Shown: in pieces, positions 1 to 64,000 of the stretch
Numbering within the stretch: the stretch's first letter is position 1
How the letters are laid out: every line of letters begins with the position of its first letter
Source of the DNA: Microcaldota archaeon
GTDB taxonomy: Archaea > Micrarchaeota > Micrarchaeia > Micrarchaeales > Micrarchaeaceae
Assembly: GCA_021787495.1 (NCBI GenBank)
Contig: JAJYLX010000001.1
Coordinates: 62,001-126,000 of the forward strand
DNA: 64,000 nt
Direction of reading: 5' to 3'
Position numbers and translations under genes: made by a program
The notes under the pieces: generated by a model
The model's database searches: none
What the model saw: only the letters and a program-made list of their open reading frames with translations
Told to the model about the DNA's origin: nothing

Positions 1-484
1 TGGATATCCTGTCTATGGCCATGCGCAGCACGTGCTTCCTGCCGTAGCTGATCTCAGGCATCCGGAGCGACACGTCATACCTCTTGAACGGCACCCTCTC
101 CCATGCGCCCGACCTGATTATATCTGGGGTGAGCTGCAGTATCTCCCCATCATTGATGATAGGGGATTCGCGCCTCTCCTCGACGAGCTTCCTGGAGAGC
201 AGCGGCTCCGCGAGCTTCGCGCTCACCTCCCTGCCCCTCTCCACGTCCGCCAGGACCGCCTCGATGTCGGACTTCACGGACTTCGCCCCAGCTTCGGCCC
301 TTATCTCGCCGCCGCTCACCGTCACCCAGCCGTTCTTTTTCGCCCACATCAGCCCTATCGTGAAATAGGGAAGCCTCTGCAGCTCCTTCATTGAGGTCCT
401 GCCCGAAAGGACCTCCTTCACGAGCCTGACCTCGGGCAGGCCGTTCTTCAGGTATTCCTCCCCTTCCCTCGTCAAAGCGTACAT
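1..484 (-). CDS. pheS: Phenylalanyl-tRNA synthetase alpha subunit, N-terminal part (partial at window edge)
   Basis: This is the large class II PheRS alpha chain, which with PheT charges tRNA-Phe. The reading frame comes from translating the complement of 2..484 (161 codons, no stop). It opens with MYALTREGEEYLKNGLPEVR and continues through winged-helix-like segments (LQRLPYFTIGLMWAKKNGW) to the LTPDIIRSGAWERVPFKRYD stretch that precedes the catalytic core in archaeal PheS. The catalytic domain lies outside the window. In family members the ALTxEGxxYLxxGLPE segment sits about 60 residues into the protein, after a first winged helix. Here a stop codon (497-499) lies in frame just upstream of ATG 484, and the divergent gene starts at 578, so that first domain appears to be missing. 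A minus-strand TATA-like element lies at about 519-528 or 549-559. Confidence 0.85.
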   Translation of the reverse strand, partial: MYALTREGEEYLKNGLPEVRLVKEVLSGRTSMKELQRLPYFTIGLMWAKKNGWVTVSGGEIRAEAGAKSVKSDIEAVLADVERGREVSAKLAEPLLSRKLVEERRESPIINDGEILQLTPDIIRSGAWERVPFKRYDVSLRMPEISYGRKHVLRMAIDRIS

Positions 485-548
485 CCTGCAGCACCGTCAA
501 AACAGATATGCAAACCCACAGATTTTATGCCTTGTGTTTCGGGAAAAC

Positions 549-560
549 CATATAAATCCA
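549..560. promoter_or_regulatory. Shared divergent TATA region between pheS and the hydrolase-HAD gene
   Basis: TATAAAT at 551-557 lies 27 nt upstream of the + strand ATG at 578, which fits a leaderless archaeal transcript. Read on the other strand the same bases give TTTATATG, which could also serve pheS, although the minus-strand element near 519-528 (GCATAAAATC) is closer to the pheS start. Confidence 0.5.
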
Positions 561-577
561 GCAACCGTACAATTATA

Positions 578-1531
578 ATGCGCATAATGCTTGTGCCCGG
601 GAACGGGAACGCTGACGTGCATTCCGAGATCTGGTATCAGTGGATGACGAAGCAGCTGCGCTCGCTGGGCCTCGAGGTCGTCGCGGAGAACATGCCCGAC
701 GCGGATTTGGCAAGGAGGGAGTACTGGCTGCCGTTCATCGAGGCCAAGCTGGAAGGCGACGACAACCCTGTCATAATAGGGCACTCCTCCGGCGCTACCG
801 CCGCGATGAGGTTCGCAGAGACACATAGGCTGCTGGGCATGGCGCTCGTAAGCGCCTGCTATACCGACCTGGGGTACGACAGCGAGAAGGTCAGCCATTA
901 CTTCGACGACCCATGGCAGTGGGAAAAGATAAAGGGAAACGTAAAATGGATAATCCAGTTCCACTCGCTGAATGACCCATACATACCGGTCGAAGAGGCC
1001 AGGTTCGTAGCCGAGCGACTAGGTAGCGACTACAAAGAGTATCCTGACCAGGGTCATTTCAGTTCCGACGTCAACAAAACCGAGTTCCCGGAGTTGCTGG
1101 AAGCGCTGAAGAAGAGGCTCGGGCCATGGACTGGTTCCATGAAGACAATATTGGTCGACGCCGTATACACCTTCGTGATACAGGAGGAGGGTTCATTCAA
1201 GATATTCGAAGAAATGCGCGGTCTGCTGGACGCGTTCCCGAACAGGAAAATCATCTTGACCATGGCAGATAAGGAAGGGTTCAAGAGATACGGCCTTGAT
1301 AAGATGCCCTATGAGGTTTTTACCACAGGGCGCAACCCGGAAAAGGCAGACCCGAAATACTACGAGACGGTGCTGAAGCACTTTGGTCTGAGCAAGGATG
1401 ATGTGGTTTATTTCGAGCATGACGAGAAGGCCGTGGAAAGTGCCCGCTCAATCGGCATAAAGGCTTACCATTATGACAGCGGGAAAAGGGATCTCGCAGC
1501 ACTGAAGAGGTTCCTTGATGAAAACCTTTAG
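578..1531 (+). CDS. RBBP9/YdeN-like serine hydrolase fused to a degenerate HAD-like domain
   Basis: This is a 317-aa protein. Residues 1-185 match the RBBP9/YdeN alpha/beta-hydrolase family: PGNGN loop near the start, nucleophile elbow GHSSG with Ser70, acid Asp133 in LNDPYIP, and His160 in DQGHFSSD. Residues 188-317 look like a HAD-type Rossmann domain, but motif I reads D194-A-V-Y-T, so the second Asp of the usual DxDxT is replaced; EHDEKAVESARSIGI near the end resembles HAD motif IV. The start is ATG 578 because it has a TATA box 27 nt upstream; the frame stays open to 527 but there is no reason to prefer that. The 3' end overlaps the convergent gene by 4 nt. The substrate is unknown, and the HAD half may have lost catalysis. 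Confidence 0.75.
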   Translation: MRIMLVPGNGNADVHSEIWYQWMTKQLRSLGLEVVAENMPDADLARREYWLPFIEAKLEGDDNPVIIGHSSGATAAMRFAETHRLLGMALVSACYTDLGYDSEKVSHYFDDPWQWEKIKGNVKWIIQFHSLNDPYIPVEEARFVAERLGSDYKEYPDQGHFSSDVNKTEFPELLEALKKRLGPWTGSMKTILVDAVYTFVIQEEGSFKIFEEMRGLLDAFPNRKIILTMADKEGFKRYGLDKMPYEVFTTGRNPEKADPKYYETVLKHFGLSKDDVVYFEHDEKAVESARSIGIKAYHYDSGKRDLAALKRFLDENL

Positions 1532-2139
1532 GCAGTCTGCTGCGGGCTGTAGACCTCGGGATGCTGCAGCTCGTACTTCTTCTGGTACTCCTTGAACTGC
1601 ACCTCCTTCCTCTCCCTGACCTCGCGCATCTTCTTCTCCCAGGCGGGCTTCATCCTCTTCCACTGCTCGTCAGTGTACCCGTACGGGGCATGCTCCCTTA
1701 TGACCGGTGAGTTGAAGGCGTATGAGTAGAACTCCCTGTAGTAGTCGTAGTCCCTCTCGCTGGAGCTGTTCCTGTCAACATGGACCCCCTCCTTCCCGAG
1801 GAACTGGATTATGTCGTCCAAGGACATCTTCTCGCGGATGTTGTCCGCGCCCGTGGGGTTGTATATCACGGTTATGCGCTCCTTGACGAACTCAACCCAG
1901 GCCTTTATGACCGGGTCGAGCAGGAGCAGCCTGTACTGCAGCCTCGCGGCGTGCTGCTGGTCGACCATGTCCTGCCTGCTCACACCGGTGAAGATGACCT
2001 GCTTTATCATCTTGTACGGCAGGCGGACCTTTACCCCATCCTCAACGATGTACTGGTTGCTGTCGTCTATGCCCGCGGTCCTCATCGCCTCGAGGTCCTG
2101 CTTGTAGCGGTTCACGGAAGGCTCGTCGTTCTTGTTCAT
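1528..2139 (-). CDS. Unknown protein downstream of the tetraether synthase-like gene
   Basis: This 203-aa protein is not a family I recognise. It begins 10 nt after the end of the radical SAM gene on the same strand, so the two are almost certainly co-transcribed. The middle (about residues 80-135) has alternating beta/alpha character, with ERITVIYNPTGADNIREKMS followed by a helix and GKEGVHV, faintly like a ferredoxin-like fold of the heavy-metal-associated type but without the CxxC pair. The last 50 residues are very rich in Lys, Arg, Glu and aromatic residues and should be helical. There is no signal peptide or membrane segment. A role alongside the lipid enzyme is inferred from position alone. 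Confidence 0.7.
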   Translation of the reverse strand: MNKNDEPSVNRYKQDLEAMRTAGIDDSNQYIVEDGVKVRLPYKMIKQVIFTGVSRQDMVDQQHAARLQYRLLLLDPVIKAWVEFVKERITVIYNPTGADNIREKMSLDDIIQFLGKEGVHVDRNSSSERDYDYYREFYSYAFNSPVIREHAPYGYTDEQWKRMKPAWEKKMREVRERKEVQFKEYQKKYELQHPEVYSPQQTA

Positions 2140-2149
2140 TCCCGCACCC

Positions 2150-3937
2150 TCAGTTGTTCGCGAGCACCTCGTTCGCGAAGTTCTTCACGGCCCTGCCGCC
2201 GTTGACCGGCATTGCGAAGTAGTCGACCATCCTGGTGTAGTGCCTCTGGTACGACTCGCTCGCCGTGAGCGCCTTGACGTCGCGCACGTACTTGTCGGAG
2301 TTGTAGCTCCAGTTCGGGTGGGTCTTCTCCCACTCCGTGGCCGGGATGCTGTACTGCCTCTGGATCTTGTCCCTGTACACTTCAGGGAAGACATTGAAGG
2401 TGCAGAACGGCAGTATCTCGCCGTCCGGCTGCGCGTAGTGGATGTCGCACTTCTCGACGCGCTTTATGTCGTAGGTGTGCTCATCCTGGAAGTGCATCAT
2501 GCCCAGGAACAGGCTGTGCATCTGGAAGTTGCCCATGCTCTGGAAGTCGTGCTTCGTTATGACCGACAGGAGGAGCTTCCCGAAGTTCACGCTCTTCGGC
2601 TGGTTCTTCTTGTCTATGAACCTGTTGAACCGCAGCAGCGTCTTCGCGGCTATCATCTTCTTCACGAGCCTGCTCTTGCCGTCCATCTCGTCCACGGCGT
2701 TCTGTATGTGGTCCATCAGGCCCTCCAGGTCGACGAACCTGGCGATCGGTATGACCTTGTTGTCATTGTCGAGGAACAGGTAGGTGCCCATCCCGCAGGC
2801 GAAGTGTATCGAGAGGTCGTACTTGTATTCCCCTGTCAGCGCCTCGATGAACTTGTTTATGCCGCCAATGTACGGCACAGAGGCCCAGTCGTCCCTGCTT
2901 ATGGCGCCGTTCGTCTGCTCCTCTATGAGCTTTATGGCCCCGGGTATCGTTATCCTCTGCTTCTCGCGCTGGTTCGCGGGCATCCTGCCGACGAGCGAGA
3001 CCGGCTGGAAGTTCACGGCCTTCACGACGTCGAGGTTGTTGAGCGCGAAGTTTATCATCGCCCCGAGCTCGTGGTCGTTTATCGTGCGTATCACCGTAGG
3101 AACTAGCACCACGCTGATGCCGGACTTCCTCGCGGCGTCGAGCGCCAGGGGCGCCTCCCAGTGGTTCTTCGGGTTCGCCCTCGCGCTCACCCCGTCGAAG
3201 CTCATGTAGAGCGTGCTTGTCCCTGCGTGCCTAAGCTTGACCGCCAGCTCCGGGTGCAGGCCGAGGTTGATGCCCGTGGTGTTGAGCTGTATCTGGTCGA
3301 AGCCGTCCCTCTTCGCCATCTCCACTATCTCGACTATGTGCGGGTGCAGGGTCGGCTCGCCGCCGGTTATCTGCAGGGCGTTCGCCGGTATCGGCTTCTG
3401 GTTCCTCAGGTTCTTGAAGAGCTTGTCGAGCTCCTCCATGCTGGGCTCGTAGATCGCTTCGCCCTCCTTCGCGTAGAAGAAGCAGTACCAGCAGCTAAGG
3501 TGGCACCTGTTCGTGACGACCACGTTCGCCAGCCCCGTGTGGGACTTGTGGCGCTCGCACATGGCGCAGTCGAACGGGCAGTTGGCGCCCTTCGTGGGAG
3601 TGATGACGTTCGGGTTGTCGAAGCCCCTCCCGTAGTAGTTGTAACGCCTCATCTTCATGTACATTTCATAGTCTTCCCAGTACTTCTCTATCGCCCACTT
3701 GTGCTCCGGGCAGTACTTCCTGATCATGACGTAGTCGCCGTCCTTGTAGATCGTGCCCTTTACGATCAGCTTGCACTCGGGGCAGACGGTCATGGTCTCC
3801 TCTATGATCGGCATCCTCTCTATCTCCTCCATGGTCCTGTGGTACACGGCCGTGACATCCTCCCTCTGCACCATCTCCATGACCTGGCCGCTCGGCTCGA
3901 GCACGCTTTTGGTCCCAATAACGTCGTCCATGCACAT
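2150..3937 (-). CDS. tes: Radical SAM tetraether lipid synthase-like protein (Tes/GDGT-MAS family)
   Basis: This 595-aa protein matches the MJ0619-type radical SAM family, whose characterised member (Tes) joins the phytanyl chains of two archaeal diether lipids to make tetraether membranes. Visible cysteine sets are C52/C55/C76 (CPEC...CPEH, a rubredoxin-like metal site), C120/C124/C127 (CPFDCAMC) and the radical SAM CX3CX2C motif C145/C149/C152 (CHLSCWYC), followed by TGGEPTLHP for SAM binding. Further cysteines near residues 480-540 (KCDIHYAQPDGEILPFC) probably bind an auxiliary cluster. The start is ATG 3937; ATG 3931 is an alternative. A minus-strand TATA box (TTTAAATA) lies near 3990. 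The 203-aa gene follows directly. Function is by family; other members of this clade methylate or alkylate other substrates. Confidence 0.8.
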   Translation of the reverse strand: MCMDDVIGTKSVLEPSGQVMEMVQREDVTAVYHRTMEEIERMPIIEETMTVCPECKLIVKGTIYKDGDYVMIRKYCPEHKWAIEKYWEDYEMYMKMRRYNYYGRGFDNPNVITPTKGANCPFDCAMCERHKSHTGLANVVVTNRCHLSCWYCFFYAKEGEAIYEPSMEELDKLFKNLRNQKPIPANALQITGGEPTLHPHIVEIVEMAKRDGFDQIQLNTTGINLGLHPELAVKLRHAGTSTLYMSFDGVSARANPKNHWEAPLALDAARKSGISVVLVPTVIRTINDHELGAMINFALNNLDVVKAVNFQPVSLVGRMPANQREKQRITIPGAIKLIEEQTNGAISRDDWASVPYIGGINKFIEALTGEYKYDLSIHFACGMGTYLFLDNDNKVIPIARFVDLEGLMDHIQNAVDEMDGKSRLVKKMIAAKTLLRFNRFIDKKNQPKSVNFGKLLLSVITKHDFQSMGNFQMHSLFLGMMHFQDEHTYDIKRVEKCDIHYAQPDGEILPFCTFNVFPEVYRDKIQRQYSIPATEWEKTHPNWSYNSDKYVRDVKALTASESYQRHYTRMVDYFAMPVNGGRAVKNFANEVLANN

Positions 3938-4028
3938 ACCTTTTGAGCTCCCTTCCTGCCCCTTGAGCTACGCAAGAGTGCTGTTTGGAAGGTATTTAAA
4001 GGGTTATGGCGCAGAATTTTACAGGTCT

Positions 4029-4868
4029 TCAGTTCCTGCGCTGCCCCCTCTGTCTCCCGTCAGGCCTGCCGAAGCGCTTGCGCGGCTGGAAGCGCCCCTG
4101 GCGCTCCTGCCTCTGCTGCGGCCTCTGCCTTGGAGGGGCCTCGGCTATGCGCTTCAGGCTCTCCTGGAGGTCCTTCTTGAGCTGGTCGGCTATGAACCTC
4201 TTCGAGAAATAGTCCGCCTTGAGCGCTATGGAGAGCTTCGTGGCGTAGACCCTGGCTATCCTGCCCTTCTGGTCCTTGGGCGCGGAGGTCACGTCCGCCA
4301 GCTTGAAGAGCACGCCGTACTTGGGGGGCTTGCTCCCGTACTTTATGTGCTTGAAGAGCGCCTTCTCGGCCCCGAGGAGCTGGACCGTGCTGGCTGGCAT
4401 CGTCGCCAGCCTCTCGAGCGAGCCGGCCCTGCTAAGCAGTTCCGAGGCTATCTTCTCATCGGTGAGATAGGTCGCGTTGGGCATCAGCCTGTTCGCCGCA
4501 ACCTTCAGGTAGGCCTCAAGGGACTCCAGAGCCGCATCGGCCTTCACGCCGTATTCTGCGAACGATTTGAGCGCGGAAGCTTCGTCGCCGTTCATCCTCC
4601 TGCCCATGCTCGAGCCCCCTTCCCCTCCCTTCTCAGCCAGTTCCATCACCCTCTTGGCGAGGTCGGCTTCGCCCGCCTTCACGGATTCGGGCGCGTATAT
4701 GCCGAACCACTCTGCCAGCCTCTCCGATGCGAGGTTCCTGCTCTTGCCCAGCTCGAGCCATGCGTTGACCGCCTGCATGAGTGCATACTCCTCGTTCGAA
4801 TAGGCCTCCTTTATGCCCGACTTGGCCTTCTCGATGAGCCTCTCCCTGAGCTCCGAATTGTCAGCCAC
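4029..4868 (-). CDS. nop5: Nop5 (Nop56/58-like) C/D box sRNP core protein
   Basis: This 279-aa protein carries the Nop domain (about residues 135-235: ATYLTDEKIASELLSRAGSL, the MPASTVQLLGAEKALF segment and GVLFKLADV), which contacts L7Ae and the guide RNA and bridges two fibrillarin methyltransferases. The N-terminal part is shorter and more divergent than in typical archaeal Nop5. The C-terminal 35 residues are an Arg/Gln/Gly-rich basic tail, likely RNA-binding. The start is a GTG at 4866-4868; a minus-strand CATATATTG element about 22-28 nt upstream supports a leaderless transcript. Neither fibrillarin nor L7Ae is adjacent. Confidence 0.88.
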   Translation of the reverse strand: MADNSELRERLIEKAKSGIKEAYSNEEYALMQAVNAWLELGKSRNLASERLAEWFGIYAPESVKAGEADLAKRVMELAEKGGEGGSSMGRRMNGDEASALKSFAEYGVKADAALESLEAYLKVAANRLMPNATYLTDEKIASELLSRAGSLERLATMPASTVQLLGAEKALFKHIKYGSKPPKYGVLFKLADVTSAPKDQKGRIARVYATKLSIALKADYFSKRFIADQLKKDLQESLKRIAEAPPRQRPQQRQERQGRFQPRKRFGRPDGRQRGQRRN

Positions 4869-5044
4869 AGAATCCCCACTGCTATCAATATATGTGGCAA
4901 ACTATAAAAAGCGCAGGCATCGCTCTGCATGCTGCAGGGGGCGGCGGAGTGTGCTGTCCGGTCTGGGGGCCCGCCCGGGCGCCCAGCATGCCGCGCACAA
5001 TACGCTTTTATTTTTTGGCGTGGAATCCATATCAGGTTTTTACG

Positions 5045-6511
5045 ATGGAGATTGATGAGCTGCTGGGCTTCGCCAAGCGCGCCGGATTCTTCTGGCCTGC
5101 CGCCGAGGTATACGGTGGGGCTTCCGGGCTGTTTGACTACGGCCACCTCGGCGCGACGCTGAAGCGCAACTTCGAGGGCGCGTGGCTGAGATACTTCGTG
5201 ACGGCGAACGGCTACCACCTGATAGAGGGGTCGAACATGCTGCCCGAGAAGCCGCTCATAGCCTCCGGGCACGCGTCCAGATTCAACGACGTTGTCGTGG
5301 GATGCTCGAAGTGCAAGACGTACTACAGGGCGGACGTGCTGCTCAACGAGCTGAAGATAAAGGTGTCAGAAGGCGCGAGCGCCAAGGAGCTCGAGGAGGC
5401 AATCAGGTCCAACGGCGTCAAGTGCCAGAAGTGCGGAGGGGCCCTGATGGAGCCGAAGGACTTCAACCTCATGGTCGACGTCGCGCTCGGCCCCGAGAAG
5501 CACGAGAAGGGCTACCTGCGCCCCGAGACCGCGCAGTCGACCTATCTCAACTTCTTCCGCGAGTTCAACCTGCTCAGGAAGAAGCTGCCGATGGGCCTCG
5601 CCATAATAGGGAGGGCCTACCGGAACGAGATCTCGCCCAGGCAGGGGCTCTACAGGATGAGGGAGCTGACGCAGGCCGAATTGCAGATATTCTTCGACCC
5701 CGGCGGCTGGGAGATTGACGACAGGGAAAGGCTGCTCGACAGGAAGGTCAACGTCGTGCCGTACAGCAGCCATGAGCAGAGAGCGATGAGCGGCAACGAG
5801 ATGATCAAGGAGCTCGGCATGCCGAAGTTCTATGCCTTCCACATGTGCATGATAGACAGGTTCTACATGGAGGCCATGCGCATACCGAAGGAGAAACTGC
5901 GCTTCATGGAGCTCGGAGGGGACGAGAAGGCGTTCTACAACAAGCTGCACTTCGACATCCAGGCAGACATACAGAGCTGGGGCGGCTTCAAGGAGATAGG
6001 CGGCCTCCATTACAGGGGCGACCACGACCTGTCATCGCACACCAAGGGATCAGGGCAGGACATGTCTGTGGACGTGAACGGGAGGAAGGTCATGCCGAAC
6101 GTCCTCGAGCTCAGCTTCGGGGTCGACAGGAACATCTGGATGCTCGTGGACCTGCTCTACTCCAAGGAGGGGGAGCGCAGCGTCCTCAAGCTTCCGTACC
6201 GGATTGCGCCGTACAGCATCGCGGTCCTGCCGCTGCAGAAGGACGACAAGATAATAGAGTACGCCTCCTCGCTCGCACGGGAGCTCCGCAGCTCCTTCAA
6301 CCTGTTCTACGACGAGTCTGGATCGATAGGGAGGAGGTACGCGAGGATGGACGAGGCAGGCACGCCGCTCTGCATAACCGTGGACTTCGAGACGGTGGGC
6401 GACAACCCGGCAGAGCGCGACACCGTGACGATCAGGGACCGCGACACCAAGAAACAGGACAGGGTGAAGCGCGCCGGCCTCCCCGCGGCGATAGCTTCGG
6501 CATTGGAGTAG
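5045..6511 (+). CDS. glyS: Glycyl-tRNA synthetase (class II, archaeal/eukaryotic type)
   Basis: This 488-aa enzyme attaches glycine to tRNA-Gly. Visible are GLFDYGHLGATLKRN near residue 28, two CxxC zinc-binding pairs (CSKCKTYYRAD and CQKCGGALMEP), the RPETAQSTYLNFFREF segment, motif 2 (GRAYRNEISPRQGLYRMREL) and motif 3 (LELSFGVDRNIWMLVDLLY), then an anticodon-binding domain. It is shorter than most archaeal GlyRS (about 550-580 aa). The frame is open from 4892, but ATG 5045 is the natural start because family homology begins there and a TATA-like CTTTTATTT lies about 30 nt upstream. The oggA-like gene starts 8 nt after the stop. Confidence 0.93.
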   Translation: MEIDELLGFAKRAGFFWPAAEVYGGASGLFDYGHLGATLKRNFEGAWLRYFVTANGYHLIEGSNMLPEKPLIASGHASRFNDVVVGCSKCKTYYRADVLLNELKIKVSEGASAKELEEAIRSNGVKCQKCGGALMEPKDFNLMVDVALGPEKHEKGYLRPETAQSTYLNFFREFNLLRKKLPMGLAIIGRAYRNEISPRQGLYRMRELTQAELQIFFDPGGWEIDDRERLLDRKVNVVPYSSHEQRAMSGNEMIKELGMPKFYAFHMCMIDRFYMEAMRIPKEKLRFMELGGDEKAFYNKLHFDIQADIQSWGGFKEIGGLHYRGDHDLSSHTKGSGQDMSVDVNGRKVMPNVLELSFGVDRNIWMLVDLLYSKEGERSVLKLPYRIAPYSIAVLPLQKDDKIIEYASSLARELRSSFNLFYDESGSIGRRYARMDEAGTPLCITVDFETVGDNPAERDTVTIRDRDTKKQDRVKRAGLPAAIASALE

Positions 6512-6519
6512 GTGCAGCC

Positions 6520-7371
6520 ATGCGCTCCATGGAGATGCGCGTCAATACCTTCAACCTCGTACACACGTTCCAGAGCGCGCAGCCGGTTACGTTCTTCGGC
6601 AGCCTTGACGGGAATTCTGGTGCGGTGAGCTATGTCTCGTCCGGAAACCCAGTCAGGGTCACGCAGCTCTCCCCTGGCATCGTCAGGATAGAGAGCCCGG
6701 ACTTGGAGGCCGCGGCGTCTGACTTCCGCGAGAGGTTCAGGATGTCGGACGACATGCGCCGCATTTACGAAGACATAGCCATCGACCAGTTCATGCGGGA
6801 TGCCGTCAGGAAGTACTCCGGGCTGAGGCTGACGCTCAACGACCCGTGGGAGACGACCGTCGTGTTCGTACTCTCGCAGTTCAACAACATCAAGCGCATA
6901 CGCCTGATAACGAGCAGGTTGATCGACAGGTTCGGTGAGGAGTCCGCGCACGGCGTGAAGTCGTTCCCCACCCCGGAGGCGCTGTCGCGCGCTACGATCG
7001 CCGAACTGAACGAGTGCGGGATGGGGTTCAGGAGCAGATACATGAAGGCGGTGGCAGGGACATGCGCAGATGGCCTGGACCTCGGCAGGTACAGGGGCAA
7101 GGACTACGCCGCCGTGAAGGGCATGCTGATGGAGCTCCCAGGGATAGGCGACAAGGTCGCCGACTGCATCGCATTGATGGGCTATGGGAAGCTCGAGGCC
7201 TTCCCGATAGACACGTGGGTGAAGAGGACGCTCGAACGCCTCTACTTCAACGGCAAGAGCACAGGCATAAAAAGGCTGCATGAGTCAGTATCTGGGAAGT
7301 GGGGAGGGATGCAGGGCTATGCGCAGCTCTACCTCTACCACCACGGCAGGATTGATGGAAATGAGGCTTAG
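6520..7371 (+). CDS. ogg: 8-oxoguanine DNA glycosylase (OGG1-like, HhH-GPD)
   Basis: This 283-aa base-excision repair glycosylase/lyase removes 8-oxoguanine. The helix-hairpin-helix LPGIGDKVADCIALMGYGK carries the catalytic lysine (K212), and the catalytic aspartate (D231) follows 19 residues later in FPIDTW, the same spacing as K249/D268 of human OGG1. The N-terminal half (NTFNLVHTFQSAQPVTFF) resembles the OGG N-terminal domain. The start could be ATG 6520, 6529 or 6535; 6520 is used. It follows glyS by 8 nt and its last 17 nt overlap the translin-like gene, so the block appears to be one transcript. Confidence 0.88.
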   Translation: MRSMEMRVNTFNLVHTFQSAQPVTFFGSLDGNSGAVSYVSSGNPVRVTQLSPGIVRIESPDLEAAASDFRERFRMSDDMRRIYEDIAIDQFMRDAVRKYSGLRLTLNDPWETTVVFVLSQFNNIKRIRLITSRLIDRFGEESAHGVKSFPTPEALSRATIAELNECGMGFRSRYMKAVAGTCADGLDLGRYRGKDYAAVKGMLMELPGIGDKVADCIALMGYGKLEAFPIDTWVKRTLERLYFNGKSTGIKRLHESVSGKWGGMQGYAQLYLYHHGRIDGNEA

Positions 7372-7948
7372 CGACGAGGTATCGAGGATGGAATCGGGGC
7401 TGGAGAGGAGGCAAAGGACGCTCGACGAGGTCAACGACCTGTCTAGGAGGACGATAAGGGAGTGCGCCCGTTCCATAACCGCGCTGCACAACTCCAGCGC
7501 GCAGGAGGCGGAGTCGCACCTGAAGGAGGCGCGGGCGTTCGCCGCGAAGCTCGGGAAGCTCGACTCGGAATTCCGCTACATATCCGTGCAGGCCTACCAG
7601 GAGCTGGCCGAGGCCGAGATACTGCGCGAGATAAAGGCGTCTGGGCGCATACCATCCCCGGCGGAACTGGGGCTGCCCGAGGATGCATACCTCCTCGGGC
7701 TTATGGACGTGGTGGGTGAGCTGAAGCGCTCCATGCTCCTCTCGCTCATGAAAGGGGACGTGAGGGAGGCCGGTGGGTACTTCTCGTTCATGCAGGAGAT
7801 CTATGACTCCACGAGGGGCATAAGGTTCCCCGAGTCCGTGCTCCCGATGTTCAGGAAGAAGCAGGACACCGCCCGCATACAGCTAGAGAACGCGGGCAGC
7901 GACCTGCTCAAGTTCTCAAAGGCGCGCACTGCGGCAACAATTAAATAA
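7355..7948 (+). CDS. Translin family protein
   Basis: This 197-aa all-helical protein matches archaeal translin (relatives of translin/TRAX, single-stranded nucleic acid-binding octamers). Recognisable stretches are RRTIRECARSITALHN, LKEARAFAAKL, YISVQAYQELAEAEIL, LGLPEDAYLLGLMDVVGELK and FPESVLPMFRKKQDTAR. ATG 7355 overlaps the end of the glycosylase gene; ATG 7361 is an equally good start. The TRAX active-site acidic residues needed for RNase activity cannot be assigned with confidence. Position behind glyS and ogg suggests co-transcription rather than a shared pathway. Confidence 0.85.
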   Translation: MEMRLSDEVSRMESGLERRQRTLDEVNDLSRRTIRECARSITALHNSSAQEAESHLKEARAFAAKLGKLDSEFRYISVQAYQELAEAEILREIKASGRIPSPAELGLPEDAYLLGLMDVVGELKRSMLLSLMKGDVREAGGYFSFMQEIYDSTRGIRFPESVLPMFRKKQDTARIQLENAGSDLLKFSKARTAATIK

Positions 7949-8003
7949 CCTCGCAACCAATACTAACCAACGGTTCTCTTTGTAGGCTGCAAGGGGGGTT
8001 AGC

Positions 8004-8267
8004 ATGGACGACAAGAAAGTTAGCGAGCTGATAGAGCAGATAAGCAGGCAGATGGATACGGTCACATCCGACACGACCGTGCCGAAGAACGTCCGTGCCG
8101 CCGTGTCGGAGGCCAGGCAGAAGCTCAACGCCTCCGGGGACTACGTGGTCAGGATCGCGGGTGCCATCTACTCGATAGACAACGTGAGCAACGACATCAA
8201 CCTGCCCCCGCAGGCAAGGACGACAATATGGAGCATACTTAGCGCGCTTGAGTCGATCAAGGAGTAA
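8004..8267 (+). CDS. UPF0147 family protein
   Basis: This 87-aa small helical protein of the archaeal UPF0147 family has conserved features SDTTVPKNVRAAVSEA and NDINLPPQARTTIWSILSAL. The family is nearly universal in archaea and has no established function. An SD-like GGGGGTTAG precedes the ATG. The gene is followed after 3 nt by the PolD small subunit, and the two starts are likely coupled. Confidence 0.9.
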   Translation: MDDKKVSELIEQISRQMDTVTSDTTVPKNVRAAVSEARQKLNASGDYVVRIAGAIYSIDNVSNDINLPPQARTTIWSILSALESIKE

Positions 8268-8270
8268 GGG

Positions 8271-9788
8271 GTGATCGATCGCATGGAGAATGCGAAGAGG
8301 GAACTTGCAAGGCTTCTTTCCAATGCCGGCATCTTCCTGGCGGCCGACGCCGCCGAGGCCGCGATAGGCGGGGTTGACTTGAACCTCATCGTTTCGAAGC
8401 TCATCGAGGCGAAGTCAGGGGCCGAGGGCCTGAAGATTGCCACGCCCGGCGACGTAGAGCGCGCAGTCTCGTCCATTGAGGAGGACAGGCTCGCAAAGAC
8501 CCCCAAGCCCGTCGAGGTCTCGCGCACCGGTTCGTTCGTGCCGTACGCTTCGGAGATAGAGGCCGATTACCGCATAGAAGCCAGGGACGCCGAGCAGACA
8601 GAGGGCAATGTCAACGGCTTTGTCGACTACTTCCGCAACAGGCTCAGCAGGCTGCGCCAGGTCCTAGAGACGCGCAGTCACACGGTCGCGCCCAGCATAG
8701 AGGCGCTGAAGGACTACGCCGCGGGGAGGGAGGTCGTCATCATAGGGATGGTGAACTCCAGAATAACCACCAGGAACGGCAATACGATGATGCTGATGGA
8801 GGACGGCACCGCCGAGGCGAAGGTCATGTTCATGAAGGCCGAGTCAAGGGAGGGCGCGGCCCTCTTCGCCAGCGCGAACAGGATAGTGAACGACGAGGTC
8901 ATAGCCGTCAGGGGCAGGCTCTCCGGACCGTTCGTCATAGCAAAGGAGATACTCTGGCCGGACGTGCCGATAAGGGAGAGGAAGGAGGTCGAGGAGGACG
9001 CGGCGATAGCCTTCATATCAGACGTCCACGTCGGCAGCAAGTTCTTCATGGAGCGCAACTTCGTGAAGATGCTGGAGTGGCTGAGCGGCAACGTCGACTC
9101 CAAGTCGAAGGCGCTCGCCGGAAAGGTGAAGTACATCGTAATCGGGGGCGACGTGGTCGACGGGATCGGTATCTACCCTGAGCAGGAGGAAAACCTCGCG
9201 ATACTTGACATCTACCAGCAATACAGAGTGCTGCAGGGCCTTCTCGAGTCGATACCGGATTACATCCATGTCTTTGTCCTCCCGGGCGACCACGACGCGG
9301 TGCAGATGGCCGAACCCCAACCGGCCTTCCCGAAGGAGCTCATAGACATGGACAGGGGCAACATCCACTTCGTCAGCAATCCCTGCAACCTGACGCTGCA
9401 CGGCATCGACGTGCTGGCCTATCACGGCTACGGCCTGGTGCCGATGATACACGCGATCCCCGGGCTGAGCTTCATCCATCCGGAGGAGGTAATGATAGAG
9501 ATGCTGAAGAGGCGGCACCTCTCGCCGATATACGGGGGGAGCGTCATAGTGCCGTCAAGGAATGACAACCTGGTCATAGACAGGATACCAGACATCTTCC
9601 ACACCGGGCACATACACAAGAACGGGATAAGCGAGTACCACGGGGTGCACGTAGTTAACAGCGGCTCGTGGCAGGGCTTCACGCCCTACCAGGGGAAGAG
9701 AGGCCTACAGCCGACGCCGTGCAACCTACCTGTCTTTGAGGCCAAGAGCTACAGGTTCACGACCGTCGACTTCACCGGAGTGGTTTGA
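8271..9788 (+). CDS. polB: DNA polymerase D small subunit DP1 (3'-5' exonuclease)
   Basis: This 505-aa regulatory and proofreading subunit of the archaeal replicative polymerase PolD comprises an N-terminal helical domain, an OB-fold (about residues 135-225, VIIGMVNSRITTRNGNTMML), and a calcineurin-like phosphoesterase domain with the Mre11-type metal motifs DVHVGS, GGDVVDG, PGDHD, YHGYG and HTGHIH. All metal ligands appear intact, so exonuclease activity is expected. GTG 8271 directly follows AAGGG and is taken as the start; ATG 8283 is an alternative. It is shorter than the euryarchaeal protein (about 600 aa), mostly in the N-terminal linker. The large subunit DP2 is not in this window. Confidence 0.93.
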   Translation: MIDRMENAKRELARLLSNAGIFLAADAAEAAIGGVDLNLIVSKLIEAKSGAEGLKIATPGDVERAVSSIEEDRLAKTPKPVEVSRTGSFVPYASEIEADYRIEARDAEQTEGNVNGFVDYFRNRLSRLRQVLETRSHTVAPSIEALKDYAAGREVVIIGMVNSRITTRNGNTMMLMEDGTAEAKVMFMKAESREGAALFASANRIVNDEVIAVRGRLSGPFVIAKEILWPDVPIRERKEVEEDAAIAFISDVHVGSKFFMERNFVKMLEWLSGNVDSKSKALAGKVKYIVIGGDVVDGIGIYPEQEENLAILDIYQQYRVLQGLLESIPDYIHVFVLPGDHDAVQMAEPQPAFPKELIDMDRGNIHFVSNPCNLTLHGIDVLAYHGYGLVPMIHAIPGLSFIHPEEVMIEMLKRRHLSPIYGGSVIVPSRNDNLVIDRIPDIFHTGHIHKNGISEYHGVHVVNSGSWQGFTPYQGKRGLQPTPCNLPVFEAKSYRFTTVDFTGVV

Positions 9789-9819
9789 GAGCACCCCCGC
9801 TGGGCCAGAGCCAAACCAG

Positions 9820-9849
9820 AAAGGAAAAGGGAAAAAGGAAAAGAAAAGA
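9820..9849 (-). terminator. Pyrimidine-tract terminator of the pilin-like gene
   Basis: On the minus strand this 30-nt stretch is almost pure T/C with runs of T, and it lies just past the stop codon of the pilin-like gene ending at 9864. Such T-rich tracts are the usual archaeal termination signal. No hairpin is needed or seen. Confidence 0.5.
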
Positions 9850-9863
9850 TTGAAGCCTGCCGA

Positions 9864-10343
9864 TCAGGTCGACTTCACGGTCACGGTCGCGACCTGCACG
9901 GAATACGATACGCCGCTTATTATGTAGTTCGCATACAGGTATCCCTGCACCGAGGTCCCAAGAACGGAGTTGCCCGTCAGCCAGTTCGAAGTGAAGCTCA
10001 CACTCGTGGTCTGTCCGGAGTTGAACGCCTCGATGTTGTTAGAGCCGAACACGGTCGATCCGGTGTATGTGTTGCCGAACGGCACGAAGATCAGGTTGGC
10101 TCCGGCCCAGTTGGTACCAGTTGCCTGCCCGAACGTCAATTGCAATACCCCTGCGTGGAAGATCGGGCTCTGGCAGTAGAATCCGGAGACAGCGACACAT
10201 GCCTGCGTTGCGAAGGCCGTGCCATTGAACACTCCCAAGGAGTACAGCGCGCCCAGAACTACAGCTATTATCAGTATCGCCCATCCGTATGTCATCAGGT
10301 ACTCCATTGCCGATTGTAGCTTCAAACCGATCGTTTTCCTCAT
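9864..10343 (-). CDS. Type IV pilin-like surface protein with a GFYC/FGQ domain
   Basis: This 159-aa protein starts with a short positively charged leader (MRKTIGLKL), then QSAMEYLMTYGWAILIIAVV, an archaeal class III (pilin-type) signal peptide with its hydrophobic helix. The secreted part has GFYCQSPIFHAGVLQLTFGQ, then NWAGANLIFVPFGN and, near the end, GYLYANYIISGVSYS. The same three blocks occur in the proteins at 12738 and 59185. ATG 10343 is chosen because a GAGTGATAA SD-like sequence precedes it; the frame is open to 10370. A TATA box lies at 10382-10391. It is probably processed by a prepilin peptidase and assembled or anchored at the cell surface. Confidence 0.8.
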   Translation of the reverse strand: MRKTIGLKLQSAMEYLMTYGWAILIIAVVLGALYSLGVFNGTAFATQACVAVSGFYCQSPIFHAGVLQLTFGQATGTNWAGANLIFVPFGNTYTGSTVFGSNNIEAFNSGQTTSVSFTSNWLTGNSVLGTSVQGYLYANYIISGVSYSVQVATVTVKST

Positions 10344-10381
10344 GTTATCACTCAATCCTTTGCTATCCAAACAAAAGACAA

Positions 10382-10391
10382 CTATTTAAAG
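10382..10391 (-). promoter_or_regulatory. TATA box of the pilin-like gene
   Basis: CTTTAAATAG on the minus strand lies about 40-48 nt upstream of ATG 10343, giving a short leader that contains the GAGTGATAA Shine-Dalgarno-like sequence. Confidence 0.5.
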
Positions 10392-10453
10392 CTATCAGTA
10401 ATGTGGAACTCTGCATATATATAGTGGAACTGTTGGAACCGCGACTCGCGCAG

Positions 10454-11023
10454 TCACAGTGACGACCACAGTTCCTCGAAATGCCGCCTAAGCGCGTCCA
10501 CTCTCTCCATTGATACGGCTATGTCTATGTGCTCTAGGTTCCTGCGAGTGCCACTGAACGTGAGGTTCGCGCTGCCGGATATCGCAGCGGCTTCGCAGAT
10601 ATAGAGCTTCTCATGGATGAAGACATTCCTCGAGACCTTGACCCTTAGGTTGGCGACCCTTCTCGAGCGCGCGGCCACGGCCGCCGCTACAGCCACGATT
10701 GCCATGGCGGTAGTGATGGCCATCGCGTACCACAGGCCGAGCGCGGCCGATATGGCGGCCAGGAGGGCGAGGAACGCCGCCGCCTTCTTCCACCCTGCCC
10801 CGCCGCCCCTGAACACCACCATCGCCCCATCGTTCTGTCTTGCTCCGGAGGTTATCACCCTGACCCTGTGCCTCGCCGCGTGCCTCGCGAGCATCTCTGC
10901 GTAGCCGCGGCTTATGTATGGGGACACTACGTCCAGGTCGCCCGAGCCCCTTATTAGCGCGTCGATGTACCTGTGGCAGTCGCTGCCGCTGTGCTGCGCA
11001 TCGCTCTCCGGTAGCCCTCGCAT
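10454..11023 (-). CDS. PLD-like protein with an internal transmembrane hairpin
   Basis: This protein of about 189 aa belongs to the phospholipase D superfamily. It has a single HKD-like motif: HEKLYICEAAAISGSANLTF, with the His-x-Lys pair followed 11 residues later by GSxN, and a Glu in NLEHID. N-terminal segment LDVVSPYISRGYAEML is typical of the PLDc_2 fold. Between the two halves lie two hydrophobic segments (about residues 80-118) that look like a membrane hairpin. With one HKD motif it would need to dimerise to be active. The GT2 gene stop (11036) immediately precedes it; ATG 11023 is preferred because GGTGGT sits at the right distance, but GTG 11035 is possible. It may act on phospholipids or nucleic acid. 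Confidence 0.7.
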   Translation of the reverse strand: MRGLPESDAQHSGSDCHRYIDALIRGSGDLDVVSPYISRGYAEMLARHAARHRVRVITSGARQNDGAMVVFRGGGAGWKKAAAFLALLAAISAALGLWYAMAITTAMAIVAVAAAVAARSRRVANLRVKVSRNVFIHEKLYICEAAAISGSANLTFSGTRRNLEHIDIAVSMERVDALRRHFEELWSSL

Positions 11024-11035
11024 GGCACGCACCAC

Positions 11036-11716
11036 CTATCTCGTAAGCCGCTCATGCAGTATGCTGAAGAAGAACCTTATCGCCGGCCCGGCGCCTATCT
11101 TCTTGCCCTCCTCGAACGTCCTGCCCTTGTACCTTATTGGCACGCTGGCTATCCTGTAGCCGTTCTTCGCGAGCGCGGCCGCAATCTCCATGTCGAGCTC
11201 GAACCCGTTGCCCTTCAGCCTTCTTCCATGAAGCATCTCCTTGGTGAATACCTTGTATCCCGCGTTGACGTCCATGACAGACTGCCGGAAGAGTAGGTTG
11301 AAGAACCAAGTATGCAGCCAGCTGACCGCTTTTCCTGCGCCGTATGCATGGCCATAGTTCACTGTCCGGTAGCCGAAGACGGGCTGTCCATTCCTCAGCT
11401 CGCGGAGCAGCTTCGGATAGTCCTCCGGGTAGTACTCCTCGTCCGCGTCCTGTATCATTATAGGACCTGACCTGACGCGCCCGAGGCCGTACCTGACAGA
11501 GCTGCCCTTTCCGCGCAGCCTTCGCTTGAACAGGAGCGCCCTCTTCTCCCCCCTGATTGCCCTGCGTATCTCCGCGAGGGTGTTGTCTGTTGACCTGGTA
11601 TCATAGACTATCACGAGCCTGCCCGCCCCGCTTTGCGCGAGCACCCTCCTTATTATGCCGTATACTGTCTTCTCCTCGTTATATACGGGCATTATCACCG
11701 TCGCCTTCAGTTCCAT
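11036..11716 (-). CDS. Family 2 glycosyltransferase (dolichyl-phosphate sugar transferase type)
   Basis: This 226-aa GT-A glycosyltransferase has KATVIMPVYNEEKTVYGIIR at the N-terminus, the metal-binding Asp pair in IMIQDADEEYYPEDY, and a C-terminal acceptor region with GNGFELDMEIAAALAKNGYR. This pattern is that of dolichol-phosphate mannosyl/glucosyltransferases and related enzymes. No C-terminal membrane helices are present. The start is ATG 11716; a minus-strand TATTTATAA box (about 11733-11741) is at leaderless distance. The gene is directly followed by the PLD-like membrane gene, suggesting a shared role in envelope lipids or glycans. Confidence 0.82.
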   Translation of the reverse strand: MELKATVIMPVYNEEKTVYGIIRRVLAQSGAGRLVIVYDTRSTDNTLAEIRRAIRGEKRALLFKRRLRGKGSSVRYGLGRVRSGPIMIQDADEEYYPEDYPKLLRELRNGQPVFGYRTVNYGHAYGAGKAVSWLHTWFFNLLFRQSVMDVNAGYKVFTKEMLHGRRLKGNGFELDMEIAAALAKNGYRIASVPIRYKGRTFEEGKKIGAGPAIRFFFSILHERLTR

Positions 11717-11794
11717 CGTCACACTTCGAACGGTTATAAATACGCATGGCAATCTAAATATGTTGCACAATGGAAATGGACGAAGGTGCCCGCG

Positions 11795-12694
11795 ATGAAT
11801 TACATAATCTCGGTGCTGTTGGCGGAAGACGTTGCGCAGCAGATAGGCAAGAGGGGCTCGGAGAACGGCCTCGTGTACTACAACGGGACCTACAGGGACA
11901 ACCGCGTGGTCGCGCTCGCTCCGTCATCGATCCAGGACAAGTTCTATGCCGTGCCGGAATCGATTCTGCTGTCGGATGCGGTGGTCATCGGCACCTCAAG
12001 CGTCGACAAGCTCTTCGCAGAGATGCTCGTGGCCGCCTCCCTCTCCGGAAGGAAGGTGCTGCTCACCAGGGACGGGGATGCGTCCGCGATGCTGAACGGG
12101 CTGGGCACTGAAATCGACTACTCAGACAAGTTCGAGGTCGCCGAGAAGGTGCTGGGCGTCGCCAAGCGGGGCACCTGGGAGGGCTGCAGGGTCGATGTGG
12201 ACAAGGTCTTCCCGGTCACGGGCGTCGGCACCGTCGCGCTCGGGTTCGTGACGAAGGGGAAAGTCTCGGTGCACGACAAGTTGATGCTGCCTTCAGGCGC
12301 CGAGGTCTCGGTCAAGTCGATACAGTCGAACGATGTGGACGTCGAATCCGCAGGCATAGGCACGCGCGTCGGCCTGGCGCTCAAGGGCGTCAAGCCCGAG
12401 GACGTGAGGAAGGGCGACATCCTTTCCAAGGCCGCGGTCATTCCGATAACAAGCTTGGCAGCGTCGATGCGCTACACCGGGATAGCGAAGGAGGAGATAG
12501 AGGAGGGCAGCGCATACGGCTTCGTGTCGAACTTCTCATACACGAATGCCGCTGTCACGTCGTCTTCCGGTGCGGAGCTCGCGCTAAGGCTGGAGCGCCA
12601 GATACCAATTGAGGCTGGCGACGAGTTCATGCTCATCAGGAGGAGGGGGCCGAGGGTCTTCGCCCATGGGACAGTTAAATCCGCAGACCAATAG
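11795..12694 (+). CDS. SelB/EF-Tu-like protein lacking the GTPase P-loop
   Basis: This 299-aa protein has a clear translation-factor domain II (about residues 130-215: VFPVTGVGTVALGFVTKGKV, KLMLPSG, SIQSNDVDVESAGIGTRVGL, VRKGDILS) and a domain III-like C-terminus. The N-terminal 120 residues occupy the place of the GTPase but contain no GxxxxGK(S/T) P-loop, no DxxG and no NKxD. It is therefore a pseudo-GTPase relative of SelB/EF-1A, a group known in archaea without assigned function. ATG 11795 is preceded by GGTG at a suitable distance. No selenocysteine machinery is visible nearby. Confidence 0.75.
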   Translation: MNYIISVLLAEDVAQQIGKRGSENGLVYYNGTYRDNRVVALAPSSIQDKFYAVPESILLSDAVVIGTSSVDKLFAEMLVAASLSGRKVLLTRDGDASAMLNGLGTEIDYSDKFEVAEKVLGVAKRGTWEGCRVDVDKVFPVTGVGTVALGFVTKGKVSVHDKLMLPSGAEVSVKSIQSNDVDVESAGIGTRVGLALKGVKPEDVRKGDILSKAAVIPITSLAASMRYTGIAKEEIEEGSAYGFVSNFSYTNAAVTSSSGAELALRLERQIPIEAGDEFMLIRRRGPRVFAHGTVKSADQ

Positions 12695-12737
12695 ATAGGG
12701 ATTTAAGCCTTGATTCCGTTGTATACCAGGCGTTGCT

Positions 12738-13265
12738 ATGGTGTATTACTACGGTTCCCACAAGAAGATTTACGCTGCCGCCGCAGCCATCGTGATAGTA
12801 GTAGTGGCAGTGCTGCTCGTTGCCGTGTGGTACGATGGCGGACCGCGGGTTACCACCGTGCCTACTTCGTCGACGACCTTCCAAACCACCGTGCCGACGA
12901 CCGTCCAGCAGCCGCAGCCGCCGTGCAATGCCGTGCCAGGATTCTATTGCGCTAATGCCACGTTCCACAACAACGTGCTTGAGCTGCAGTTCGGCCAGGA
13001 CACGGGACAGGGCTGGGGCACCGCTTCGCTGCAGTTCGTGCCTAACGGCCAGAGCTATGTCTATGGAGCGCTCGTCGCCCCGTTCCCGACCGGGCTCGGC
13101 AGCGGCGTGAACGTCTACATTGGCTTCGCGATACCGCAGGCTACTGTGGCCAATTCGACCGTGGATGGCATGCTCGAGGGCACTCTCTACGCGAACTACA
13201 CGGTTTCGGGCAGCACGGCCCATGTGGTCAAGGAGGTCGCGAGAATACAGGTAGCGCCGAGCTGA
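12738..13265 (+). CDS. Membrane-anchored secreted protein with a GFYC/FGQ domain
   Basis: This 175-aa protein has a short N-terminus with HKK, a transmembrane anchor (about residues 12-32), a Thr/Pro/Gln-rich stalk (about 35-62), then an extracellular domain: PGFYCANATFHNNVLELQFG, then QDTGQGWGTASLQFVPNGQ and finally TLYANYTVSGS. These blocks match the C-terminal halves of the proteins at 9864 and 59185, while the leader here has no prepilin-type signature. The N-terminal anchor region is also alike between this protein and the one at 59185. It is probably an extracellular, N-glycosylated surface protein (several NxS/T sites). Function unknown. Confidence 0.75.
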   Translation: MVYYYGSHKKIYAAAAAIVIVVVAVLLVAVWYDGGPRVTTVPTSSTTFQTTVPTTVQQPQPPCNAVPGFYCANATFHNNVLELQFGQDTGQGWGTASLQFVPNGQSYVYGALVAPFPTGLGSGVNVYIGFAIPQATVANSTVDGMLEGTLYANYTVSGSTAHVVKEVARIQVAPS

Positions 13266-13310
13266 CCCGCAAGTCGTGCAAACAGTTAAATCGTTTCGCC
13301 GTCAATCATA

Positions 13311-13952
13311 ATGGAACAGTCTGATCAGATGCAGCAGTTGGTCTTCCCCGGGGAGATAATATCGACAGAGGAGGAGTCCACTCCCGCAGCGGGAGCGTTC
13401 GCCGAGGAGGGCAGCGTCCGCGCCGCGCTCGTCGGGAGGGTGCTGCAGTCGGACTCGAAGATTGGGGTCGACGGCATGCGCAACGTCCGCCCGTACAGAA
13501 CCGGGATGGCCGTGCTCGGCCTGGCGACCGATGATTTGCGCAGCGTCGTGTTCATCAAGCTCGATACGCTCAGGAGCGGCAGCGCCTCGTTCGTCGCGCT
13601 GAAGGACGGCAAGGTCGTCAGCCCGAAGCCCGACACGAGGCGCATGCACGGCAGGGGCCGCGGCAGGGACGAGGCGCCGCAGCAGAAGCCGTCGAAGCCG
13701 CTGCGCGTCGGCGACGTCATAGCGGCGCTGATAATAGCTGAGGACAGGGACACGTACACTCTCTCGATAAACATGCCGGACTTCGGCGTCGTCTACTCGG
13801 AGTGCAGCGAGTGCGGCCGCCCGATGGAGTATGACGCGCAAAGCAAGGCGCTCGTGTGCAGGGCGTGCGAGGTCCAGGAATTCAAGAAGGTCAGCACGCT
13901 TTACGGCGATGCCGGGAAGATAGAGGAGCTGCTTAAGAGGTACATAAGGTAA
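13311..13952 (+). CDS. csl4: Exosome RNA-binding cap subunit Csl4
   Basis: This 213-aa protein has an N-terminal domain beginning VFPGEIISTEEE, a central S1 domain (about residues 40-160, with a Gly/Arg-rich insertion HGRGRGRDE), and a C-terminal zinc ribbon with CxxC pairs CSECGRPMEY and CRACE. Csl4 caps the archaeal Rrp41/Rrp42 exosome and recruits the primase-like DnaG subunit. It lies 14 nt upstream of rpoL, a common archaeal transcription/RNA-decay pairing. Confidence 0.9.
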   Translation: MEQSDQMQQLVFPGEIISTEEESTPAAGAFAEEGSVRAALVGRVLQSDSKIGVDGMRNVRPYRTGMAVLGLATDDLRSVVFIKLDTLRSGSASFVALKDGKVVSPKPDTRRMHGRGRGRDEAPQQKPSKPLRVGDVIAALIIAEDRDTYTLSINMPDFGVVYSECSECGRPMEYDAQSKALVCRACEVQEFKKVSTLYGDAGKIEELLKRYIR

Positions 13953-13966
13953 CAAAGGTGCTTTTC

Positions 13967-14239
13967 ATGAAGACCGAGTTTATCAAGGACGAGGCGAAGG
14001 AGATAGTGCTGGAGTTCGAGGAGAACGACACGACAATACCGGAGCTGCTGGCGAGCAGGCTCTCCGGCGAGGACGGCGTCGAGTTCGCGGGGGTATTGCA
14101 GGAGCACCCGCAGGCTGGCCGCCCCAGGCTGGTCATCAGGACCGAAGGTAAACGCGCGTCCACCGTGCTCTCGAAGGCCATTGACAGTATAGACGAGGAG
14201 CTCGACGACCTCAAGTCTCAATTGGGCAAGAAGAAGTAG
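13967..14239 (+). CDS. rpoL: DNA-directed RNA polymerase subunit L (Rpb11 family)
   Basis: This 90-aa protein begins MKTEFIKDEAKEIVLEFEEN and contains LLASRLSGEDGVEFAGVLQEHP, the Rpb11/RpoL dimerisation fold that pairs with RpoD in polymerase assembly. The start is ATG 13967, with AAGGTG 8-13 nt upstream; the frame is open to 13958. The next gene starts 5 nt after the stop. Confidence 0.92.
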   Translation: MKTEFIKDEAKEIVLEFEENDTTIPELLASRLSGEDGVEFAGVLQEHPQAGRPRLVIRTEGKRASTVLSKAIDSIDEELDDLKSQLGKKK

Positions 14240-14244
14240 ATCGA

Positions 14245-14793
14245 TTGAAGGGCGGCATACGGATTGCTGCGATTACGTCGGGTCCAGCCGCAAACGGGAA
14301 GAGTGCGCTTGTGGTCTGCATCATCGCGCGCAGCGGCGTCATCGAGGGCGCCATCTCAGCGCACGTCATGACGGATGGCACGGATTCCACAGCGAGGATA
14401 ACGTCCATGATAAGGAGGTCGAGGTTCCGCGAGCAGGTCAAGCTCATCGCGCTGAACGGCATCGCGCTCGCCGGACTCAATGTCATTGATATAAAGCGGG
14501 TGGCGAAGTCGCTCAATGCCGACTTCGCCGTGCTCACGCGCCGCAGGCCGCGGAATACCCTTCTCATAAGGGCCTTGAAAAGGCTGTCCAAGGAGACGGG
14601 ATCCGACACGGCCGCGAGAATCCGGATGGTCGAGGGCATGTCCGGTCTGAAGCTCATCAAGTCCGGCGGCTTCTTCGTGCAGAGCAGCGCCGAACTGCCG
14701 GAGAGCGTCGTGCGCCTCGCATTCGACGCGCTCAGGGTGTCGCACATCGTATCGAGGGGCATTTCTACAGGCGAGTCGAAGGGCAGGATATGA
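14245..14793 (+). CDS. DUF99 (UPF0215) family protein
   Basis: This 182-aa protein matches archaeal DUF99, a family related to endonuclease V in fold. Recognisable features are a hydrophobic N-terminal strand, VIEGAISAHVMTDGTDSTARI, LNGIALAGLNVIDI and the C-terminal ESVVRLAFDALRVSHIVSRGI. The family has no firmly established function. The start is a TTG at 14245, 5 nt after rpoL; no ATG or GTG fits better. It is likely translated by coupling with rpoL. Confidence 0.82.
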   Translation: MKGGIRIAAITSGPAANGKSALVVCIIARSGVIEGAISAHVMTDGTDSTARITSMIRRSRFREQVKLIALNGIALAGLNVIDIKRVAKSLNADFAVLTRRRPRNTLLIRALKRLSKETGSDTAARIRMVEGMSGLKLIKSGGFFVQSSAELPESVVRLAFDALRVSHIVSRGISTGESKGRI

Positions 14794-14932
14794 CCTACGG
14801 GCTGCCATCCGCCGCAAAGGCTATCTTAGTTATAAAGGACCGGACAGGGGCGGTGCTCAGGGAAACCATGAAATTCTTCCATCACGCCGTCACATCCGTC
14901 CATGCATCGCTTGCACGAAACCTATTAATTCC

Positions 14933-14979
14933 TATATAAAGATAAGGTAGAGCGAAACCGCGCGCTCCAGCTGGGAGGG
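14933..14979 (+). promoter_or_regulatory. ileS promoter (TATATAAA) and Shine-Dalgarno (GGGAGGG)
   Basis: TATATAAA at 14933-14940 is a strong TATA box, and GGGAGGG at 14973-14979 lies 7 nt before ATG 14987. Unlike many genes here, ileS therefore has a short 5' leader. The preceding 140 nt (14794-14932) show no gene. Confidence 0.6.
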
Positions 14980-14986
14980 TCGTTGC

Positions 14987-17900
14987 ATGCAGACTTCTGA
15001 TTTGCTTAAGATTGAGGAGGCGGTCCTGCAGAAGTGGGAGACAGAGGGCACCCACGGAAAGGTCACCGAGATGAACAGGGGAAGCAGGCTCTTCTTCTTC
15101 CTCGAGGGGCCGCCGTACGCGAACGGGGAGCTGCACATGGGGCATGTGCGCGGCTACACCAGGAAGGATGCGATCCTGCGCTACAAGCGCATGAACGGCT
15201 TCGACGTGTTCGACCGCGCGGGCTTCGACGTGCACGGCCTGCCGACGGAGAACAGGGTCGAGCGGAACCTCGGCATAACGTCCAAGAGGGACATCGAGGC
15301 AAAGATAGGGGTAAGGGAGTTCATTGGCAAGTGCATCGAGTCGTACAAAGGTTATGTGAAGGAGCAAACGTACGTCGCGAAGCGCTACGGGGTCTGGTTC
15401 GACTTCGAGAATGCGTACATACCGGCCGAGCCGGGTTACATCGACAAGAGCTTCTACGTCTTCAAGAGGATATACGACAAGGGGCTGATATACAAGGACA
15501 TAAGGGTCATGCCGTACTGCATACACTGCGGGACGGTGCTCGCGAAGGGCCCGGAGGTCGAGGAGGAGGAGGATACCGACCCCTCGGTCTACGTCGCGTT
15601 CATGGTGGACAGGAATGCCTCGAAATCAAAGATCAGCATGCAGCAGGACACGTACCTGCTGATATGGACCACCACGCCATGGACCATACCGGCGAATATG
15701 GCCGTGGCGGCAAACCCGAAGGAGCTGTACGTGAAGGTGAGGCTGGGCGGCAGGAGCCTCATACTTGCGAAGGCGAGGTTCCAGGCCGTGGCGTCAGCGC
15801 TGAACGAGAGCGCCGTGGTTGAGGCGGAGTTCTACGGCAGCGAGCTCGATGGCATCCGCTACCTTAACCCGCTCGAAGGGAACATACCCGCGCAGAGGGA
15901 GCACAGAAGACATCACCGGGTTATTTTCTCTGAGGGCATGGTCTCGATGGCTGACGGCACGGGGCTCATCCATATAGCGCCGGCCTACGGCCCGGAGGAC
16001 TTCGACATCTCGAGGAAGGAGAGGATACCTCTGTTGTCGATGGTGGGCACCGACGGTAGGTACACAGAGGTCGCGGGCAAGTACGCAGGCAAGGCGCTCA
16101 TACACGAGGCGAACAGGGAGGTCGAGGAGGAGCTCAGCGCCGCGGGGGCGCTCCTGCTCAAGTCTACAATCACGCACAGCTATCCGCACTGCTGGAGGTG
16201 CCATGAGAAGCTGGTCTATCTGCCAACAGAGCAGTGGTTCATGAACGTCGCGAAAATCAAGAATAAGATAAGGAAAGAGTGCGACAGGATAGAATGGCAT
16301 CCAGCGGAGCTCAAGGACTGGTTCCTCGAGAGCATCAACACCGCCCCTGATTGGGTCATAAGCAGGCAGAGGTACTGGGACATACCGATACCGATATGGA
16401 CGTGCGATTCGTGCGGGAACGTGACGGCGATAGGCTCGTTCGGCGAGCTGAGCACGAGGTCGCCCACGAAGATAGAGTTCACGTCCGAGGACCTGCACAG
16501 GCCGACCGTGGACGGCATAGTGCTGAAGTGCGACAAGTGCGGCGGCGAGATGCACAGAGTGAGGGACATCTTCGATGTGTGGTACGATTCCGGGGTCGCG
16601 CACACCGCCAGCCTGAGCGAGGAGGAGTTCGGCAGGATGTTCTCCAAGGCGTTCATAACAGAGGGCCTCGACCAGCTCAGGGGATGGTTCGCAACGCTCA
16701 TGAAGACGAGCGTCGGGGCGTACGGCAAGTCGCCGTTCAGGGTCATAATGGCGCACGGCTGGGTCAACGACGCGAAGGGGGAGGCGATGCACAAGAGCAA
16801 GGGCAACTACGTGTCCGCGAAGCAGCTGATAGGCAGGTACTCGACGGACGCGGTCAGGGCGTACATGCTCTCCCACGTCGTCCACGAGGGAATAAAGTTC
16901 ATGTACGGCGAGATAGAGGATATGCAGGCGACGCTCCTGCTGCTGCACAACGTGGCGAACCTAGTTACCGAATACTCCGCGGCGCTGAACCGCCCGGCGG
17001 GGAAGTCGAGGGCGCCGGGGGGCCCTGAGGGCCTCGCGCTTTACGACGCATGGATAGTCTCGAGGCTGAACAGCGTCATGAAGACGATGACGGAGACGAT
17101 GGACGGCTATGAGCCGAACACGGGCCTGAACGAGACGCTCAGCTTCGTGATCAACGACCTCAGCAGGTTCTACCTGAAAATCGCAAAGAAGAAGATGTCC
17201 GGAGCTTCGAGGAAGGAGGCCATCGCCACGTTCAACACGCTGAACTACGTGTTCCGCAACACGGTGCTGCTGCTCGCGCCGGTGATGCCGCTCAACATGG
17301 AGGACATATACATGAAGGTGTACGGTGGCAAAGGGAGCGTCTTCTTCGAAAGATGGCCAAAGGCGAAGCCCTCGTTGATAAATCCCGGACTGGAGGTCGA
17401 CTTCTCGGCCGCGCAGGACGCGATAACCGCGCTGCTGAACAGCCGCGAGAGGATGGGGGTCCCGCTCAGGTGGCCGATAGCCTCGGCGACGCTCGAAGTG
17501 ACCGACGATTCTACATATTCGTCGCTGCAGAGGCTCTCCACCGTGATAGAGGACTACGTCAATGCAAAGCGTCTTGAGCTGAAAAGGGTGGCCGGAGCGA
17601 AGAGGGAGGCTAGGCCCATCTTCGCGAGGCTGGGGCCCGACTTCAAGGACAAGGCTGTTTATGTTGCAGACGCCATCAGGGCCGCGGACGCTGACGCGAT
17701 GCTCGATTCGGTAGCGAGGACGGGAAGGTACGCGCTCAGCACCGGGAAGGGCCCAGTGGAGATAACGCAGGAGCACTTTACCACCACAGAGAGGGTCGAG
17801 GAGAAGGACGCCGTGCTCTTCAGGCACGGGAAGGCGCACATAGATGCCAACATCACGAGGGGGCTGAAGGAGGAGGCACTCGTGCGCGAGTTCGAGCACG

Positions 17901-18145
17901 AGGTGCAGACGATAAGGAAGGAGCTCGGGCTCAGGAAGACCGACAGGATAAGCCTGGGCTACGTGGCGGTGGGCTCCATCGCCGCGGTCATAGCCGCCAA
18001 TGCGAAGAAAATAGCGAGGGACGTGAACTCAACCAAACCAACAAACAGGCTGGAGGGCTCCGTCGTCAAGGACCTCGACATGGCGGGCGAGACAGTTAAG
18101 GTCGCAGTGGACAGGGTCGAGCGCGCAGTGCGCAAGACCTCATAA
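14987..18145 (+). CDS. ileS: Isoleucyl-tRNA synthetase
   Basis: This 1052-aa class I synthetase charges tRNA-Ile. It has the HIGH-type signature HMGH near residue 49 within PPYANGELHMGHVRGY, DVHGLPTE, a CP1 editing domain (TWTTTPWTIPANMAV region), PTEQWFMNV, a zinc-binding CDSCG/CDKCGG pair, EGLDQLRGWFATL, and KSKGN near residue 601 (KMSKS loop, here MHKSKGN). The C-terminal region, about residues 850-1052, matches the tRNA-binding extension of archaeal/eukaryotic IleRS. The spacing to its own promoter suggests an independent transcript that may continue into the parvulin gene 21 nt downstream. Confidence 0.95.
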   Translation: MQTSDLLKIEEAVLQKWETEGTHGKVTEMNRGSRLFFFLEGPPYANGELHMGHVRGYTRKDAILRYKRMNGFDVFDRAGFDVHGLPTENRVERNLGITSKRDIEAKIGVREFIGKCIESYKGYVKEQTYVAKRYGVWFDFENAYIPAEPGYIDKSFYVFKRIYDKGLIYKDIRVMPYCIHCGTVLAKGPEVEEEEDTDPSVYVAFMVDRNASKSKISMQQDTYLLIWTTTPWTIPANMAVAANPKELYVKVRLGGRSLILAKARFQAVASALNESAVVEAEFYGSELDGIRYLNPLEGNIPAQREHRRHHRVIFSEGMVSMADGTGLIHIAPAYGPEDFDISRKERIPLLSMVGTDGRYTEVAGKYAGKALIHEANREVEEELSAAGALLLKSTITHSYPHCWRCHEKLVYLPTEQWFMNVAKIKNKIRKECDRIEWHPAELKDWFLESINTAPDWVISRQRYWDIPIPIWTCDSCGNVTAIGSFGELSTRSPTKIEFTSEDLHRPTVDGIVLKCDKCGGEMHRVRDIFDVWYDSGVAHTASLSEEEFGRMFSKAFITEGLDQLRGWFATLMKTSVGAYGKSPFRVIMAHGWVNDAKGEAMHKSKGNYVSAKQLIGRYSTDAVRAYMLSHVVHEGIKFMYGEIEDMQATLLLLHNVANLVTEYSAALNRPAGKSRAPGGPEGLALYDAWIVSRLNSVMKTMTETMDGYEPNTGLNETLSFVINDLSRFYLKIAKKKMSGASRKEAIATFNTLNYVFRNTVLLLAPVMPLNMEDIYMKVYGGKGSVFFERWPKAKPSLINPGLEVDFSAAQDAITALLNSRERMGVPLRWPIASATLEVTDDSTYSSLQRLSTVIEDYVNAKRLELKRVAGAKREARPIFARLGPDFKDKAVYVADAIRAADADAMLDSVARTGRYALSTGKGPVEITQEHFTTTERVEEKDAVLFRHGKAHIDANITRGLKEEALVREFEHEVQTIRKELGLRKTDRISLGYVAVGSIAAVIAANAKKIARDVNSTKPTNRLEGSVVKDLDMAGETVKVAVDRVERAVRKTS

Positions 18146-18166
18146 TGCTGGCGATGTGGTGATTGC

Positions 18167-18442
18167 ATGGCAGGCAAGATAAGGTGCTCGCACATACTCG
18201 TTGGAAAACTATCGGTAGCGAACGAGGTGGTTGAAAGGGCAAAAAGGGGCGAGAGCTTCGCGAAACTCGCCGAGCAGTACTCGACCGATAGCACCAGGAA
18301 GCGCGGCGGTGACCTCGGATTCTTCGGCCATGGGACCATGGTCAGGGAGTTCGAGCAGGCCGCCTTCGCCCTGCAGGTCAACGAGATCTCAGGGCCTGTG
18401 AAGACGCAGTTCGGCTACCACATAATAAAAAGGACCGCCTGA
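18167..18442 (+). CDS. Parvulin-type peptidyl-prolyl cis/trans isomerase
   Basis: This 91-aa single-domain parvulin has IRCSHILVGK at the N-terminus, GESFAKLAEQYSTD, RGGDLGFFGHGTMVREFEQA and PVKTQFGYHIIKRT at the end. It lacks any signal peptide, so it should act in the cytoplasm. Stand-alone parvulins of this size occur in bacteria and a subset of archaea. Confidence 0.93.
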   Translation: MAGKIRCSHILVGKLSVANEVVERAKRGESFAKLAEQYSTDSTRKRGGDLGFFGHGTMVREFEQAAFALQVNEISGPVKTQFGYHIIKRTA

Positions 18443-18445
18443 CCC

Positions 18446-19021
18446 TTAGTCGAGCATGGCCAGTATCTCATCCGTCTTCCTGACCCTCCCCATGCGCTTG
18501 AATGCCGCCTCGATTGCCAGGTTGTGCATCTCCGCGCTCATGGATGACATCGCGTCCTCAGCGAAGACCTGCTGGAAGCCGTACTCGTACGCGAACCTGG
18601 CGGTGCTCTCCACACCGTGGTTCGTCGATATGCCGCAGAGCACGATCGTGTCTATCTTCCTGCGCCGCAGCTGGAGCTCAAGGTCGGTGCCGTAGAACGC
18701 GCCCCACTGCCTCTTCGTTATCACTATATCACCCTCCGTCTTGCCCAGTTCCGGCACGAAGTCGACCCAGTCGTTTCCTGGAGGAGAGCCTCCCCACATC
18801 TGCTCGTCCGCTATAACCGAGAGTCTCTCCTTGCCAGATACTACCACATGCACCAGGAAGACCGGCATGCCATTCTTCCTGAACGCTGCGGCGAGCCTCG
18901 CCGCGTTCCGGACCACCTCGGCTGCGCTGTGCGGCGCCAGCCGCCTGTCCTGAGCCGCTATCCCCTTCTGCAGGTCTATCACGACCAGCGCGGTCTTTTG
19001 TGTATCCAGTTTGTCTGCCAT
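18446..19021 (-). CDS. Isochorismatase-fold hydrolase lacking the catalytic cysteine (YecD-like)
   Basis: This 191-aa protein of the isochorismatase/nicotinamidase superfamily keeps the first two triad residues, Asp16 in ALVVIDLQKG and Lys103 in ITKRQWGAF. The third, normally Cys, falls in GISTNHGVESTAR, where the expected position is Gly136. The GISTNxGVESTAR pattern is that of the YecD-like subgroup, which also lacks the Cys, so this is probably an old loss rather than a sequencing error. Substrate unknown. It is convergent with the parvulin gene, with only 3 nt between them. Confidence 0.82.
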   Translation of the reverse strand: MADKLDTQKTALVVIDLQKGIAAQDRRLAPHSAAEVVRNAARLAAAFRKNGMPVFLVHVVVSGKERLSVIADEQMWGGSPPGNDWVDFVPELGKTEGDIVITKRQWGAFYGTDLELQLRRRKIDTIVLCGISTNHGVESTARFAYEYGFQQVFAEDAMSSMSAEMHNLAIEAAFKRMGRVRKTDEILAMLD

Positions 19022-19045
19022 TCCCTCATCAGAATATCATACAGG

Positions 19046-19441
19046 TTACCCCGCAACGATAACCCCTCCCCCTACTATTTTGAACCCGCACTTCTTATAG
19101 AAATCCTCCAATCCCGGATCGAAAGTGAGTGTTATATACGCAAATTTCTCTCTTCTTAAGTCTGATACCACCTTTTTCAGCAGGAGCCTTCCCAGCCCCC
19201 TATTCTGATATCTCGAATGAATTATCAAATCGACGATGTACGCGTGCAGAGATCTGTCGCTTATCACCCTAACCGAACCTATTAGCTCTCTTCCGTTCCA
19301 CATTGAATAATAGGAAAAGGAATTCTTAAAGGCCTTTTCTAATCCTGCTCTTGGCTTCCACTTAACAGACCTTCTCAATTTTGTTATTTCAGATTTTGGG
19401 AACCCTCTGTTTTTTGTAATCTTGTACCACATTTGTTGCAC
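19046..19441 (-). CDS. GNAT family N-acetyltransferase
   Basis: This 131-aa protein has the GNAT acetyl-CoA pyrophosphate-binding loop YQNRGLGRLLLKKV and the C-terminal GLEDFYKKCGFKIVGGG typical of the fold. Substrate unknown. The gene is clearly more AT-rich than its neighbours, with Ile, Lys and Phe codons ending in A or T, which suggests recent acquisition. It sits at the left side of a region with gene fragments and a tyrosine recombinase. The start could be the first Met or the Met four residues later. Confidence 0.8.
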   Translation of the reverse strand: MQQMWYKITKNRGFPKSEITKLRRSVKWKPRAGLEKAFKNSFSYYSMWNGRELIGSVRVISDRSLHAYIVDLIIHSRYQNRGLGRLLLKKVVSDLRREKFAYITLTFDPGLEDFYKKCGFKIVGGGVIVAG

Positions 19442-19603
19442 CGGGCAAAAGCCACTATACAGAGTTCACCAGATAAGCCATTCAGATATGCACCGTCAAA
19501 TGCGATGTATCCCTGCTGTCAAACGATGCCAAATAACATTGTACGGAAATGAATATATGCATTTGCAGCACATTGTTTCGTACTCGCCAATGGCTGGCCG
19601 TCC

Positions 19604-20075
19604 CTACCCCCACGGCTGTTCGTCCAGAAGGTAGCTGTATGCCGGCACTGCGGTTATTCCGCTGCGCTGCTCCGCCGACCTGTCAGGAGTCAGCACATAT
19701 CCTGTCCTTGCCTTGAATTTCCTCATGAACGTCTCGAGCCCCTTCGTATCTATCCTCCCGTACTTGACCTCTATGGGAATCGGTGCCTTTCCAGAGGTGA
19801 GCACGATGTCGACCTCATGCTTCTGCGGGTCTGTCCAGAAGAAGTCCGGCTTTATTGCATTGACAAGCGCCCATTCGAAAATCCTCGACTGCGCGTCGCT
19901 GTCCTCTCTGAACACAAGGTCTATTGATGCGACCGCGGGGTAATACTTCTTTAGGCTCCTCGCGGACTTCCTCGCGTTCTTGGAGTAGTTGTAGAGCTTC
20001 CTGAGCATGAACGACTCCTCCAGGTACGCAAGGTAGTTGGAGACCGACTGCCTTGTCACGCCCAAATCGCGCGCC
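19604..20075 (-). pseudogene. 3' fragment of an AAA ATPase with a DUF4143 domain
   Basis: The roughly 155 codons read ARDLGVTRQSVSNYLAYLEE and onward, ending with SYLLDEQPWG. This is the C-terminal DUF4143 half of archaeal/bacterial AAA-type ATPases: winged-helix followed by a PD-(D/E)XK-like nuclease fold with DVVL-type HEVDIVLTSGKAPIPIEVKYG. The Walker A/B ATPase half (about 200 residues) is absent. Immediately upstream, in another frame, the sequence becomes the N-terminus of a low-molecular-weight phosphatase, so a deletion has joined two unrelated genes near 20070-20095. There is no convincing start codon of its own (a TTG at 20065 is the best). Confidence 0.75.
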
Positions 20076-20172
20076 AGAAGATGGCCTCCGCCATTTGGCT
20101 CCTCCCGACATTGCCCTTGCAGATGAACAGAACCTTGGTCACCGCGCCCGCCGAAGGCGTTCTCCGTTCCAT
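20056..20172 (-). pseudogene. 5' fragment of a low-molecular-weight protein tyrosine phosphatase / arsenate reductase-like gene
   Basis: ATG 20172 opens a 38-codon frame ending at TGA 20056. After 13 residues it reads VLFICKGNVGRSQMAEAIF, the P-loop C-x5-R-S and following helix of the LMW phosphatase/arsenate reductase family. After AEAIF the similarity ends and the frame runs into the DUF4143 remnant, read out of frame. ATG 20172 lies one base after the stop codon of the pyrophosphatase-like gene, so the intact gene was once the next member of that operon. Only about a quarter of the normal 130-150 aa remains. Confidence 0.7.
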
Positions 20173-20173
20173 A

Positions 20174-20707
20174 CTAATCGCCGCCCTTCCGCCCCTTGAC
20201 AAGCCGGACCGGTGCCCGTGCCACGCGGTTCTTTTCGATGTATTCTATAGCTTCTCTCGTCCCCTCAATCTTCTCTATCGGCGACTTATACCCAAAATAT
20301 CTTACTATGAGGTACCTTTCGGCGGAGGGGATGTCCTCCCATTTCCTTACCGCCTTGGTCGTCGAGTCGACGGCAACGACCTTATGGTCGCCATCTGCAC
20401 GGGTTATAAACGCTATCGGGGTTCCTGTAGTTGTCTCGCTAACACGAAAATTTCTCTTCGAGTACAAGAGGACGTCAACCTCATCTGGAATCTCGTCCGG
20501 ATTCTTTGAAGCCTCATCTCTCTGCAAGGTTCCTATCGCGAACCCGTAGGCGATCGGCATCACCCCATCATTCACAGGTATCACATTCTTCGTCGGCCCC
20601 AAGTCCAACATCTGTTTCTTATCATGGCTAAGGTGTCTTCTCTGATCGTCCCCCTTCGGAATCTCGATGAAGATTCCAATCTCCTTTGTCCTGCTAATCT
20701 GCCCCAT
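20174..20707 (-). CDS. Divergent class I inorganic pyrophosphatase-like protein
   Basis: This 177-aa protein resembles soluble class I pyrophosphatase in order of elements: GIFIEIPKGDDQRRHLSHDK (family IEIPKGS..KYE), PIAYGFAIGTL (family PANYGFIPGTL), DEVDVLLYSK (family DPLDVLVL), RADGDHKVVAVD (family EDGDDKILAV) and LIVRYFGYKSPIEKIEG (family HFFEHYK). The metal-binding region is altered: the usual DGDPLDV reads IPDEVDV, losing one or two acidic ligands. It may be a weak or repurposed PPase. It follows the recombinase gene by 4 nt on the same strand. Confidence 0.6.
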   Translation of the reverse strand: MGQISRTKEIGIFIEIPKGDDQRRHLSHDKKQMLDLGPTKNVIPVNDGVMPIAYGFAIGTLQRDEASKNPDEIPDEVDVLLYSKRNFRVSETTTGTPIAFITRADGDHKVVAVDSTTKAVRKWEDIPSAERYLIVRYFGYKSPIEKIEGTREAIEYIEKNRVARAPVRLVKGRKGGD

Positions 20708-20711
20708 GCGA

Positions 20712-21902
20712 TTACCTCTTCTTCCCTCCTCTCATGTATTCCAGCATGTCCCTCTGGAAGTCCGGATCCTTAGCGGCCTCGAGCATCGCCTCCATCAGCG
20801 CCTTCCTCTCCTCCTCATCCCTCATCGTATTGGAAACGTCAAGCGCAGCACCACACCTCATGCAATGTACCGCGCTGACGGCATTCTCGTACCTGCAGCG
20901 AGGGCAGACCTTGACGGACAGCTTAGGCTTCGAGAACTCCTCCTTGACTTCGCGTCCGCTCGCCCTCAGCACCGCGCTGTCTATGTCCCTGCCCGAGAGG
21001 TGAACGTACGTGCTGGCCATCCTGCTGTCCCCAGTCCAGCCGAACAGCGCCTTCAGCTGCTGCTCCGTGAGCCTGTTAGCGTAGAACATGGCCCTGCTGT
21101 GCCTGAACAGGTGCGGGTAGACCCTCTTCCTTATGCCTGCCGCCCTTGCAGTCTCCATCAGGAGCGCTCTCACGCCGGATTCGGTTATGGGCCAGTTCTT
21201 CTTGAGCCAGGACCCTACGGAGGTGAACAGCGTGTCGCCCGGTCTCTTGCTCTGGGACGTGTCGATGTAGCTCGAAAGGTAAGGCGCGCTGAACATTATC
21301 GGTATATGGCGCATGCCCGTCTTGCCGTTCACGGTCACATGTGCGACCTCCCCGTCAAGGTCGACGTCCTTCATCCTTAGGCTAAGCAGCTCCCCCACCC
21401 TCATCCCGGAATCGTAGAGCAGCGCTATCAGCGCCTTGTTGCGCGCGCTGCCAGAGGCCTTTATCATCCTGAGGACCTCCTCCTCGCTCAGCATGTCTTC
21501 GGGCAGCTTCCTCTTGTTCTTCGCCAGCGTGGTCTTGATCCACGAGACCTGCTTCGGGTAGAACTCGTTATCCCCGAGGAGGTGCTTGTAGAAGGCCTTG
21601 ACGATTACTTTCGTGACGTGCTTCGTCTCCGCGGCGTAATCCGACCCCTCCACCCTGTCTACCGCAGCCTGGATGTCCTCCCTTGTCGCATGCTTCAGAC
21701 TGGTGCCCTCCGGCAGCCACGCCATGAACTTCTCGAGGCAGTAGAGGTGCTTCGCTATCGTCCTTGAGACTATGCCCCTCGCCCTGAGGTAGCTGACCCA
21801 CGCCTCGACCTCCCTCTTGTCCTCTGCGGATGCCTTGCTGCCCCCTATCCTGTCGAGCAGGAACCTGATCCTCTTCTCGGCGCTCTCAACCCCGCTGTCC
21901 AT
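20712..21902 (-). CDS. Tyrosine recombinase/integrase with C-terminal zinc ribbon
   Basis: This 396-aa phage-integrase-family recombinase has a core-binding domain (about residues 30-130) and a catalytic domain carrying Arg168 (SGMRVGELLSL), Lys194, the HLFR box (His264 to Arg267), Trp289 and nucleophile Tyr299 (TYVHLS). A zinc ribbon follows (C333/C336 and C347/C350) with an acidic tail. It lies 63 nt beyond the 3' end of tRNA-Ala, a classic integration position. The start is ATG 21902, with CTTTTATATA about 20-30 nt upstream. It could be a chromosomal XerA-type resolvase or the integrase of a decayed element; the flanking gene fragments favour the second. Confidence 0.88.
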   Translation of the reverse strand: MDSGVESAEKRIRFLLDRIGGSKASAEDKREVEAWVSYLRARGIVSRTIAKHLYCLEKFMAWLPEGTSLKHATREDIQAAVDRVEGSDYAAETKHVTKVIVKAFYKHLLGDNEFYPKQVSWIKTTLAKNKRKLPEDMLSEEEVLRMIKASGSARNKALIALLYDSGMRVGELLSLRMKDVDLDGEVAHVTVNGKTGMRHIPIMFSAPYLSSYIDTSQSKRPGDTLFTSVGSWLKKNWPITESGVRALLMETARAAGIRKRVYPHLFRHSRAMFYANRLTEQQLKALFGWTGDSRMASTYVHLSGRDIDSAVLRASGREVKEEFSKPKLSVKVCPRCRYENAVSAVHCMRCGAALDVSNTMRDEEERKALMEAMLEAAKDPDFQRDMLEYMRGGKKR

Positions 21903-21965
21903 GTTTTCCTATTTGATGCAAAAGTATATAAAAGTATGCCAACGTACATCGCGCTTTGATTGGGA

Positions 21966-22037
21966 TGGACCCTGCGGGATTCGCACCCGCGACCTCCCGC
22001 TTGCAAAGCGGGCGCTCCACTACTGAGCCAAGGGCCC
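21966..22037 (-). tRNA. tRNA-Ala (anticodon UGC)
   Basis: This 72-nt cloverleaf has acceptor GGGCCCT/AGGGTCC, D stem GCTC/GAGC, anticodon stem CCCGC/GCGGG with loop TTTGCAA (anticodon TGC), and T stem GCGGG/CCCGC. The acceptor contains the G3:U70 pair that identifies alanine tRNA, and position 73 is A. No intron is present and CCA is not encoded. It starts 22 nt after the NFACT-R gene and runs in the same direction. Confidence 0.96.
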
Positions 22038-22059
22038 CTGAAGGTTTGGAACAAAGCAG

Positions 22060-22848
22060 CTATTTATCACTTGCCGTTGCCGCGGCCCTGACATAGAACT
22101 CGCCTGCGGGCAGCTGCCGTATTATGCCGTCAAGGTCGTCATAGCCGAGGATGCGCGCAATCCTCTTCGCCGCGTCTGACTTCTTGTCCTTCCCCTGCAG
22201 GATGACGACGGCCTTCTCCGCGATGGCGCCGCCAAGCCCGGCCTCCGGCACTGTGTTGAGCATATCATCCTTCACGAACATCGCCAGCCCAAGCGCCGTG
22301 TTCCTGAACCATTCCCTCTCGCCGGACATGAGGAAGCTGCCCGTGCCGAGCGAGCCCTTTCCGGTGGACTTGCTGATCTGCTCCCTCTTGAGGGCATACA
22401 CGTCGACGCTGCGCAGCGCCTCCTTCCACGCACTGGAGTACGATGCCGCGAACTGCGCGACTTCGCGCCTCACTTTCTCATCTGCATTAACGCCGTCCTT
22501 AAGGATCGTTACGGAGGCCCCGAAGATGTCCGCATGGAAAAACAGGTCGTTATCCTCGAAGTGCCTCGAATTGATGAGCTCGTTCTGGTGGGCGTCCCTG
22601 CCGCCTATCACCAGCCTGCCGTCGCTGGCCACGAACCAGTGGAACGCCTCGTACCACTTCTTCTCCCTCACCTTGACGGCCTTCTTCTCCTTGGCGGCGC
22701 TCTCCTTCCTCATCCTCTCGAGCTGAGCCTCGAGATCCTTCACGGCCTTCTCCGCGCCCTTCGCCTTCGCCTCGAGCCTCTTCGCCCTCTCGTAGTAATC
22801 CTTGGCGTTCTCCTGCGCGCTCTTGGTGAAGTCTATCTTGACCTCCAT
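22060..22848 (-). CDS. Stand-alone NFACT-R (DUF814) protein, C-terminal Rqc2/RqcH-like domain
   Basis: This 262-aa protein has an N-terminal coiled coil (about residues 8-65, rich in Lys/Glu/Ala) followed by the NFACT-R domain: WYEAFHWFVASDGRLVIGGRDA, then LFFHADIFGASVTILK, QFAASYSSAWK and SGEREWFRN. In Rqc2/NEMF/RqcH this domain follows NFACT-N and HhH domains in a protein of 550 aa or more and contacts tRNA at stalled large subunits. Here the NFACT-N and HhH parts are absent and no partner gene is adjacent. ATG 22848 is preferred over 22857. Gene order is secE, this gene, tRNA-Ala(UGC), all on the minus strand. Confidence 0.85.
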   Translation of the reverse strand: MEVKIDFTKSAQENAKDYYERAKRLEAKAKGAEKAVKDLEAQLERMRKESAAKEKKAVKVREKKWYEAFHWFVASDGRLVIGGRDAHQNELINSRHFEDNDLFFHADIFGASVTILKDGVNADEKVRREVAQFAASYSSAWKEALRSVDVYALKREQISKSTGKGSLGTGSFLMSGEREWFRNTALGLAMFVKDDMLNTVPEAGLGGAIAEKAVVILQGKDKKSDAAKRIARILGYDDLDGIIRQLPAGEFYVRAAATASDK

Positions 22849-22878
22849 ACAGCCCACTGCTACAGCTTAAGCCGCTCA

Positions 22879-23088
22879 TTATACGGAAGCCAGCGGTATC
22901 GTCCCGGTGATGAGCAGCGAGACTATGATGCCTATTATGAAGCCCGCCGCGCCTATGATCAGTATGCTTATGATTATCATCTTCGCGCTCTTCCTGAACT
23001 CGTCGTTCGTCGGCTTGTAGCTGATGTTGAGCACGCGCCTGGAATTGTCTATGAACGACTTCAGGCTCCCGATGACATCCATGTTCAT
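22879..23088 (-). CDS. secE: Preprotein translocase SecE / Sec61-gamma subunit
   Basis: This 69-aa tail-anchored protein has an amphipathic N-terminal helix (SLKSFIDNSRRVLNISYKPT), the DEF(R)KSAK hinge and one transmembrane helix (IIGAAGFIIGIIVSLLI), the archaeal SecE architecture. ATG 23088 is chosen over 23106 because homology starts there. SecD and SecF are 3.4-6 kb away; SecY is not in the window. Confidence 0.85.
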   Translation of the reverse strand: MNMDVIGSLKSFIDNSRRVLNISYKPTNDEFRKSAKMIIISILIIGAAGFIIGIIVSLLITGTIPLASV

Positions 23089-23144
23089 TGTACCACTCAA
23101 TGGCAAATCTATTAGGCTTTTATTGAAAAGGATATAAAGCCTTT

Positions 23145-24359
23145 GTGATTATCGTGAAGTACGACGCAATACTGGTGAGGTTCGGCGAGCTTTGGCTGAA
23201 GGGCGAGAATAGGGACACATTCATCTCTTCCCTCTACAGCAACGTATCTACCGCGATACGCGGTCTGAGGTTCAAGGCGCTCACCAAGCAGAGGGATTCA
23301 TTCACGATAGGGTTGGACGGCAGGTCTGACGTCGGCGGGCTTCTGTCGGCGCTCTCATTCGCTCCAGGGATCTCGTGGTTCTCTCCGGTCATCTTCGCAA
23401 AGCCAGAAGTGAAGGACATAATGAAGAAGGCGGCATCGTTCTCCAAGGAGGCGAAAGGGAAGGTCAGGATCGAGGCGAAGCGCTCCTTCAAGGGCCACAA
23501 GTTCAATTCGATGGAGCTGGTGGGCGCCATGATCAGGGCACCGAAATCCACGCTGAAGCTCGACCTGGACAAGGGCGCAAGTGATACTCTCTACATAACG
23601 GTCGAAAAGGATTGCGCCATGCTGCACCTAAACAAGATTTCCGGCATAGGCGGTCTCCCGGTCGGCACGTCCGGCAAGTGCGTAGTCCTTTTGTCTGGAG
23701 GGATAGATTCTCCGGTCGCATCATTCTATGCGATGAAGCGCGGCCTTCTTCCGGTCTATCTGCACTTCCATACGTTCCCGGACAAGGAGGCGGTGCTCAA
23801 ATCCAAGATACCAGTGATGGTCCAGGCGCTCGCGAGGTACTCGAACGGCGCCAGGGTTTACTATGTGCCGGCATATCCGTTCCAGGCAGCAGCCATGAGG
23901 ATGGACACCAGGTTCGAGCTCGTGGTATTCAAGCGGTTCATGTACAACATTGCTGCCAGGATAGCAGAGAAGGAGGGCGCGCTCTCGATTGTGACAGGGG
24001 AGAGCGTGGGCCAGGTCGCTTCGCAGACGATAGAGAACATGGCCGCGTCGCAGAAGGGAGTGCCCAGGCTGATACTCAGACCGCTCTCCGGGTTCGATAA
24101 GGAAGAGATAATAAGGAAGGCGAGGCAGCTCGACACCTACGGTATGTCGATCCAGGAATACAAGGATGTCTGTTCGATAAGGATAAGAAGGCCCGCTACC
24201 CGTGCGACCGCCGAGCAGGTCGACAGGCTCTACGCGAAATGCAAGCTTGGCGGCGTCGAGGCGAAATCCCTCAAGGCCGCGATTGTTGACGAGGTCCGGC
24301 CGCAGCGACCTCCGCGTACGCCTCATCAACGGTCATCGCGGCGCCGTACGCCTTCCTGA
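23145..24359 (+). CDS. thiI: tRNA 4-thiouridine synthetase ThiI
   Basis: This 404-aa protein has an N-terminal ferredoxin-like segment (AILVRFGELWLKGENR), a THUMP domain (about residues 60-170), and a PP-loop ATP pyrophosphatase domain with VVLLSGGIDSPVASFYAMKR, then VTGESVGQVASQTIENM and RPLSGFDKEEIIRKAR. There is no rhodanese domain, as usual in archaea. The start is GTG 23145, with CTTTTATTG 28 nt upstream (leaderless). The last 20 or so residues (basic, Arg/Pro-rich) are encoded antisense to the 3' end of the RIO1 gene and look like read-through past the normal family end. Confidence 0.92.
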   Translation: MIIVKYDAILVRFGELWLKGENRDTFISSLYSNVSTAIRGLRFKALTKQRDSFTIGLDGRSDVGGLLSALSFAPGISWFSPVIFAKPEVKDIMKKAASFSKEAKGKVRIEAKRSFKGHKFNSMELVGAMIRAPKSTLKLDLDKGASDTLYITVEKDCAMLHLNKISGIGGLPVGTSGKCVVLLSGGIDSPVASFYAMKRGLLPVYLHFHTFPDKEAVLKSKIPVMVQALARYSNGARVYYVPAYPFQAAAMRMDTRFELVVFKRFMYNIAARIAEKEGALSIVTGESVGQVASQTIENMAASQKGVPRLILRPLSGFDKEEIIRKARQLDTYGMSIQEYKDVCSIRIRRPATRATAEQVDRLYAKCKLGGVEAKSLKAAIVDEVRPQRPPRTPHQRSSRRRTPS

Positions 24360-25068
24360 AGTAGTTCACCACGTTCCAGACGTCCCTCTTAAGGAATTCC
24401 TCCGCGTGGGGGTGCCTGGTCACGACCGCCTGGCCAAAGTCTATGAAGTAGGGCTTGTCGCCGTGCACCAGGATGTTGTACTCGCTCAGGTCGCCGTGCA
24501 CCAGGCCGCGGCGGTGCAGCCTCTTGGTATAATCGATTATCGTCCGCAGCATGCTTTCGGCTTCCGTCCTATCCAGGCCGGCGTCCACGAGCCTCGGGGC
24601 CGGCCCATCGTCCGTGCCGATGTACTGCATCGCGAGTATGTTGCCGTTGTACATGTAGGGCTTCGGGGCAGCGATGCCAGCGAACTGCGCGATCTCGAGG
24701 TTGCCGAACTCCTTCTTGCACCAGGTCCCGATTATCTCCTGCTTGGTCCTGCCGATCTTCTTGAAGCGCGGGTCGCCTATTATGTAGTCCTCCATCGAGA
24801 AGAAGCTGGAGTTCTGGACCCTGAACATCTTCACTATGACGTAAGGCTCCCCCTTGACAATGTCGGCAGTTCCTGGGCTTGCAACGTAGATGTCAGATTC
24901 CTTGCCCTTCGCGAAGACCGTGCCTATGCCATCTATGACGCCCTTGTTGTAGAACTTGCTCAGGTATACTGCGACCCTCTTGTTGAGCCCCCCCTCAGCG
25001 AGCTCCCGCTCCTTCAGCAGCACCTTCTCCCTGCTGGGCTCCTTGCGCCTGCCCAGCCTCCTTGCCAT
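24271..25068 (-). CDS. rio1: RIO1-type serine kinase
   Basis: This 265-aa atypical protein kinase/ATPase involved in small-subunit maturation has KESDIYVA (glycine-poor flexible loop), VKMFR with the ATP-binding Lys, LAMQYIGTDDGPAPRL hinge, the catalytic loop VHGDLSEYNIL and the metal-binding FIDFGQAV. The last segment, HPHAEEFLKRDVWNVVNYF, is diagnostic of RIO1. The start is ATG 25068, with a minus-strand CCTTAAAAAGG about 25 nt upstream; the frame is open to 25086. Its 3' end overlaps the convergent thiI by 89 nt. Confidence 0.93.
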   Translation of the reverse strand: MARRLGRRKEPSREKVLLKERELAEGGLNKRVAVYLSKFYNKGVIDGIGTVFAKGKESDIYVASPGTADIVKGEPYVIVKMFRVQNSSFFSMEDYIIGDPRFKKIGRTKQEIIGTWCKKEFGNLEIAQFAGIAAPKPYMYNGNILAMQYIGTDDGPAPRLVDAGLDRTEAESMLRTIIDYTKRLHRRGLVHGDLSEYNILVHGDKPYFIDFGQAVVTRHPHAEEFLKRDVWNVVNYFRKAYGAAMTVDEAYAEVAAAGPRQQSRP

Positions 25069-25128
25069 GTTATTATTTCGCTGCATGCCCTTTTTAAGGG
25101 TGATTGAAGATATTTACTTGGGATAACA

Positions 25129-26022
25129 ATGAAGATAGGGTTCGTAGGGCTGGGAAGGATGGGGATGGGGATGGTGGAAAGGATGGAGAAGCACGGCATG
25201 GACGTCGTCGCGTACAACCGCACCGCTGCGAAGACAAGGATTGCGGCGACGAAGGGCGCGGCCGCGGCATACAGCCTCGAGGAGATGGTAAGGAAGCTGC
25301 CTTCAAGGAAGATAGTCTGGATCATGCTGCCGGCGGGCGACGCGACCGAGACTATGATCAGGAACGTGCTGGCCATGCTGAAGCCCGGCGACATAATAAT
25401 CGACGGCGCGAACGATTTCTACGAGAACGCAGAGAGGTACTCGAAGTTGTGCTCTAGGAAAGGCGTCAAGTTCTTCGATGCGGGCGTGTCGGGGGGCATA
25501 TGGGGGCTTCAGAACGGGTTCACCATAATGGTCGGCGGCCCGCAGCAGGACTTCAAGACCATAGAGCCGTTCTGCAGGGCGCTCGCGCCCAAGGGGGGAT
25601 ACGCGTACTTCGGCCCGGCAGGTAGCGGCCACTTCGTCAAGAGCGTCCACAATATCGTCGAGTACACTTACCTGCAGGGCCTTGCCGAGGGCGTCGAGCT
25701 GCTCAGCAGGTTCAAGCACCCAATAGACATAGCGAAGGCGACATCGACGTGGGAGCCGGCATCGGTCGTGAGGAGCTGGCTGCTCGAGCTCACCACCAGG
25801 GCGCTCAGGAGGAAGGACTTCAAGGACATAGGCACGGCTATAGGCAGCGTGACCATAGACGAGCTGCAGAGCACCAAGGACGCGGTGCACGCGTACGCCC
25901 CCGCGTTCGACGTTGCCGTTGCCATACGCAAGGACAGGAGCGGGAAGTTCAGCCTTGGCAAGAGGACCATAGCCGCGGTGCGCAACGAGTTCGGCGGCCA
26001 CGCGGTGGAGCTCAAGAAGTGA
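25129..26022 (+). CDS. gnd: 6-phosphogluconate dehydrogenase (decarboxylating, short type)
   Basis: This 297-aa enzyme has the NAD(P)-binding GFVGLGRMGMGMVERM, then VAYNRTAAKT, IVWIMLPAGDATE, IIDGANDFY, FFDAGVSGGIWGLQNGFTIM and the active-site GSGHFVKSVHNIVEY (Lys and His/Asn). The short form (about 300 aa) is the YqeC-like type common in archaea and some bacteria. It oxidises 6-phosphogluconate to ribulose-5-phosphate, or acts on a related acid. The start is ATG 25129. Promoter elements overlap with those of the divergent rio1. Confidence 0.9.
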   Translation: MKIGFVGLGRMGMGMVERMEKHGMDVVAYNRTAAKTRIAATKGAAAAYSLEEMVRKLPSRKIVWIMLPAGDATETMIRNVLAMLKPGDIIIDGANDFYENAERYSKLCSRKGVKFFDAGVSGGIWGLQNGFTIMVGGPQQDFKTIEPFCRALAPKGGYAYFGPAGSGHFVKSVHNIVEYTYLQGLAEGVELLSRFKHPIDIAKATSTWEPASVVRSWLLELTTRALRRKDFKDIGTAIGSVTIDELQSTKDAVHAYAPAFDVAVAIRKDRSGKFSLGKRTIAAVRNEFGGHAVELKK

Positions 26023-26110
26023 CCCGGGACGGCGCCCGGAGCGCCCTCCCTCGCCCGGCCCCAGATACGCTTTTAAAGGTTTGTTGCTCATTTATAGGTA
26101 GGTGAAGTGA

Positions 26111-26380
26111 ATGCCTAAAGAGAAAAGCGTGATAACGATAGATCCGAGCATGCAATACGAACGCATGCTGCACTACAAGGAGAAGCACTCCGGCTGGGTA
26201 ATCTTCAATGCCGTCTACTGGGGCATCTACATATTCGCGATGGGGATCCTGCTACTGTCCGGGACGGCGGCCACAGTCGTGACGTTCTTCGGATGGGCGC
26301 TGGTCGTAGGAGCGATATTCTTCATAGTGCACGGGTTCACGAATGCGCTGCACCTGAAGCTCATGAAGCACCACGGCTGA
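26111..26380 (+). CDS. Small protein with two transmembrane helices
   Basis: This 89-aa protein has a short soluble N-terminus with SMQYERMLHYKEKHSG, two hydrophobic helices (about residues 29-50 and 56-77) and a His/Lys tail. It resembles generic 2TM-domain membrane proteins; I do not recognise a function. The start is ATG 26111, preceded by GGTGAAGTGA; a TATA-like CTTTTAAAGG lies near 26072. It ends shortly before a T-rich terminator. Confidence 0.72.
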   Translation: MPKEKSVITIDPSMQYERMLHYKEKHSGWVIFNAVYWGIYIFAMGILLLSGTAATVVTFFGWALVVGAIFFIVHGFTNALHLKLMKHHG

Positions 26381-26391
26381 GAAGCCGCGGT

Positions 26392-26420
26392 CCTTTTCTT
26401 TTCCTTTTTCTTTTTTAATT
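26392..26420 (+). terminator. T-rich terminator after the 2TM gene
   Basis: A 29-nt run of almost pure T and C with a final T6AATT lies between the 2TM gene and secF. It matches the archaeal oligo-T termination signal for the upstream transcript, and its AT-rich end could also serve as promoter for secF. Confidence 0.55.
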
Positions 26421-26445
26421 CTCTCTCTAAGTTTGACTGGTCTAT

Positions 26446-27597
26446 ATGCAGATTCCGAACTTTTACGAAAACAGGCATTACAAGCTCTTCGTGCTCATAC
26501 CGGTAGCATTGCTGCTCATCAGCCTCTACTTCATACCGCAGATACAGCTCGACTCCTCGCTCAGGGGCGGGATAACGATAACCCTGCAGTCCAACAGCAC
26601 GATGGACCAGAGGCAGCTGGTCTCGCTCATAGATGCGAAGATACCGGACGCGGAATCGAGCGTCGCGCAGGCCCCTGGCGGCATATCCATAACGATAGCA
26701 GGAAATGCCAGCGTGGCCAGCGCCGAGGCCTCCCTGCTCAACGCGTATTCGTACTACGGCAACTACACGCAGGCAAGGTACGTAGCCGCCGGCGCGTCGC
26801 AGGCGCTGCAGTCGCAGCCCAACAATGCGACGCTGCAGGCGATGCTCGCGGGGGCCAATGCCAACGCATCCTCGTACCTTGCGCAGCTCAACTCAAGCAT
26901 AAAGGCCGAGGTCGCGGCAGCCTCGATGCTCGTCCCCAATGCCGCGTACAACGGCACCAGCCCAGAGTCGATGCTCAACGCCGGCAAGAGCGTACTCTCG
27001 CAGGCCAACAACGCGTACGAGGCTAAGGTCATAGCCGCGCTCCACTCAATCGTGCCGTTCTCCACCTACTCATACCAGACGGTCACCGCGACGCTCAGCA
27101 ATTACTTCCTGAGCCAGGTGTTCGACATCATCATAATGTCGTTCGTAGTGGTCGCGATAATAGTGCTGTTCGTCTTCCGCAACTTCATACCGTCGATGAC
27201 GGTCGTCTTCGGCGCCGCGAACGACCTGATAATAGCGCTCGGCGCGATGGGCATCTTCGGGATACCCCTTGGCGTCGCGTCGATAGGCGGCCTGCTGATG
27301 CTCATAGGCTATTCGATAGACACGGACATCCTCTCTGCCATGAAGATACTGAAGAGGCACGAGGGCACTCCGGAGGAAAGGGCGTACGGCACCTTCAAGA
27401 CCGGGATGACGATGACGACAACGGCATTGATAGTCTTCTCGATACTGTTCATAGTCTCGTACGTGAGCTTCATACCCACGTACTTCGAGATCTCGGGAGT
27501 GGTGCTCGCGGGTCTGGTCGGTGACATACTGGCGACGTGGTTCGGCAACGTCGTGCTGGTGCTATGGTACAAGAAGAGGAAGGAACACGCGAGGTGA
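26446..27597 (+). CDS. secF: Protein-export membrane protein SecF
   Basis: This 383-aa RND-superfamily accessory subunit of the Sec translocon has TM1 near residues 12-33, a large extracellular domain rich in Asn/Ala/Ser (about 35-210), then five TM helices including the conserved FVFRNFIPSMTVVFGAANDL and MLIGYSIDTDILSAMKILKR. SIDTDIL is the archaeal SecF signature. The extracellular domain (with NxS/T sites) is longer than in many SecF. The gene is followed after 4 nt by secD, the archaeal order F then D. Confidence 0.93.
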   Translation: MQIPNFYENRHYKLFVLIPVALLLISLYFIPQIQLDSSLRGGITITLQSNSTMDQRQLVSLIDAKIPDAESSVAQAPGGISITIAGNASVASAEASLLNAYSYYGNYTQARYVAAGASQALQSQPNNATLQAMLAGANANASSYLAQLNSSIKAEVAAASMLVPNAAYNGTSPESMLNAGKSVLSQANNAYEAKVIAALHSIVPFSTYSYQTVTATLSNYFLSQVFDIIIMSFVVVAIIVLFVFRNFIPSMTVVFGAANDLIIALGAMGIFGIPLGVASIGGLLMLIGYSIDTDILSAMKILKRHEGTPEERAYGTFKTGMTMTTTALIVFSILFIVSYVSFIPTYFEISGVVLAGLVGDILATWFGNVVLVLWYKKRKEHAR

Positions 27598-27601
27598 TCG
27601 C

Positions 27602-29176
27602 ATGGGCGCTCTGGACTACATGAAGGACTACAGGATCATAATACTCCTGTTGATAGTGGTGGCGCTCGTGGCGGTCGACGTCACGTACGGCATCCATTTC
27701 GGTATAGAGTTCAGCGGCGGCACGCAGATACCCCTCACGCTCGAGCACAGCGTGAACACGACCACCATGGCCACGCTGATATCGGACCTGCAGCAGAGGG
27801 TCTCGACGTTCGGCCTCAAGCAGGTCAGCGTTGAGGGCGTCGGCAGCTCGGTCATATACGTGACCGTGCCGACGGTCTCCAGCATTGACATAAACCAGAC
27901 GATAAACGTCATAGAGAGCCAGGGCAGGTTCCTAGGCGTCGTCGACGGCAAGGAGGCACTCAATGGCACCAACATACTGAAGGGCAGCGTAGGGTCGCTG
28001 CCGCCGCAGCAGCTCAACGGCACCGTGTCGTGGGCCGTGCAGTTCTACATAACGCAGTCCTCGACGACGAAGTTCGCGAAGGCGGTCTTCGGCGAGGCGA
28101 ACAAGCCGCTCTACATGTTCCTGGACAGGCCGGCCGGCGCGGTCATAATAATAAACCAGTCGATCATGGCCAACAAGACCCTCGGCCTGTCGGCGCAGCA
28201 GGTGCTCTCCGCGATGGAGAAGGCGCTCGCGCTGGGCAACCAGACCATCCCGGTGCTCACGTTCACGCAGTCCAATTCCAGCCTTACGAGCATAGTCGAC
28301 TTCTTCAGGGCCCACTCGCAGTACACCACGGCGTACGCGAGCTATGGCCTGCCGCCAGGCGTCGCCAATGCGCTGCAGCAGATGAACGTCACCGTGAAGC
28401 TCGAAAGCAGCCAGAACATGACCCCGCAGTACTTCACGCAGTCCATAAACAACACCGTCCTGAACAGCTGGGCGCTCGTCGGCCTGCTATCGTCGCCGGT
28501 GCTCAACGCCTCGATAACCAACGGCTCCGTGGGGGACAGCTATGAGATATCGGGCTTCACGCCCGCGAGCGTCGCGGCCTCGCAGCAGTACGCGTACGCG
28601 CAGAACCAGGAGAAGACAATAACCAGCATACTCAACGGAGGGGCGCTGCCCGTCTCCGTGATAGTGGGCAACCCAACTAGCATACCGGCGACGCTCGGCC
28701 AGCAGGCTCTCATCGTGAGCGGAATCGCTCTGCTGCTCGCCGTTGTAGCGCTCTCTATATATATAACCATCCGCTACAGGAAGCCGTTCCTCATACTCCC
28801 GATACTGCTCACCACCTTCCTGGAGGTCTTCATAATAGTCTCGATACTCGGTACCGTCGGGACAATCGACCTCGCCGGCGTTGCCGGGATCATAGCTGTC
28901 GTGGGCACCGGAGTCGACGCGCAGATAATTATAACGGACGAGATGCTCCTCAGGGGCACCGAACATGCGGCGACGAAGGGCGCCCTCAGCACGGCGTTCA
29001 CCATAGTTTGGATAGACGCCTTCCTCCTGGTCGGGGCGATGCTCCCGCTGTTCTTCTCCACATCGCTCGTTACGGTCATAGGTTTTTCAGAGGCGACGAT
29101 AATAGGCGCGCTGTTAGGCGTGTTGGTAACGCGTCCCGCCTACGGAGCCCTGATAGGCAGGCACTTCTCGCACTGA
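27602..29176 (+). CDS. secD: Protein-export membrane protein SecD
   Basis: This 524-aa partner of SecF has TM1 (about residues 10-28), the SecD motif FGIEFSGGTQIPL, a large extracellular P1-type domain (about 40-355) with the conserved QGRFLGVVDG region, and a C-terminal TM bundle with AGVAGIIAVVGTGVDAQIII, the archaeal SecD signature. ATG 27602 follows a GAGGTGATC sequence that is an almost perfect complement of the 16S 3' end (ATCACCTC), the clearest Shine-Dalgarno in the window. Confidence 0.94.
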   Translation: MGALDYMKDYRIIILLLIVVALVAVDVTYGIHFGIEFSGGTQIPLTLEHSVNTTTMATLISDLQQRVSTFGLKQVSVEGVGSSVIYVTVPTVSSIDINQTINVIESQGRFLGVVDGKEALNGTNILKGSVGSLPPQQLNGTVSWAVQFYITQSSTTKFAKAVFGEANKPLYMFLDRPAGAVIIINQSIMANKTLGLSAQQVLSAMEKALALGNQTIPVLTFTQSNSSLTSIVDFFRAHSQYTTAYASYGLPPGVANALQQMNVTVKLESSQNMTPQYFTQSINNTVLNSWALVGLLSSPVLNASITNGSVGDSYEISGFTPASVAASQQYAYAQNQEKTITSILNGGALPVSVIVGNPTSIPATLGQQALIVSGIALLLAVVALSIYITIRYRKPFLILPILLTTFLEVFIIVSILGTVGTIDLAGVAGIIAVVGTGVDAQIIITDEMLLRGTEHAATKGALSTAFTIVWIDAFLLVGAMLPLFFSTSLVTVIGFSEATIIGALLGVLVTRPAYGALIGRHFSH

Positions 29177-29200
29177 CAGCGCCTATAATGGATGTTTTGC

Positions 29201-29848
29201 ATGGCTATCGAAAGACACTGTCCGATGTGCGGGAGGTCTGACAAGGACGTGCGCTTCATAGGCGACATATGCGAGCCCTGCACCGCGAAGAAGTTCGGCG
29301 CGCTGCTCCCCGAATCGGTAACGATAAGGCAGTGCAAGTTCTGCGGTAGGATCTGGAGCTCTGGCGGCTTCGTGCCGGAGAAGAAAGATTCCCTCGCCGT
29401 CGCAATCAAGCAATCGCTCCGGCAGAAGGACTGCATGATCGATGTCCTGTCGTCCGACGCGGAATCCGCCAACCTGCGCCTAACTTATGCCATTCAGGGG
29501 AAGCACGTGTCGTTCGCAATGGCGGTGAAACTGAAGCGCGCATTCGAGATGTGCCCGCGCTGCTCGAGGATGAAGGCTGGGTACTACGAGGCAGTGGTCC
29601 AGTTCCGCGGGGACGGGCACGGCGTGGAGCGGATGGCCGCCGCGCTCGGCCGCTTCATGGTGCGGCGCGATGCCTTCGTGTCCAGGGAGGAGAAGCTGAA
29701 GACCGGTCTGGATGTCTACGTGAGCGACAAAAAGCTCGCGTCCGAATTCATGCTCGCGTGGAGGCTCAAGCCCAAGCGCTCTTACCAGCTGTACGGCATG
29801 AAGCACGGCCGCAAGCTCTACCGCAACATTTACTCTGTCGAAGTCTGA
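29201..29848 (+). CDS. nmd3: NMD3-like ribosome biogenesis protein
   Basis: This 215-aa protein has the NMD3 N-terminal zinc-binding region with CPMCGRS, CEPC, CKFCGRIW and the later CPRCSRMKAGYYEAVVQFRG. NMD3 binds the large ribosomal subunit; archaeal forms lack the eukaryotic export tail. Usual archaeal length is 230-380 aa, so this is a compact version. The start is ATG 29201 (MAIERHCPMC); the frame also has a Met three codons earlier. It follows secD by 24 nt. Confidence 0.85.
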   Translation: MAIERHCPMCGRSDKDVRFIGDICEPCTAKKFGALLPESVTIRQCKFCGRIWSSGGFVPEKKDSLAVAIKQSLRQKDCMIDVLSSDAESANLRLTYAIQGKHVSFAMAVKLKRAFEMCPRCSRMKAGYYEAVVQFRGDGHGVERMAAALGRFMVRRDAFVSREEKLKTGLDVYVSDKKLASEFMLAWRLKPKRSYQLYGMKHGRKLYRNIYSVEV

Positions 29849-29855
29849 AGGCCGT

Positions 29856-30368
29856 TCACTTCGGCAGCACGGGCCTTAGGTAGACGCACGGGAACCCCGG
29901 GTTTGACGGGCAGCTCAGCTGGTTGCTCACATTGACTATGTATGTCGCGGACGATTCTATCGCAGACAGGTTGCCGCTGACGTTGACCAGCGAGTACGCG
30001 GTCACATAGCTGTTTCCGGAGCCGGTGCTTATTACGAACGTTATCTGCCTGCCAGGGGTGTTGTTCAGCGTCCCGACGTATATGCTCTGGACGTTCTGCG
30101 GGACGGATATGCTTGTATACTGCTGCGCGGGATAGCCCTGCGAGGCGACGAACGCGGCGACTGCCGCAAGCTTATTGGCGGTTCCCTGCGCCTGCATCGC
30201 ATACAGCGAGGCTCCGGAAGACGACATCTGCACGAACGCGAGCGTAACTATCGGCAGCAGAATTATTATCCCGAATGAGAGTATTATGAGCAGTTCCAGG
30301 CTCGACTGCAACGGTCTCCCACCTGCAGCTTTGCACCGGTTGCCGCGGCTTATGGTCGGCACGATCAC
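29856..30368 (-). CDS. Class III signal peptide (pilin-like) protein, second of a tandem pair
   Basis: This protein of about 170 aa has a basic leader (SRGNRCKAAGGRPL) then QSSLELLIILSFGIIILLPI, a pilin-type cleavage site and hydrophobic helix. The exported part is Ser/Ala/Val-rich and ends CPSNPGFPCVYLRPVLPK. It is about 40-50% alike with the upstream gene product by eye, so the two arose by tandem duplication. GTG 30368 lies 4 nt after the upstream stop (TGA at 30373-30375), suggesting translational coupling; a TTG at 30383 or GTG at 30362 are alternatives. Role: minor pilin or adhesin-like filament component is the inference. Confidence 0.75.
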   Translation of the reverse strand: MIVPTISRGNRCKAAGGRPLQSSLELLIILSFGIIILLPIVTLAFVQMSSSGASLYAMQAQGTANKLAAVAAFVASQGYPAQQYTSISVPQNVQSIYVGTLNNTPGRQITFVISTGSGNSYVTAYSLVNVSGNLSAIESSATYIVNVSNQLSCPSNPGFPCVYLRPVLPK

Positions 30369-30372
30369 ACCG

Positions 30373-30855
30373 TCAAGACGCAAACCTTACGAAGGCGCAT
30401 GGCGCCCCTATGCCACGGGTGGCGGGGCAGATCTTGGTCGCGCTCACGTTGATGAGATATGTGGCTGGGCCCTGGATGCCCGGCAGGTACCCGCTTATAT
30501 TGATCGGCGTGTAGGCAGTTATGTAGCTTTTCCCGTTGTTCGTATCCACCACGAATATGACCTCGTTGCCTATACCGTTGTAGCTCAGGTTGCCGACGTA
30601 CACCGCCTGGACGCCCTGCGGCACCTCCAGCAGCAGGGTCTGCCTCGCCGGATAGCCCTGCGAGGCGACCTGCGTGGCTATGGCCGCGAGCTTTTCTGCG
30701 GAGGTCGCCGCCTCGCTGGTAGCCAGAGTGGTATTGCTGTTCGACACCTGCACGAACGCGAGCGTAACTATCGGCAGCAGTATCATGAGCCCGAATGACA
30801 GGGTGATGATGAGCTCCAGGCTCGACTGTCCAAGTGCCGCCGCGCACGTTTTCAT
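30373..30855 (-). CDS. Class III signal peptide (pilin-like) protein, first of a tandem pair
   Basis: This 160-aa protein has leader MKTCAAALG followed by QSSLELIITLSFGLMILLPI, a pilin-type signal. The mature part contains GYPARQTLLLEVPQGVQAVY, GNEVIFVVDTNNGKSYITAY, and ends with a Cys pair (CPATRGIGAPC) as in its paralogue at 29856. ATG 30855 is used; the frame is open to 30870. It overlaps the end of the CBS-domain gene by 4 nt and is probably co-transcribed with it. Confidence 0.77.
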   Translation of the reverse strand: MKTCAAALGQSSLELIITLSFGLMILLPIVTLAFVQVSNSNTTLATSEAATSAEKLAAIATQVASQGYPARQTLLLEVPQGVQAVYVGNLSYNGIGNEVIFVVDTNNGKSYITAYTPINISGYLPGIQGPATYLINVSATKICPATRGIGAPCAFVRFAS

Positions 30856-32009
30856 TCTATGACCCTCCACCTGTCCCTCGCCTTCCTCGAGCCCAGCACC
30901 TTCTCCTTCTCCTTGATCATGTCGCGCTTCAGCAGCGCAATCGCCTCCCTGAACGTCCTCTCGAGCAGGAAATCAGTTATGTGCGCGGATATCGTGCTGC
31001 CGTTGCTTATCGCGGCCCTGGCATTGATGTCATACCTGTTGCCCTTGATGCGCTTGACATGGAGCGTAACATGGTCTATCTTGAGCTCCTTGCCTTCGAG
31101 CTTCGAGACCAGGTCCCTGAGCCCCCCTCTTATGCCCTGTTCATATTCCATCATGTCGTCGTCGAGTCCCGAGACGAAGATCCTGCTCTCCTCTATCCTC
31201 CTTCGCGCAGCGGCTGCCTCGAGTATATCACCCATCGTCAGCATGCCTATTGGCTGTTCGCGCCCGTCAGTAACGATGAGGGAGGAGATTTCGTTCTCTA
31301 TCATGCTCCTCGCGGCGTATGCGAGGTCCCTGTCCTGGCTGAGCGTCCTCGGGTTGGTCTCGATTATGCCAGATATCTCGGCATCGGCAGGAGACCTCCT
31401 GCTCGACTTCATCTCGGGCAGTGCCTCGTTCTCAACCGAGTAATTCTTTATCAGCGTGAAGTAGGTCAGCAGCCCAGCGAACTTCCCGTCCCTGAGGACC
31501 AGGAGCCTGCTTATCCTGTTGTTCTCCATCACGGCCTTCGCCTGTGCCAATGCGATGCCGTCATTCACCGCCACCACCGGCGAGCTCATTGCCTCACTGA
31601 CCTTTATGTCATTCAGCATCCTCAGCGAGAGCATGACCTTGATCAGCGTGCTCCTGTCGAGCACCCCGATTATCTGCCCGTTCTCGACAACTGGCAGTGC
31701 CTTGACCTTCGCCTTCGAGAAACCCAGTATCACGTCGTCTATCCGCGTGCTCCTCTCCAGCCTTGGCGCTTTGCTGACGTACTTCTCTACCGTCTGATTT
31801 TTGCCGAACGTGAGCGGCCCCCTGGCCCTGTACATGCTCCTCGAATCGACCATCCCGTAATACTGCCCGTTCCTGTTCACTATCAGGGCGGAATGCTTGT
31901 CAAGCAGCGGCAGCACGCTTGATATCTGCGCCTTCACGTCGATCGTCTCGGTCTCCGCAACAAGCCCCCTTGGGACGCCCTCCTCTTCCTCGAATTTTAT
32001 ATCGTACAT
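30852..32009 (-). CDS. Four CBS domains fused to a ribosome-hibernation (RaiA/HPF)-like domain
   Basis: This 385-aa protein carries four CBS motifs, about residues 15-65, 75-130, 138-190 and 215-270; CBS pairs bind adenine nucleotides. Residues about 275-385 read as alpha-beta-beta-beta-alpha with KIDHVTLHVKRIKGNRYDIN and LLERTFREAIALLKRDMIKE, the pattern of the RaiA/HPF/YfiA fold that sits in the 30S decoding site of dormant ribosomes. I infer a nucleotide-sensing hibernation factor. ATG 32009 has a minus-strand TATA element (TATTTATA near 32027) about 25 nt upstream. It is followed by the pilin-like pair with a 4-nt overlap. Confidence 0.78.
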   Translation of the reverse strand: MYDIKFEEEEGVPRGLVAETETIDVKAQISSVLPLLDKHSALIVNRNGQYYGMVDSRSMYRARGPLTFGKNQTVEKYVSKAPRLERSTRIDDVILGFSKAKVKALPVVENGQIIGVLDRSTLIKVMLSLRMLNDIKVSEAMSSPVVAVNDGIALAQAKAVMENNRISRLLVLRDGKFAGLLTYFTLIKNYSVENEALPEMKSSRRSPADAEISGIIETNPRTLSQDRDLAYAARSMIENEISSLIVTDGREQPIGMLTMGDILEAAAARRRIEESRIFVSGLDDDMMEYEQGIRGGLRDLVSKLEGKELKIDHVTLHVKRIKGNRYDINARAAISNGSTISAHITDFLLERTFREAIALLKRDMIKEKEKVLGSRKARDRWRVIE

Positions 32010-32047
32010 GGAACTCCAACCTTACACCTATAAATATAAAGGGAAAG

Positions 32048-32055
32048 TATAAATA
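32048..32055 (+). promoter_or_regulatory. TATA box of tRNA-Cys
   Basis: GTATAAATAG at 32047-32056 lies about 30 nt upstream of the tRNA-Cys 5' end, the usual archaeal promoter distance. Confidence 0.55.
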
Positions 32056-32084
32056 GCGTGCAAGCAGTCGAGGGAACAGACTGT

Positions 32085-32155
32085 GCCAGGATGGCAGATC
32101 AGCTATGCGGCCGCCTGCAGAGCGGCAAAGGAGGGTGCGACTCCCTCTCCTGGCT
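32085..32155 (+). tRNA. tRNA-Cys (anticodon GCA)
   Basis: This 71-nt cloverleaf has acceptor GCCAGGA/TCCTGGC, anticodon stem GCCGC/GCGGC with loop CTGCAGA (anticodon GCA), and T arm GAGGG-TGCGACT-CCCTC. The discriminator base is U73, the identity base for cysteine. The D stem is weak (3 bp). CCA is not encoded. It is convergent with the TauE-like gene, whose stop is 26 nt away. Confidence 0.93.
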
Positions 32156-32180
32156 ATATTTTGTGGAAAGGGCTCAAAAT

Positions 32181-32984
32181 TCAGAGGGCACTAAACAGCA
32201 GGACCGCTGCGAGCGCGACAAGGATCACGGAGATTGCAACCTTCAGCTTTGGCAGGCTTGTCTTATGCGACATCTGCGATCCAACTCTGGCCCCGATGAA
32301 CACCGCGACCGCGAGAGGTAGCGCTATCCATATATTCAGCGGGTCTCCGCCAGCAATATGGCCTGCAAGTCCCATCAGGGAGGAGACGCCCGCGTAGACT
32401 GTGGTTATGCCTATCGTTATCCGCATCGGAACTCTGAAAAGCAGTATGAGCACGGGCAACAAGAACAACCCCCCTCCTATGCCGAGCGTACCGGCGACGA
32501 AGCCGAGCCCCAGCACCGCAGGTATCAATATTCCGAGTGATACCGAGTAATGGTGCTCACCGTATGACCTATCCCAAACAAATAGCTTGGGAATGCGCGG
32601 GTGTATTCTCCCCTCCTTGCTATGGTCATACTTATAGATCAAGAATGCGGAGATGCACAGGAATGCGGCGAAGGTAATTGTGACAGCTTGGGCACTAATA
32701 AGGTGCGCCGCGTACCCCCCGAAGAATGCCCCAATGGCCACAGGGGGCACCAGGAAAGGGAGCAGGCGCCAGTCTATGGTCTTCTTTCCGTGGAAGACGA
32801 TTGCCGCCGAAAGGGTCGAAACGGCAATCATGAACAGGCTTATCGTAGAGGCCTCGTGTATGCCGACTCCAGCGATTTCAAGCACGGGGACGTAAGCCGT
32901 GCCACCGCCCATTCCAATCATTGCGAAAGGCGCCGCCAGCGCCATTAGCACCACAGACAGCAGGAGAAGTATGATCGTCTCCAT
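32181..32984 (-). CDS. TauE/SafE family anion (sulfite/organosulfonate) exporter
   Basis: This 267-aa membrane protein has about 8 TM helices, with the twin family motifs GMGGGTAYVPVL near residue 24 and GTLGIGGGLFLLPVLI near 165. The family exports sulfite, sulfoacetate and related anions or takes up sulfur compounds. It is the last gene of a minus-strand run ArsR, FmdE-like, TauE/SafE, which supports a sulfur- or metal-related role. Confidence 0.9.
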   Translation of the reverse strand: METIILLLLSVVLMALAAPFAMIGMGGGTAYVPVLEIAGVGIHEASTISLFMIAVSTLSAAIVFHGKKTIDWRLLPFLVPPVAIGAFFGGYAAHLISAQAVTITFAAFLCISAFLIYKYDHSKEGRIHPRIPKLFVWDRSYGEHHYSVSLGILIPAVLGLGFVAGTLGIGGGLFLLPVLILLFRVPMRITIGITTVYAGVSSLMGLAGHIAGGDPLNIWIALPLAVAVFIGARVGSQMSHKTSLPKLKVAISVILVALAAVLLFSAL

Positions 32985-32994
32985 TCGAGCTGCC

Positions 32995-33609
32995 TCATCG
33001 CGCGTATCCGCTGCATGGTATGCAATACGGCTCGTTGTCCACTAAACGCACGTACCGCTCGAAGACATATTCGCCGCACTTTGTGCATCTCACCTTGTTG
33101 AACGACCCTTTCGGCGGCGCGAACCTGTAATCTGGCAGCCTCTCAATTTTGAAGACCCTCCAGTCGGATTGCCCATACATCCATTTTATGGCCGCATCGG
33201 TCACGCCCGCGGGGATGCCAGAAGGCTCGACCCCCTTCTTTCTGTAGGAGAAAAACTCGTTCTTACCGAATTCGTCGGAGAATTCCGGCGTGATAGAGAT
33301 GCGCACTGCTGCCTTTCCATGCATGTAGAACGTGGCTGCCAGCTTGCCCCAGAATGTCTTTTCAATCAGCGATTTTCCATAGGTGGCGCCGGTCGCGACC
33401 TGGATGCCATCCATGAGGCATGTCTGCGGGTGGCCGACGCCCAGCTCGGGGATTACAAAGAAACCGTGGTCCTTTTCATGCTCTGTGTCAAGTTCTTTCA
33501 TCGCCAGCCTTGCCATCCTGTAGCCAAGCGGCATGAACGGGCAGCGGTGACCGTGGAACTCCCACGCCCATTCGGGCGGTGATATATCTGCGGTTATATC
33601 GCCTTTCAT
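32995..33609 (-). CDS. FmdE-like protein with C-terminal zinc ribbon
   Basis: This 204-aa protein matches the FmdE/TraR-type family named after formylmethanofuran dehydrogenase subunit E: EFHGHRCPFMPLGYRMARLA at the N-terminus (Cys/His metal site), HPQTCLMDGIQVATGATYGK and a C-terminal ribbon with CTKCGEYVFE and CIPCSG. No other Fmd/Fwd subunit or methanogenesis gene is present, so this is the stand-alone form, thought to bind metal or a redox ligand. It is located between ArsR and TauE/SafE with 10-11 nt gaps, one operon. Confidence 0.85.
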   Translation of the reverse strand: MKGDITADISPPEWAWEFHGHRCPFMPLGYRMARLAMKELDTEHEKDHGFFVIPELGVGHPQTCLMDGIQVATGATYGKSLIEKTFWGKLAATFYMHGKAAVRISITPEFSDEFGKNEFFSYRKKGVEPSGIPAGVTDAAIKWMYGQSDWRVFKIERLPDYRFAPPKGSFNKVRCTKCGEYVFERYVRLVDNEPYCIPCSGYAR

Positions 33610-33620
33610 ATACTCACTCT

Positions 33621-33899
33621 CTATAATCGTTTGTGGTCGGGAGCGCAGCCGAACATCTGCCGCACGCGGATGTCGGTTATCCTGTATATAACCTTTTTCC
33701 CATCCCTCCTGTTAGAGAGGATCCCTATCCTCGTCAGATACTTCAGTTGCAGTGAGGTCGTGGGCTGCGCCCGCTTGACCAATTCTGGTAGTTCGCAGGC
33801 GCATTTCTCCCCAGTCGAGAGTGCCTTGACTATCCCGTACCTAGTTTCATCACCTAGGGCCTTGAAGAGTGCGTATTCGTATTGTCTCTTGATGGTCAT
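33621..33899 (-). CDS. ArsR-family winged-helix transcriptional regulator
   Basis: This 92-aa protein has KALGDETRYGIVKALSTGE, the recognition-helix region RAQPTTSLQLKYLTRIGIL and a wing RRDGKKVIYRI. Cys33 and Cys35 (EKCACEL) occupy the alpha-3 position that binds thiophilic metals or persulfide in ArsR/CadC and SqrR-type relatives; another Cys lies near the C-terminus (MFGCAP). ATG 33899 is taken as the start because the TATA box lies at leaderless distance; ATG 33905 is possible. It probably represses its own operon and the divergent DsrE-like gene through the palindrome at 33904-33923. Confidence 0.87.
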   Translation of the reverse strand: MTIKRQYEYALFKALGDETRYGIVKALSTGEKCACELPELVKRAQPTTSLQLKYLTRIGILSNRRDGKKVIYRITDIRVRQMFGCAPDHKRL

Positions 33900-33903
33900 A
33901 AAC

Positions 33904-33923
33904 ATATTTATCTACATAAATAT
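33904..33923. promoter_or_regulatory. Perfect palindrome between arsR-like and dsrE-like genes (candidate operator)
   Basis: ATATTTAT-CTAC-ATAAATAT is a perfect 8-bp inverted repeat with a 4-nt spacer. It overlaps the TATA region of both divergent genes (GATTTATATATTTATG on the minus strand, ATATATAAATCC on the plus strand). Size and symmetry fit an ArsR-type operator (12-2-12-like AT-rich dyads). Assignment is by position. Confidence 0.6.
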
Positions 33924-33959
33924 ATAAATCCAGTTGCAGATAACTACGCAGTGGTCTGA

Positions 33960-34313
33960 ATGCCAGGGAAAATAGCCATAGTGATAGCCTCTGACTGGGA
34001 CCAGGAGCTGAAGGTGAAATCTGGATTGCATCTGGCCAAGCGCATATATGGGGCAAGGCAGGAAAATGGGATTGATGCGGTCGAAGTGTTCCTTTATGCA
34101 GGTGGATCAAAGCTCCTGCAGTCGTTGCCGGAAGAGTTTGCGGGCCTCCTGAGAATGCTCAGGGAAGATGGTATAATTCTGAAGGTGTGCACAACCGAGG
34201 CGCGTTCGTGGGGCCTCGAGCAAAGCGCGAGGGAGCACGGGATATCCATGGAGTTCGCGAGGGATGCGTTCTCGAGGTACGCCACGGATGGTTTTACGGT
34301 ATTCACGTTCTGA
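33960..34313 (+). CDS. DsrE/DsrF-like sulfur-relay family protein
   Basis: This 117-aa protein begins PGKIAIVIASDWDQELKVKS and has LKVCTTEARSWGLEQSAREHG, where Cys is the conserved sulfur-carrying position, then FARDAFSRYATDGFTVFTF. This matches the archaeal DsrE-like family related to DsrE, TusD and YchN. It is divergent from arsR-like across a shared operator, supporting a role in handling sulfane sulfur or related stress. ATG 33960. Confidence 0.8.
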   Translation: MPGKIAIVIASDWDQELKVKSGLHLAKRIYGARQENGIDAVEVFLYAGGSKLLQSLPEEFAGLLRMLREDGIILKVCTTEARSWGLEQSAREHGISMEFARDAFSRYATDGFTVFTF

Positions 34314-34368
34314 AGCTGCGGGATGAGACTGGGGCGCAGCGGGAACACCAATTGGCACCATACCCAAG

Positions 34369-34979
34369 CTATTGCGTTCTCTCTTGCTTAGCTTTCCTTC
34401 CCTCCTTGACGAATGGGTTCCTTTCCCCGAAGACCAGCCGAGGGGTGTGGTTAACCACGTACTCGCTGACCTTGTACTTCCTGGAATATATGGTATCTGC
34501 GGAGCAGAAGAGAGCCTTGCCGTAGTCGAATCCCAGCTTTTCCGAGGCCTTTTTTTACGGCGCTCTCAGATCCGCCCTCGACCTCTACGTACGGCTCCAG
34601 GAAGGGCCACTCATCTATCGTGATCTCAACGCCGTCCAACATCCAGAGATCCCTCCTCGTCTCTTGATAAGCCTTCTCAATGCAGCCGACGTTCCTGAGG
34701 AGTTCGATGCCGTCCTCAAACAAATTTATCGTCAAGCAAATCTCCTTCTGGTCCTCTATGTGCTTACCATCGACGACTTTCAGGCTCATCGTCACCTTGT
34801 CGCCTTCGTCCCTGACGCGTAGCCACCCCTCCCCTGATCTCATGTCCGGCCGGCATGTCAAAGACGACGCTCTTCTGCACGAACTCGGGCTTTGCCAGCT
34901 TCGCGCCGCTGCGCTTGAGAATCTTCCGCATCCCGCCCTTGTTGATGCCGGTGAAGGTCGCCTCGTACTCCACATCCAT
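34369..34979 (-). pseudogene. CYTH-domain protein gene broken by two single-base insertions
   Basis: Read in three frames, the minus strand gives one continuous CYTH (adenylate cyclase class IV / thiamine triphosphatase superfamily) protein. Part one starts at ATG 34979, MDVEYEATFTGINKGGMRKI to VVFDMPAGHEIR. Part two is EGWLRVRDEGDKVTMSLKVV to EVEGGSESAVKK. Part three is ASEKLGFDYGKALFCSADTI to GRKAKQERTQ, stop at 34369. Each junction needs one base fewer, in a G4 run near 34835 and an A7 run near 34550. Key acidic and Arg/Lys tunnel residues (EYEATF, LRVRDEG, TIDEWPFLEPYVEVEG) are all there. It is either a recent pseudogene or homopolymer sequencing error. Confidence 0.78.
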
Positions 34980-35041
34980 GCATTGAAAAGAGCGCCCAAC
35001 GCTTAAAAGTCTTCTCTTGGTCTTGTTTTTGACGCGTAGCG

Positions 35042-35482
35042 TCACACGTCGACCACGACGCTGGCACTGAACCCCGCCCTCGACTTGCTCACCGCCAAAC
35101 CATACCTTGACACCCCCTTTACCTCGAGCCTCGAGACCTCCGGCCTCTCGCCCAACGCAGAAACGGTGGCTTTCAGGGCAAGAGCGCCGCCTGCCATCTT
35201 TATTTTCGGCTTTGACATGGCGTAGCAGAACAGCCCCCTTGCGCTCGATATCGTGAGGCAACGCTGCAGCATCTTCCACAGGAGATCATCATAGCCGTCC
35301 GCCCTGACGGCGACCGCGAACCCAACCCTCCTGCCTTTGGACTTCCTCATGGCGTCGGTGTCCGCAATCGTATCGAACATTGCCAGTGCCGCGTTCTTGA
35401 ACGCCTCTCCAACGTCCTTGCCGCCGGCTATGAACTCGACGTCGGCCGTGTGGGCCACAAACCTATAGCCTTTCCTCGCCAT
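35042..35482 (-). CDS. Archease (RtcB RNA ligase activator)
   Basis: This 146-aa protein starts MARKGYRFVAHTADVEFIAG and contains EAFKNAALAMFDTIADTDAM, the archease fold; Asp residues of HTADVE and the C-terminal VVDV bind the metal needed to promote RtcB guanylylation. RtcB seals tRNA halves after intron removal, relevant here because an intron-containing tRNA lies at 52.8 kb. ATG 35482 has TATTTATTAA about 25-30 nt upstream; the frame is open much further but without homology. RtcB is not in the window. Confidence 0.9.
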   Translation of the reverse strand: MARKGYRFVAHTADVEFIAGGKDVGEAFKNAALAMFDTIADTDAMRKSKGRRVGFAVAVRADGYDDLLWKMLQRCLTISSARGLFCYAMSKPKIKMAGGALALKATVSALGERPEVSRLEVKGVSRYGLAVSKSRAGFSASVVVDV

Positions 35483-35597
35483 GACAACAATACACTTATA
35501 GCCTTGCTGATTAATAAATAACTGTCCGATGAAGAGAAGAGTAACTACTGAGAAATGATGAAGCCCATTTCGGCCGAGGACTTTCTGCGTGCTTGCC

Positions 35598-37106
35598 ATG
35601 GATAAAAACAGGATAATCGGCCTGTCGGCCGTGATGGTCGCGCTGCTTCTGAACCTGTTCATATCCATATCGATAACGGGCCTCGTGATATCCGACACAG
35701 ACCCGACGACCTACATAGTCGTCGTAATGCTGATGCTGTTCATATTCACGGCCCTCTACATAAAGGACGGCGAGCTGAAGCCGCGCATTACTCTGAAGAG
35801 CACTTCCGTCGGAGTGGGGCTCTTCGCGCTCTACATCATAGTGGTATCATACTCCAGGGCGTGGCTCTCCACGCTGTTCATGTCGTATAGGATAGACATG
35901 CTCCTGCTGCCGCTCTTCCTGGTCTCGCTCATAACGGCGATCTATGGAATGGAGGGCGTAAGGAGGATGAAGCTGCTGATAATCTACTCCGTCTTCGCCT
36001 CGCCGCTGGTCTTGCTTCCCGTCCTCAACCTCAATCCGCAGTTCGCGCTCTTCAACGCCGACATAGTGGCCGGCGTCTCAGGTGCCATCGGCCTGCCGTT
36101 GACGCAGAGCGGAATACTGCTCACCGCGCCGTCGAGCAGCACGGTCTCGATAAGCTCTACCTGCGCCGATATCGGCGCGTTCGCCGCGCTGCTCATGTTC
36201 ATGGTGCCGCTCGCCTACCTGTACGACGGCAAGGCATGGAGGAAGGCGCTCTGGGTGATTGCGGGGCTGGCGCTGCTGCTGCTCTTCAACCTCGCGAGGA
36301 TGGTCTCGATAGTGCTGATATGGCTGTACTACGGGATAACAAATGCGGTGTCGGTGTTCCACCTTTTTGCGGGCGAAATACTCTTCGTAATCGCAATAAT
36401 CGCCATGATGCTCATTGCGTCCAAGTTCGGGTTGCGCATGCCGCAGCCTTCGGCCAAGAGGACGGCGGCAAGGCGGAAGAGGCCGATACAATCAGCGTCT
36501 TATGTGCCGTTCGTTTTCGGCGTCGCGTTCGGCCTCGTCGGGCTGGCCCTCTCCATCCCTTACCTTAATGCGATGAACATCCATCCTGGCGCGGGCGCCC
36601 CTCCCAACCCGGTCTATTCCAGCCTGGACGCCTACGTTATATCTACGCTGGAGTATGCGCACGAGAACGTCACGCAGATAGGTGGCACGAGCACGAGCAT
36701 GGACTTCGTGCTGGGTGCCCTGTCGAACGGTTCAAGGCAGGTGTTCGTCATCGTCAACTACACCCCGTGGATGGTCTATCCGGTCGCCTCGTCGCCGCAG
36801 AACGAGTCCTCATATTCTACCATCCTCCTCAAGAGCGGGATTGCGGTCAGGTCGTCCATGCTGTCTTCCGGGAATGTTACGGTCGCGGCCAGCTACTTCA
36901 CCGCGCCGTACAATATCAGCTCCGGAGCGGCCGGCCTCTCCTATCTCTTCATCCAGGAGGTGAACGCGACGTCGCAGGAATGCGCGCAGGCCGCGCAGCA
37001 ATCCCCCATAGACGCGTTCGAGGCCGCCATATACAACGTCCTGCACTCCTCGTTTGGAGGTAATGTCATGTGCGAGGCGTACGCCGTTGCGAATTCGATA
37101 AGCTGA
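35598..37106 (+). CDS. Exosortase/archaeosortase family membrane protein with extracellular C-terminal domain
   Basis: This 502-aa protein has about nine TM helices over residues 8-275 with the transpeptidase triad of the exosortase/archaeosortase family: Cys189 in SISSTCADIGAFAALLMF, Arg234 in LLFNLARMVSIVLIW and His255 in SVFHLFAGEILFVIA. A Lys/Arg loop (280-300) leads to one more TM (about 302-325), then a 175-residue extracellular domain with several NxS/T sites and two late cysteines. Known enzymes of this type cut and transfer substrates with PGF-CTERM-like tails; no such tail was recognised in the proteins of this window. Start ATG 35598. Confidence 0.8.
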   Translation: MDKNRIIGLSAVMVALLLNLFISISITGLVISDTDPTTYIVVVMLMLFIFTALYIKDGELKPRITLKSTSVGVGLFALYIIVVSYSRAWLSTLFMSYRIDMLLLPLFLVSLITAIYGMEGVRRMKLLIIYSVFASPLVLLPVLNLNPQFALFNADIVAGVSGAIGLPLTQSGILLTAPSSSTVSISSTCADIGAFAALLMFMVPLAYLYDGKAWRKALWVIAGLALLLLFNLARMVSIVLIWLYYGITNAVSVFHLFAGEILFVIAIIAMMLIASKFGLRMPQPSAKRTAARRKRPIQSASYVPFVFGVAFGLVGLALSIPYLNAMNIHPGAGAPPNPVYSSLDAYVISTLEYAHENVTQIGGTSTSMDFVLGALSNGSRQVFVIVNYTPWMVYPVASSPQNESSYSTILLKSGIAVRSSMLSSGNVTVAASYFTAPYNISSGAAGLSYLFIQEVNATSQECAQAAQQSPIDAFEAAIYNVLHSSFGGNVMCEAYAVANSIS

Positions 37107-37123
37107 TCGCGTCAGCCTCGCCC

Positions 37124-38182
37124 TCAGGCGATGATGCTGGCGACATTGCCAAGCAGCGTCTGGTAGGCTTCGCAGGAAGTCCACTGGACGGGCTCCGTCT
37201 TGTTCCTGATGCGCTCCCTGACCTCCATCGCCGCCTCGCCGCCGAGTACGGGCGAGAGGCTGTACTGGGTCTCGCGCACGTTGCCGAGCTTCTTGTCCCA
37301 CATTATGGATGGGTAGACGTTGCCGAAGCTGTCGAGGAAGACCGATGCCTCACCGCTCCTGCTGCTCATGGGCTGCACCCCTGTCTCGGCGTACTTCACG
37401 AGGTTCCTGAGGAAGGCGCTCTCGACTATTTGCATTGGGTCCGGGCTGAACGCCCTCCTGCTTAGCAGGAAGCGCACTTCCTCTGCGGCCTTTCTGCCGT
37501 CAGCCCTTATGTCGAGGTCCGTGTTGCTGTAGTAGTTGCCCGATATCTGGCTGAGGTTGACGTGGAAGTCGTTGTAGGTTATGCCGGGCACGTCGCCCAT
37601 CACGGCCTCAATGGTCTTCCCGAGCTCGCCCTGGTTCATCTTGCTCATCGTGTAGCCGAAGACGAAGCCCAGGGTGCGGTGCTCCTTTTTCATCTCCTGC
37701 AGCATCCTTGCCATGGCAATCACCTTGTCGTAGTTCCCAGGCACCCCCCTTATCCTGTCGTGCAGCTCGCGGTAGCCGTCAAGGCTGAGTGTTATCATTA
37801 TCCTAGGTATGCCGAGGCTGAGTATAGACTCCAGCTTCTTCCTGACGAGTGCCGGATTGCAGAGCGAGTTCGTCGGCATGGTCAGTATGTAGAGGCCCGT
37901 GCAGCTCTCGTTGAACGCCCTGGCTATCTCGTCTATATCACTCCTGAGAAATACCTCGCCCCCGGTAAGCTCTATCCACCTGAAGCTCGTATTCTTGGCG
38001 GCGAACTGCCGTATCTCATCCAGGGAGAGCTCCCCCTTGGGCCTCATCTGCCATATGTTGCACGTCAAGCACCTTGACTGGCAGTTGTAGGTCACCGAGA
38101 AATTCAACTTGTAGGGCTCGGGGAGCTTGCCAAAGTTCGACTTGAGTGCCGTAGAGACTATCCCAAGCATCCTGCCGTCCAT
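37124..38182 (-). CDS. Radical SAM protein of the MoaA/PqqE/SPASM type
   Basis: This 352-aa protein has the radical SAM motif CQSRCLTCNIW near residue 34 (CX3CX2C), TGGEVFLRSDI for SAM binding, and TLSLDGYRELHDRIRG on the barrel. A SPASM-like C-terminal region has SVFLDSFGNVYPSIMWDKKL and a single Cys in TSCEAYQTL, so an auxiliary cluster, if any, is degenerate. The substrate is unknown. It is convergent with the archaeosortase-like gene (17 nt between stops), so co-transcription is not implied. Confidence 0.85.
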   Translation of the reverse strand: MDGRMLGIVSTALKSNFGKLPEPYKLNFSVTYNCQSRCLTCNIWQMRPKGELSLDEIRQFAAKNTSFRWIELTGGEVFLRSDIDEIARAFNESCTGLYILTMPTNSLCNPALVRKKLESILSLGIPRIMITLSLDGYRELHDRIRGVPGNYDKVIAMARMLQEMKKEHRTLGFVFGYTMSKMNQGELGKTIEAVMGDVPGITYNDFHVNLSQISGNYYSNTDLDIRADGRKAAEEVRFLLSRRAFSPDPMQIVESAFLRNLVKYAETGVQPMSSRSGEASVFLDSFGNVYPSIMWDKKLGNVRETQYSLSPVLGGEAAMEVRERIRNKTEPVQWTSCEAYQTLLGNVASIIA

Positions 38183-38298
38183 CTATGTGCCCTCTGTATA
38201 GCGGTGTAAACTAGCGCATCGCTCATATATAAAACCTGATGCGGGCATATGCTGTAGGAAAGTCTAAGTCCGTAACCGCGCGCTTCCTAAGTGAAAAC

Positions 38299-39321
38299 AT
38301 GACGGAGATGCCCGACGCCCTGAAGGAGAAAATGCAGAAGCAGGGCTACCACTTCGTTGGAAGGCACTCCGCAGTCAAGATCTGCGAGTACACTGCCAAC
38401 GGCCTGAGGGGAGGGACGCTCTGCTACAAGTACTCCTTCTACGGCATAAGGAGCTGGCAGTGCGTCCAGGCCACCCCCGCGATAGGCTGCAACCTCAGCT
38501 GCAGGTTCTGCTGGCGCATAATACCGGACGAGCTCGGGATAAACTGGAACGAGCTCAACGCAGTGGACAAGTGGGATGACCCCGAACAGATCGTCGACGG
38601 GATGATATCCGAGCAGAGGAGGATAGTCAGCGGGTTCAAAGGCGCCGCAGATACAGACCTCAAGATGCGGCGCTGGAACGAGGCCAACCAGCCGAGGCAC
38701 GTCGCGCTCAGCCTCACCGGGGAGCCGACGTTCTACCCGAAGCTGGGGAGGCTCCTAGAGGCGTTCCACAAGAGGGGGATAAGCACGTTCCTAGTGAGCA
38801 ACGGGACGCTTCCGGAAGCGATAGCGAGGATCAGCCCTCTCCCGACACAGCTCTACATCTCGCTGCAGGCCCCTGACGAGGACACTTATATGGAGACGAC
38901 AAGGCCGAAGGTGCCGAACGCCTGGGAAAGGTTCAGGAAGTCGCTCTCGATGCTGAAGACGCTCGACACAAGGACGGTGCTGCGCATGACGCTAATAAAG
39001 GGCCTCAACATGCGGAACCCCGACGGCTATGCGGAGCTGATAAGGCTGGCCGGCGCCGATTATGTCGAGGTGAAGGGCTTCTCGTTCGTCGGGTCGTCGC
39101 GGGAGGAACAGAGGCACCTATCACTCGGGAGCATGCCGGACCACGACGAGATAAAGGAATTCGCGGGCTCCCTTGCGGAGAAGACGGGCTACATAGTAAC
39201 CGCCGAGCACCGAGTGAGCAGGATAGTGCTGCTGAGCAGGGACCAGGCCTCGAAGGACGGCCGGATGATAGACTTCAGCAGGATAGGGATGGGGGAGGCG
39301 GCCGCAGCGGAAACTGCATAA
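38299..39321 (+). CDS. taw1: tRNA-Phe 4-demethylwyosine synthase Taw1 (TYW1)
   Basis: This 340-aa radical SAM enzyme makes the tricyclic base at position 37 of tRNA-Phe from m1G and pyruvate. GYHFVGRHSAVKICEYTANG at the N-terminus, the cluster-binding CNLSCRFCWR, SLTGEPTFYPKL, LYISLQAPDEDTY and VEVKGFSFVGSSRE are all family signatures. ATG 38299 is chosen: homology starts here and AAGTGA lies upstream. The frame is open to ATG 38239, but the TATA box at 38223-38232 would be too close. Confidence 0.94.
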   Translation: MTEMPDALKEKMQKQGYHFVGRHSAVKICEYTANGLRGGTLCYKYSFYGIRSWQCVQATPAIGCNLSCRFCWRIIPDELGINWNELNAVDKWDDPEQIVDGMISEQRRIVSGFKGAADTDLKMRRWNEANQPRHVALSLTGEPTFYPKLGRLLEAFHKRGISTFLVSNGTLPEAIARISPLPTQLYISLQAPDEDTYMETTRPKVPNAWERFRKSLSMLKTLDTRTVLRMTLIKGLNMRNPDGYAELIRLAGADYVEVKGFSFVGSSREEQRHLSLGSMPDHDEIKEFAGSLAEKTGYIVTAEHRVSRIVLLSRDQASKDGRMIDFSRIGMGEAAAAETA

Positions 39322-39352
39322 TGTTATATATTTTGGACACTGCTATATCTGC

Positions 39353-39895
39353 ATGGAAACCTATCCACCCGGTATCGACATGGGAATAAACCAGAAGGAC
39401 GTGGCTCTCGTCAAGGACCTGCTTCTCCCCGGCGAGACCGTCGACATAACAGTCAGGCAGAGAAAGTACGCCCCAGGCGGGTCGCTGATCACCCCGACCA
39501 GCCTCATAGGGACGAGCGAGCGCATCATAATAATAAACCGCGAGACCCTCGGCATAAGGAAGGACTACGAGGTAATAGCCTACGACAAGATAAAGGAGCT
39601 CAGGATGGAGCACGGCGTCATATCCTCGACGATATTCGTCAGGGTGGAAGGCTATGACGCGGACAAAGGCCTGCTGGCAGGCACGGGCAAGCAGGAGGGC
39701 TCGATCACGGGGCTCAAGAACAAGGAGGCCAAGGAGCTCATGGACTACCTGAACAAGAAGGTCGCCGGGGCCAACGGGCTCCGCGCCGCCGTGGGCGCGT
39801 CCGGTGCACCAGGAAGCTCGGTCTTCTGCCCGAAGTGCGGGGCCAAGCTGCCCGCCGATGCCAAGTTCTGCGAGAAGTGCGGCGCGAAGCTGTGA
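39353..39895 (+). CDS. PH-like domain protein with C-terminal zinc ribbon
   Basis: This 180-aa protein has, in residues about 20-125, a bacterial-PH-like domain (LLLPGETVDITVRQRKYAPG, then IGTSERIIIINRETLGIRKD and YEVIAYDKIKELRMEHGVIS). The C-terminus is a zinc ribbon with two CxxCG knuckles (FCPKCGAKLPADAKFCEKCG). Similar two-part proteins are common in archaea without known function. TATA-like TTATATATTT lies at 39323-39332. Confidence 0.78.
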   Translation: METYPPGIDMGINQKDVALVKDLLLPGETVDITVRQRKYAPGGSLITPTSLIGTSERIIIINRETLGIRKDYEVIAYDKIKELRMEHGVISSTIFVRVEGYDADKGLLAGTGKQEGSITGLKNKEAKELMDYLNKKVAGANGLRAAVGASGAPGSSVFCPKCGAKLPADAKFCEKCGAKL

Positions 39896-39908
39896 CCGCC
39901 GAATGGTT

Positions 39909-40538
39909 TCAGCGCTTCCTTATCCTCTTTCCGGCGAACCTGTATATCACGTAGAGGACGATGGCGAACGCAGCTACGGCGGCCATGTCGACCGCGGCGT
40001 TGCCCGCGTTCAGCGCATAGTAGCCGAATGCCATCAGCACGCCGTTCCAGATGGCGGTTCCCGCTATCGAGTACGCGAAGAACTTCTTCTGGTCCATCTT
40101 CGCGAACCCGGCCGGGAAGCTTATCACCGTGCGTATCACTGGCAGCATCCTGGTCAGGAAGACAGCCGGCGGCCCGTTCCTCTCGAACCACGACGAGAAG
40201 TCGTCCAGCCAGTGCTCCTTTATGTGCATCCTCTTGAGGTACCTGTAGACCACGTCCTTCTCTATGAAGTACGCGATGTAGTAATCGACAGCCATGCCGA
40301 CTATCGCCCCGGCCAGGCCTGCAATGAACGCCCACCAGAACGAGAGGGTGCCGTTCGCCGCCAGAAGGCCGGCCAATGGCATCACGACCTCGCTTGGCAC
40401 CGGCAGCGACGAGCTTTCCATCGCCATGAGCACGGCTATCGACCAGTATCCGTAGCCAGAGACGAAGTTCGTTATCGCCTGCGTCGACCCGAGGATTATG
40501 CTGCTCAGCGACGGCATCGACAACAGCATGTACAGCAA
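39909..40538 (-). CDS. DedA family membrane protein
   Basis: This 209-aa protein matches DedA/VTT: AMESSSLPVPSEVVMPLAGL near residue 42, AGAIVGMAVDYYIAYF, and FLTRMLPVIRTVISFPAGFAKMDQKKF, ending in two TM helices and a basic tail. Some members flip polyprenyl or phospholipids across the membrane. The start is the first Met of the frame, but later Mets (for example 40517) are possible. Confidence 0.9.
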   Translation of the reverse strand: MLYMLLSMPSLSSIILGSTQAITNFVSGYGYWSIAVLMAMESSSLPVPSEVVMPLAGLLAANGTLSFWWAFIAGLAGAIVGMAVDYYIAYFIEKDVVYRYLKRMHIKEHWLDDFSSWFERNGPPAVFLTRMLPVIRTVISFPAGFAKMDQKKFFAYSIAGTAIWNGVLMAFGYYALNAGNAAVDMAAVAAFAIVLYVIYRFAGKRIRKR

Positions 40539-40589
40539 ATTACCACTTTATTTATGTTGTTTGCATCAATACATTTAAGGACGTTTGCC

Positions 40590-41618
40590 ATGAGGATCGT
40601 AAAGTTCCGTGAAGACGAGGGCATCCTGCTCCTCAAGCTCGAGACCCTGGAGGACCTCTGGAGCGCGGCCAGGATCGTCTTCAACGGCGACCTAGTGAAG
40701 TCGCGCACGTTCAGGAAGTTCAAGGCGAGCGAGGGAGACGAGGGCGAGATGAAGGAAGTCATGATAACCGTGCAGGTGGAGAAGGTAGAGCTGGACAAGG
40801 ACGCGCAGCGCCTCAGGTTCACCGGCAGGATCACCGAGGGGAGGCCTCTCGAGTACGTGACCCTCGGCAGCTACCACACGATAAACGCGGCGCTGGACGA
40901 CATGATAGAGATAAGGAAGGAGAGATGGCCCCAATACATGATGAGGGTCGTGAAGGAGGCGGTATCGGAGTCGAAGAGGGCAAGGCTGGGCATAATCGCC
41001 ATCGACGACGAGAAGGCGCAGCCGGCGCTGCTCCTGGGCTACGGGATAGAATTCAAGAGCGAGCTCTACAGCCGCCTGAGCAAGCGGATGTCGCAGAAGG
41101 AGTTCCAGGAGCAGCAGACCAGGTACTTCGAGTCCGTGCTGAGGTCGATGGAGCTCATGGACGTCTCAACGGTGATAATCGCAGGTCCGGGCTTCACCAA
41201 GGACGAGCTGAAGCGCTACCTGGACGATTCTGGAAAGGCGAAAAGGCTCTCCAAGAAGCTGATGTACATGCAGATAAGCAACGCCGAGCGCAGCGGCGTC
41301 TACGAGCTGATACGCAGCGACGCCGTCGCCGAACTCCTGAAGAACGAGCATATACGGGAGGAATTCGTTCTGATGGAGAGGTTCCTGGGCGGACTATCGT
41401 CGAAGAGGTCGAGGTACGGCGCGGACGATGTCGGCAGCGCGATAGACGACTATGAGGCGGATACCATAATAGTCAACGACAGCGTGCTTCCCGTCGCCGC
41501 CATCCAGGCGCTGCTCGCGAAGGCCGAGAGGAGGGGGATAAGGGTCGACGTGTTCAACTCGGGCGACGAGGTCGGGCAGCAGCTGCATTCATTCAAGGAC
41601 GTGGCGTGTCTGGTTTGA
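40590..41618 (+). CDS. pelA: Pelota (Dom34) ribosome rescue factor
   Basis: This 342-aa protein has domain A (MRIVKFREDEGILLLKLETL; Sm-like), a central eRF1 domain 2-like part without GGQ (RARLGIIAIDDEKAQPALLL) and the C-terminal domain (YMQISNAERSGVYELIRSDA through HSFKDVACLV). Pelota with aABCE1 splits stalled ribosomes. ATG 40590 is the family start; the frame is open far upstream by chance. AAGGA lies about 12 nt upstream. Confidence 0.94.
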   Translation: MRIVKFREDEGILLLKLETLEDLWSAARIVFNGDLVKSRTFRKFKASEGDEGEMKEVMITVQVEKVELDKDAQRLRFTGRITEGRPLEYVTLGSYHTINAALDDMIEIRKERWPQYMMRVVKEAVSESKRARLGIIAIDDEKAQPALLLGYGIEFKSELYSRLSKRMSQKEFQEQQTRYFESVLRSMELMDVSTVIIAGPGFTKDELKRYLDDSGKAKRLSKKLMYMQISNAERSGVYELIRSDAVAELLKNEHIREEFVLMERFLGGLSSKRSRYGADDVGSAIDDYEADTIIVNDSVLPVAAIQALLAKAERRGIRVDVFNSGDEVGQQLHSFKDVACLV

Positions 41619-41673
41619 TTCAGTCATCGGTGCACCAAAACACAGAAATATCTCATGAATCAAGGGTTGCTAG

Positions 41674-42090
41674 GTGCTGTATACGATCCGGTCAAGCCAA
41701 AAAGAGGATGAACGCCTGCATATCTATGTCGCGGCTCCTTACACGCCCGATACTAATAACGTACACGACGCTGCCAGAATCGCGGACAGGAACGTGGCCA
41801 CTGCGATAAGAGCCGGAATAGAAATTATAAAGAAAGGGCACTACCCATACATACCGCACCTTACCCATTTCGTACATCTCAGGATGAATGATGATGAGGC
41901 GCAAGGGAATGACTATTGGTATCCGTTCACGCTGGCATGGCTCAAACGGTGCGATGCCTTGCTGTTCCTTAGCAGCTCCAAAGGAGCAGATGCGGAGCTG
42001 AAATACGCGCAAGAGCACGGCTTAAAGGTATTCCTGCGTATCGAGGATATACCCGCAGTCCCAATCAACAAGGAGGGGCTGAAAGAGTGA
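41674..42090 (+). CDS. Nucleoside 2-deoxyribosyltransferase-like (DUF4406) protein
   Basis: This 138-aa protein of the nucleoside 2-deoxyribosyltransferase/ThiS-like Rossmann group begins its fold at LHIYVAAPYTPDTNNVHDAA and has DYWYPFTLAWLKRCDALLFL, then SSSKGADAELKYAQEHGLKV. This DUF4406-like subgroup probably hydrolyses or transfers N-glycosidic bonds of nucleotides. The only start near the fold is GTG 41674, preceded by GCTAG. It is somewhat more AT-rich than its neighbours. Confidence 0.8.
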   Translation: MLYTIRSSQKEDERLHIYVAAPYTPDTNNVHDAARIADRNVATAIRAGIEIIKKGHYPYIPHLTHFVHLRMNDDEAQGNDYWYPFTLAWLKRCDALLFLSSSKGADAELKYAQEHGLKVFLRIEDIPAVPINKEGLKE

Positions 42091-42168
42091 AGTGGTTGAC
42101 TCCAACCTTTTTATATTTGCCGCATTAATACTATATCGTACTCTTATTCAGAAGACAGAGTGTTCCAG

Positions 42169-42579
42169 ATGAAAGCCGAGAACGGGAAACTCATAGCCAT
42201 AGTGCGCGTCAGAGGGAAGGTCAACCTCAACTACAACATAGAGGAGACGATGCAGAGGCTGAACCTGAAGGCCGTGAACAACTGCTCGCTCATAAGACTC
42301 ACGGACTCGTACAAGGGCATGATAAACAGGTGCCAGAACCACGTGGCTTACGGTGAGATAGACGAGGCAACGCTGTCGAAGATGCTTGCGAGGCACGCCC
42401 CCGATGCAAACGCGAAGGAGGTCATGGAGGGCAAGCTCGACTCGATAAAGGAGGGCATGCCAATCAGGCTGCACCCGCCCAGAAGGGGATACAGGAAGAT
42501 AAAGCAGAGCTTCAATCAGGGAGGGCAGCTGGGCTACATGGGGGGCGAGATAAACAAGCTGATAGGAAGGATGATTTGA
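42169..42579 (+). CDS. rpl30: Ribosomal protein L30 (uL30)
   Basis: This 136-aa archaeal-type uL30 has LIAIVRVRGKVNLNYNIEET, MQRLNLKAVNNCSLIRLTDS, and the C-terminal RLHPPRRGYRKIKQSFNQGG. A TATA-like CTTTTTATATT (42109-42119) precedes it. Its stop overlaps the L15 start (TGATG). In most archaea L30-L15-SecY is the end of the spc operon; here L15 is followed by a glycosyltransferase instead. Confidence 0.94.
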   Translation: MKAENGKLIAIVRVRGKVNLNYNIEETMQRLNLKAVNNCSLIRLTDSYKGMINRCQNHVAYGEIDEATLSKMLARHAPDANAKEVMEGKLDSIKEGMPIRLHPPRRGYRKIKQSFNQGGQLGYMGGEINKLIGRMI

Positions 42580-42989
42580 TGGTCGTAAGGATTGAGAAGC
42601 GCAAGCGGAAGTACCTCGGCACAAGAAGGTGGGGCAAGGGCAACATCAAGAACGCCAGGGGCAAGGGCGACCGCGGGGGCGTGGGCAACGCCGGCGCGAG
42701 GAAGCACAACTTCACCTGGATGACAGCCAAGGCTCCGTGGCTGATAAGCAGGAAGGGCTTCACCAAGTGGAACCAGAGGGTCCTCGAGGAGACCAGCCTG
42801 CGCGAGCTGTCGTCCATGAAGGAGGGCAGCGATGGTTTCATAACGCTGAAAGGCCACAAAGTGCTGAGCAACGGCGCGGTCTCTAGGCCCGTGAAGGTGA
42901 GGGCCGCGGGCTTCTCGAAGAGGGCCGCCGAGAAGATAAGGGCGGCCGGAGGGGAGGCCGTGACGCTCGGCGCCGAGAGCCACCAATGA
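42579..42989 (+). CDS. rpl15: Ribosomal protein L15 (uL15)
   Basis: This 136-aa protein has the basic N-terminal tail MVVRIEKRKRKYLGTRRWGK, then RGGVGNAGARKHNFTW, with the archaeal pattern VTLGAE at the C-terminus. ATG 42579 overlaps the L30 stop codon, so translation is coupled. A TTG at 42576 in the same frame is less likely. No SecY gene follows. Confidence 0.93.
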   Translation: MVVRIEKRKRKYLGTRRWGKGNIKNARGKGDRGGVGNAGARKHNFTWMTAKAPWLISRKGFTKWNQRVLEETSLRELSSMKEGSDGFITLKGHKVLSNGAVSRPVKVRAAGFSKRAAEKIRAAGGEAVTLGAESHQ

Positions 42990-42996
42990 TGCTCAA

Positions 42997-44154
42997 ATGC
43001 CGCTTAACATAGCGTTCTACACTGATTCCTATCATCCGGCAGTCGACGGAGTGGTGACGTCGATAGACAACTTCGCCGCTGAGCTGGAGAGGAGGGGTCA
43101 CAAGGTTTACATCTTCACCGCGGGAAAGAAGGACGGCAGTGAGAGCGCCTACAATGTCTTCTTCGCCAAAGGCGTGCGCTTCAAGAAGTACCCGCAGTAC
43201 ACCTTCGCCGTGTTCCCGTACCTATCGGCCAGCAGGGCGAGGAAGCTAAAGATAGACATGGTTCACGCGCATACCCCGTTCTCGATGGGGATATCTGGGC
43301 TGATGGCCTCGAAGGTCAACAGGGTGCCGATAGTCGGGTCGTTCCACACGCTCTTCACCGACAAGTCGGTGATAAGGGAGTACGTGAGCGAGAACAGCTT
43401 CATCAGCAACATGGCCAACAGGTACTCGTGGAGCTATGCGCGCTTCTTCTACAACAAGTGCGACGTGGTCACGGCGCCCAGCAGGGCCATAGAGGAGCTG
43501 CTCCACAGGCACAGGATAATGGACACGCGGGTCGTGGAGAACGGCGTCAACACCAGGCTGTTCAGTCCCTCCGTCAGCGGCCGCGCCGTGAGAAGGATGC
43601 TGGTCGGAGAAAGCAAGAAGAAGGTCGTGATGTATGTTGGAAGGGTGAGCATCGAGAAGAGACTCGACGTCATGATAAACGCGGCGAGGCTGCTCAGGAA
43701 GAGTGACCTAATATTTGTCATAATCGGCGGGGGGCCGTCGCTGGAGCACTACAAGTCGCTCGTCAGGCACCATGGGCTGGATGGGATGTTCAGGTTCCTG
43801 GGCTTCATCGACAATGCGAAGCTGCCCGAGTACTACGCCGCCAGCGACGTCTTCTGCATCCCGTCGACGTTCGAAACCCAGGGCATAGTCTCGATAGAGG
43901 CTATGGCCTGCGGCAAGCCCGTCGTCGGCGCCGACTACCTCGCGCTCAAGGAGCTCATAAAGAACGGCTACAACGGCGAGAAGTTCACCCCGGATGACGC
44001 AAGGGACTGCGCGACCAAAATAGAAAAGGTTATAAATGATATCGGCAGATATAAGGGAATGGTGGCAACTGCCAAAATGTACTCGATAGAGAGCACCACC
44101 GACAGGCTGCTCGGAGTCTACGAAAAGATAACCGGGCAGGGATCCGCCCATTGA
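42997..44154 (+). CDS. Family 4 glycosyltransferase
   Basis: This 385-aa GT-B enzyme begins PLNIAFYTDSYHPAVDGVVT and has HAHTPFSMGISGLMASK, MYVGRVSIEKRLDVMINAAR and the donor-binding E-x7-E region STFETQGIVSIEAMACGKPV. This close match to diacylglycerol or archaeal glycolipid glucosyl/mannosyltransferases suggests synthesis of membrane glycolipids. It follows L15 by 7 nt, an unusual operon partner. Confidence 0.92.
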   Translation: MPLNIAFYTDSYHPAVDGVVTSIDNFAAELERRGHKVYIFTAGKKDGSESAYNVFFAKGVRFKKYPQYTFAVFPYLSASRARKLKIDMVHAHTPFSMGISGLMASKVNRVPIVGSFHTLFTDKSVIREYVSENSFISNMANRYSWSYARFFYNKCDVVTAPSRAIEELLHRHRIMDTRVVENGVNTRLFSPSVSGRAVRRMLVGESKKKVVMYVGRVSIEKRLDVMINAARLLRKSDLIFVIIGGGPSLEHYKSLVRHHGLDGMFRFLGFIDNAKLPEYYAASDVFCIPSTFETQGIVSIEAMACGKPVVGADYLALKELIKNGYNGEKFTPDDARDCATKIEKVINDIGRYKGMVATAKMYSIESTTDRLLGVYEKITGQGSAH

Positions 44155-44203
44155 ATATTTAGCGTTAATCTTTACAGTCTAATTACACCATACAGGCGAT
44201 TTA

Positions 44204-44926
44204 CTGGAGAATGAGAGCGGACCGTCGGAGGGTGCGGGTCAGGAAGCCCCCACCAAGCCACCGGACCAGTCCGACGCAAAGGAGGCGGCCTCAGCAAGGC
44301 AGAGAGAGGCGAGGAAGGACGAGAAAAGGCCTTCCATACTCGACCTCATAAACGAGTCCAGCCATCCGGAGGCGATAAAGATCAAAGCCGACATAGAGGA
44401 GGTCAGGAAGAAGAGGAGGGCGCTCATAGATCAGATAAAGGCGTTCAAGCGCAGGCTGGCCTACAAGACCGCAGAATCTGAGACGATAGAAAGGTTCCTC
44501 ACAATGAGCCCGCAGGGCGATTACGAGGAGAAGCTGAAGAAGGTCAGGATGCTCAAGAGGCAGAAGGAGAGGCTTGAGTTCCGCATAAGCACGGAGGCCT
44601 CCTCACTGTCTGACGAGAAGGCGCTGATAAGGAAGATAAGGGAGATCAGCGCCGAGATAGACGAGTACATGAAGACCGTGCGCCTAGTGAGGAAGCGCGA
44701 TCTCGTGAAGAAGGACATAGAGGAGTTCAGCGGCAAGGTCGTGGAGCTCAACGGCTCCATAGCCGAGCTCGACAAGCAGCTCGACGTCCTCTATGATTCC
44801 CTGCGGAGGCTCATAAAGGCCGAGAGAGTCCAGGAGCGCAGGAAGAGGCCGGAAAGGAAGGCTCAGCCACCGCCGATGCCGGAGGTCAACCTAGAGGACA
44901 TCGCGGTAATAAAGAAGAGGAAGTGA
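44204..44926 (+). CDS. Coiled-coil protein (COG1340-like) with no standard start codon
   Basis: The frame gives about 240 aa: a Pro/Ser/Ala/Glu-rich N-terminus, then KRPSILDLINESSHPEAIKI and a long coiled coil (about residues 60-215), ending VNLEDIAVIKKRK. It resembles archaeal coiled-coil proteins of the COG1340 kind. The homologous-looking part begins well before the first in-frame ATG (44504), yet no ATG, GTG or TTG exists between the upstream stop (near 44180) and 44504; CTG 44204, behind GGCGATTTA, is the best candidate. An ATG at 44211 is in a different frame that soon closes. The likely explanations are a non-canonical start or a one-base indel. Confidence 0.7.
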   Translation: MENESGPSEGAGQEAPTKPPDQSDAKEAASARQREARKDEKRPSILDLINESSHPEAIKIKADIEEVRKKRRALIDQIKAFKRRLAYKTAESETIERFLTMSPQGDYEEKLKKVRMLKRQKERLEFRISTEASSLSDEKALIRKIREISAEIDEYMKTVRLVRKRDLVKKDIEEFSGKVVELNGSIAELDKQLDVLYDSLRRLIKAERVQERRKRPERKAQPPPMPEVNLEDIAVIKKRK

Positions 44927-44957
44927 AGCCGGCTAGATTGATGAAAGAGGGCGGTAC

Positions 44958-45047
44958 ATGCAGCAAGGAAGCAAGGCTCCTCGCTGGGACGATGGACAGA
45001 CAGAAAAAGGACAGGCCAATAAAGGATTCGAAATAGACAGAGAGTGA
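44958..45047 (+). CDS. Possible 29-aa small protein
   Basis: ATG 44958, preceded by GGGCGGT, opens a 29-codon frame (MQQGSKAPRWDDGQTEKGQA and 9 more residues) that ends at TGA 45047, 5 nt before the aCPSF2 start. Codons are in keeping with neighbours, but the length allows chance. A second frame from 44941 (31 codons) overlaps it, so evidence is weak. Confidence 0.22.
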   Translation: MQQGSKAPRWDDGQTEKGQANKGFEIDRE

Positions 45048-45052
45048 ATACG

Positions 45053-46363
45053 ATGGAAATCTCATTTTACGGTGCGGCTGGAGAGGTAGGAAGGAGCTGC
45101 ATAATGGTGAGCACCAAGAGGACAAGGGTATTGATGGACGCCGGAGTGAAGTTCGGCAAGCGCGAGGAGCACCCGCAGATAGAGGACGACGTGGCTAGGA
45201 GGGTGGACGGCATAGTGCTCAGCCACGCGCATCTGGACCACAGCGGCTACCTGCCGCACATATACTCGGCCGGGTACGGCATGGAGCTGTACGCGACGAA
45301 GCCGACGCTCGAACTGACGACCGTCCTGATAAGCGACTATATGCACCTGTCCGCGCCGCAGGACGTGACGAAGGCCGGGCTGAAGTCGTTCATGGCTCAC
45401 TACAAGGCGAAGGAGTACCAGGAGGAGTTCGCGATAGGCGACATGCGCTTCAGGCTCATACCCGCGGGGCACATACTGGGCAGCGCGATGGTGCACGTCA
45501 CCGATGGCAGGAGCAGCCTGCTCTACACCGGGGACACGAACGTCGCGAAGACGAAACTCTTCGACGGTGCGGACATGAAGAACATAAACGCCGACACGCT
45601 GATAACGGAGAGCACGTACGGCATGGCCACGGATGTCTTCCAGAAGGAGAAGGATTCAGCGAAGCTGATGGTAGCGAGCATAAAGGACACGCTCAGGCAG
45701 GGGGGCAAGGTGATAGTCCCGAGCTTCGCGGTAGGGAGGGCGCAGGAGGTGCTGCTGCTCTTCGACGACTACCTCAACTCCGGGCTGCTGCCGAAGGTGC
45801 CGATATACGTCGACGGCATGATAAACAAGGCGATGAGGATACACAGGCACAACGTCATATACTGCCGCAAGGAGCTGCAGAGCAGGATACTTATGAGCGA
45901 CTACGACCCGTTCAAGAACAAGAACTTCGTCGCGGTCGAGAGCAAGGGCCAGCGCGCCAAGATAGCGGCCGAGCGCGAGGCCAGCATAATCGTCACGACG
46001 AGCGGCATGCTCACGGGGGGACCGGTCTTCTACTACCTCCCGAGGCTGGCCTCCAACCCAGCCAACAAGATGATAATGGTGGGCTATCAGGCCGTCGGCA
46101 CGCTCGGCCGCGAGATCCAGGAAGGGGCAAAGCACGTGGAGATCGACAGGCGCCCGGTGGAGCTGAAGCTGAAGGTCGAGACATTCCACCTGTCCGCGCA
46201 CGCTGACCGCCCCGGCCTCGAGAGCCTGATAAGCAAGGTCAACGGCCTCGAGAACGTCTTCATAGTGCACGGCGAGAAGAGCAAGTCCGAATCCCTGAAG
46301 GAGTACGCGGCGAAGCGCTTCAACGCGACGGTCCCGGAGATGGGCAGCAACTTCACGGTCTGA
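45053..46363 (+). CDS. aCPSF2 / beta-CASP ribonuclease
   Basis: This 436-aa metallo-beta-lactamase and beta-CASP RNase has MEISFYGAAGEVGRSCIMVS, motif 2 SHAHLDHSG, motif 3 PAGHILGSAM, motif 4 YTGDTN, TESTYG, and beta-CASP motifs IIVTTSGMLTGGP, plus HLSAHADRPGLESL. There are no N-terminal KH domains, so this is the aCPSF2-type paralogue rather than the aCPSF1 transcription-termination factor. ATG 45053 matches the family start. Confidence 0.93.
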   Translation: MEISFYGAAGEVGRSCIMVSTKRTRVLMDAGVKFGKREEHPQIEDDVARRVDGIVLSHAHLDHSGYLPHIYSAGYGMELYATKPTLELTTVLISDYMHLSAPQDVTKAGLKSFMAHYKAKEYQEEFAIGDMRFRLIPAGHILGSAMVHVTDGRSSLLYTGDTNVAKTKLFDGADMKNINADTLITESTYGMATDVFQKEKDSAKLMVASIKDTLRQGGKVIVPSFAVGRAQEVLLLFDDYLNSGLLPKVPIYVDGMINKAMRIHRHNVIYCRKELQSRILMSDYDPFKNKNFVAVESKGQRAKIAAEREASIIVTTSGMLTGGPVFYYLPRLASNPANKMIMVGYQAVGTLGREIQEGAKHVEIDRRPVELKLKVETFHLSAHADRPGLESLISKVNGLENVFIVHGEKSKSESLKEYAAKRFNATVPEMGSNFTV

Positions 46364-46385
46364 TTGCATATTTTTGAGTGATGAG

Positions 46386-46952
46386 ATGAGGATGGCAGAG
46401 GTGCAAAGGAAGCTAAAAGAAGGGAACACGGAGTTCGCCGCGACGAACACGGACTACAAGTCGCTGGTTTCCGGCCAGCACCCGAACGTCGCCATGGTAT
46501 CATGCTCAGACTCGAGGGTCGACCTCGCGATAGTCCTGAGCGCTAGGCTGGGTGAGATCTTTCAGCCGGGCAGGCCGATAGGCGAGGCAATGGATGATAC
46601 GACGGTGGCAGGATTCGAGTACGCGGTCGCGCACCTCGGAGTCGAGAGCATGATAATCGCCGGACACACGGGATGCGGCGCGCTCACCGAAGCGCTGAAG
46701 CTGCTCAAAGAGGGCGCCTCTCCAAAGGAAGCTGCCCTGTTCAGGACGATCAAGGGCCTTTCCAACAACATCTCAGCGGATTACGACCTCGAGACCGCAG
46801 CATGGGAGAATGCGAGGAAGCAGGCCTCTGAGCTGCTCCGCCGGAGCGAGAGCGTTTCATCCGCGGTCAGGCACGGCAAGGCGGAGCTCGGCGTCCTCGT
46901 CTATGACATATCGACGGGCAGAATATCCGACATAGAGCTCGTGAAGCCCTGA
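46386..46952 (+). CDS. Beta-type carbonic anhydrase
   Basis: This 188-aa protein has the zinc ligands of beta-carbonic anhydrase: Cys40 and Asp42 in SCSDSRVD, then His94 and Cys97 in AGHTGCGAL. It interconverts CO2 and bicarbonate. A GAGTGAT sequence precedes ATG 46386; ATG 46392 is equally plausible. A divergent stretch FQPGRPIGEAMDDTTVAGFE replaces the usual R-N-A-G helix, so this is not a canonical subclass. Confidence 0.85.
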   Translation: MRMAEVQRKLKEGNTEFAATNTDYKSLVSGQHPNVAMVSCSDSRVDLAIVLSARLGEIFQPGRPIGEAMDDTTVAGFEYAVAHLGVESMIIAGHTGCGALTEALKLLKEGASPKEAALFRTIKGLSNNISADYDLETAAWENARKQASELLRRSESVSSAVRHGKAELGVLVYDISTGRISDIELVKP

Positions 46953-47191
46953 CCACCGGTCGTGCGTATAGGAAGTTGACATTTGATCTCAGAAAGGCTT
47001 ATTTTATTCCATTTGCATGAACATTACAAACCTTTTCCTCATTAAGACCTTTTTATGAATTCGTTACTTAACAGGTCTGTCTTCGCTTTGCGCCTATTTG
47101 TCAATTCCCTATCGTGCGTACCCGCACACAACCATTAAAAAGCTTCATGAACCAATTGTACCGGTACCGTATTGGTGTGGGAGCAAGGTCT
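46953..47191. other. AT-rich intergenic region
   Basis: This 239-nt stretch contains several T-runs, such as TTTTTATG at 47048-47055, and a TATA-like CATTAAAAAG near 47132-47141 that probably drives the basic-tail gene. No tRNA, hairpin or ORF with coding character was recognised. Confidence 0.4.
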
Positions 47192-47590
47192 ATGAAGTCT
47201 GAGAAGAAGAAGATGGAGAAGGAGCTGGAGCAGATCAAGCGGATGCAGTCGATAAACGACATAATAGACAGGGGCAGCTCCGAGAACACCCTGCTTTACA
47301 CATCCTCCAGGGAGAACGAGTCAATTGGAGACGACGCCATAGACAATATGCTCAACAGGATGGCCGGCAAGGAGAACGAGCGCGAGATACGCATGGTCGA
47401 AGGCATCGGCAAGGTAAGCGCATCTAGGCGGGAACGCGGGCGTTCTGGCGCTACCGCCAGGCGCGCTCATCACGCCAGGCCCGCCCGCCACAAGAAGCCC
47501 ATCAACAATTCGAAGCACCCGCACCGCGCTACGCGCAGCAGGGCAGCGCCGAAGCGCTCAGCGCGCTCGAAACCGAGAAGGCGGAGATAG
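47192..47590 (+). CDS. Unknown protein with acidic/helical N-terminus and strongly basic tail
   Basis: This 132-aa protein starts MKSEKKKMEKELEQIKRMQS with a predicted helix, has a middle acidic part (ENESIGDDAIDNMLNRMAGK), and ends with about 50 residues dominated by Arg, Lys, His, Ala and Pro (KRSARSKPRRRR). I recognise no family. The tail suggests nucleic acid or ribosome binding. ATG 47192 is chosen for its AAGGT-containing upstream; the frame is open to 47114. Confidence 0.6.
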   Translation: MKSEKKKMEKELEQIKRMQSINDIIDRGSSENTLLYTSSRENESIGDDAIDNMLNRMAGKENEREIRMVEGIGKVSASRRERGRSGATARRAHHARPARHKKPINNSKHPHRATRSRAAPKRSARSKPRRRR

Positions 47591-47670
47591 CACGCGCGGC
47601 CAGATCAGGCTCGCCTCAAGCGCCATGTTACTAGTGGTCTCTGCCCGCACCTTGTGCAATTGGTAATATC

Positions 47671-48675
47671 ATGACCCTTATGGAGATGGCCAATGGGATG
47701 AAGGGCGTTTTCTGCATGACGCACGCACCGGATTTCGACGGCATATCGAGCGCCGCGCTCATCGTGCACTACATGAAGGCGCCAGAGAGCCACCTGTTCT
47801 TCAGCTATCCGAACGTGGAAGACCTGCGCGACGGCATGGGGGCGCTCCTCTCTGCGGGGCCGGAAGGCTCGCTGATAATCTTCACGGACGTGTCGGTGAA
47901 CGACGACGCGGTGCCGTACATACTCGAGGCGATAGGCAGGCTGAAGCAATCGGGGAACAGCGTCGCCTGGATAGACCACCACCCGTGGAGCGAGCACGCC
48001 GCGAAGGAGCTCGAGGGTGCGTGCGACTTCCTGCTGTGGGGCGAGGGCGACGAGTGCGCCGCCGAGAAAGCCATAAGCGCCCTCGGCGCATCGGACGGGT
48101 ATGCAGCGGAAATAAAGAGGTTGGCCCACATAACCGACTTCAACCTCCCGCTCCCAAAGGGCGAGGAGGAACTGATACTGGACATGGTGCGCGCCATAAC
48201 CTACCTGAAGAACAGGAATGACATGACCGGGAGCCTGAGGAGGATGGCCGGGCTCGTATCGCGCGGAGACTTCCGCAACCAGTTCATACTCGACGCCGCG
48301 CAGGCCTACATTAGGGAGTCAAAACAGGAGATAGAGAGGCTGAAGCAGGACTGCTCGCTCCATGAGGTGAACGGCTACAGGATCGGCATAGGGTACGCGC
48401 GCAACATACAGAGCACGCAGGCGTGCGCCATAATCGAGGAACAGCTGCATACGGACATAGAGGCGTTCATAAACACTGAAGACTACAAACTCAGCCTGCG
48501 CAGCCGCAAGGGAGTGGACTGCTCCGCCATAGCATCAGCGTTGGGCGGCGGAGGCCACCCACAGGCATCGGGGGCGGTGCTCGAAATAAAGGACGACGGC
48601 GAGATACAGAAAGGGATATCCGCCATACTGAAAGCCGCAGCGTCGTCGCTCCATAATGGTAAAGGTGGCCGATGA
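47671..48675 (+). CDS. DHH/DHHA1 family phosphoesterase
   Basis: This 334-aa protein has DHH motifs: THAPDFDGISSAALIVHY near residue 17, IIFTDVSVND, and the name-giving AWIDHHPW; then the DHHA1 domain with SALGGGGHPQASGAVL. It resembles RecJ-like or nanoRNase-type archaeal phosphoesterases that degrade short RNA or cyclic dinucleotide products. ATG 47671 is used; later in-frame Mets (47683, 47698) are possible. Its stop abuts the next start. Confidence 0.9.
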   Translation: MTLMEMANGMKGVFCMTHAPDFDGISSAALIVHYMKAPESHLFFSYPNVEDLRDGMGALLSAGPEGSLIIFTDVSVNDDAVPYILEAIGRLKQSGNSVAWIDHHPWSEHAAKELEGACDFLLWGEGDECAAEKAISALGASDGYAAEIKRLAHITDFNLPLPKGEEELILDMVRAITYLKNRNDMTGSLRRMAGLVSRGDFRNQFILDAAQAYIRESKQEIERLKQDCSLHEVNGYRIGIGYARNIQSTQACAIIEEQLHTDIEAFINTEDYKLSLRSRKGVDCSAIASALGGGGHPQASGAVLEIKDDGEIQKGISAILKAAASSLHNGKGGR

Positions 48676-49368
48676 ATGTGCAGGATGTTTGCCTACGTCG
48701 GAAGCTCCCACGCTGAACTCAACGGCCTATACATCGCGTTGAAGAAGGCTGCCATGCACGATAGGACCTTAACCTGGATTGATGATAAGCAGCACAGGGA
48801 CGGCTGGGGCTGTGTAATCCTCAATGGCAGTAACCTGATATATCACAGGTCGATGAATCCTATATTCAATGACGCCTTTTCTATTCCAAGAATAAGCGGT
48901 AAGACATACGCCATATTCCATGCTAGGAAGGCAAGGAAGGGAACAAAGAAGATAGGCTTGCCCGTCTTTTCCCATCCCTTCATGGCGGAGACAGATAGTA
49001 GTACAATATTTCTGGCGCACAATGGCTCTCTCACAGACCCGATTCCAGATACCAAGGTGGATAGCGAGATTGCATTAAAGATGATAACCGAGAGGGGAAG
49101 CCTTAAACGGGCGCTCGGTACGCTGAAGAAAAGAGATGAGAGAGGCCTCAACCTCCTGGTGCTCACTATACACCGAACAACCCGGGAAGCAAAACTAGAA
49201 TATCTGAATTATTGGAACAAGAAAACCGTTAAAATGGAGAAATACCAGTATTACAGATTATATAAAAAGAGGTTAAAAGCCGGTTCTGCGGTCTTCTCGT
49301 CAACCTTAGGGGACTGGCTCGGCGGCACCAAAACCGAATACGGAAAAGTCATGGCACTGGTGGGCTGA
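48676..49368 (+). CDS. Class II glutamine amidotransferase
   Basis: This 230-aa protein has catalytic Cys2 at the N-terminus (MCRMFAYVG, exposed after Met removal), HRDGWGCVIL, IFHARKARKG with the substrate-binding Arg, and FLAHNGSLTD, the oxyanion-loop signature of Ntn-type amidotransferases. It is most like the YafJ/DUF3700-like stand-alone class. There is no synthetase partner domain, so the ammonia acceptor is unknown. ATG 48676 directly follows the DHH gene stop. The gene is noticeably AT-richer than both neighbours, suggesting later acquisition. Confidence 0.87.
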   Translation: MCRMFAYVGSSHAELNGLYIALKKAAMHDRTLTWIDDKQHRDGWGCVILNGSNLIYHRSMNPIFNDAFSIPRISGKTYAIFHARKARKGTKKIGLPVFSHPFMAETDSSTIFLAHNGSLTDPIPDTKVDSEIALKMITERGSLKRALGTLKKRDERGLNLLVLTIHRTTREAKLEYLNYWNKKTVKMEKYQYYRLYKKRLKAGSAVFSSTLGDWLGGTKTEYGKVMALVG

Positions 49369-49695
49369 ATGGCGACGATTGACGACTTCATGAGGATAGA
49401 GCTGCGCGTGGCAAGGATAACCGCGGTCGAGGACCTGCCCACGCGCAAGCCGATGTACAGGCTGGACCTCGACCTCGGGGAGCTCGGAAGCAGGCACATA
49501 GCCGCCGGCATAAAGGACTTCTATACAAAGGAGGAGCTGCTCGGGAGGGACATAATCGTGGTCGCGAACCTCGACCCGAAGAAGGTTGGGGACTTCGTGT
49601 CCGAGGGAATGCTGCTCGCTGCAGAGGACGACCTGGGGAACGTCGTGCTGCTCGGCCTGGACAGGCCGCTGCCCCCCGGCAGCAGGATCCACTGA
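49369..49695 (+). CDS. tRNA-binding OB-fold protein (MetRS C-terminal / EMAPII-like)
   Basis: This 108-aa protein begins DDFMRIELRVARITAVEDLP and has MYRLDLDLGELGSRHIAAGI, IIVVANLDPKKVGDFVSEGM and LLAAEDD, the tRNA-binding OB-fold seen at the C-terminus of MetRS and in Arc1p/EMAPII. As a free subunit it likely assists MetRS. ATG 49369 starts at the previous gene's stop. Confidence 0.9.
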   Translation: MATIDDFMRIELRVARITAVEDLPTRKPMYRLDLDLGELGSRHIAAGIKDFYTKEELLGRDIIVVANLDPKKVGDFVSEGMLLAAEDDLGNVVLLGLDRPLPPGSRIH

Positions 49696-49765
49696 TCCGC
49701 AGCGTGTATTCCTTTACCACCATCAAGTGGAAACTTTTATAGCGTGGAACTCCCATTTACAGTGG

Positions 49766-50383
49766 GTGTTGGAATTGTTCGAATTACCTGAACTGCCATA
49801 CGCGTACGATGCGCTCGAGCCATACATAAGCAGGCAGATACAGGAGCTGCACCACGACAGGCATCACAAGGCCTACACCGACAACCTGAACAAGGCGCTG
49901 TCGGTCCATCCAGAGTGGGAAGGAAAGAGCATCGAGGAGATAATAAGGGGCTACGCCAGCGCGCCCGACGACATACGTACCGCGCTGAGGAACCATGGAG
50001 GGGGCTACTACAACCACTCCCTATTCTGGCTCATGATGTCGCCGAAGAAGGACCAGAGGCCCGAAGGTTCGCTCCTCGACGCGGTCGAGGCCTCATTCGG
50101 CAGCTATGACGCGTTCGTGAAGCAATTCAGCGATTCCGCCGGCAAGCTTTTCGGCTCCGGATGGGAATGGCTCGTGCTCGACAACGGCAAGCTGGCGCTG
50201 ATGAGCACTGCGAACCAGGATTGCCCGCTAACGCAGGGCAAGGCGCCGCTGCTCGGCCTTGACGTCTGGGAACACGCCTATTATCCGCAGTACTACAACA
50301 AGCGCCCGGATTACGTGAGTGCATGGTGGCACGTCGTCAACTGGGAGGACGTGCAAGAGCGGTTCGATAGGGCAGGGAAGTAA
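49766..50383 (+). CDS. sod: Iron/manganese superoxide dismutase
   Basis: This 205-aa protein has metal ligands His29 (ELHHDRHHKAY), His in GGGYYNHSLFWLMM, and Asp/His in LDVWEHAYYPQYYNKR. It converts superoxide to peroxide and oxygen, indicating exposure to oxygen. GTG 49766 is the start: TATA-like ACTTTTATAG lies about 30 nt upstream and there is no ATG near the fold start. Confidence 0.94.
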   Translation: MLELFELPELPYAYDALEPYISRQIQELHHDRHHKAYTDNLNKALSVHPEWEGKSIEEIIRGYASAPDDIRTALRNHGGGYYNHSLFWLMMSPKKDQRPEGSLLDAVEASFGSYDAFVKQFSDSAGKLFGSGWEWLVLDNGKLALMSTANQDCPLTQGKAPLLGLDVWEHAYYPQYYNKRPDYVSAWWHVVNWEDVQERFDRAGK

Positions 50384-50451
50384 GGCTGCCCTAACCGAAT
50401 TGACTACTGCCGTATTATAAACCTTGCCGCGCATAAGCCTGTGCTGATAGA

Positions 50452-50796
50452 ATGATGCCGAACATCGACCCGAAGATGCTCAAGAGCATGATGGCGAAGA
50501 TGGGCATAAAGTCCACCGAGATCGATGCCATAACCGTGGTCATACACTGTCCAGACAAGGACATAGTGATAGGCAGCCCGCAGGTCACGCAGATCGAGAT
50601 GAACGGCGCGACCAGTTTCCAGGTCGCCGGGAGCGTCACGGAGCGGGAGAAGCAGCAGGAGCAGCCCATAGATGTGAGCGATGACGACGTCAGGCTCGTG
50701 ATGGAAAAGACGGGCGCGAGCGAGGACGCGGCGCGCAAGGCGATAACCGACGCGAAGGGCGACATCGCCGCGGCCATCATGGACCTGGGAGGCTAG
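50452..50796 (+). CDS. nac: Nascent polypeptide-associated complex protein (aNAC)
   Basis: This 114-aa protein has an N-terminal PNIDPKMLKSMMAKMGIKST, NAC beta-barrel (DKDIVIGSPQVTQIEMNGAT) and a C-terminal UBA domain (SDDDVRLVMEKTGASEDAAR). It forms homodimers that contact nascent chains at the ribosome. TATTATAAACC near 50411-50421 is the promoter. The last 4 nt overlap the convergent DUF424 gene. Confidence 0.93.
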   Translation: MMPNIDPKMLKSMMAKMGIKSTEIDAITVVIHCPDKDIVIGSPQVTQIEMNGATSFQVAGSVTEREKQQEQPIDVSDDDVRLVMEKTGASEDAARKAITDAKGDIAAAIMDLGG

Positions 50797-51101
50797 TCCT
50801 CTATCCTGTACGCGTGCGCGTACCTTATCCCTGAGACGGTCTTGACGTTTTCCCTCTTCACTATCGAGTGCTTCACGGCGGCTTCGACCGCCTCGTTGCC
50901 CACGACGTTGGCCGAGTGCAGCTTTTCAGGGAGCCTGCCGCGCAGCTCGCCCACTCCTATGAGTTCGCCCTTATAGAACTCGGAGTAGTCGCGTATGTTG
51001 ATGTAAACGTTCCCCTCCTCGAGCACCCTGTCTATCAGCTTCTCGTCGCACATGGCGAGCAGCGCGCCGTTCTCGCTCTCATGGAGCTTTACGTATATCA
51101 T
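50793..51101 (-). CDS. DUF424 family protein
   Basis: This 102-aa protein matches archaeal DUF424: MIYVKLHESENGALLAMCDE, then LIDRVLEEGNVYINIRD, GVGELRGRLPEKLHSANVVG and AVKHSIVKRENVKTVSGIRY. The function is not established. It starts immediately after the GT2 stop on the same strand. Confidence 0.87.
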   Translation of the reverse strand: MIYVKLHESENGALLAMCDEKLIDRVLEEGNVYINIRDYSEFYKGELIGVGELRGRLPEKLHSANVVGNEAVEAAVKHSIVKRENVKTVSGIRYAHAYRIED

Positions 51102-52652
51102 CTAACCGTACCTGTAGAAGAAGACCGTCGCAAGCGTGTAAAGAGTGGCGTACCAGAACAGCCATACGCTGCCGATGAAGTTGTTCTCCAGTATCGCCAC
51201 GGCGCAGAGCACGGCAAGCGCCGCAGCCATACCGACCTCTATCTTCGTGTTCGCTATCGCGAAGCGCAGGCTGTGCCTGTCGTCGCCATGCTGCCGTTTC
51301 CATACCCCTCCAGGACTGGCGCTTACCAGAGCGGCTATGGCCGCCTTCGTCCTGACGATCACGAGCGCGAAGTTGAGCAGCAGGATCATTATGCCCTTCT
51401 TGACGGACTTGAAATATATCTTGGTCAGTATGACCGGCACTATCAGCGAGAGGAAGAACGCCATGCTGCCGAGCACTTCCAGGTCGACCCCTATGTACCT
51501 GCCCTGGAAGAACTGCTGCAGCGTTATCGAAGTGAAAGGCACCGCGGAGAAGACAATCAACACCGAAACTAGCGTGAAGAGCAGCAGCACTACCGAGATG
51601 TAGTTGAGCCCGAACCCGTGCGTGATGTACTCGGCGTTCGTGAGTGGGGTCAGCTCCTTCGGCTTCCTGTACCTGTAGAAGTACCTGAGGAACTGGGTGT
51701 CCCCGTAGTTGTAGCGCCACTGCTGCCTCACGAGCTGCGTGAACGTGGTTATGGGCTTGCCGACAGCGTACACCTTCGGTATGTACAGGTTCTTGTAGCC
51801 CTTCATGTGCGAGACGAAGCTGAAGAACGTGTCCTCTATGATGTATTCGGGCATTCCTCCGATCCTGTCTAGTATCCTCCTGTTGATTACGCCGCACGAT
51901 CCCGCGAAGATCGCGGTGTTGTTGAGCGCCCTCGCCTGCTGTATGAATCTGAAGAAGAAGGCGTCGAACAGGGAGACGGAATCGGCGAATAGGCCCGCCC
52001 CCTCCCTGTAGCTCTTCTCGGTCTGTATGTAAGCTAGCTTCCTGTCGCTGAAATAGGGCATCAGGTCAATCAGGAAGTTCGTGTCAGTTATGTACTCATC
52101 GTAGTCGAATATGGCGATGTAATCCTCCTTCACGTGCTTCATGATGTTGTTTATGTTGCCGGCCTTGAAGCCCTTCCTTCCCTCCCTCGTGACGCGCGTT
52201 ATGCCATGCTCTGCGCAGAACCTGGCTAGCCTGTCTCTTGTTGCGGAATCGGTCGAGTCGTCACCCAGGTAGAACCCGACCTTGCCCCTCTTGTACTTAA
52301 GCTCCTTCAGCCTGAGCAGGTTAGTCTCGACCGTCCTCACGTCCTCGTTGTATACGGGCATTATGACGGCCACGGTCGGGAACGTCCTCATCGGCTTGAG
52401 GGCCTTGCGCACCTTGTCTATGTACGCTTGGTAGAAGTAAGATCTGTAGTAAGATATGGCGGTGAATATGTTGAAGAACCCCGACACGACGGCGAGGCAG
52501 GTGAACGCTATGGCCAGGATGTACATGTACAGGTTGTTCGCTATGTAGATTAGGTAGATAGAGAACAGCATCCCGGCTACGGCCAGGACTATGAACAGGC
52601 TGCTGGTCACAATCCGCGCGCTCAGCACCTTGTCATTCGACTCAATCATCAC
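51102..52652 (-). CDS. Membrane family 2 glycosyltransferase (cellulose/chitin synthase-like)
   Basis: This 516-aa protein has two N-terminal TM helices, a GT2 domain (VAVIMPVYNEDVRTVETNLL; first Asp in YLGDDSTDS, DxD-type FDYDEYIT, TED-type YIIEDTFFS and QxxRW-type VRQQWRYNYGD) and four to five C-terminal TM helices. All four catalytic blocks of processive synthases are present, so it may make an extracellular polysaccharide or glycolipid. A minus-strand TATA region (ATTTATATAG at about 52706-52715) precedes ATG 52652. Confidence 0.9.
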   Translation of the reverse strand: MMIESNDKVLSARIVTSSLFIVLAVAGMLFSIYLIYIANNLYMYILAIAFTCLAVVSGFFNIFTAISYYRSYFYQAYIDKVRKALKPMRTFPTVAVIMPVYNEDVRTVETNLLRLKELKYKRGKVGFYLGDDSTDSATRDRLARFCAEHGITRVTREGRKGFKAGNINNIMKHVKEDYIAIFDYDEYITDTNFLIDLMPYFSDRKLAYIQTEKSYREGAGLFADSVSLFDAFFFRFIQQARALNNTAIFAGSCGVINRRILDRIGGMPEYIIEDTFFSFVSHMKGYKNLYIPKVYAVGKPITTFTQLVRQQWRYNYGDTQFLRYFYRYRKPKELTPLTNAEYITHGFGLNYISVVLLLFTLVSVLIVFSAVPFTSITLQQFFQGRYIGVDLEVLGSMAFFLSLIVPVILTKIYFKSVKKGIMILLLNFALVIVRTKAAIAALVSASPGGVWKRQHGDDRHSLRFAIANTKIEVGMAAALAVLCAVAILENNFIGSVWLFWYATLYTLATVFFYRYG

Positions 52653-52761
52653 TTACCACTCATTCTCGCTACGGCTTCAATCGCACAAAGATAGTGACAT
52701 ACAAACTATATAAATGTAAACATCTATATGGTATGCGTGCCCCGGTGCACGCGGCACTAAT

Positions 52762-52883
52762 GCCAGGGTGGCAGAATCTGGTAACGCGCTGGTCTCGAGT
52801 TGCTGTAACTCAAGAGCTGATTGGTGATGCAGAAGAAAACCAGTGCCCTTCGGGGCTTTAGGGTTCGAATCCCTACCCTGGCG
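52762..52883 (+). tRNA. Class II tRNA with intron, probably tRNA-Ser (CGA)
   Basis: Acceptor GCCAGGG/CCCTGGC, long variable arm GCCC-TTCG-GGGC, T arm TAGGG-TTCGAAT-CCCTA. Anticodon stem CTGGT/ACCAG encloses 45 nt, so an intron of about 38 nt must be removed. Reading CTCGAG before the intron and A after it gives loop CTCGAGA, anticodon CGA (Ser). The discriminator is G73, which is a serine identity base. An alternative CTCAAGA loop (anticodon CAA, Leu) lies inside the insert, but Leu tRNAs have A73 and this would need two introns. No canonical bulge-helix-bulge is obvious at 37/38. A TATA element lies near 52726. Confidence 0.72.
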
Positions 52884-52928
52884 CAGGAATGCGGCGAGGC
52901 GCAGCCTCGCCTTATAAGCGTTGCCGCA

Positions 52929-54329
52929 TTGCTGTCCTGCGCAGCCATCGCCACGCTGGCCCTTCTCTCGCTATCCGATGCGTCGGGCATGTACAACATA
53001 GGTGGTGCGCAGTGGGACTTCCTGTCGCACTGGCTGTATGCGAGGGCCCTGCTGATGCCGGACTTCTATACCTCGCTCTACACGGGCCATTTCGCCGCGG
53101 CCGTTCAGTACGGCAATCTTTTCTACTTCGAGATTGTGAGGGCGCCGCTCACGGGCCTCATGATGGTGCCGTTCGCCGCATTCGGCAGCATGGCGATACC
53201 GGCGTACGTTGCATTCGCGCTCGCCCTTCTGCTCGTCGCCGTGCTCTGCCTTTCGAGGCAGCTGCGCATGCAGCCTGTGCTGCTTTCGCTCCTGTTCCTC
53301 ACGCCGTACGTGGCGCTGTTCCTGACTCTGCTCAACGGCACGGAGGTCATATCGATTGCGCTGCTGCTCTTCACGGTTGTGCTGCTGCTAAGGAAGGACT
53401 GGAAGGCGGGCGCGCTGCTCGCCCTCGCGGCCCTAGCGAAGTACCCAAACCTGATCTTCATGCCGCTCATCCTGCTCGTTCCGAAGGGCCAGAGGCTGCG
53501 CGCCCTCGCCGCGTTCGCCGCGGTCACGGCGCCCTGGTTGGCGTTCAATGCCATATGGTTCGGCAACCCGCTGTTCAGCTACGCCGTCTCGCTCGGTGCG
53601 TACTCATCGTCCGGTCCGTCGGCCTCTCACTTCGCAGCCGTGGCCCCGTCGCTTTGGATCACCCTGACCGACCTTGTTCCCGCGGCCCTCGCGCTCCTGG
53701 CGTCGCTACTGCTGCTCTGGGGATCGGGCAGGAAGAGGTTCGCGGCCTGGCTGCGCGAGTCGGCAGCCTCGGTGGCGGGCGGCGACATGAGGTACGGTGT
53801 TGCCCTTTCGCTCCTCGCGCTCGGCGCCTTTGCGTGGGCGGCGGTCTCGTCCAGCGGCACCATAGACAACCTGCCGAGGCTCGGCTATCTGCTGTACACG
53901 GGATTGGCGATACTGATTGCTCTCGCGATATCCGATTCTGCGATGAGGCTGCGGCAATGGAGAAGAGCATATGCGTACGTGATCGTCGTGCTCTTCGCTG
54001 CGTCGGTCGCGGTGCTGGTCACGTGGTTCCCGTACACGGGCTATGCGTTCAGCGGGTCGTCAGGTGCAGTCATCAGCCAGGCCGAGAACGCCATGGCGGT
54101 GCGCGGCATAGACGGCTGCAATGTCATCTCGAACAGCTGGGTCTACCTGATATACGACGGGTATAAGGCACACTTCCCGTACTACTACAACTCTACGGTC
54201 GAGCGCTATCCCATAGTCTTCTTCACGGACACAGGGACCAACCAGTCGCAGATTGACTTCGCCAATGTGACTGCGAGGTACAACTACTCAGGCTTCTTCC
54301 TGGCCTTCCCTGCCAACCACACCTGCTGA
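52929..54329 (+). CDS. GT-C type membrane glycosyltransferase (GT87/DUF2029-like)
   Basis: This protein of about 466 aa has roughly ten hydrophobic TM helices. QWDFLSHWLYARALLMPDFY in the first external loop carries the Asp typical of GT-C polyprenol-phosphate-dependent mannosyl-type transferases; a C-terminal extracellular portion has NATVERY/NQSQIDFANVTARYN-type glycosylation sites. The start is unclear: the frame is open through the tRNA gene upstream, no ATG precedes the first TM, and TTG 52929 is the first plausible start; ATG 52989 would remove TM1. CTTATAAG at 52911-52918 is a possible TATA box. The 3' end overlaps truD by 42 nt. Confidence 0.75.
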   Translation: MLSCAAIATLALLSLSDASGMYNIGGAQWDFLSHWLYARALLMPDFYTSLYTGHFAAAVQYGNLFYFEIVRAPLTGLMMVPFAAFGSMAIPAYVAFALALLLVAVLCLSRQLRMQPVLLSLLFLTPYVALFLTLLNGTEVISIALLLFTVVLLLRKDWKAGALLALAALAKYPNLIFMPLILLVPKGQRLRALAAFAAVTAPWLAFNAIWFGNPLFSYAVSLGAYSSSGPSASHFAAVAPSLWITLTDLVPAALALLASLLLLWGSGRKRFAAWLRESAASVAGGDMRYGVALSLLALGAFAWAAVSSSGTIDNLPRLGYLLYTGLAILIALAISDSAMRLRQWRRAYAYVIVVLFAASVAVLVTWFPYTGYAFSGSSGAVISQAENAMAVRGIDGCNVISNSWVYLIYDGYKAHFPYYYNSTVERYPIVFFTDTGTNQSQIDFANVTARYNYSGFFLAFPANHTC

Positions 54330-55583
54330 GCCGGCATCCCCGCCATGGCGCACGAACTCGTCCAGCAGCGCGGTTGCGTACGACCCGGCAGGGAGCGAAA
54401 ACCTAAGCATCACGCGCCCCTCCCCTCCGGCGGCCTCGAACCCTGTGTACGGCGCGAAGAGCACCCTCTGGCTTCCCCTGCAGTTCAGCTCCGGCATGCG
54501 CTTGACCATAAAATCCTCGCGTTTCAATCCGAGACCGTCCATTATGCCGCTCTCATACCTGTTCAGCGAAGGGGTGCCATATCCGATGATGTTTCCGACT
54601 GCGAACCTGGCGCCTTCGTTGAAGGTTCCGGGAGATGCCCTGGCGCCCGCGAGGTCTGGGAAGCCGCGTCCGTCGCTGCCGCAGACGATGTCGCCCTCCT
54701 CTGGCTGTATCCTCCCCTCCATCATCCTGGCCGCTAGTTCTGCGTTGAAGATGTATGACTCCACGGAGTGCACCAGCATGAGTGCTATCTGCCTTGGCAG
54801 CCTGCGTATCGCGTTTGCGAAATCGGTCGGGTGCACTGCGAGGTAATCAAGCATGCGCAGCTCGTACTTGAGGTAGCCCGGGAAGTACGATAGCGCCGCC
54901 TTGAAGTCGCCGTCTTCACTGAGCTTCTCCCTCGCGGTTATCGCGTCCGCGTTCCTCTCTCCCGTCGTGTCGGCGAGGAACGCCATCGCGGCGGCCTCGA
55001 AATCCCCCTTCAGTATCGAGACGCCGATGCGGACGTTGTTGCCCCTCGCCCCGAACCTCTGCGGGCCGAAGTAGTTCGGGAACAGGCCATGCAGCTCGCC
55101 TTCAATCGCCGATACCTTATCCGCAGCCAATGCATCCTCTGTCGTCACAATTATCGTGAACCTGTTTCCGAGCAGGTCGCCCATGCTCACCTCGGAATCG
55201 CTTTTCCACACCCCGTTTATCGAGACGTCCTTTACATGGACGCTTAGCAGCCTTTCGGGATCCGCCCCATAAAGGCTGCAGAGCTGTGTAGTAACGGCCC
55301 TTCTGTCCTTGGTGCCGGCGAATCCTACCGACTTGAACCCCCTTCCCGCCTTGCCCGCCACCTCGCGGCAGGCCTGCGTGGTGTTCCAGTTGTTCTTCTC
55401 CATGACAAAGATGCAGAATTTACCGTCTCTCTCTTCCATACCAAGGTCGCGGGCCGAATACCTCCTGCCGCTCTCTATCGTAACGCCGGTCTTTGTTATC
55501 TCCTCGACCACGAAGTCCTCCGGCCTGCCCTTTATGCCGCCAGATATGGCCTCCAGCCTCGACAGCCTCGGGTTTTCTTCCAT
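54288..55583 (-). CDS. truD: tRNA pseudouridine synthase TruD family
   Basis: This 431-aa protein has GGIKGRPEDFVVEEI at the N-terminus, the catalytic Asp in GFAGTKDRRAVTTQ, NRFTIIV, the NYFGPQRFG motif, and a TRUD insertion domain. It makes pseudouridine 13 in tRNA. ATG 55583 starts the conserved part; ATG 55592 is an alternative. The 3' end overlaps the convergent membrane glycosyltransferase gene. Confidence 0.94.
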   Translation of the reverse strand: MEENPRLSRLEAISGGIKGRPEDFVVEEITKTGVTIESGRRYSARDLGMEERDGKFCIFVMEKNNWNTTQACREVAGKAGRGFKSVGFAGTKDRRAVTTQLCSLYGADPERLLSVHVKDVSINGVWKSDSEVSMGDLLGNRFTIIVTTEDALAADKVSAIEGELHGLFPNYFGPQRFGARGNNVRIGVSILKGDFEAAAMAFLADTTGERNADAITAREKLSEDGDFKAALSYFPGYLKYELRMLDYLAVHPTDFANAIRRLPRQIALMLVHSVESYIFNAELAARMMEGRIQPEEGDIVCGSDGRGFPDLAGARASPGTFNEGARFAVGNIIGYGTPSLNRYESGIMDGLGLKREDFMVKRMPELNCRGSQRVLFAPYTGFEAAGGEGRVMLRFSLPAGSYATALLDEFVRHGGDAGSAGVVGREGQEEA

Positions 55584-55592
55584 CACACACAC

Positions 55593-56504
55593 TCAAACAT
55601 AACTCAGCCAGCCTGAGAATTCCGGCACCTTGCCGTGCACTATGTCGGAGTACTGCCTAGCCAGAGCCCTGGTCGTCCTTCCTGGTCCCCTCCCTACCCT
55701 GATGCCGTCGACGTTGATTATCGGCGTTACCTCAGCTGCAGTTCCGGTGAAGAAGATCTCGTCCGCGCTGTAGAGCTCGTCGCGCTTCACGAGCCTCTGC
55801 TCGACCTCCATCCCTGTCATCTCCGCTATCCTTATGACCGTGTCACGCGTTATCCCCACGAGTATGTCTGAATCGATTGCGGGGGTTATCAGCGCGCCGT
55901 CCCTGACTATGAAGATGTTCTCCCCAGGGCCCTCCGCTATGTCGCCGTCTATAGAAGTGAGTATTGCCTCCTCGAACCTCGCGTTCCTCGCCTCATTGCC
56001 CGCTATTATCGAGTTTACGTAGTTCCCGCTCGCCTTAGCCTCCACCGGCAGTATCTCGGAGTTTATCCTGTGCCACGAAGAGACTTTGCAGCGCAATCCG
56101 GTTTCGCGCGCCTTGCCGAAGTAGGCGCCGAACGGGATTGCAGCTATGTATGTGCTGACCCTCTTGCCCTTCGTCGATATTCCTATGTTATCGTCGTTGT
56201 AGAACGCAAACGGGCGTATGTAAGAGTCCGTCAGCCCATTGGTCTTCACGACGCTCTTCACCGCGGCCTCCAGCTGCGTCTGGCTGTGCCCGAGCCTCAT
56301 CGAGTAGATCCTCGCGCTGTTGAGGAACCTTCTTACATGATCGCGGAGCCTGAATACGGCAGTTCCGTCTTCTGTGCCGTAAGACCTTATCCCCTCGAAG
56401 ATCCCGGAACCGTACTGCATCGAGTGCGTCAGTATAGGCACCTTCGCGTCCTCATATCTTACAATCCTGGAATCCAACCATACCATCAGGCCTTTGTGGG
56501 TCAT
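55593..56504 (-). CDS. ilvE: Branched-chain amino acid aminotransferase
   Basis: This 303-aa fold-type IV PLP enzyme has VWLDSRIVRYEDAKVPILTH, YGSGIFEGIRSY, IRPFAFYND, PLP-binding Lys157 in LPVEAKASGNYVNS, and EGPGENIFIVRDG. It transaminates Leu, Ile and Val. No other branched-chain biosynthesis gene is seen in this window, so it may serve catabolism or 2-oxoacid balancing. The start is ATG 56504. Confidence 0.93.
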   Translation of the reverse strand: MTHKGLMVWLDSRIVRYEDAKVPILTHSMQYGSGIFEGIRSYGTEDGTAVFRLRDHVRRFLNSARIYSMRLGHSQTQLEAAVKSVVKTNGLTDSYIRPFAFYNDDNIGISTKGKRVSTYIAAIPFGAYFGKARETGLRCKVSSWHRINSEILPVEAKASGNYVNSIIAGNEARNARFEEAILTSIDGDIAEGPGENIFIVRDGALITPAIDSDILVGITRDTVIRIAEMTGMEVEQRLVKRDELYSADEIFFTGTAAEVTPIINVDGIRVGRGPGRTTRALARQYSDIVHGKVPEFSGWLSYV

Positions 56505-56566
56505 GCAATCGCGCTACACGTGAATCGCATGGCAGAAATAAAATAGTGATTGTTCAAAAGGCGATC

Positions 56567-56893
56567 ATGGACAGGAGAAGCGTCGAAAGGCTGCTCGCCG
56601 GATACGGCATCAGCGACTTCCAGCGCGACGTGCTCGTTGCCACAGCGTCGATCCCAAGGGGCGAGACTGCAACCTATGCAGGGATAGCGCGCATGATAGG
56701 CAGGCCGAAGGCGGCAAGGGCGGTTGGCACGGCCCTCAAGAACAATCCACTGCCGATAACGATACCTTGCCACAGGGTTATAAGGAGCGACGGCTCGGTC
56801 GGATGGTATGCGGGCAGGGCCAGCGGCCGAACGGAGAAACTGCGCCTGCTCGCAAGCGAAGGCGCGACGAAAAAGAAAAAGAAGGCGCCGTGA
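56567..56893 (+). CDS. ogt: Methylated-DNA-protein cysteine methyltransferase (MGMT/Ogt) domain
   Basis: This 108-aa protein consists of the DNA-binding and active-site domain alone: FQRDVLVATASIPRGETATY, ARMIGRPKAARAVGTALKNN, and the methyl-acceptor Cys68 in IPCHRVIRSDG, ending with a Lys-rich tail. It lacks the N-terminal ribonuclease-like domain of Ogt, like alkyltransferase-like and compact archaeal forms, but retains the Cys. AGGCGATC just before ATG 56567 is SD-like; the frame is open to 56546. Confidence 0.88.
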   Translation: MDRRSVERLLAGYGISDFQRDVLVATASIPRGETATYAGIARMIGRPKAARAVGTALKNNPLPITIPCHRVIRSDGSVGWYAGRASGRTEKLRLLASEGATKKKKKAP

Positions 56894-56952
56894 GGCGCCG
56901 AAAGGGTCTGTAACAACCCCATCCCAGTACCACCTCCTACTTTCTCTCCACC

Positions 56953-57276
56953 CTATCTGTTCAGCATCACGTCGCCGGAACTGTACGCAGTCATGAGATA
57001 CCTCCTCTCCTGTGCGACAATCGGAAGGCTGGCCCGCCCCATTCCTGTGAGCTCCAGGCTCTTACCTGGGCTGTCCCTGCTCGCAAAGTCAAGGATGCCC
57101 TTCTCCTTCAGCCTGTTGAGGTTGTACCACACCGAGCTCTTGGAGAAGCCGTAGCTCTCGTGCATGTAGTCTACGAATGCTGAGGCGCTGTCTATCCTGT
57201 CGTTGCCTATCTCGAGCAGGATGAGTTCCTCTCTCTGCAACAGCCTAATCTCTCCAGTGTCTAACGTTCGACCCAC
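56953..57276 (-). CDS. Winged-helix DNA-binding protein (PadR-like)
   Basis: This protein of about 107 aa has IRLLQREELILLEIGNDRID at the N-terminus, then SSVWYNLNRLKEKGILDFAS (recognition helix) and LELTGMGRASLPIV (wing), suggesting a transcription regulator. Start codon options are GTG 57276, GTG 57285 or TTG 57288/57294; GTG 57276 lies about 20 nt from a TTTAAATT box and is used. It might regulate the surface protein gene transcribed divergently at 57530. Confidence 0.68.
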   Translation of the reverse strand: MGRTLDTGEIRLLQREELILLEIGNDRIDSASAFVDYMHESYGFSKSSVWYNLNRLKEKGILDFASRDSPGKSLELTGMGRASLPIVAQERRYLMTAYSSGDVMLNR

Positions 57277-57529
57277 ATAAACCACCAAAACCAATTTAAA
57301 GGATTTATGCGGGCGAATTAACGTACGTCCTCAGTATCAGGAACTTGCCATTGATGCCGTCGCTGCCCATGATAGAACAAGATTTCCATGTGTGCGGCAG
57401 TACCTGCATCTTTCCACTTCCTGATTTAGTCAGTGGTGCAGATACCTATTTAAGCATTCCGTGCAGCCGCGTTAACTCTGATGCGGGAAGTCCCGCAACG
57501 TATTTTAAGGTTCCACGAGAATTGCGACA
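57277..57529. other. Intergenic region upstream of the Ig-like surface protein
   Basis: This 253-nt region contains the minus-strand promoter of the wHTH gene (TTTAAATT, 57290-57298), an unremarkable middle part, a perfect palindrome at 57482-57497 and a TATA-like TATTTTAAG at 57501-57509. No RNA gene recognised. Confidence 0.45.
57482..57497. promoter_or_regulatory. Palindrome TGCGGGA-AG-TCCCGCA next to a TATA box (candidate operator)
   Basis: A perfect 7-bp inverted repeat with a 2-nt spacer lies 3 nt upstream of TATTTTAAG, itself about 27 nt before ATG 57530. Position over the BRE/TATA region suits regulator binding; the divergent wHTH protein is the natural candidate. It could also be chance in GC-rich DNA. 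Confidence 0.4.
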
Positions 57530-59134
57530 ATGCTTATGCGCTACGCGTCAATATCGAAGGCTGGCCGTCGCCGGAGCGGCATGTCCGGACAGACCGCTAT
57601 GGAGTACCTAGCCACGTACGGGTGGGCGCTCATAATCATAGCTGTCGTCACCGGCGGAATCTACTACTTCTTCCTGCTGCCGAAGTCCACGGTTTCGATG
57701 CAGTGCACGGTAGCGTCCGGGTTCTATTGCGATGACGTCACGGTGGGCGGGTACGGCCAGTCAGGCGGTAGCGTCGTGCTGCTCATGACAAACAGGCAGC
57801 AGTATCCTGTGATGAATCCGATTGTCAACCTGTCAGTCGGCGGCAGCAACACGAGTGCAACCTGCATGACAACATATGCGACAGCAGGCGGCTCTGTTCT
57901 GTGCGCCGTCTCGACCCCGGTGCAGCTTTCCCCAGGACAGCTCGTCTCCGGCCAGTTCTTCGTCAAGGCGCGCTACTGCGGACTGCTGCCGGATCCGTCT
58001 AACTTGTCGTCGTGCGGTTCCGTCCCGAGGCAGATATACACCGGCGCGTTTATGGTTCAGGCCTCCGGGCCCGTGAACCCCTCGGTATCGATAGCGCTCT
58101 CCGCCTCGCCGAACCCAGGCTATACCGGTACAGGCTCCCAGCTCAGAGCCACCGTGACAGCCATGGGCTACCCGATGGGGGGTGCTACCGTGAACTTCAC
58201 ATCGAACTCGACCTCGGCCCCGATAAGCCCCTCCCTGGTCACTACCGACTCGCTCGGCAATGCAACTACCCGCATAGTCCCGACGTCCGGCGGCGTCGTC
58301 CTGATTACGGCGTCGTACTCTGGCACGTCCGCCGCCATTTCAATGCAATTCATACAGCGGACCACGACAACGGGCTCCTCGACCACTTCGGTGTCCACGA
58401 CCTCGACTTCCGTCACCTCCACATCGACGACGAGCACCTCCACGACCTCTACCAGCACGACCTCGACCTCGATCACTACCACGTCGACGACTACCACCAT
58501 ATCCGTGCTGCTCACAGGGGCCGTCTCCCCGTCGTTCGCATCAGTGGATCAGGGTAACACAGTTATGCTGACCGCGGTGTGGTCGTGCAGCACGTGCACC
58601 ATGCCATACACCGCGAAGTTCTACTGGAGCACGCTGCCCGGGTCATGCAGCTCATTCACCCAGTTCGGGTCTGCCGCTCCGGTCAACTCGCCCAACGCTA
58701 TAGTCTCCCCTGCTCTCACCGCAACAGGCACGTCATACTTCTGCGCCAGGCTGAACGACTCCTCCGGCCAGAGCAATTACACGAGCGTGGCTTCGGTGCG
58801 GGTCAACCAGTCGCCTATATCGAGCCTGTCGGTCACGCCGACGACGTTCCCGTTCGGCTCATCTACTACGCTTACCACATCGTGGGCGTACGGCACGCCG
58901 CCGTATGATGTGACGCTCGCCGCCGGCACAGGGCAATCGTGCAACTCGCTGCTCTCGAACAGTATCTGGAGCTATTCGACAGGGTACGGGGCGACGTCCC
59001 CATACCATTCGACCGTGACGAGCGGCTCCGGCAGCGACATAACTACGGCAGGCAACTATATGGTCTGCGCCAAAGTCACGGACAACATGTCGGAATCGTC
59101 CACCACAGGCGCTATAGCGATTAGCGTTACTTGA
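57530..59134 (+). CDS. Large pilin-leader surface protein with Ig-like domains and Thr/Ser stalk
   Basis: This 534-aa protein has a basic leader then GQTAMEYLATYGWALIIIAV, a class III (pilin-type) signal. Next comes a Cys-containing domain starting VASGFYCDDV (about residues 55-180), a Big-1-like Ig domain (about 190-275, with ATVTAMGYPMGGATVNFTSN), a 50-residue Thr/Ser stalk (58366-58500 in DNA), and two further repeats with paired Cys (CSTCTMPYTAKFYWS; ISSLSVTPTTFPFGSSTTLT). N-glycosylation sites are abundant. It is probably an adhesin displayed on a filament or the membrane. ATG 57530 fits the TATA distance; 57536 and 57581 are later options. Confidence 0.8.
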   Translation: MLMRYASISKAGRRRSGMSGQTAMEYLATYGWALIIIAVVTGGIYYFFLLPKSTVSMQCTVASGFYCDDVTVGGYGQSGGSVVLLMTNRQQYPVMNPIVNLSVGGSNTSATCMTTYATAGGSVLCAVSTPVQLSPGQLVSGQFFVKARYCGLLPDPSNLSSCGSVPRQIYTGAFMVQASGPVNPSVSIALSASPNPGYTGTGSQLRATVTAMGYPMGGATVNFTSNSTSAPISPSLVTTDSLGNATTRIVPTSGGVVLITASYSGTSAAISMQFIQRTTTTGSSTTSVSTTSTSVTSTSTTSTSTTSTSTTSTSITTTSTTTTISVLLTGAVSPSFASVDQGNTVMLTAVWSCSTCTMPYTAKFYWSTLPGSCSSFTQFGSAAPVNSPNAIVSPALTATGTSYFCARLNDSSGQSNYTSVASVRVNQSPISSLSVTPTTFPFGSSTTLTTSWAYGTPPYDVTLAAGTGQSCNSLLSNSIWSYSTGYGATSPYHSTVTSGSGSDITTAGNYMVCAKVTDNMSESSTTGAIAISVT

Positions 59135-59184
59135 CAAGCCAGGACCGGGTCGCGCGTCGGCGCATTGAAAAAGATATATATTGC

Positions 59185-59982
59185 TTGCTTGCGTCTATTG
59201 GTCGTGGTTCCACGTGGGTATATGACACTCACCGCAGGTACTGGATTACCGCCGCAGCGATCGTGACCGTGGTGCTCGTGGCGGTCTTTTACCTGCTGCA
59301 GTACAGGGGCCCCGCGATCCTGCCGTATGCGACGACGACCGTGCAGCAATCGGCGGGAGGGCAGGCGGCCGCGGGCCAGCCGCAGACGAAGACAATCAAT
59401 TCCACAACGACGGTGCTTGCATCCAACTCGCCCACCGGATCGGGTTCCGCCGCGGGCGGTGCGGCTGGAGGCGCTGCCGGAGGCGCAGCGGGCGGCGCCC
59501 ACGGCGGTGCGGCTGGAGGAGCGGCTGGAGGAGCAGCTGGGGGCGTTGCTGGAGGAAGCGGCTCCGGCAGCACGGTCTACACTACCTCGATATCGACGTC
59601 CGTGTCGACCACCGTGCCCGGGCAGGCGAGCAGCACCGTGCCCATTACGTGCATACCGAACACTGGATTCACGTGCAGCGGCACTGTTTTCCGCAACGGC
59701 GTGCTGAACCTCACGTTCGGCCAGGACACGGGGCATGACTGGAACTACGCCGAGCTGCAGTTCGTCAATTCTACGTCGCCGTACATTCCCGGATTCATGG
59801 TCGGCACCCTCCAGTACGGTCTCAAGAACGGGACCAGCACAAGCATCGCAATCTCGATACCTAACAGCATATCGAACTCCGTGATAGGGACGTTCCTGAA
59901 GGGCCGCATATACGCGAATTACACGACTGGCACGGGCAACTACGTGTCCGACGCTGCGGAGATAAACGTCACCGCCACGTGA
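59185..59982 (+). CDS. Membrane-anchored surface protein with AGGA repeats and a GFTC/FGQ domain
   Basis: This protein of about 265 aa has an N-terminal anchor with ITAAAIVTVVLVAVFYLLQY, a Gln/Ala/Thr linker, about nine tandem Ala-Gly-Gly-(Ala/Val) repeats (59455-59560), then a Thr-rich stalk and a C-terminal domain: NTGFTCSGTVFRNGVLNLTF, then GQDTGHDWNYAELQFV and RIYANYTTGTGN. The domain matches those of 9864 and 12738. The start is unclear: by alignment to the 12738 paralogue translation should begin near 59212, where only ACG/GTA-type codons exist; TTG 59185 is the nearest standard choice. A GATATATATTG box lies at 59172-59182. Confidence 0.72.
   Translation: MLASIGRGSTWVYDTHRRYWITAAAIVTVVLVAVFYLLQYRGPAILPYATTTVQQSAGGQAAAGQPQTKTINSTTTVLASNSPTGSGSAAGGAAGGAAGGAAGGAHGGAAGGAAGGAAGGVAGGSGSGSTVYTTSISTSVSTTVPGQASSTVPITCIPNTGFTCSGTVFRNGVLNLTFGQDTGHDWNYAELQFVNSTSPYIPGFMVGTLQYGLKNGTSTSIAISIPNSISNSVIGTFLKGRIYANYTTGTGNYVSDAAEINVTAT
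59452..59568 (+). repeat. Tandem Ala-Gly-Gly-Ala coding repeat
   Basis: GGCGGTGCGGCTGGAGGCGC-type units of 12 nt repeat in frame and encode AGGA/AGGV. Codons vary between copies, so the repeat is maintained at the protein level rather than by very recent slippage alone. Confidence 0.75.
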
Positions 59983-59986
59983 TGGG

Positions 59987-60355
59987 TCATTCCCCTGCAG
60001 CGGTTTCCTCCCTGTTCCGCATGGACGGCCTTATATCTTCCACCATCCTGCGTATCAGGTCCACCGACTTCAAATACTGCTCGCCGTTGGACCTGAAGGT
60101 CAGCCTTATGCTGTAATTAGCGTCACCTGGCATCATCTTGAAGAGATACAGCCCTATCTTTGCCGTCACATCAGTCTCTCCATCGCTGAGTCTGTTTATG
60201 GCGGTGTGGTGGAAGCCCTCCCTCTTCAGCATCCTGTAAAAGGCAATCCCCGCTTTAGCCACGGTAAAAGCTCCCTTGTGCGTCACCTCGACCGAGACCA
60301 TGATCTGCTTCGGCTCCGGAGAGCCCGCCTTCCATTCTGTCTTCTCGTACTTCAT
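59987..60355 (-). CDS. Unknown small protein
   Basis: This protein of about 122 aa (MKYEKTEWKAGSPEPKQIMV then VSVEVTHKGAFTVAKAGIAF) has alternating strands and helices, DGETDVTAKIGLYLFKMMPG and a C-terminal helix SVDLIRRMVEDIRP. No family recognised; no membrane segment. ATG 60355 is used and the frame is open to 60370. A minus-strand CATATATATTGG near 60391-60402 may be its promoter. Confidence 0.6.
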   Translation of the reverse strand: MKYEKTEWKAGSPEPKQIMVSVEVTHKGAFTVAKAGIAFYRMLKREGFHHTAINRLSDGETDVTAKIGLYLFKMMPGDANYSIRLTFRSNGEQYLKSVDLIRRMVEDIRPSMRNREETAAGE

Positions 60356-60489
60356 AATCTGCATAATCATCAGGCACCTTTAATATCGCCCCAATATATA
60401 TGTCTTTCCGCAGCCAAGTGGTTTGGCATCCTCGCCTTCGCATCCCGCTAAAAGCGCCGCGCGCAGCGATGCCGTCAACGACTGCAACC

Positions 60490-60497
60490 TATAAATA
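60490..60497 (+). promoter_or_regulatory. Promoter of the 16S rRNA gene (TATAAATA)
   Basis: CCTATAAATATG is the strongest TATA box in the 280-nt region ahead of 16S. Transcription would start near 60515-60520, leaving a leader of about 120 nt that holds a hairpin and the 5' arm of the processing stem. Confidence 0.6.
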
Positions 60498-60542
60498 TGT
60501 TTGCGGAGCAATAGTACTTGCTTTTCTGTTTTCTTGAAAGCG

Positions 60543-60560
60543 CAGGCAGTTCTCTGCCTG
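60543..60560 (+). other. Hairpin in the 16S leader
   Basis: CAGGCAG-TTCT-CTGCCTG is a perfect 7-bp stem with a 4-nt loop, lying between the promoter and the long processing stem. Role unknown; it may act in leader folding or antitermination. Confidence 0.6.
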
Positions 60561-60578
60561 GTGAAAATTCCTGCTTGG

Positions 60579-60618
60579 AATTGGATGCAGTCTTGAGGAA
60601 TGCAAAGAAGGAACGCAT
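60579..60618 (+). other. 5' arm of the 16S precursor processing stem with BHB motif
   Basis: This segment pairs with 62167-62206. From the outer side: GAATTGGA, one bulged T, then GCAGTCTTGAGGA continuous; then a 4-bp helix ATGC (60600-60603), a 3-nt bulge AAA (60604-60606) and an inner helix GAAGG-A-ACGCAT with one A-C mismatch. With the 3' arm this makes an exact bulge-helix-bulge, the substrate of the archaeal tRNA splicing endonuclease. Confidence 0.85.
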
Positions 60619-60638
60619 AATTGCTTTTAAGTGCGTCG

Positions 60639-62121
<1,483 letters not shown>

Positions 62122-62122
62122 A

Positions 62123-62145
62123 AAAACTTCTTAAGAAGAAGTTTT
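62123..62145 (+). other. Hairpin directly after the 16S 3' end
   Basis: AAAACTTCTT-AAG-AAGAAGTTTT is a perfect 10-bp stem with a 3-nt loop, two bases past the mature 3' end and inside the processing stem. It may help position 3'-end maturation. Confidence 0.65.
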
Positions 62146-62166
62146 ATCAAGAAGTGTGCATCGCAA

Positions 62167-62206
62167 ATGCGTCCCTTCGCATTAATCCTCAAGACTGCTC
62201 CAATTT
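62167..62206 (+). other. 3' arm of the 16S precursor processing stem with BHB motif
   Basis: It pairs with 60579-60618. The inner helix ATGCGTCCCTTC is followed by GCAT (62179-62182, pairing with ATGC), a 3-nt bulge TAA (62183-62185), then TCCTCAAGACTGC and TCCAATTC-like outer pairing. Two 3-nt bulges on opposite strands separated by 4 bp is the canonical BHB geometry. The arm ends 3 nt before the stop codon of the converging gene. Confidence 0.85.
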
Positions 62207-62209
62207 CTT

Positions 62210-62816
62210 TCATGCCTCGTAGCGCGAGCCAGCGCGGTCGTTGAAGGTCAGCACCTTCACCGATCCATCCTCGATCTCGACCTCGGTGACGCTGGCGTTC
62301 TCGGGGTGGAACACCTTCTTGAACCTCAAGAAATCGGTGCCGGTCATGCCGTCCCCGAAGACGGCGAGCGCGACCAACATGTTTATCACGGCGGTGTGCG
62401 TCACGGCTATCGCACTCTCCTCCTTCCTAGCGCTGAGGTACCTGACGAGCCTCCCGGCCCTCCTCTTAAGGTCGTAGGTGTTCTCCTCGTCGGAGTAGTG
62501 CCATCTGTCGTCGTCTATCCTCTCCCTCTGCAGCATGAGGAAGTCGTGCGCCCTCTTACTCATGAAATGCTTGTCTTCCATCTCCGTAGGGATCCTCCAC
62601 TCGTCGAGCAGCGCAGTGCGCACCACGCGCCTCCCGAGCTTCTTGCCTATCATCCTTGCCGTCTCGCTTGCCCTATCGTACCTGCTGCTGAGCACGAGTT
62701 CCACGCCGCTGCCCTTGAATCTCTTCGTAAGTGTCTCCGCCTGCTTCCTGCCGTGCTCCGAGAGCGCGGTGTCCCTGCGCTGGTGTATGCCGGTGCCTGA
62801 CAAAGTAAACCTTCAT
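62210..62816 (-). pseudogene. Histidine phosphatase (phosphoglycerate mutase-like) gene with a frameshift in the RHG motif
   Basis: ATG 62816 gives MKVYFVRH and then runs off frame; removing one C from CACCGGC (near 62797) gives MKVYFVRHGIHQRRDTALSE and about 190 further in-frame codons: LVLSSRYDRASETARMIGKK (second phosphate-pocket Arg), EWRIPTE and AVTHTAVINMLVAL (second catalytic His). A TATTATAAACC element about 28 nt upstream supports the start. The protein would be a normal-length histidine phosphatase. The single extra base is either a real disabling mutation or a sequencing/assembly error. Confidence 0.8.
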
Positions 62817-62883
62817 TCCATACTGCTCCATATCGCGGGCAAGGTTTATAATAGACCTCTGGCAAACTCTTCTTGTGCATTGG

Positions 62884-63381
62884 ATGTCGAAGAAGCTCGC
62901 ACTGACCGAGACCATAAGCTACGTGCTGGGGATGTACGCGCACTCGCCCCAGGAGGAGCGCGCGTCCGTCGCGGCGGAGAGCGGGAGCGAGGTCGCGATA
63001 CAGAAGTTCGCCGAGATAGCGCTCAAGGAGCTCGGCATAGAGCCTAACAAGATACTGCTCAGCGAGAAGGAAGGAAAGCACAGGGCGATGTTCTATAACT
63101 CGAAGATAAGGAAGCTGTTCGACAGGGCGCTGGAGCGCAAAACCAAGATCTTCAAGTACGCCAATGCCTATGCCGCGCAGTACGTCGCCGGGATGTACGA
63201 CTCAGCCGGCGGGATCAATGCCAAGGGGCTGTTCTTCTCGGGCCTCGATGCCGCAGACCTGCTGCTGCTGCAGAACGTCGGGATACACGGACTGGACCAG
63301 GGCAGCAAGCACTACATAAGCAACCAGACGCACTTCGCGGCGTTCATAGGTGCGTACAGCGCCAAGCTACCGCACAAGTGA
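62884..63381 (+). CDS. LAGLIDADG-like protein
   Basis: This 165-aa protein has two helices of LAGLIDADG type: TETISYVLGMYAHSPQEE near the N-terminus and NAYAAQYVAGMYDSAGGINA in the middle. The first has lost the acidic catalytic residue (AHS), the second keeps Asp. It is free-standing and not inside a host gene or intein. It may be a domesticated homing-endonuclease relative, as in archaeal LAGLIDADG-like regulators. ATG 62884; a GTTTATAATAG box (62842-62852) shared with the divergent phosphatase gives a short leader. Confidence 0.65.
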   Translation: MSKKLALTETISYVLGMYAHSPQEERASVAAESGSEVAIQKFAEIALKELGIEPNKILLSEKEGKHRAMFYNSKIRKLFDRALERKTKIFKYANAYAAQYVAGMYDSAGGINAKGLFFSGLDAADLLLLQNVGIHGLDQGSKHYISNQTHFAAFIGAYSAKLPHK

Positions 63382-63445
63382 CCATGCGTCACTATTATAG
63401 CCTTTTTCGCGGCATTTATAATCGCTATTGCAAGGGGAGCATTCA

Positions 63446-64000
63446 GTGCCAGGCATTCAGATAGATTACGACAAGTGGAGGCAGCGCTGGGGGGAGAGCG
63501 GAGACTTCGCGTTCAAGCGCGACGACACCAGGCGGCCTATCCTCTCGATAGACCCTCCGCCGCCGTTCACGAGCGGCGACCTGCACATCGGGCAGATATA
63601 CTGGGTCATCTACATGGACTCCATCGCCAGGTACTACAGGATGAAGGGCTACAACGTGCTCTACCCCGTCGGATGGGACATGCAGGGCTTCCCCACTGAG
63701 CTTCAGGTCGAGAAGAGGTTCGGCCGCGACATGCCCCGCGAGGAGTTCTACAAGCGCTGCAGCGAGATTGCGCTCTACAACATGCGCACGATGAAGGCGC
63801 AGATGGACAAGGTGGGGGCGATGTACGACGGTTCCATGGAGTACATGACGATGTCCCCGGAATACAGGAGGAAGGTGCAGCTCTCCCTTGTGCTCATGTA
63901 CGAGAAAGGCTTCGTCTACAGGGGCAAGCACCCTGTCGAATGGTGCACCCACTGCGACAGCGCGATAACAAGGGAGGAAACGAGCGATGTCGAGAGGAAT
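63446..64000 (+). CDS. valS: Valyl-tRNA synthetase (partial, 3' end beyond the window)
   Basis: The first 185 codons start at GTG 63446: MPGIQIDYDKWRQRWGESGD. The class I signature region is PPPPFTSGDLHIGQIYWVIY, giving HIGQ instead of HIGH near residue 47; then MDSIARYYRMKGYNVLYPVG, WDMQGFPTELQVEKRFGRDM and the zinc-site-like EWCTHCDSAI. This matches archaeal ValRS better than LeuRS or IleRS. GCATTTATAATC about 30 nt upstream is the promoter. Confidence 0.88.
   Translation, partial: MPGIQIDYDKWRQRWGESGDFAFKRDDTRRPILSIDPPPPFTSGDLHIGQIYWVIYMDSIARYYRMKGYNVLYPVGWDMQGFPTELQVEKRFGRDMPREEFYKRCSEIALYNMRTMKAQMDKVGAMYDGSMEYMTMSPEYRRKVQLSLVLMYEKGFVYRGKHPVEWCTHCDSAITREETSDVERN

Follow-up and report, generated by a model that had tools for sequence, protein, structure and literature searches.

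What do an FmdE-family protein, a TauE/SafE-family membrane protein and a DsrE-like protein do under the apparent control of an ArsR-type repressor in an archaeon of the Micrarchaeota? To our knowledge, no role has been established for FmdE outside fmd operons, nor for TauE and DsrE-like proteins of the kind found here. The four genes lie in a 64-kb stretch of DNA, hereafter the window, from a genome (G000) that is 86% complete. An earlier note had read them as a circuit for sulfur relay and sulfite export. The present analysis instead gives a little better than an even chance to a metalloid-responsive operon of the ars type, in a genome without detected ACR3.

Gene order and protein families

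The locus comprises the following features:

33960-34313, plus strand: DsrE-like gene, divergent, encoding a protein with a predicted DsrE fold
33904-33923, unstranded: palindrome ATATTTA-N6-TAAATAT, putative operator between the two promoters
33919-33928, unstranded: AT-rich TATA-like element AATATATAAA, judged by eye and unscored
33621-33905, minus strand: ArsR/SmtB-type repressor gene, with a more likely start at the second in-frame ATG, 33899
32995-33609, minus strand: FmdE-family gene with a C-terminal zinc-finger region (Ta1109/2GVI type)
32181-32984, minus strand: TauE/SafE-family membrane protein gene, pair partner of FmdE
32085-32155, plus strand: tRNA-Cys(gca) gene, convergent neighbour outside the module

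The gaps between the ArsR, FmdE and TauE genes are just 11 and 10 nt, so that a single transcript fits, as the earlier note had proposed; its placement of the DsrE-like gene as a divergent partner likewise agrees with the opposite strands of this gene and ArsR. The order in relatives is DsrE<->ArsR–SLAC1/TDT–FmdE–TauE, and the DsrE-like gene is divergent from ArsR in five of the six genomes that have it. This gene has decayed in two relatives, and the L042 copy, with two in-frame stops, was excluded from the alignments. The tRNA-Cys gene is present next to the module, as had been noted, and looks incidental: no relative was found to have it next to the module, and it was therefore dropped as an element of a cysteine/sulfur theme. 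At five other Micrarchaeota loci with a window-type ArsR, a tRNA-Asn was found in two and no tRNA in the examined stretch of three; none was found at the Micrarchaeota locus L005.

The ArsR protein scores above the cut-off of model NF033788 (76.1 bits, cut-off 55) and also above that of HTH_5. The CxC motif to which the earlier note had drawn attention (C35/C37 counted from the first ATG, C33/C35 from the second) is invariant in all 14 aligned ArsR sequences, those from ars clusters included, and occupies the classic metal-binding place of ArsR proteins. In Escherichia coli ArsR, the CxC motif binds As(III). The second ATG is the more likely start because most orthologues start at or near this place in the promoter alignment. 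A third cysteine near the C-terminus (C85 from the second ATG) is found in the window ArsR and in both paralogues; none of the five operon-sharing orthologues has it. A signal from PADLOC reflected just a Csa3-type HTH similarity of ArsR and was disregarded.

FmdE is clearly a member of PF02663 (80.6 bits), and its best structural relative is 2gvi_A (E=2e-51), i.e. Thermoplasma acidophilum Ta1109, with which it has a two-domain architecture and metal ligands in common. Residues H19, H21, C23 and C64, an N-terminal H-x-H-x-C ... C arrangement that would form a His-His-Cys-Cys metal site, are invariant in 15 of 15 sequences. They correspond to the zinc site of a homologue (H16, H18, C20, C61), and FmdE homologues carry zinc or nickel in crystals, according to excerpts of the structural literature; the zinc may be adventitious. 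In 2GVI, an unknown ligand has been modelled near Cys61. The suggestion in the earlier note that FmdE may carry a metal ligand is thus well founded on residue conservation. No fmd/fwd genes were found among the seven neighbouring proteins scanned. The remark in the earlier note that FmdE without Fmd/Fwd genes is unusual proved wrong: only 13 of 208 PF02663 members adjoin fmd genes, most adjoining metal-ion transporter genes instead, as given in the excerpted text of the 2010 structure paper on this family (PMC2954224).

The TauE/SafE protein is well above the cut-off of PF01925 (135.7 bits, cut-off 32.6); a search with it against plasmids gave no match. For the DsrE-like protein, membership of the DsrE family has weak support from sequence (18.9 bits to PF02635, cut-off 22.7) and clear support from the predicted fold, as the model (pLDDT 84.7) matches DsrE-fold chains with Z scores of 12–17, including 14.1 to 3mc3 and 12.3 to TusBCD. 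Its single cysteine, Cys77, is invariant in nine of nine sequences. The modelled fold is thus common with the TusBCD/DsrEFH sulfur carriers (Z 12.3 and 12.2), from which the protein differs in its low identity (15–17%), its gene context and its Pfam score below the cut-off.

The palindrome upstream of ArsR

The 60 bp between the DsrE-like and ArsR genes include the sequence at 33904-33923, which reads exactly ATATTTAT-CTAC-ATAAATAT, the perfect palindrome described in the earlier note. As a stand-alone signal it was dismissed, since perfect palindromes with 8-nt arms occur in the window at chance level (four, against a mean of 4.65 in 20 simulations). The window holds two copies of the N6 form with up to three mismatches, and as many were found in 9 of 100 shuffles; for the N4 form with up to two mismatches, none of 100 shuffles has any. 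The weight of the palindrome comes from relatives, because it is kept there at the same promoter position. Of 13 ArsR promoters examined, eight have ATATTTA-N6-TAAATAT directly 5' of the ArsR start: those of all six orthologous and both closely paralogous genes; the other five (G071, G178, G196, G189 and G187), where the exact pattern is lacking, were excluded from the conservation count. The arms are 100% identical in the eight promoters, compared with 54% for the spacer, and the flanks also vary. The earlier note had staked its proposal in part on conservation of the palindrome upstream of orthologues, and at the sequence level this was found in 6/6.

The pattern is present at ArsR in six of seven ArsR-positive genomes, compared with a presence anywhere in just two of 13 ArsR-negative genomes, and 20 other genomes hold 14 exact sites, against three for the pattern read backwards. 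A mere accident of AT-rich promoter elements would be compatible with the chance-level count in the window, with the overlap between the right (plus-strand) arm and the TATA-like AATATATAAA, about 25 nt from 33899, and with the location of 8 of the 14 exact sites away from any ArsR gene; it is hard to reconcile with identical arms amid variable spacers and flanks, with the presence at ArsR genes and with the excess over the reversed pattern, and we regard it as very improbable. ATATTTA-N6-TAAATAT is therefore a well-supported predicted ArsR operator.

Some further sites were set aside. One in the window genome (G000:C10:34885), before a gene for a 349-aa membrane protein, was not used as regulon evidence because this gene occurs widely, in 61 of 99 genomes, and its homologue in G002 (C31:13892) has no palindrome site; no ORF of at least 50 aa starts within 150 nt of another site in the window genome, at C5:1192. 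Sites beside VirB2/pilin-like genes in G102 and G016 look unrelated, by eye.

Neighbourhoods of FmdE in other genomes

Gene neighbourhoods within 5 kb of FmdE were compared outside the Micrarchaeota at 25 loci (main set) and 10 further loci (second set); two Micrarchaeota loci (L005, L006) and three fragments of FmdE (L020, L021, L022) were excluded from the counts. A TauE relative accompanies FmdE at 32 of the 35 loci, and an ArsR at 14/25 main-set loci. Ars-specific genes are found at 8/25 loci of the main set (ACR3 at 7/25) and 1/10 of the second, leaving 17/25 and 9/10 loci without one. Relatives of Trx, DsbD or DGC occur near FmdE at 6/25 main-set loci. Relatives of CDF, ZIP or heavy-metal ATPases, detected through similarity to a few references only, were seen at 2/25 loci (both P-type ATPases) and 0/10 loci. 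L013 has a heavy-metal P-type ATPase. ACR3 scores above its cut-off in 8 of 13 non-Micrarchaeota genomes tested, and lies within 2 kb of FmdE in four of these eight.

On an Alicyclobacillus plasmid, a full ars operon has the order ArsD-ArsA-ArsA-DsrE-like-FmdE-ArsR-arsenic transporter-ArsC-ArsC-TrxB, and where the DsrE-like protein is 56% identical to that of the window. In the phylum of Thermoplasmata genome G203, DsrE-like, FmdE and ArsR genes stand together at 5/5 loci, one of which is adjoined by ArsB. This triad thus combines, in one operon, ArsR, an FmdE-family protein and a DsrE-like protein 45–56% identical to that of the window (6/6 loci). It differs in that its FmdE belongs to another subfamily (16–21% identity to the window FmdE in the two of six that were aligned, and no zinc-finger match), and in that no TauE relative was found at the five G203-phylum loci. 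The phylum of Ta1109 has FmdE-TauE pairs with an ArsR about 180 nt away (L089, L090, L091 and L093); no DsrE relative was found at these loci.

On the Citrobacter Y19 plasmid, FmdE and TauE are found among genes for a permease, thioredoxin, rhodanese, a CDF transporter, ACR3, ArsC, ArsA and ArsD. CDF or ZIP genes adjoin the FmdE-TauE pair in Halorubrum and Citrobacter Y19, and CDF and RND genes accompany it on a Sulfuricella plasmid. A C. freundii plasmid, of the type that makes up most of 23 plasmid matches, shows no gene annotated as an ars pump or enzyme across a 16.6-kb stretch, whose gene table is incomplete.

The recurrence of FmdE, TauE and DsrE-like genes inside ars operons (ArsR-ACR3/ArsB-ArsM/ArsC-ArsD-ArsA), together with a CxC-bearing ArsR, is what the module has in common with these systems. 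A genome-wide search for ACR3, which with ArsB makes up the efflux pumps of canonical ars operons, gave nothing at E ≤ 1e-10 in the window genome, and the scanned neighbours of the module include neither an ars pump nor an ars enzyme; transport would there be left to TauE. In the related genome G002, an SBF/ACR3-superfamily transporter is under the same palindrome, and in G022 one directly follows a window-type ArsR. These were rejected as true ACR3 proteins, as the G002 protein reaches 102 bits against 282.8 and three micrarchaeal SBF proteins lack the cysteine present in both aligned ACR3s, which we take to be the transport cysteine.

Metalloids, sulfur or heavy metals

We know of no biochemical evidence for FmdE, TauE or DsrE-like proteins in arsenic handling, and no paper joining FmdE, TauE and arsenic, or one on the FmdE family protein, was found in our literature search. 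The papers found that name FmdE and arsenic together treat unrelated topics in their excerpted text. Among the excerpts, TauE is listed apart from the ars operon in PMC6016940, an ArsR/SmtB family gene and TauE share one small Acinetobacter contig separate from the ars contig in PMC10455571, Thioalkalivibrio DsrE/F-like genes go up and down under arsenite in an unclear role in PMC6620896, and DsrE and arsenic resistance are separate topics in PMC7325606.

Sulfite exporters are known in both the TauE and the SLAC1 family, and BigR/SqrR persulfide sensors, repressors of the ArsR family with a second, C-terminal cysteine in their layout, control sulfur genes. A sulfur-stress module, in which ArsR would sense persulfide or polysulfide and control a DsrE sulfur carrier and TauE/SLAC1 sulfite or thiosulfate exporters, would further account for the predicted DsrE/TusD fold with its invariant cysteine, for the Trx, DsbD or DGC neighbours, and for a paralogous ArsR with the same operator upstream of a protein disulfide oxidoreductase (TIGR02187). 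With their third cysteine, the window ArsR and its paralogues might sense through two cysteine sites. However, this cysteine is missing from the operon-sharing orthologues, CxC is kept throughout the group, the score against the sulfite-sensing BigR model NF040642 is far below the cut-off (40.7 against 155 bits), and DsrE and FmdE relatives are located in ars operons, so that we consider a sulfur-stress function rather unlikely. Of the earlier reading, the single operon, its divergent partner and the ArsR operator stand; the sulfur-relay/sulfite circuit as prime reading has less support, given that gene clusters for arsenic or metal resistance repeatedly include relatives of FmdE, TauE and the DsrE-like protein. 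Less likely again is a general module for zinc, cadmium or copper, with FmdE as a zinc-binding chaperone and TauE as part of metal/thiol export. The crystal metals, the metal-ion transporters that in the excerpts of PMC2954224 adjoin most PF02663 genes, and the CDF, ZIP, RND and P-type ATPase genes mentioned above speak for it, but CDF, ZIP and heavy-metal ATPase relatives, as detected with those few references, are rarer near FmdE than ars genes, and the crystal zinc may have been picked up by chance.

Points against the metalloid reading are the lack of a detected ACR3 in the window genome, the many FmdE loci without an ars-specific gene, the SBF proteins without the ACR3 cysteine, the metal-transporter neighbours on the Halorubrum and Sulfuricella plasmids, the C. 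freundii plasmid, the other subfamily of the triad FmdE, the decay of DsrE and the paralogous ArsR before a disulfide oxidoreductase. Directly observed are the gene order, the conservation of the operator sequence and of the ligand residues, and the fact that the same families repeatedly lie near ars genes in bacteria as well as archaea; the analysis suggests that the FmdE and DsrE-like proteins of the module handle toxic metalloids rather than serving methane or ordinary sulfur metabolism. We propose that an ArsR dimer on ATATTTA-N6-TAAATAT, which appears to overlap both promoters, would block its own operon and the DsrE-like gene, as its position and conservation suggest. The ligand that would bind CxC and free ArsR is expected to be thiophilic and, to judge from the alignment with ars-cluster ArsRs, is most probably As(III) or a metalloid related to it. 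FmdE, through its two-His/two-Cys site, and the single-cysteine DsrE-fold protein may then act on the thiol-bound toxicant, by binding or by processing it, and TauE (with SLAC1/TDT in relatives) may move the product or a counter-ion through the membrane.

A more specific proposal, arsenic thiolation and export, has a low probability: a persulfide carrier of the DsrE or rhodanese type and the FmdE His/Cys site would thiolate As(III), and TauE or SLAC1, both from families of sulfur-oxyanion exporters, would export the product. If true, it would account both for the presence of FmdE, a sulfurtransferase-like protein and a 'sulfite exporter' alongside ars genes and for the ability of a reduced archaeon to live without ACR3. 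Studies of metagenome-assembled genomes count FmdE among methanogenesis-related genes (e.g. the excerpted PMC11264602), and such calls need care if FmdE and TauE form a metal(loid)-resistance pair. Such a pair, if confirmed, would also belong to a resistance module that crosses domains, can be studied in laboratory strains and has testable ligands, namely H19, H21, C23 and C64 of FmdE, C77 of the DsrE-like protein and the CxC of ArsR.

Genes of the module and the palindrome between them

The gene set described in the earlier note, an ArsR-FmdE-TauE/SafE operon with a divergent DsrE-like gene beside tRNA-Cys, was borne out, all five genes being confirmed in the window:

32085-32155, plus strand, tRNA-Cys
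32181-32984, minus strand, TauE/SafE
32995-33609, minus strand, FmdE
33621-33905, minus strand, ArsR
33960-34313, plus strand, DsrE-like

Neighbouring genes of the minus-strand trio are separated by 10-11 nt. The palindrome (33904-33923) contains the ArsR ATG at 33905, and comparison with relatives makes the in-frame ATG at 33899 the likelier start. The genome itself (G000) is represented by an assembly of 852 kb that is 86% complete. Elsewhere in the window, at 29856-30870, two neighbouring similar ORFs (175 and 165 residues) with a hydrophobic QSSLELII-type N-terminal stretch resemble, by eye, archaeal pilins or archaellins.

Perfect palindromes with 8-nt arms and 3-6 nt spacers occur four times in the window; 20 first-order simulations gave 4.65 on average. 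The N6 pattern, allowing up to three mismatches, has two matches in the window, and at least two were found in 9 of 100 shuffles; none of 100 shuffles contained the N4 pattern with up to two mismatches. By itself the palindrome is no more than expected by chance, and its conservation is the deciding evidence. Among 13 ArsR homologue promoters from our own and 11 other genomes, eight carry ATATTTA-N6-TAAATAT immediately upstream of the start codon: that of the window, all five orthologues (G102, G095, G022, G016 and G051), a paralogue of our own genome and the G002 gene that corresponds to it. The five promoters that lack it belong to the most distant homologues (41-47% identical). Compared pairwise, the eight promoters agree at every arm position (100% identity); for the spacer the figure is 54%, for the 12 nt downstream 41%, for the 20 nt upstream 45% and for the next 20 nt further upstream 25%. 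The exact pattern was found at 14 sites in 20 other genomes, versus 3 for the pattern read backwards. Six of these sites are ArsR promoters, spread over six of the seven other genomes with such an ArsR, five lie elsewhere in those genomes, and three are in two of the 13 genomes without such an ArsR; in our own genome, two of the four exact sites are ArsR promoters. Since the arms are conserved at the same promoter position in relatives, and not because of the window statistics, there is good evidence that the palindrome is an ArsR operator, to which the protein would bind.

The paralogous CxC ArsR genes with the same predicted operator lie directly upstream of a protein disulfide oxidoreductase gene (L047:4756-5763 in our own genome, contig G000:C10, and L048:5007-5939 in G002:C31; TIGR02187, 265 bits in G000, the G002 copy being similar by eye), and these regulators may share the operator or compete for it. 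The same palindrome is found just upstream of a transporter of the SBF/ACR3 superfamily that lacks the ACR3 cysteine (L061:571-1609, G002:C10). A related palindrome, ATATTTAC-N4-GTAAATAT, lies near genes that by eye are pilin/VirB2-like or VirB11-like in loci L065, L071 and L072, and precedes a 160-residue ORF in L067; it is possibly the operator of another regulator. A further locus, L057:468-1514 (G000:C10:33852-34898), encodes a 349-residue membrane protein with an H-G-I-T-P-D-E-H motif that is present in 61 of 99 related genomes and gave no match in Pfam and NCBIfam searches.

Distribution and decay in related genomes

The DsrE-like gene was found in six of 197 genomes, in five of them divergent from ArsR; the sixth, G062, has a C-terminal fragment only. 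A SLAC1/TDT channel gene (PF03595; the G051 copy scores 148 bits), missing from the window, is present in G051, G095, G102, G016 and the partial locus L005.

Gene order at module loci of relatives (<-> marks divergent genes)
G102 and G016: DsrE<->ArsR-TDT
G095: DsrE<->ArsR-TDT-FmdE remnant
G051: ArsR-TDT-FmdE-TauE
L005 (partial locus): TDT-FmdE-TauE
G022: DsrE<->ArsR-SBF transporter

Of the FmdE of G095 (L043:5940-6050 / L020:5001-5114), the 37 N-terminal residues are left; a P-type cation ATPase gene comes next, and no TauE relative was found in this stretch. The DsrE-like gene of G102 (L042:5194-5541) has two in-frame stops, and that of G016 (L045:4960-5139) is cut at residue 63, a tRNA-Asn overlapping the end of the match. 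The pieces of the module are mobile and partly decaying, the decay of these two DsrE-like genes lying within one genus.

FmdE is a rare gene in the genome sets counted: 4 of 99 related genomes (our own and two fragments included), and, each time with the central genome, 5 of 350, 10 of 292 and 11 of 246 genomes in the phyla of a Dehalococcoidia, a Thermoplasmata and a Methanoregula genome, respectively. Its nearest relatives with names are from Micrarchaeota, to which, judging by kinship, our own genome probably belongs as well. The 74% identity between the window FmdE and that of a 159-kb Dehalococcoidia contig (L009) suggests that the gene may have moved between domains.

FmdE and DsrE-like neighbourhoods outside Micrarchaeota

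Two sets of FmdE loci were compared: a main set of 25 (13 from one FmdE search and 12 from two phylum sets; 32-75% identical to the window FmdE) and a second set of 10 from the Methanoregula-genome phylum (36-39% identical). Neighbours within 5 kb were counted by tblastn of a reference panel (ACR3, ArsM and ArsD assigned by NCBIfam above cut-off; ArsP_1, ArsA and DGC by Pfam); the counts are lower bounds, because the panel is small and some loci are cut short where their contig stops. TauE accompanies FmdE in 22 of 25 main-set and 10 of 10 second-set loci, ArsR in 14 and none, ACR3 in seven and one, and any ars-specific gene (ACR3, ArsM, ArsP, ArsD, ArsA, ArsB or ArsC) in eight and one, respectively. 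CDF, ZIP or heavy-metal P-type ATPase genes were found at two main-set loci (both ATPase) and at none of the second set. By a rough estimate, ACR3 would be met by chance at about 0.5-1% of 10-kb loci, given about one ACR3 per 2-Mb genome.

FmdE gave 23 matches on plasmids, with a TauE gene nearby in all four plasmid stretches inspected. It stands among ars genes in Citrobacter Y19 and among CDF/ZIP or CDF/RND genes in the Halorubrum and Sulfuricella plasmids; the inspected stretch of C. freundii p112298-catA has FmdE-TauE and no annotated ars pump or enzyme genes. The sole match of the DsrE-like protein in 72,556 plasmid records (E<=1e-3), full length and 56% identical, is on an Alicyclobacillus plasmid, in the order ArsD-ArsA-ArsA-DsrE-like-FmdE-ArsR-arsenic transporter-ArsC-ArsC-TrxB. 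In the phylum of genome G203, five of 284 genomes have the DsrE-like gene (E<=1e-10), always as DsrE-like-FmdE-ArsR and in one case adjoined by ArsB; the FmdE of this triad belongs to another subfamily than that of the window.

Nine aligned DsrE-like sequences have C77 and the motif FARDAFSRY in common, and the structure model (pLDDT 84.7) matches DsrE-fold chains with Z 12-17 and rmsd 1.8-2.5 over 99-111 residues (best nine matches). The window FmdE matches Thermoplasma Ta1109 (2GVI) at 2e-51. The crystal paper on Ta1109 describes a zinc site of His16, His18, Cys20 and Cys61 and reports a further ligand of unknown identity lying 1.8 A from Cys61; the zinc-site counterparts H19, H21, C23 and C64 are invariant in all 15 aligned FmdE proteins, from both subfamilies. 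Likewise, the CxC cysteines of ArsR are invariant in 14 of 14 aligned sequences, including ArsRs of ars clusters. A third cysteine near the C-terminus is found in the window protein and two paralogues, and is absent from all five orthologues.

Proposed function

Every family in the module is already known. A general link between FmdE and metals is not new either, since a 2010 structure paper already reported genes for metal-ion transporters beside most members of PF02663 (PMC2954224). In the open-access literature covered, we found no link of FmdE-TauE or DsrE-FmdE-ArsR to arsenic clusters.

The module reads as a metalloid-responsive, ars-type operon. Several observations speak against this: most FmdE loci show no ars pump or enzyme gene, some FmdE-TauE pairs accompany zinc-type transporters, ACR3 was not found in our own genome, and the SBF proteins of Micrarchaeota have no counterpart of the ACR3 cysteine. 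Because of these objections, and because the protein disulfide oxidoreductase following the paralogous ArsR is as compatible with a redox or sulfur signal as with a metalloid, a role in sulfur stress keeps about a quarter of our belief. For the ars-type operon, we propose that a metalloid would be the ligand of ArsR, which would repress both directions from a single operator, and that FmdE and the DsrE-like protein, together with TauE (in relatives, TDT), may act on a thiol-bound toxicant.
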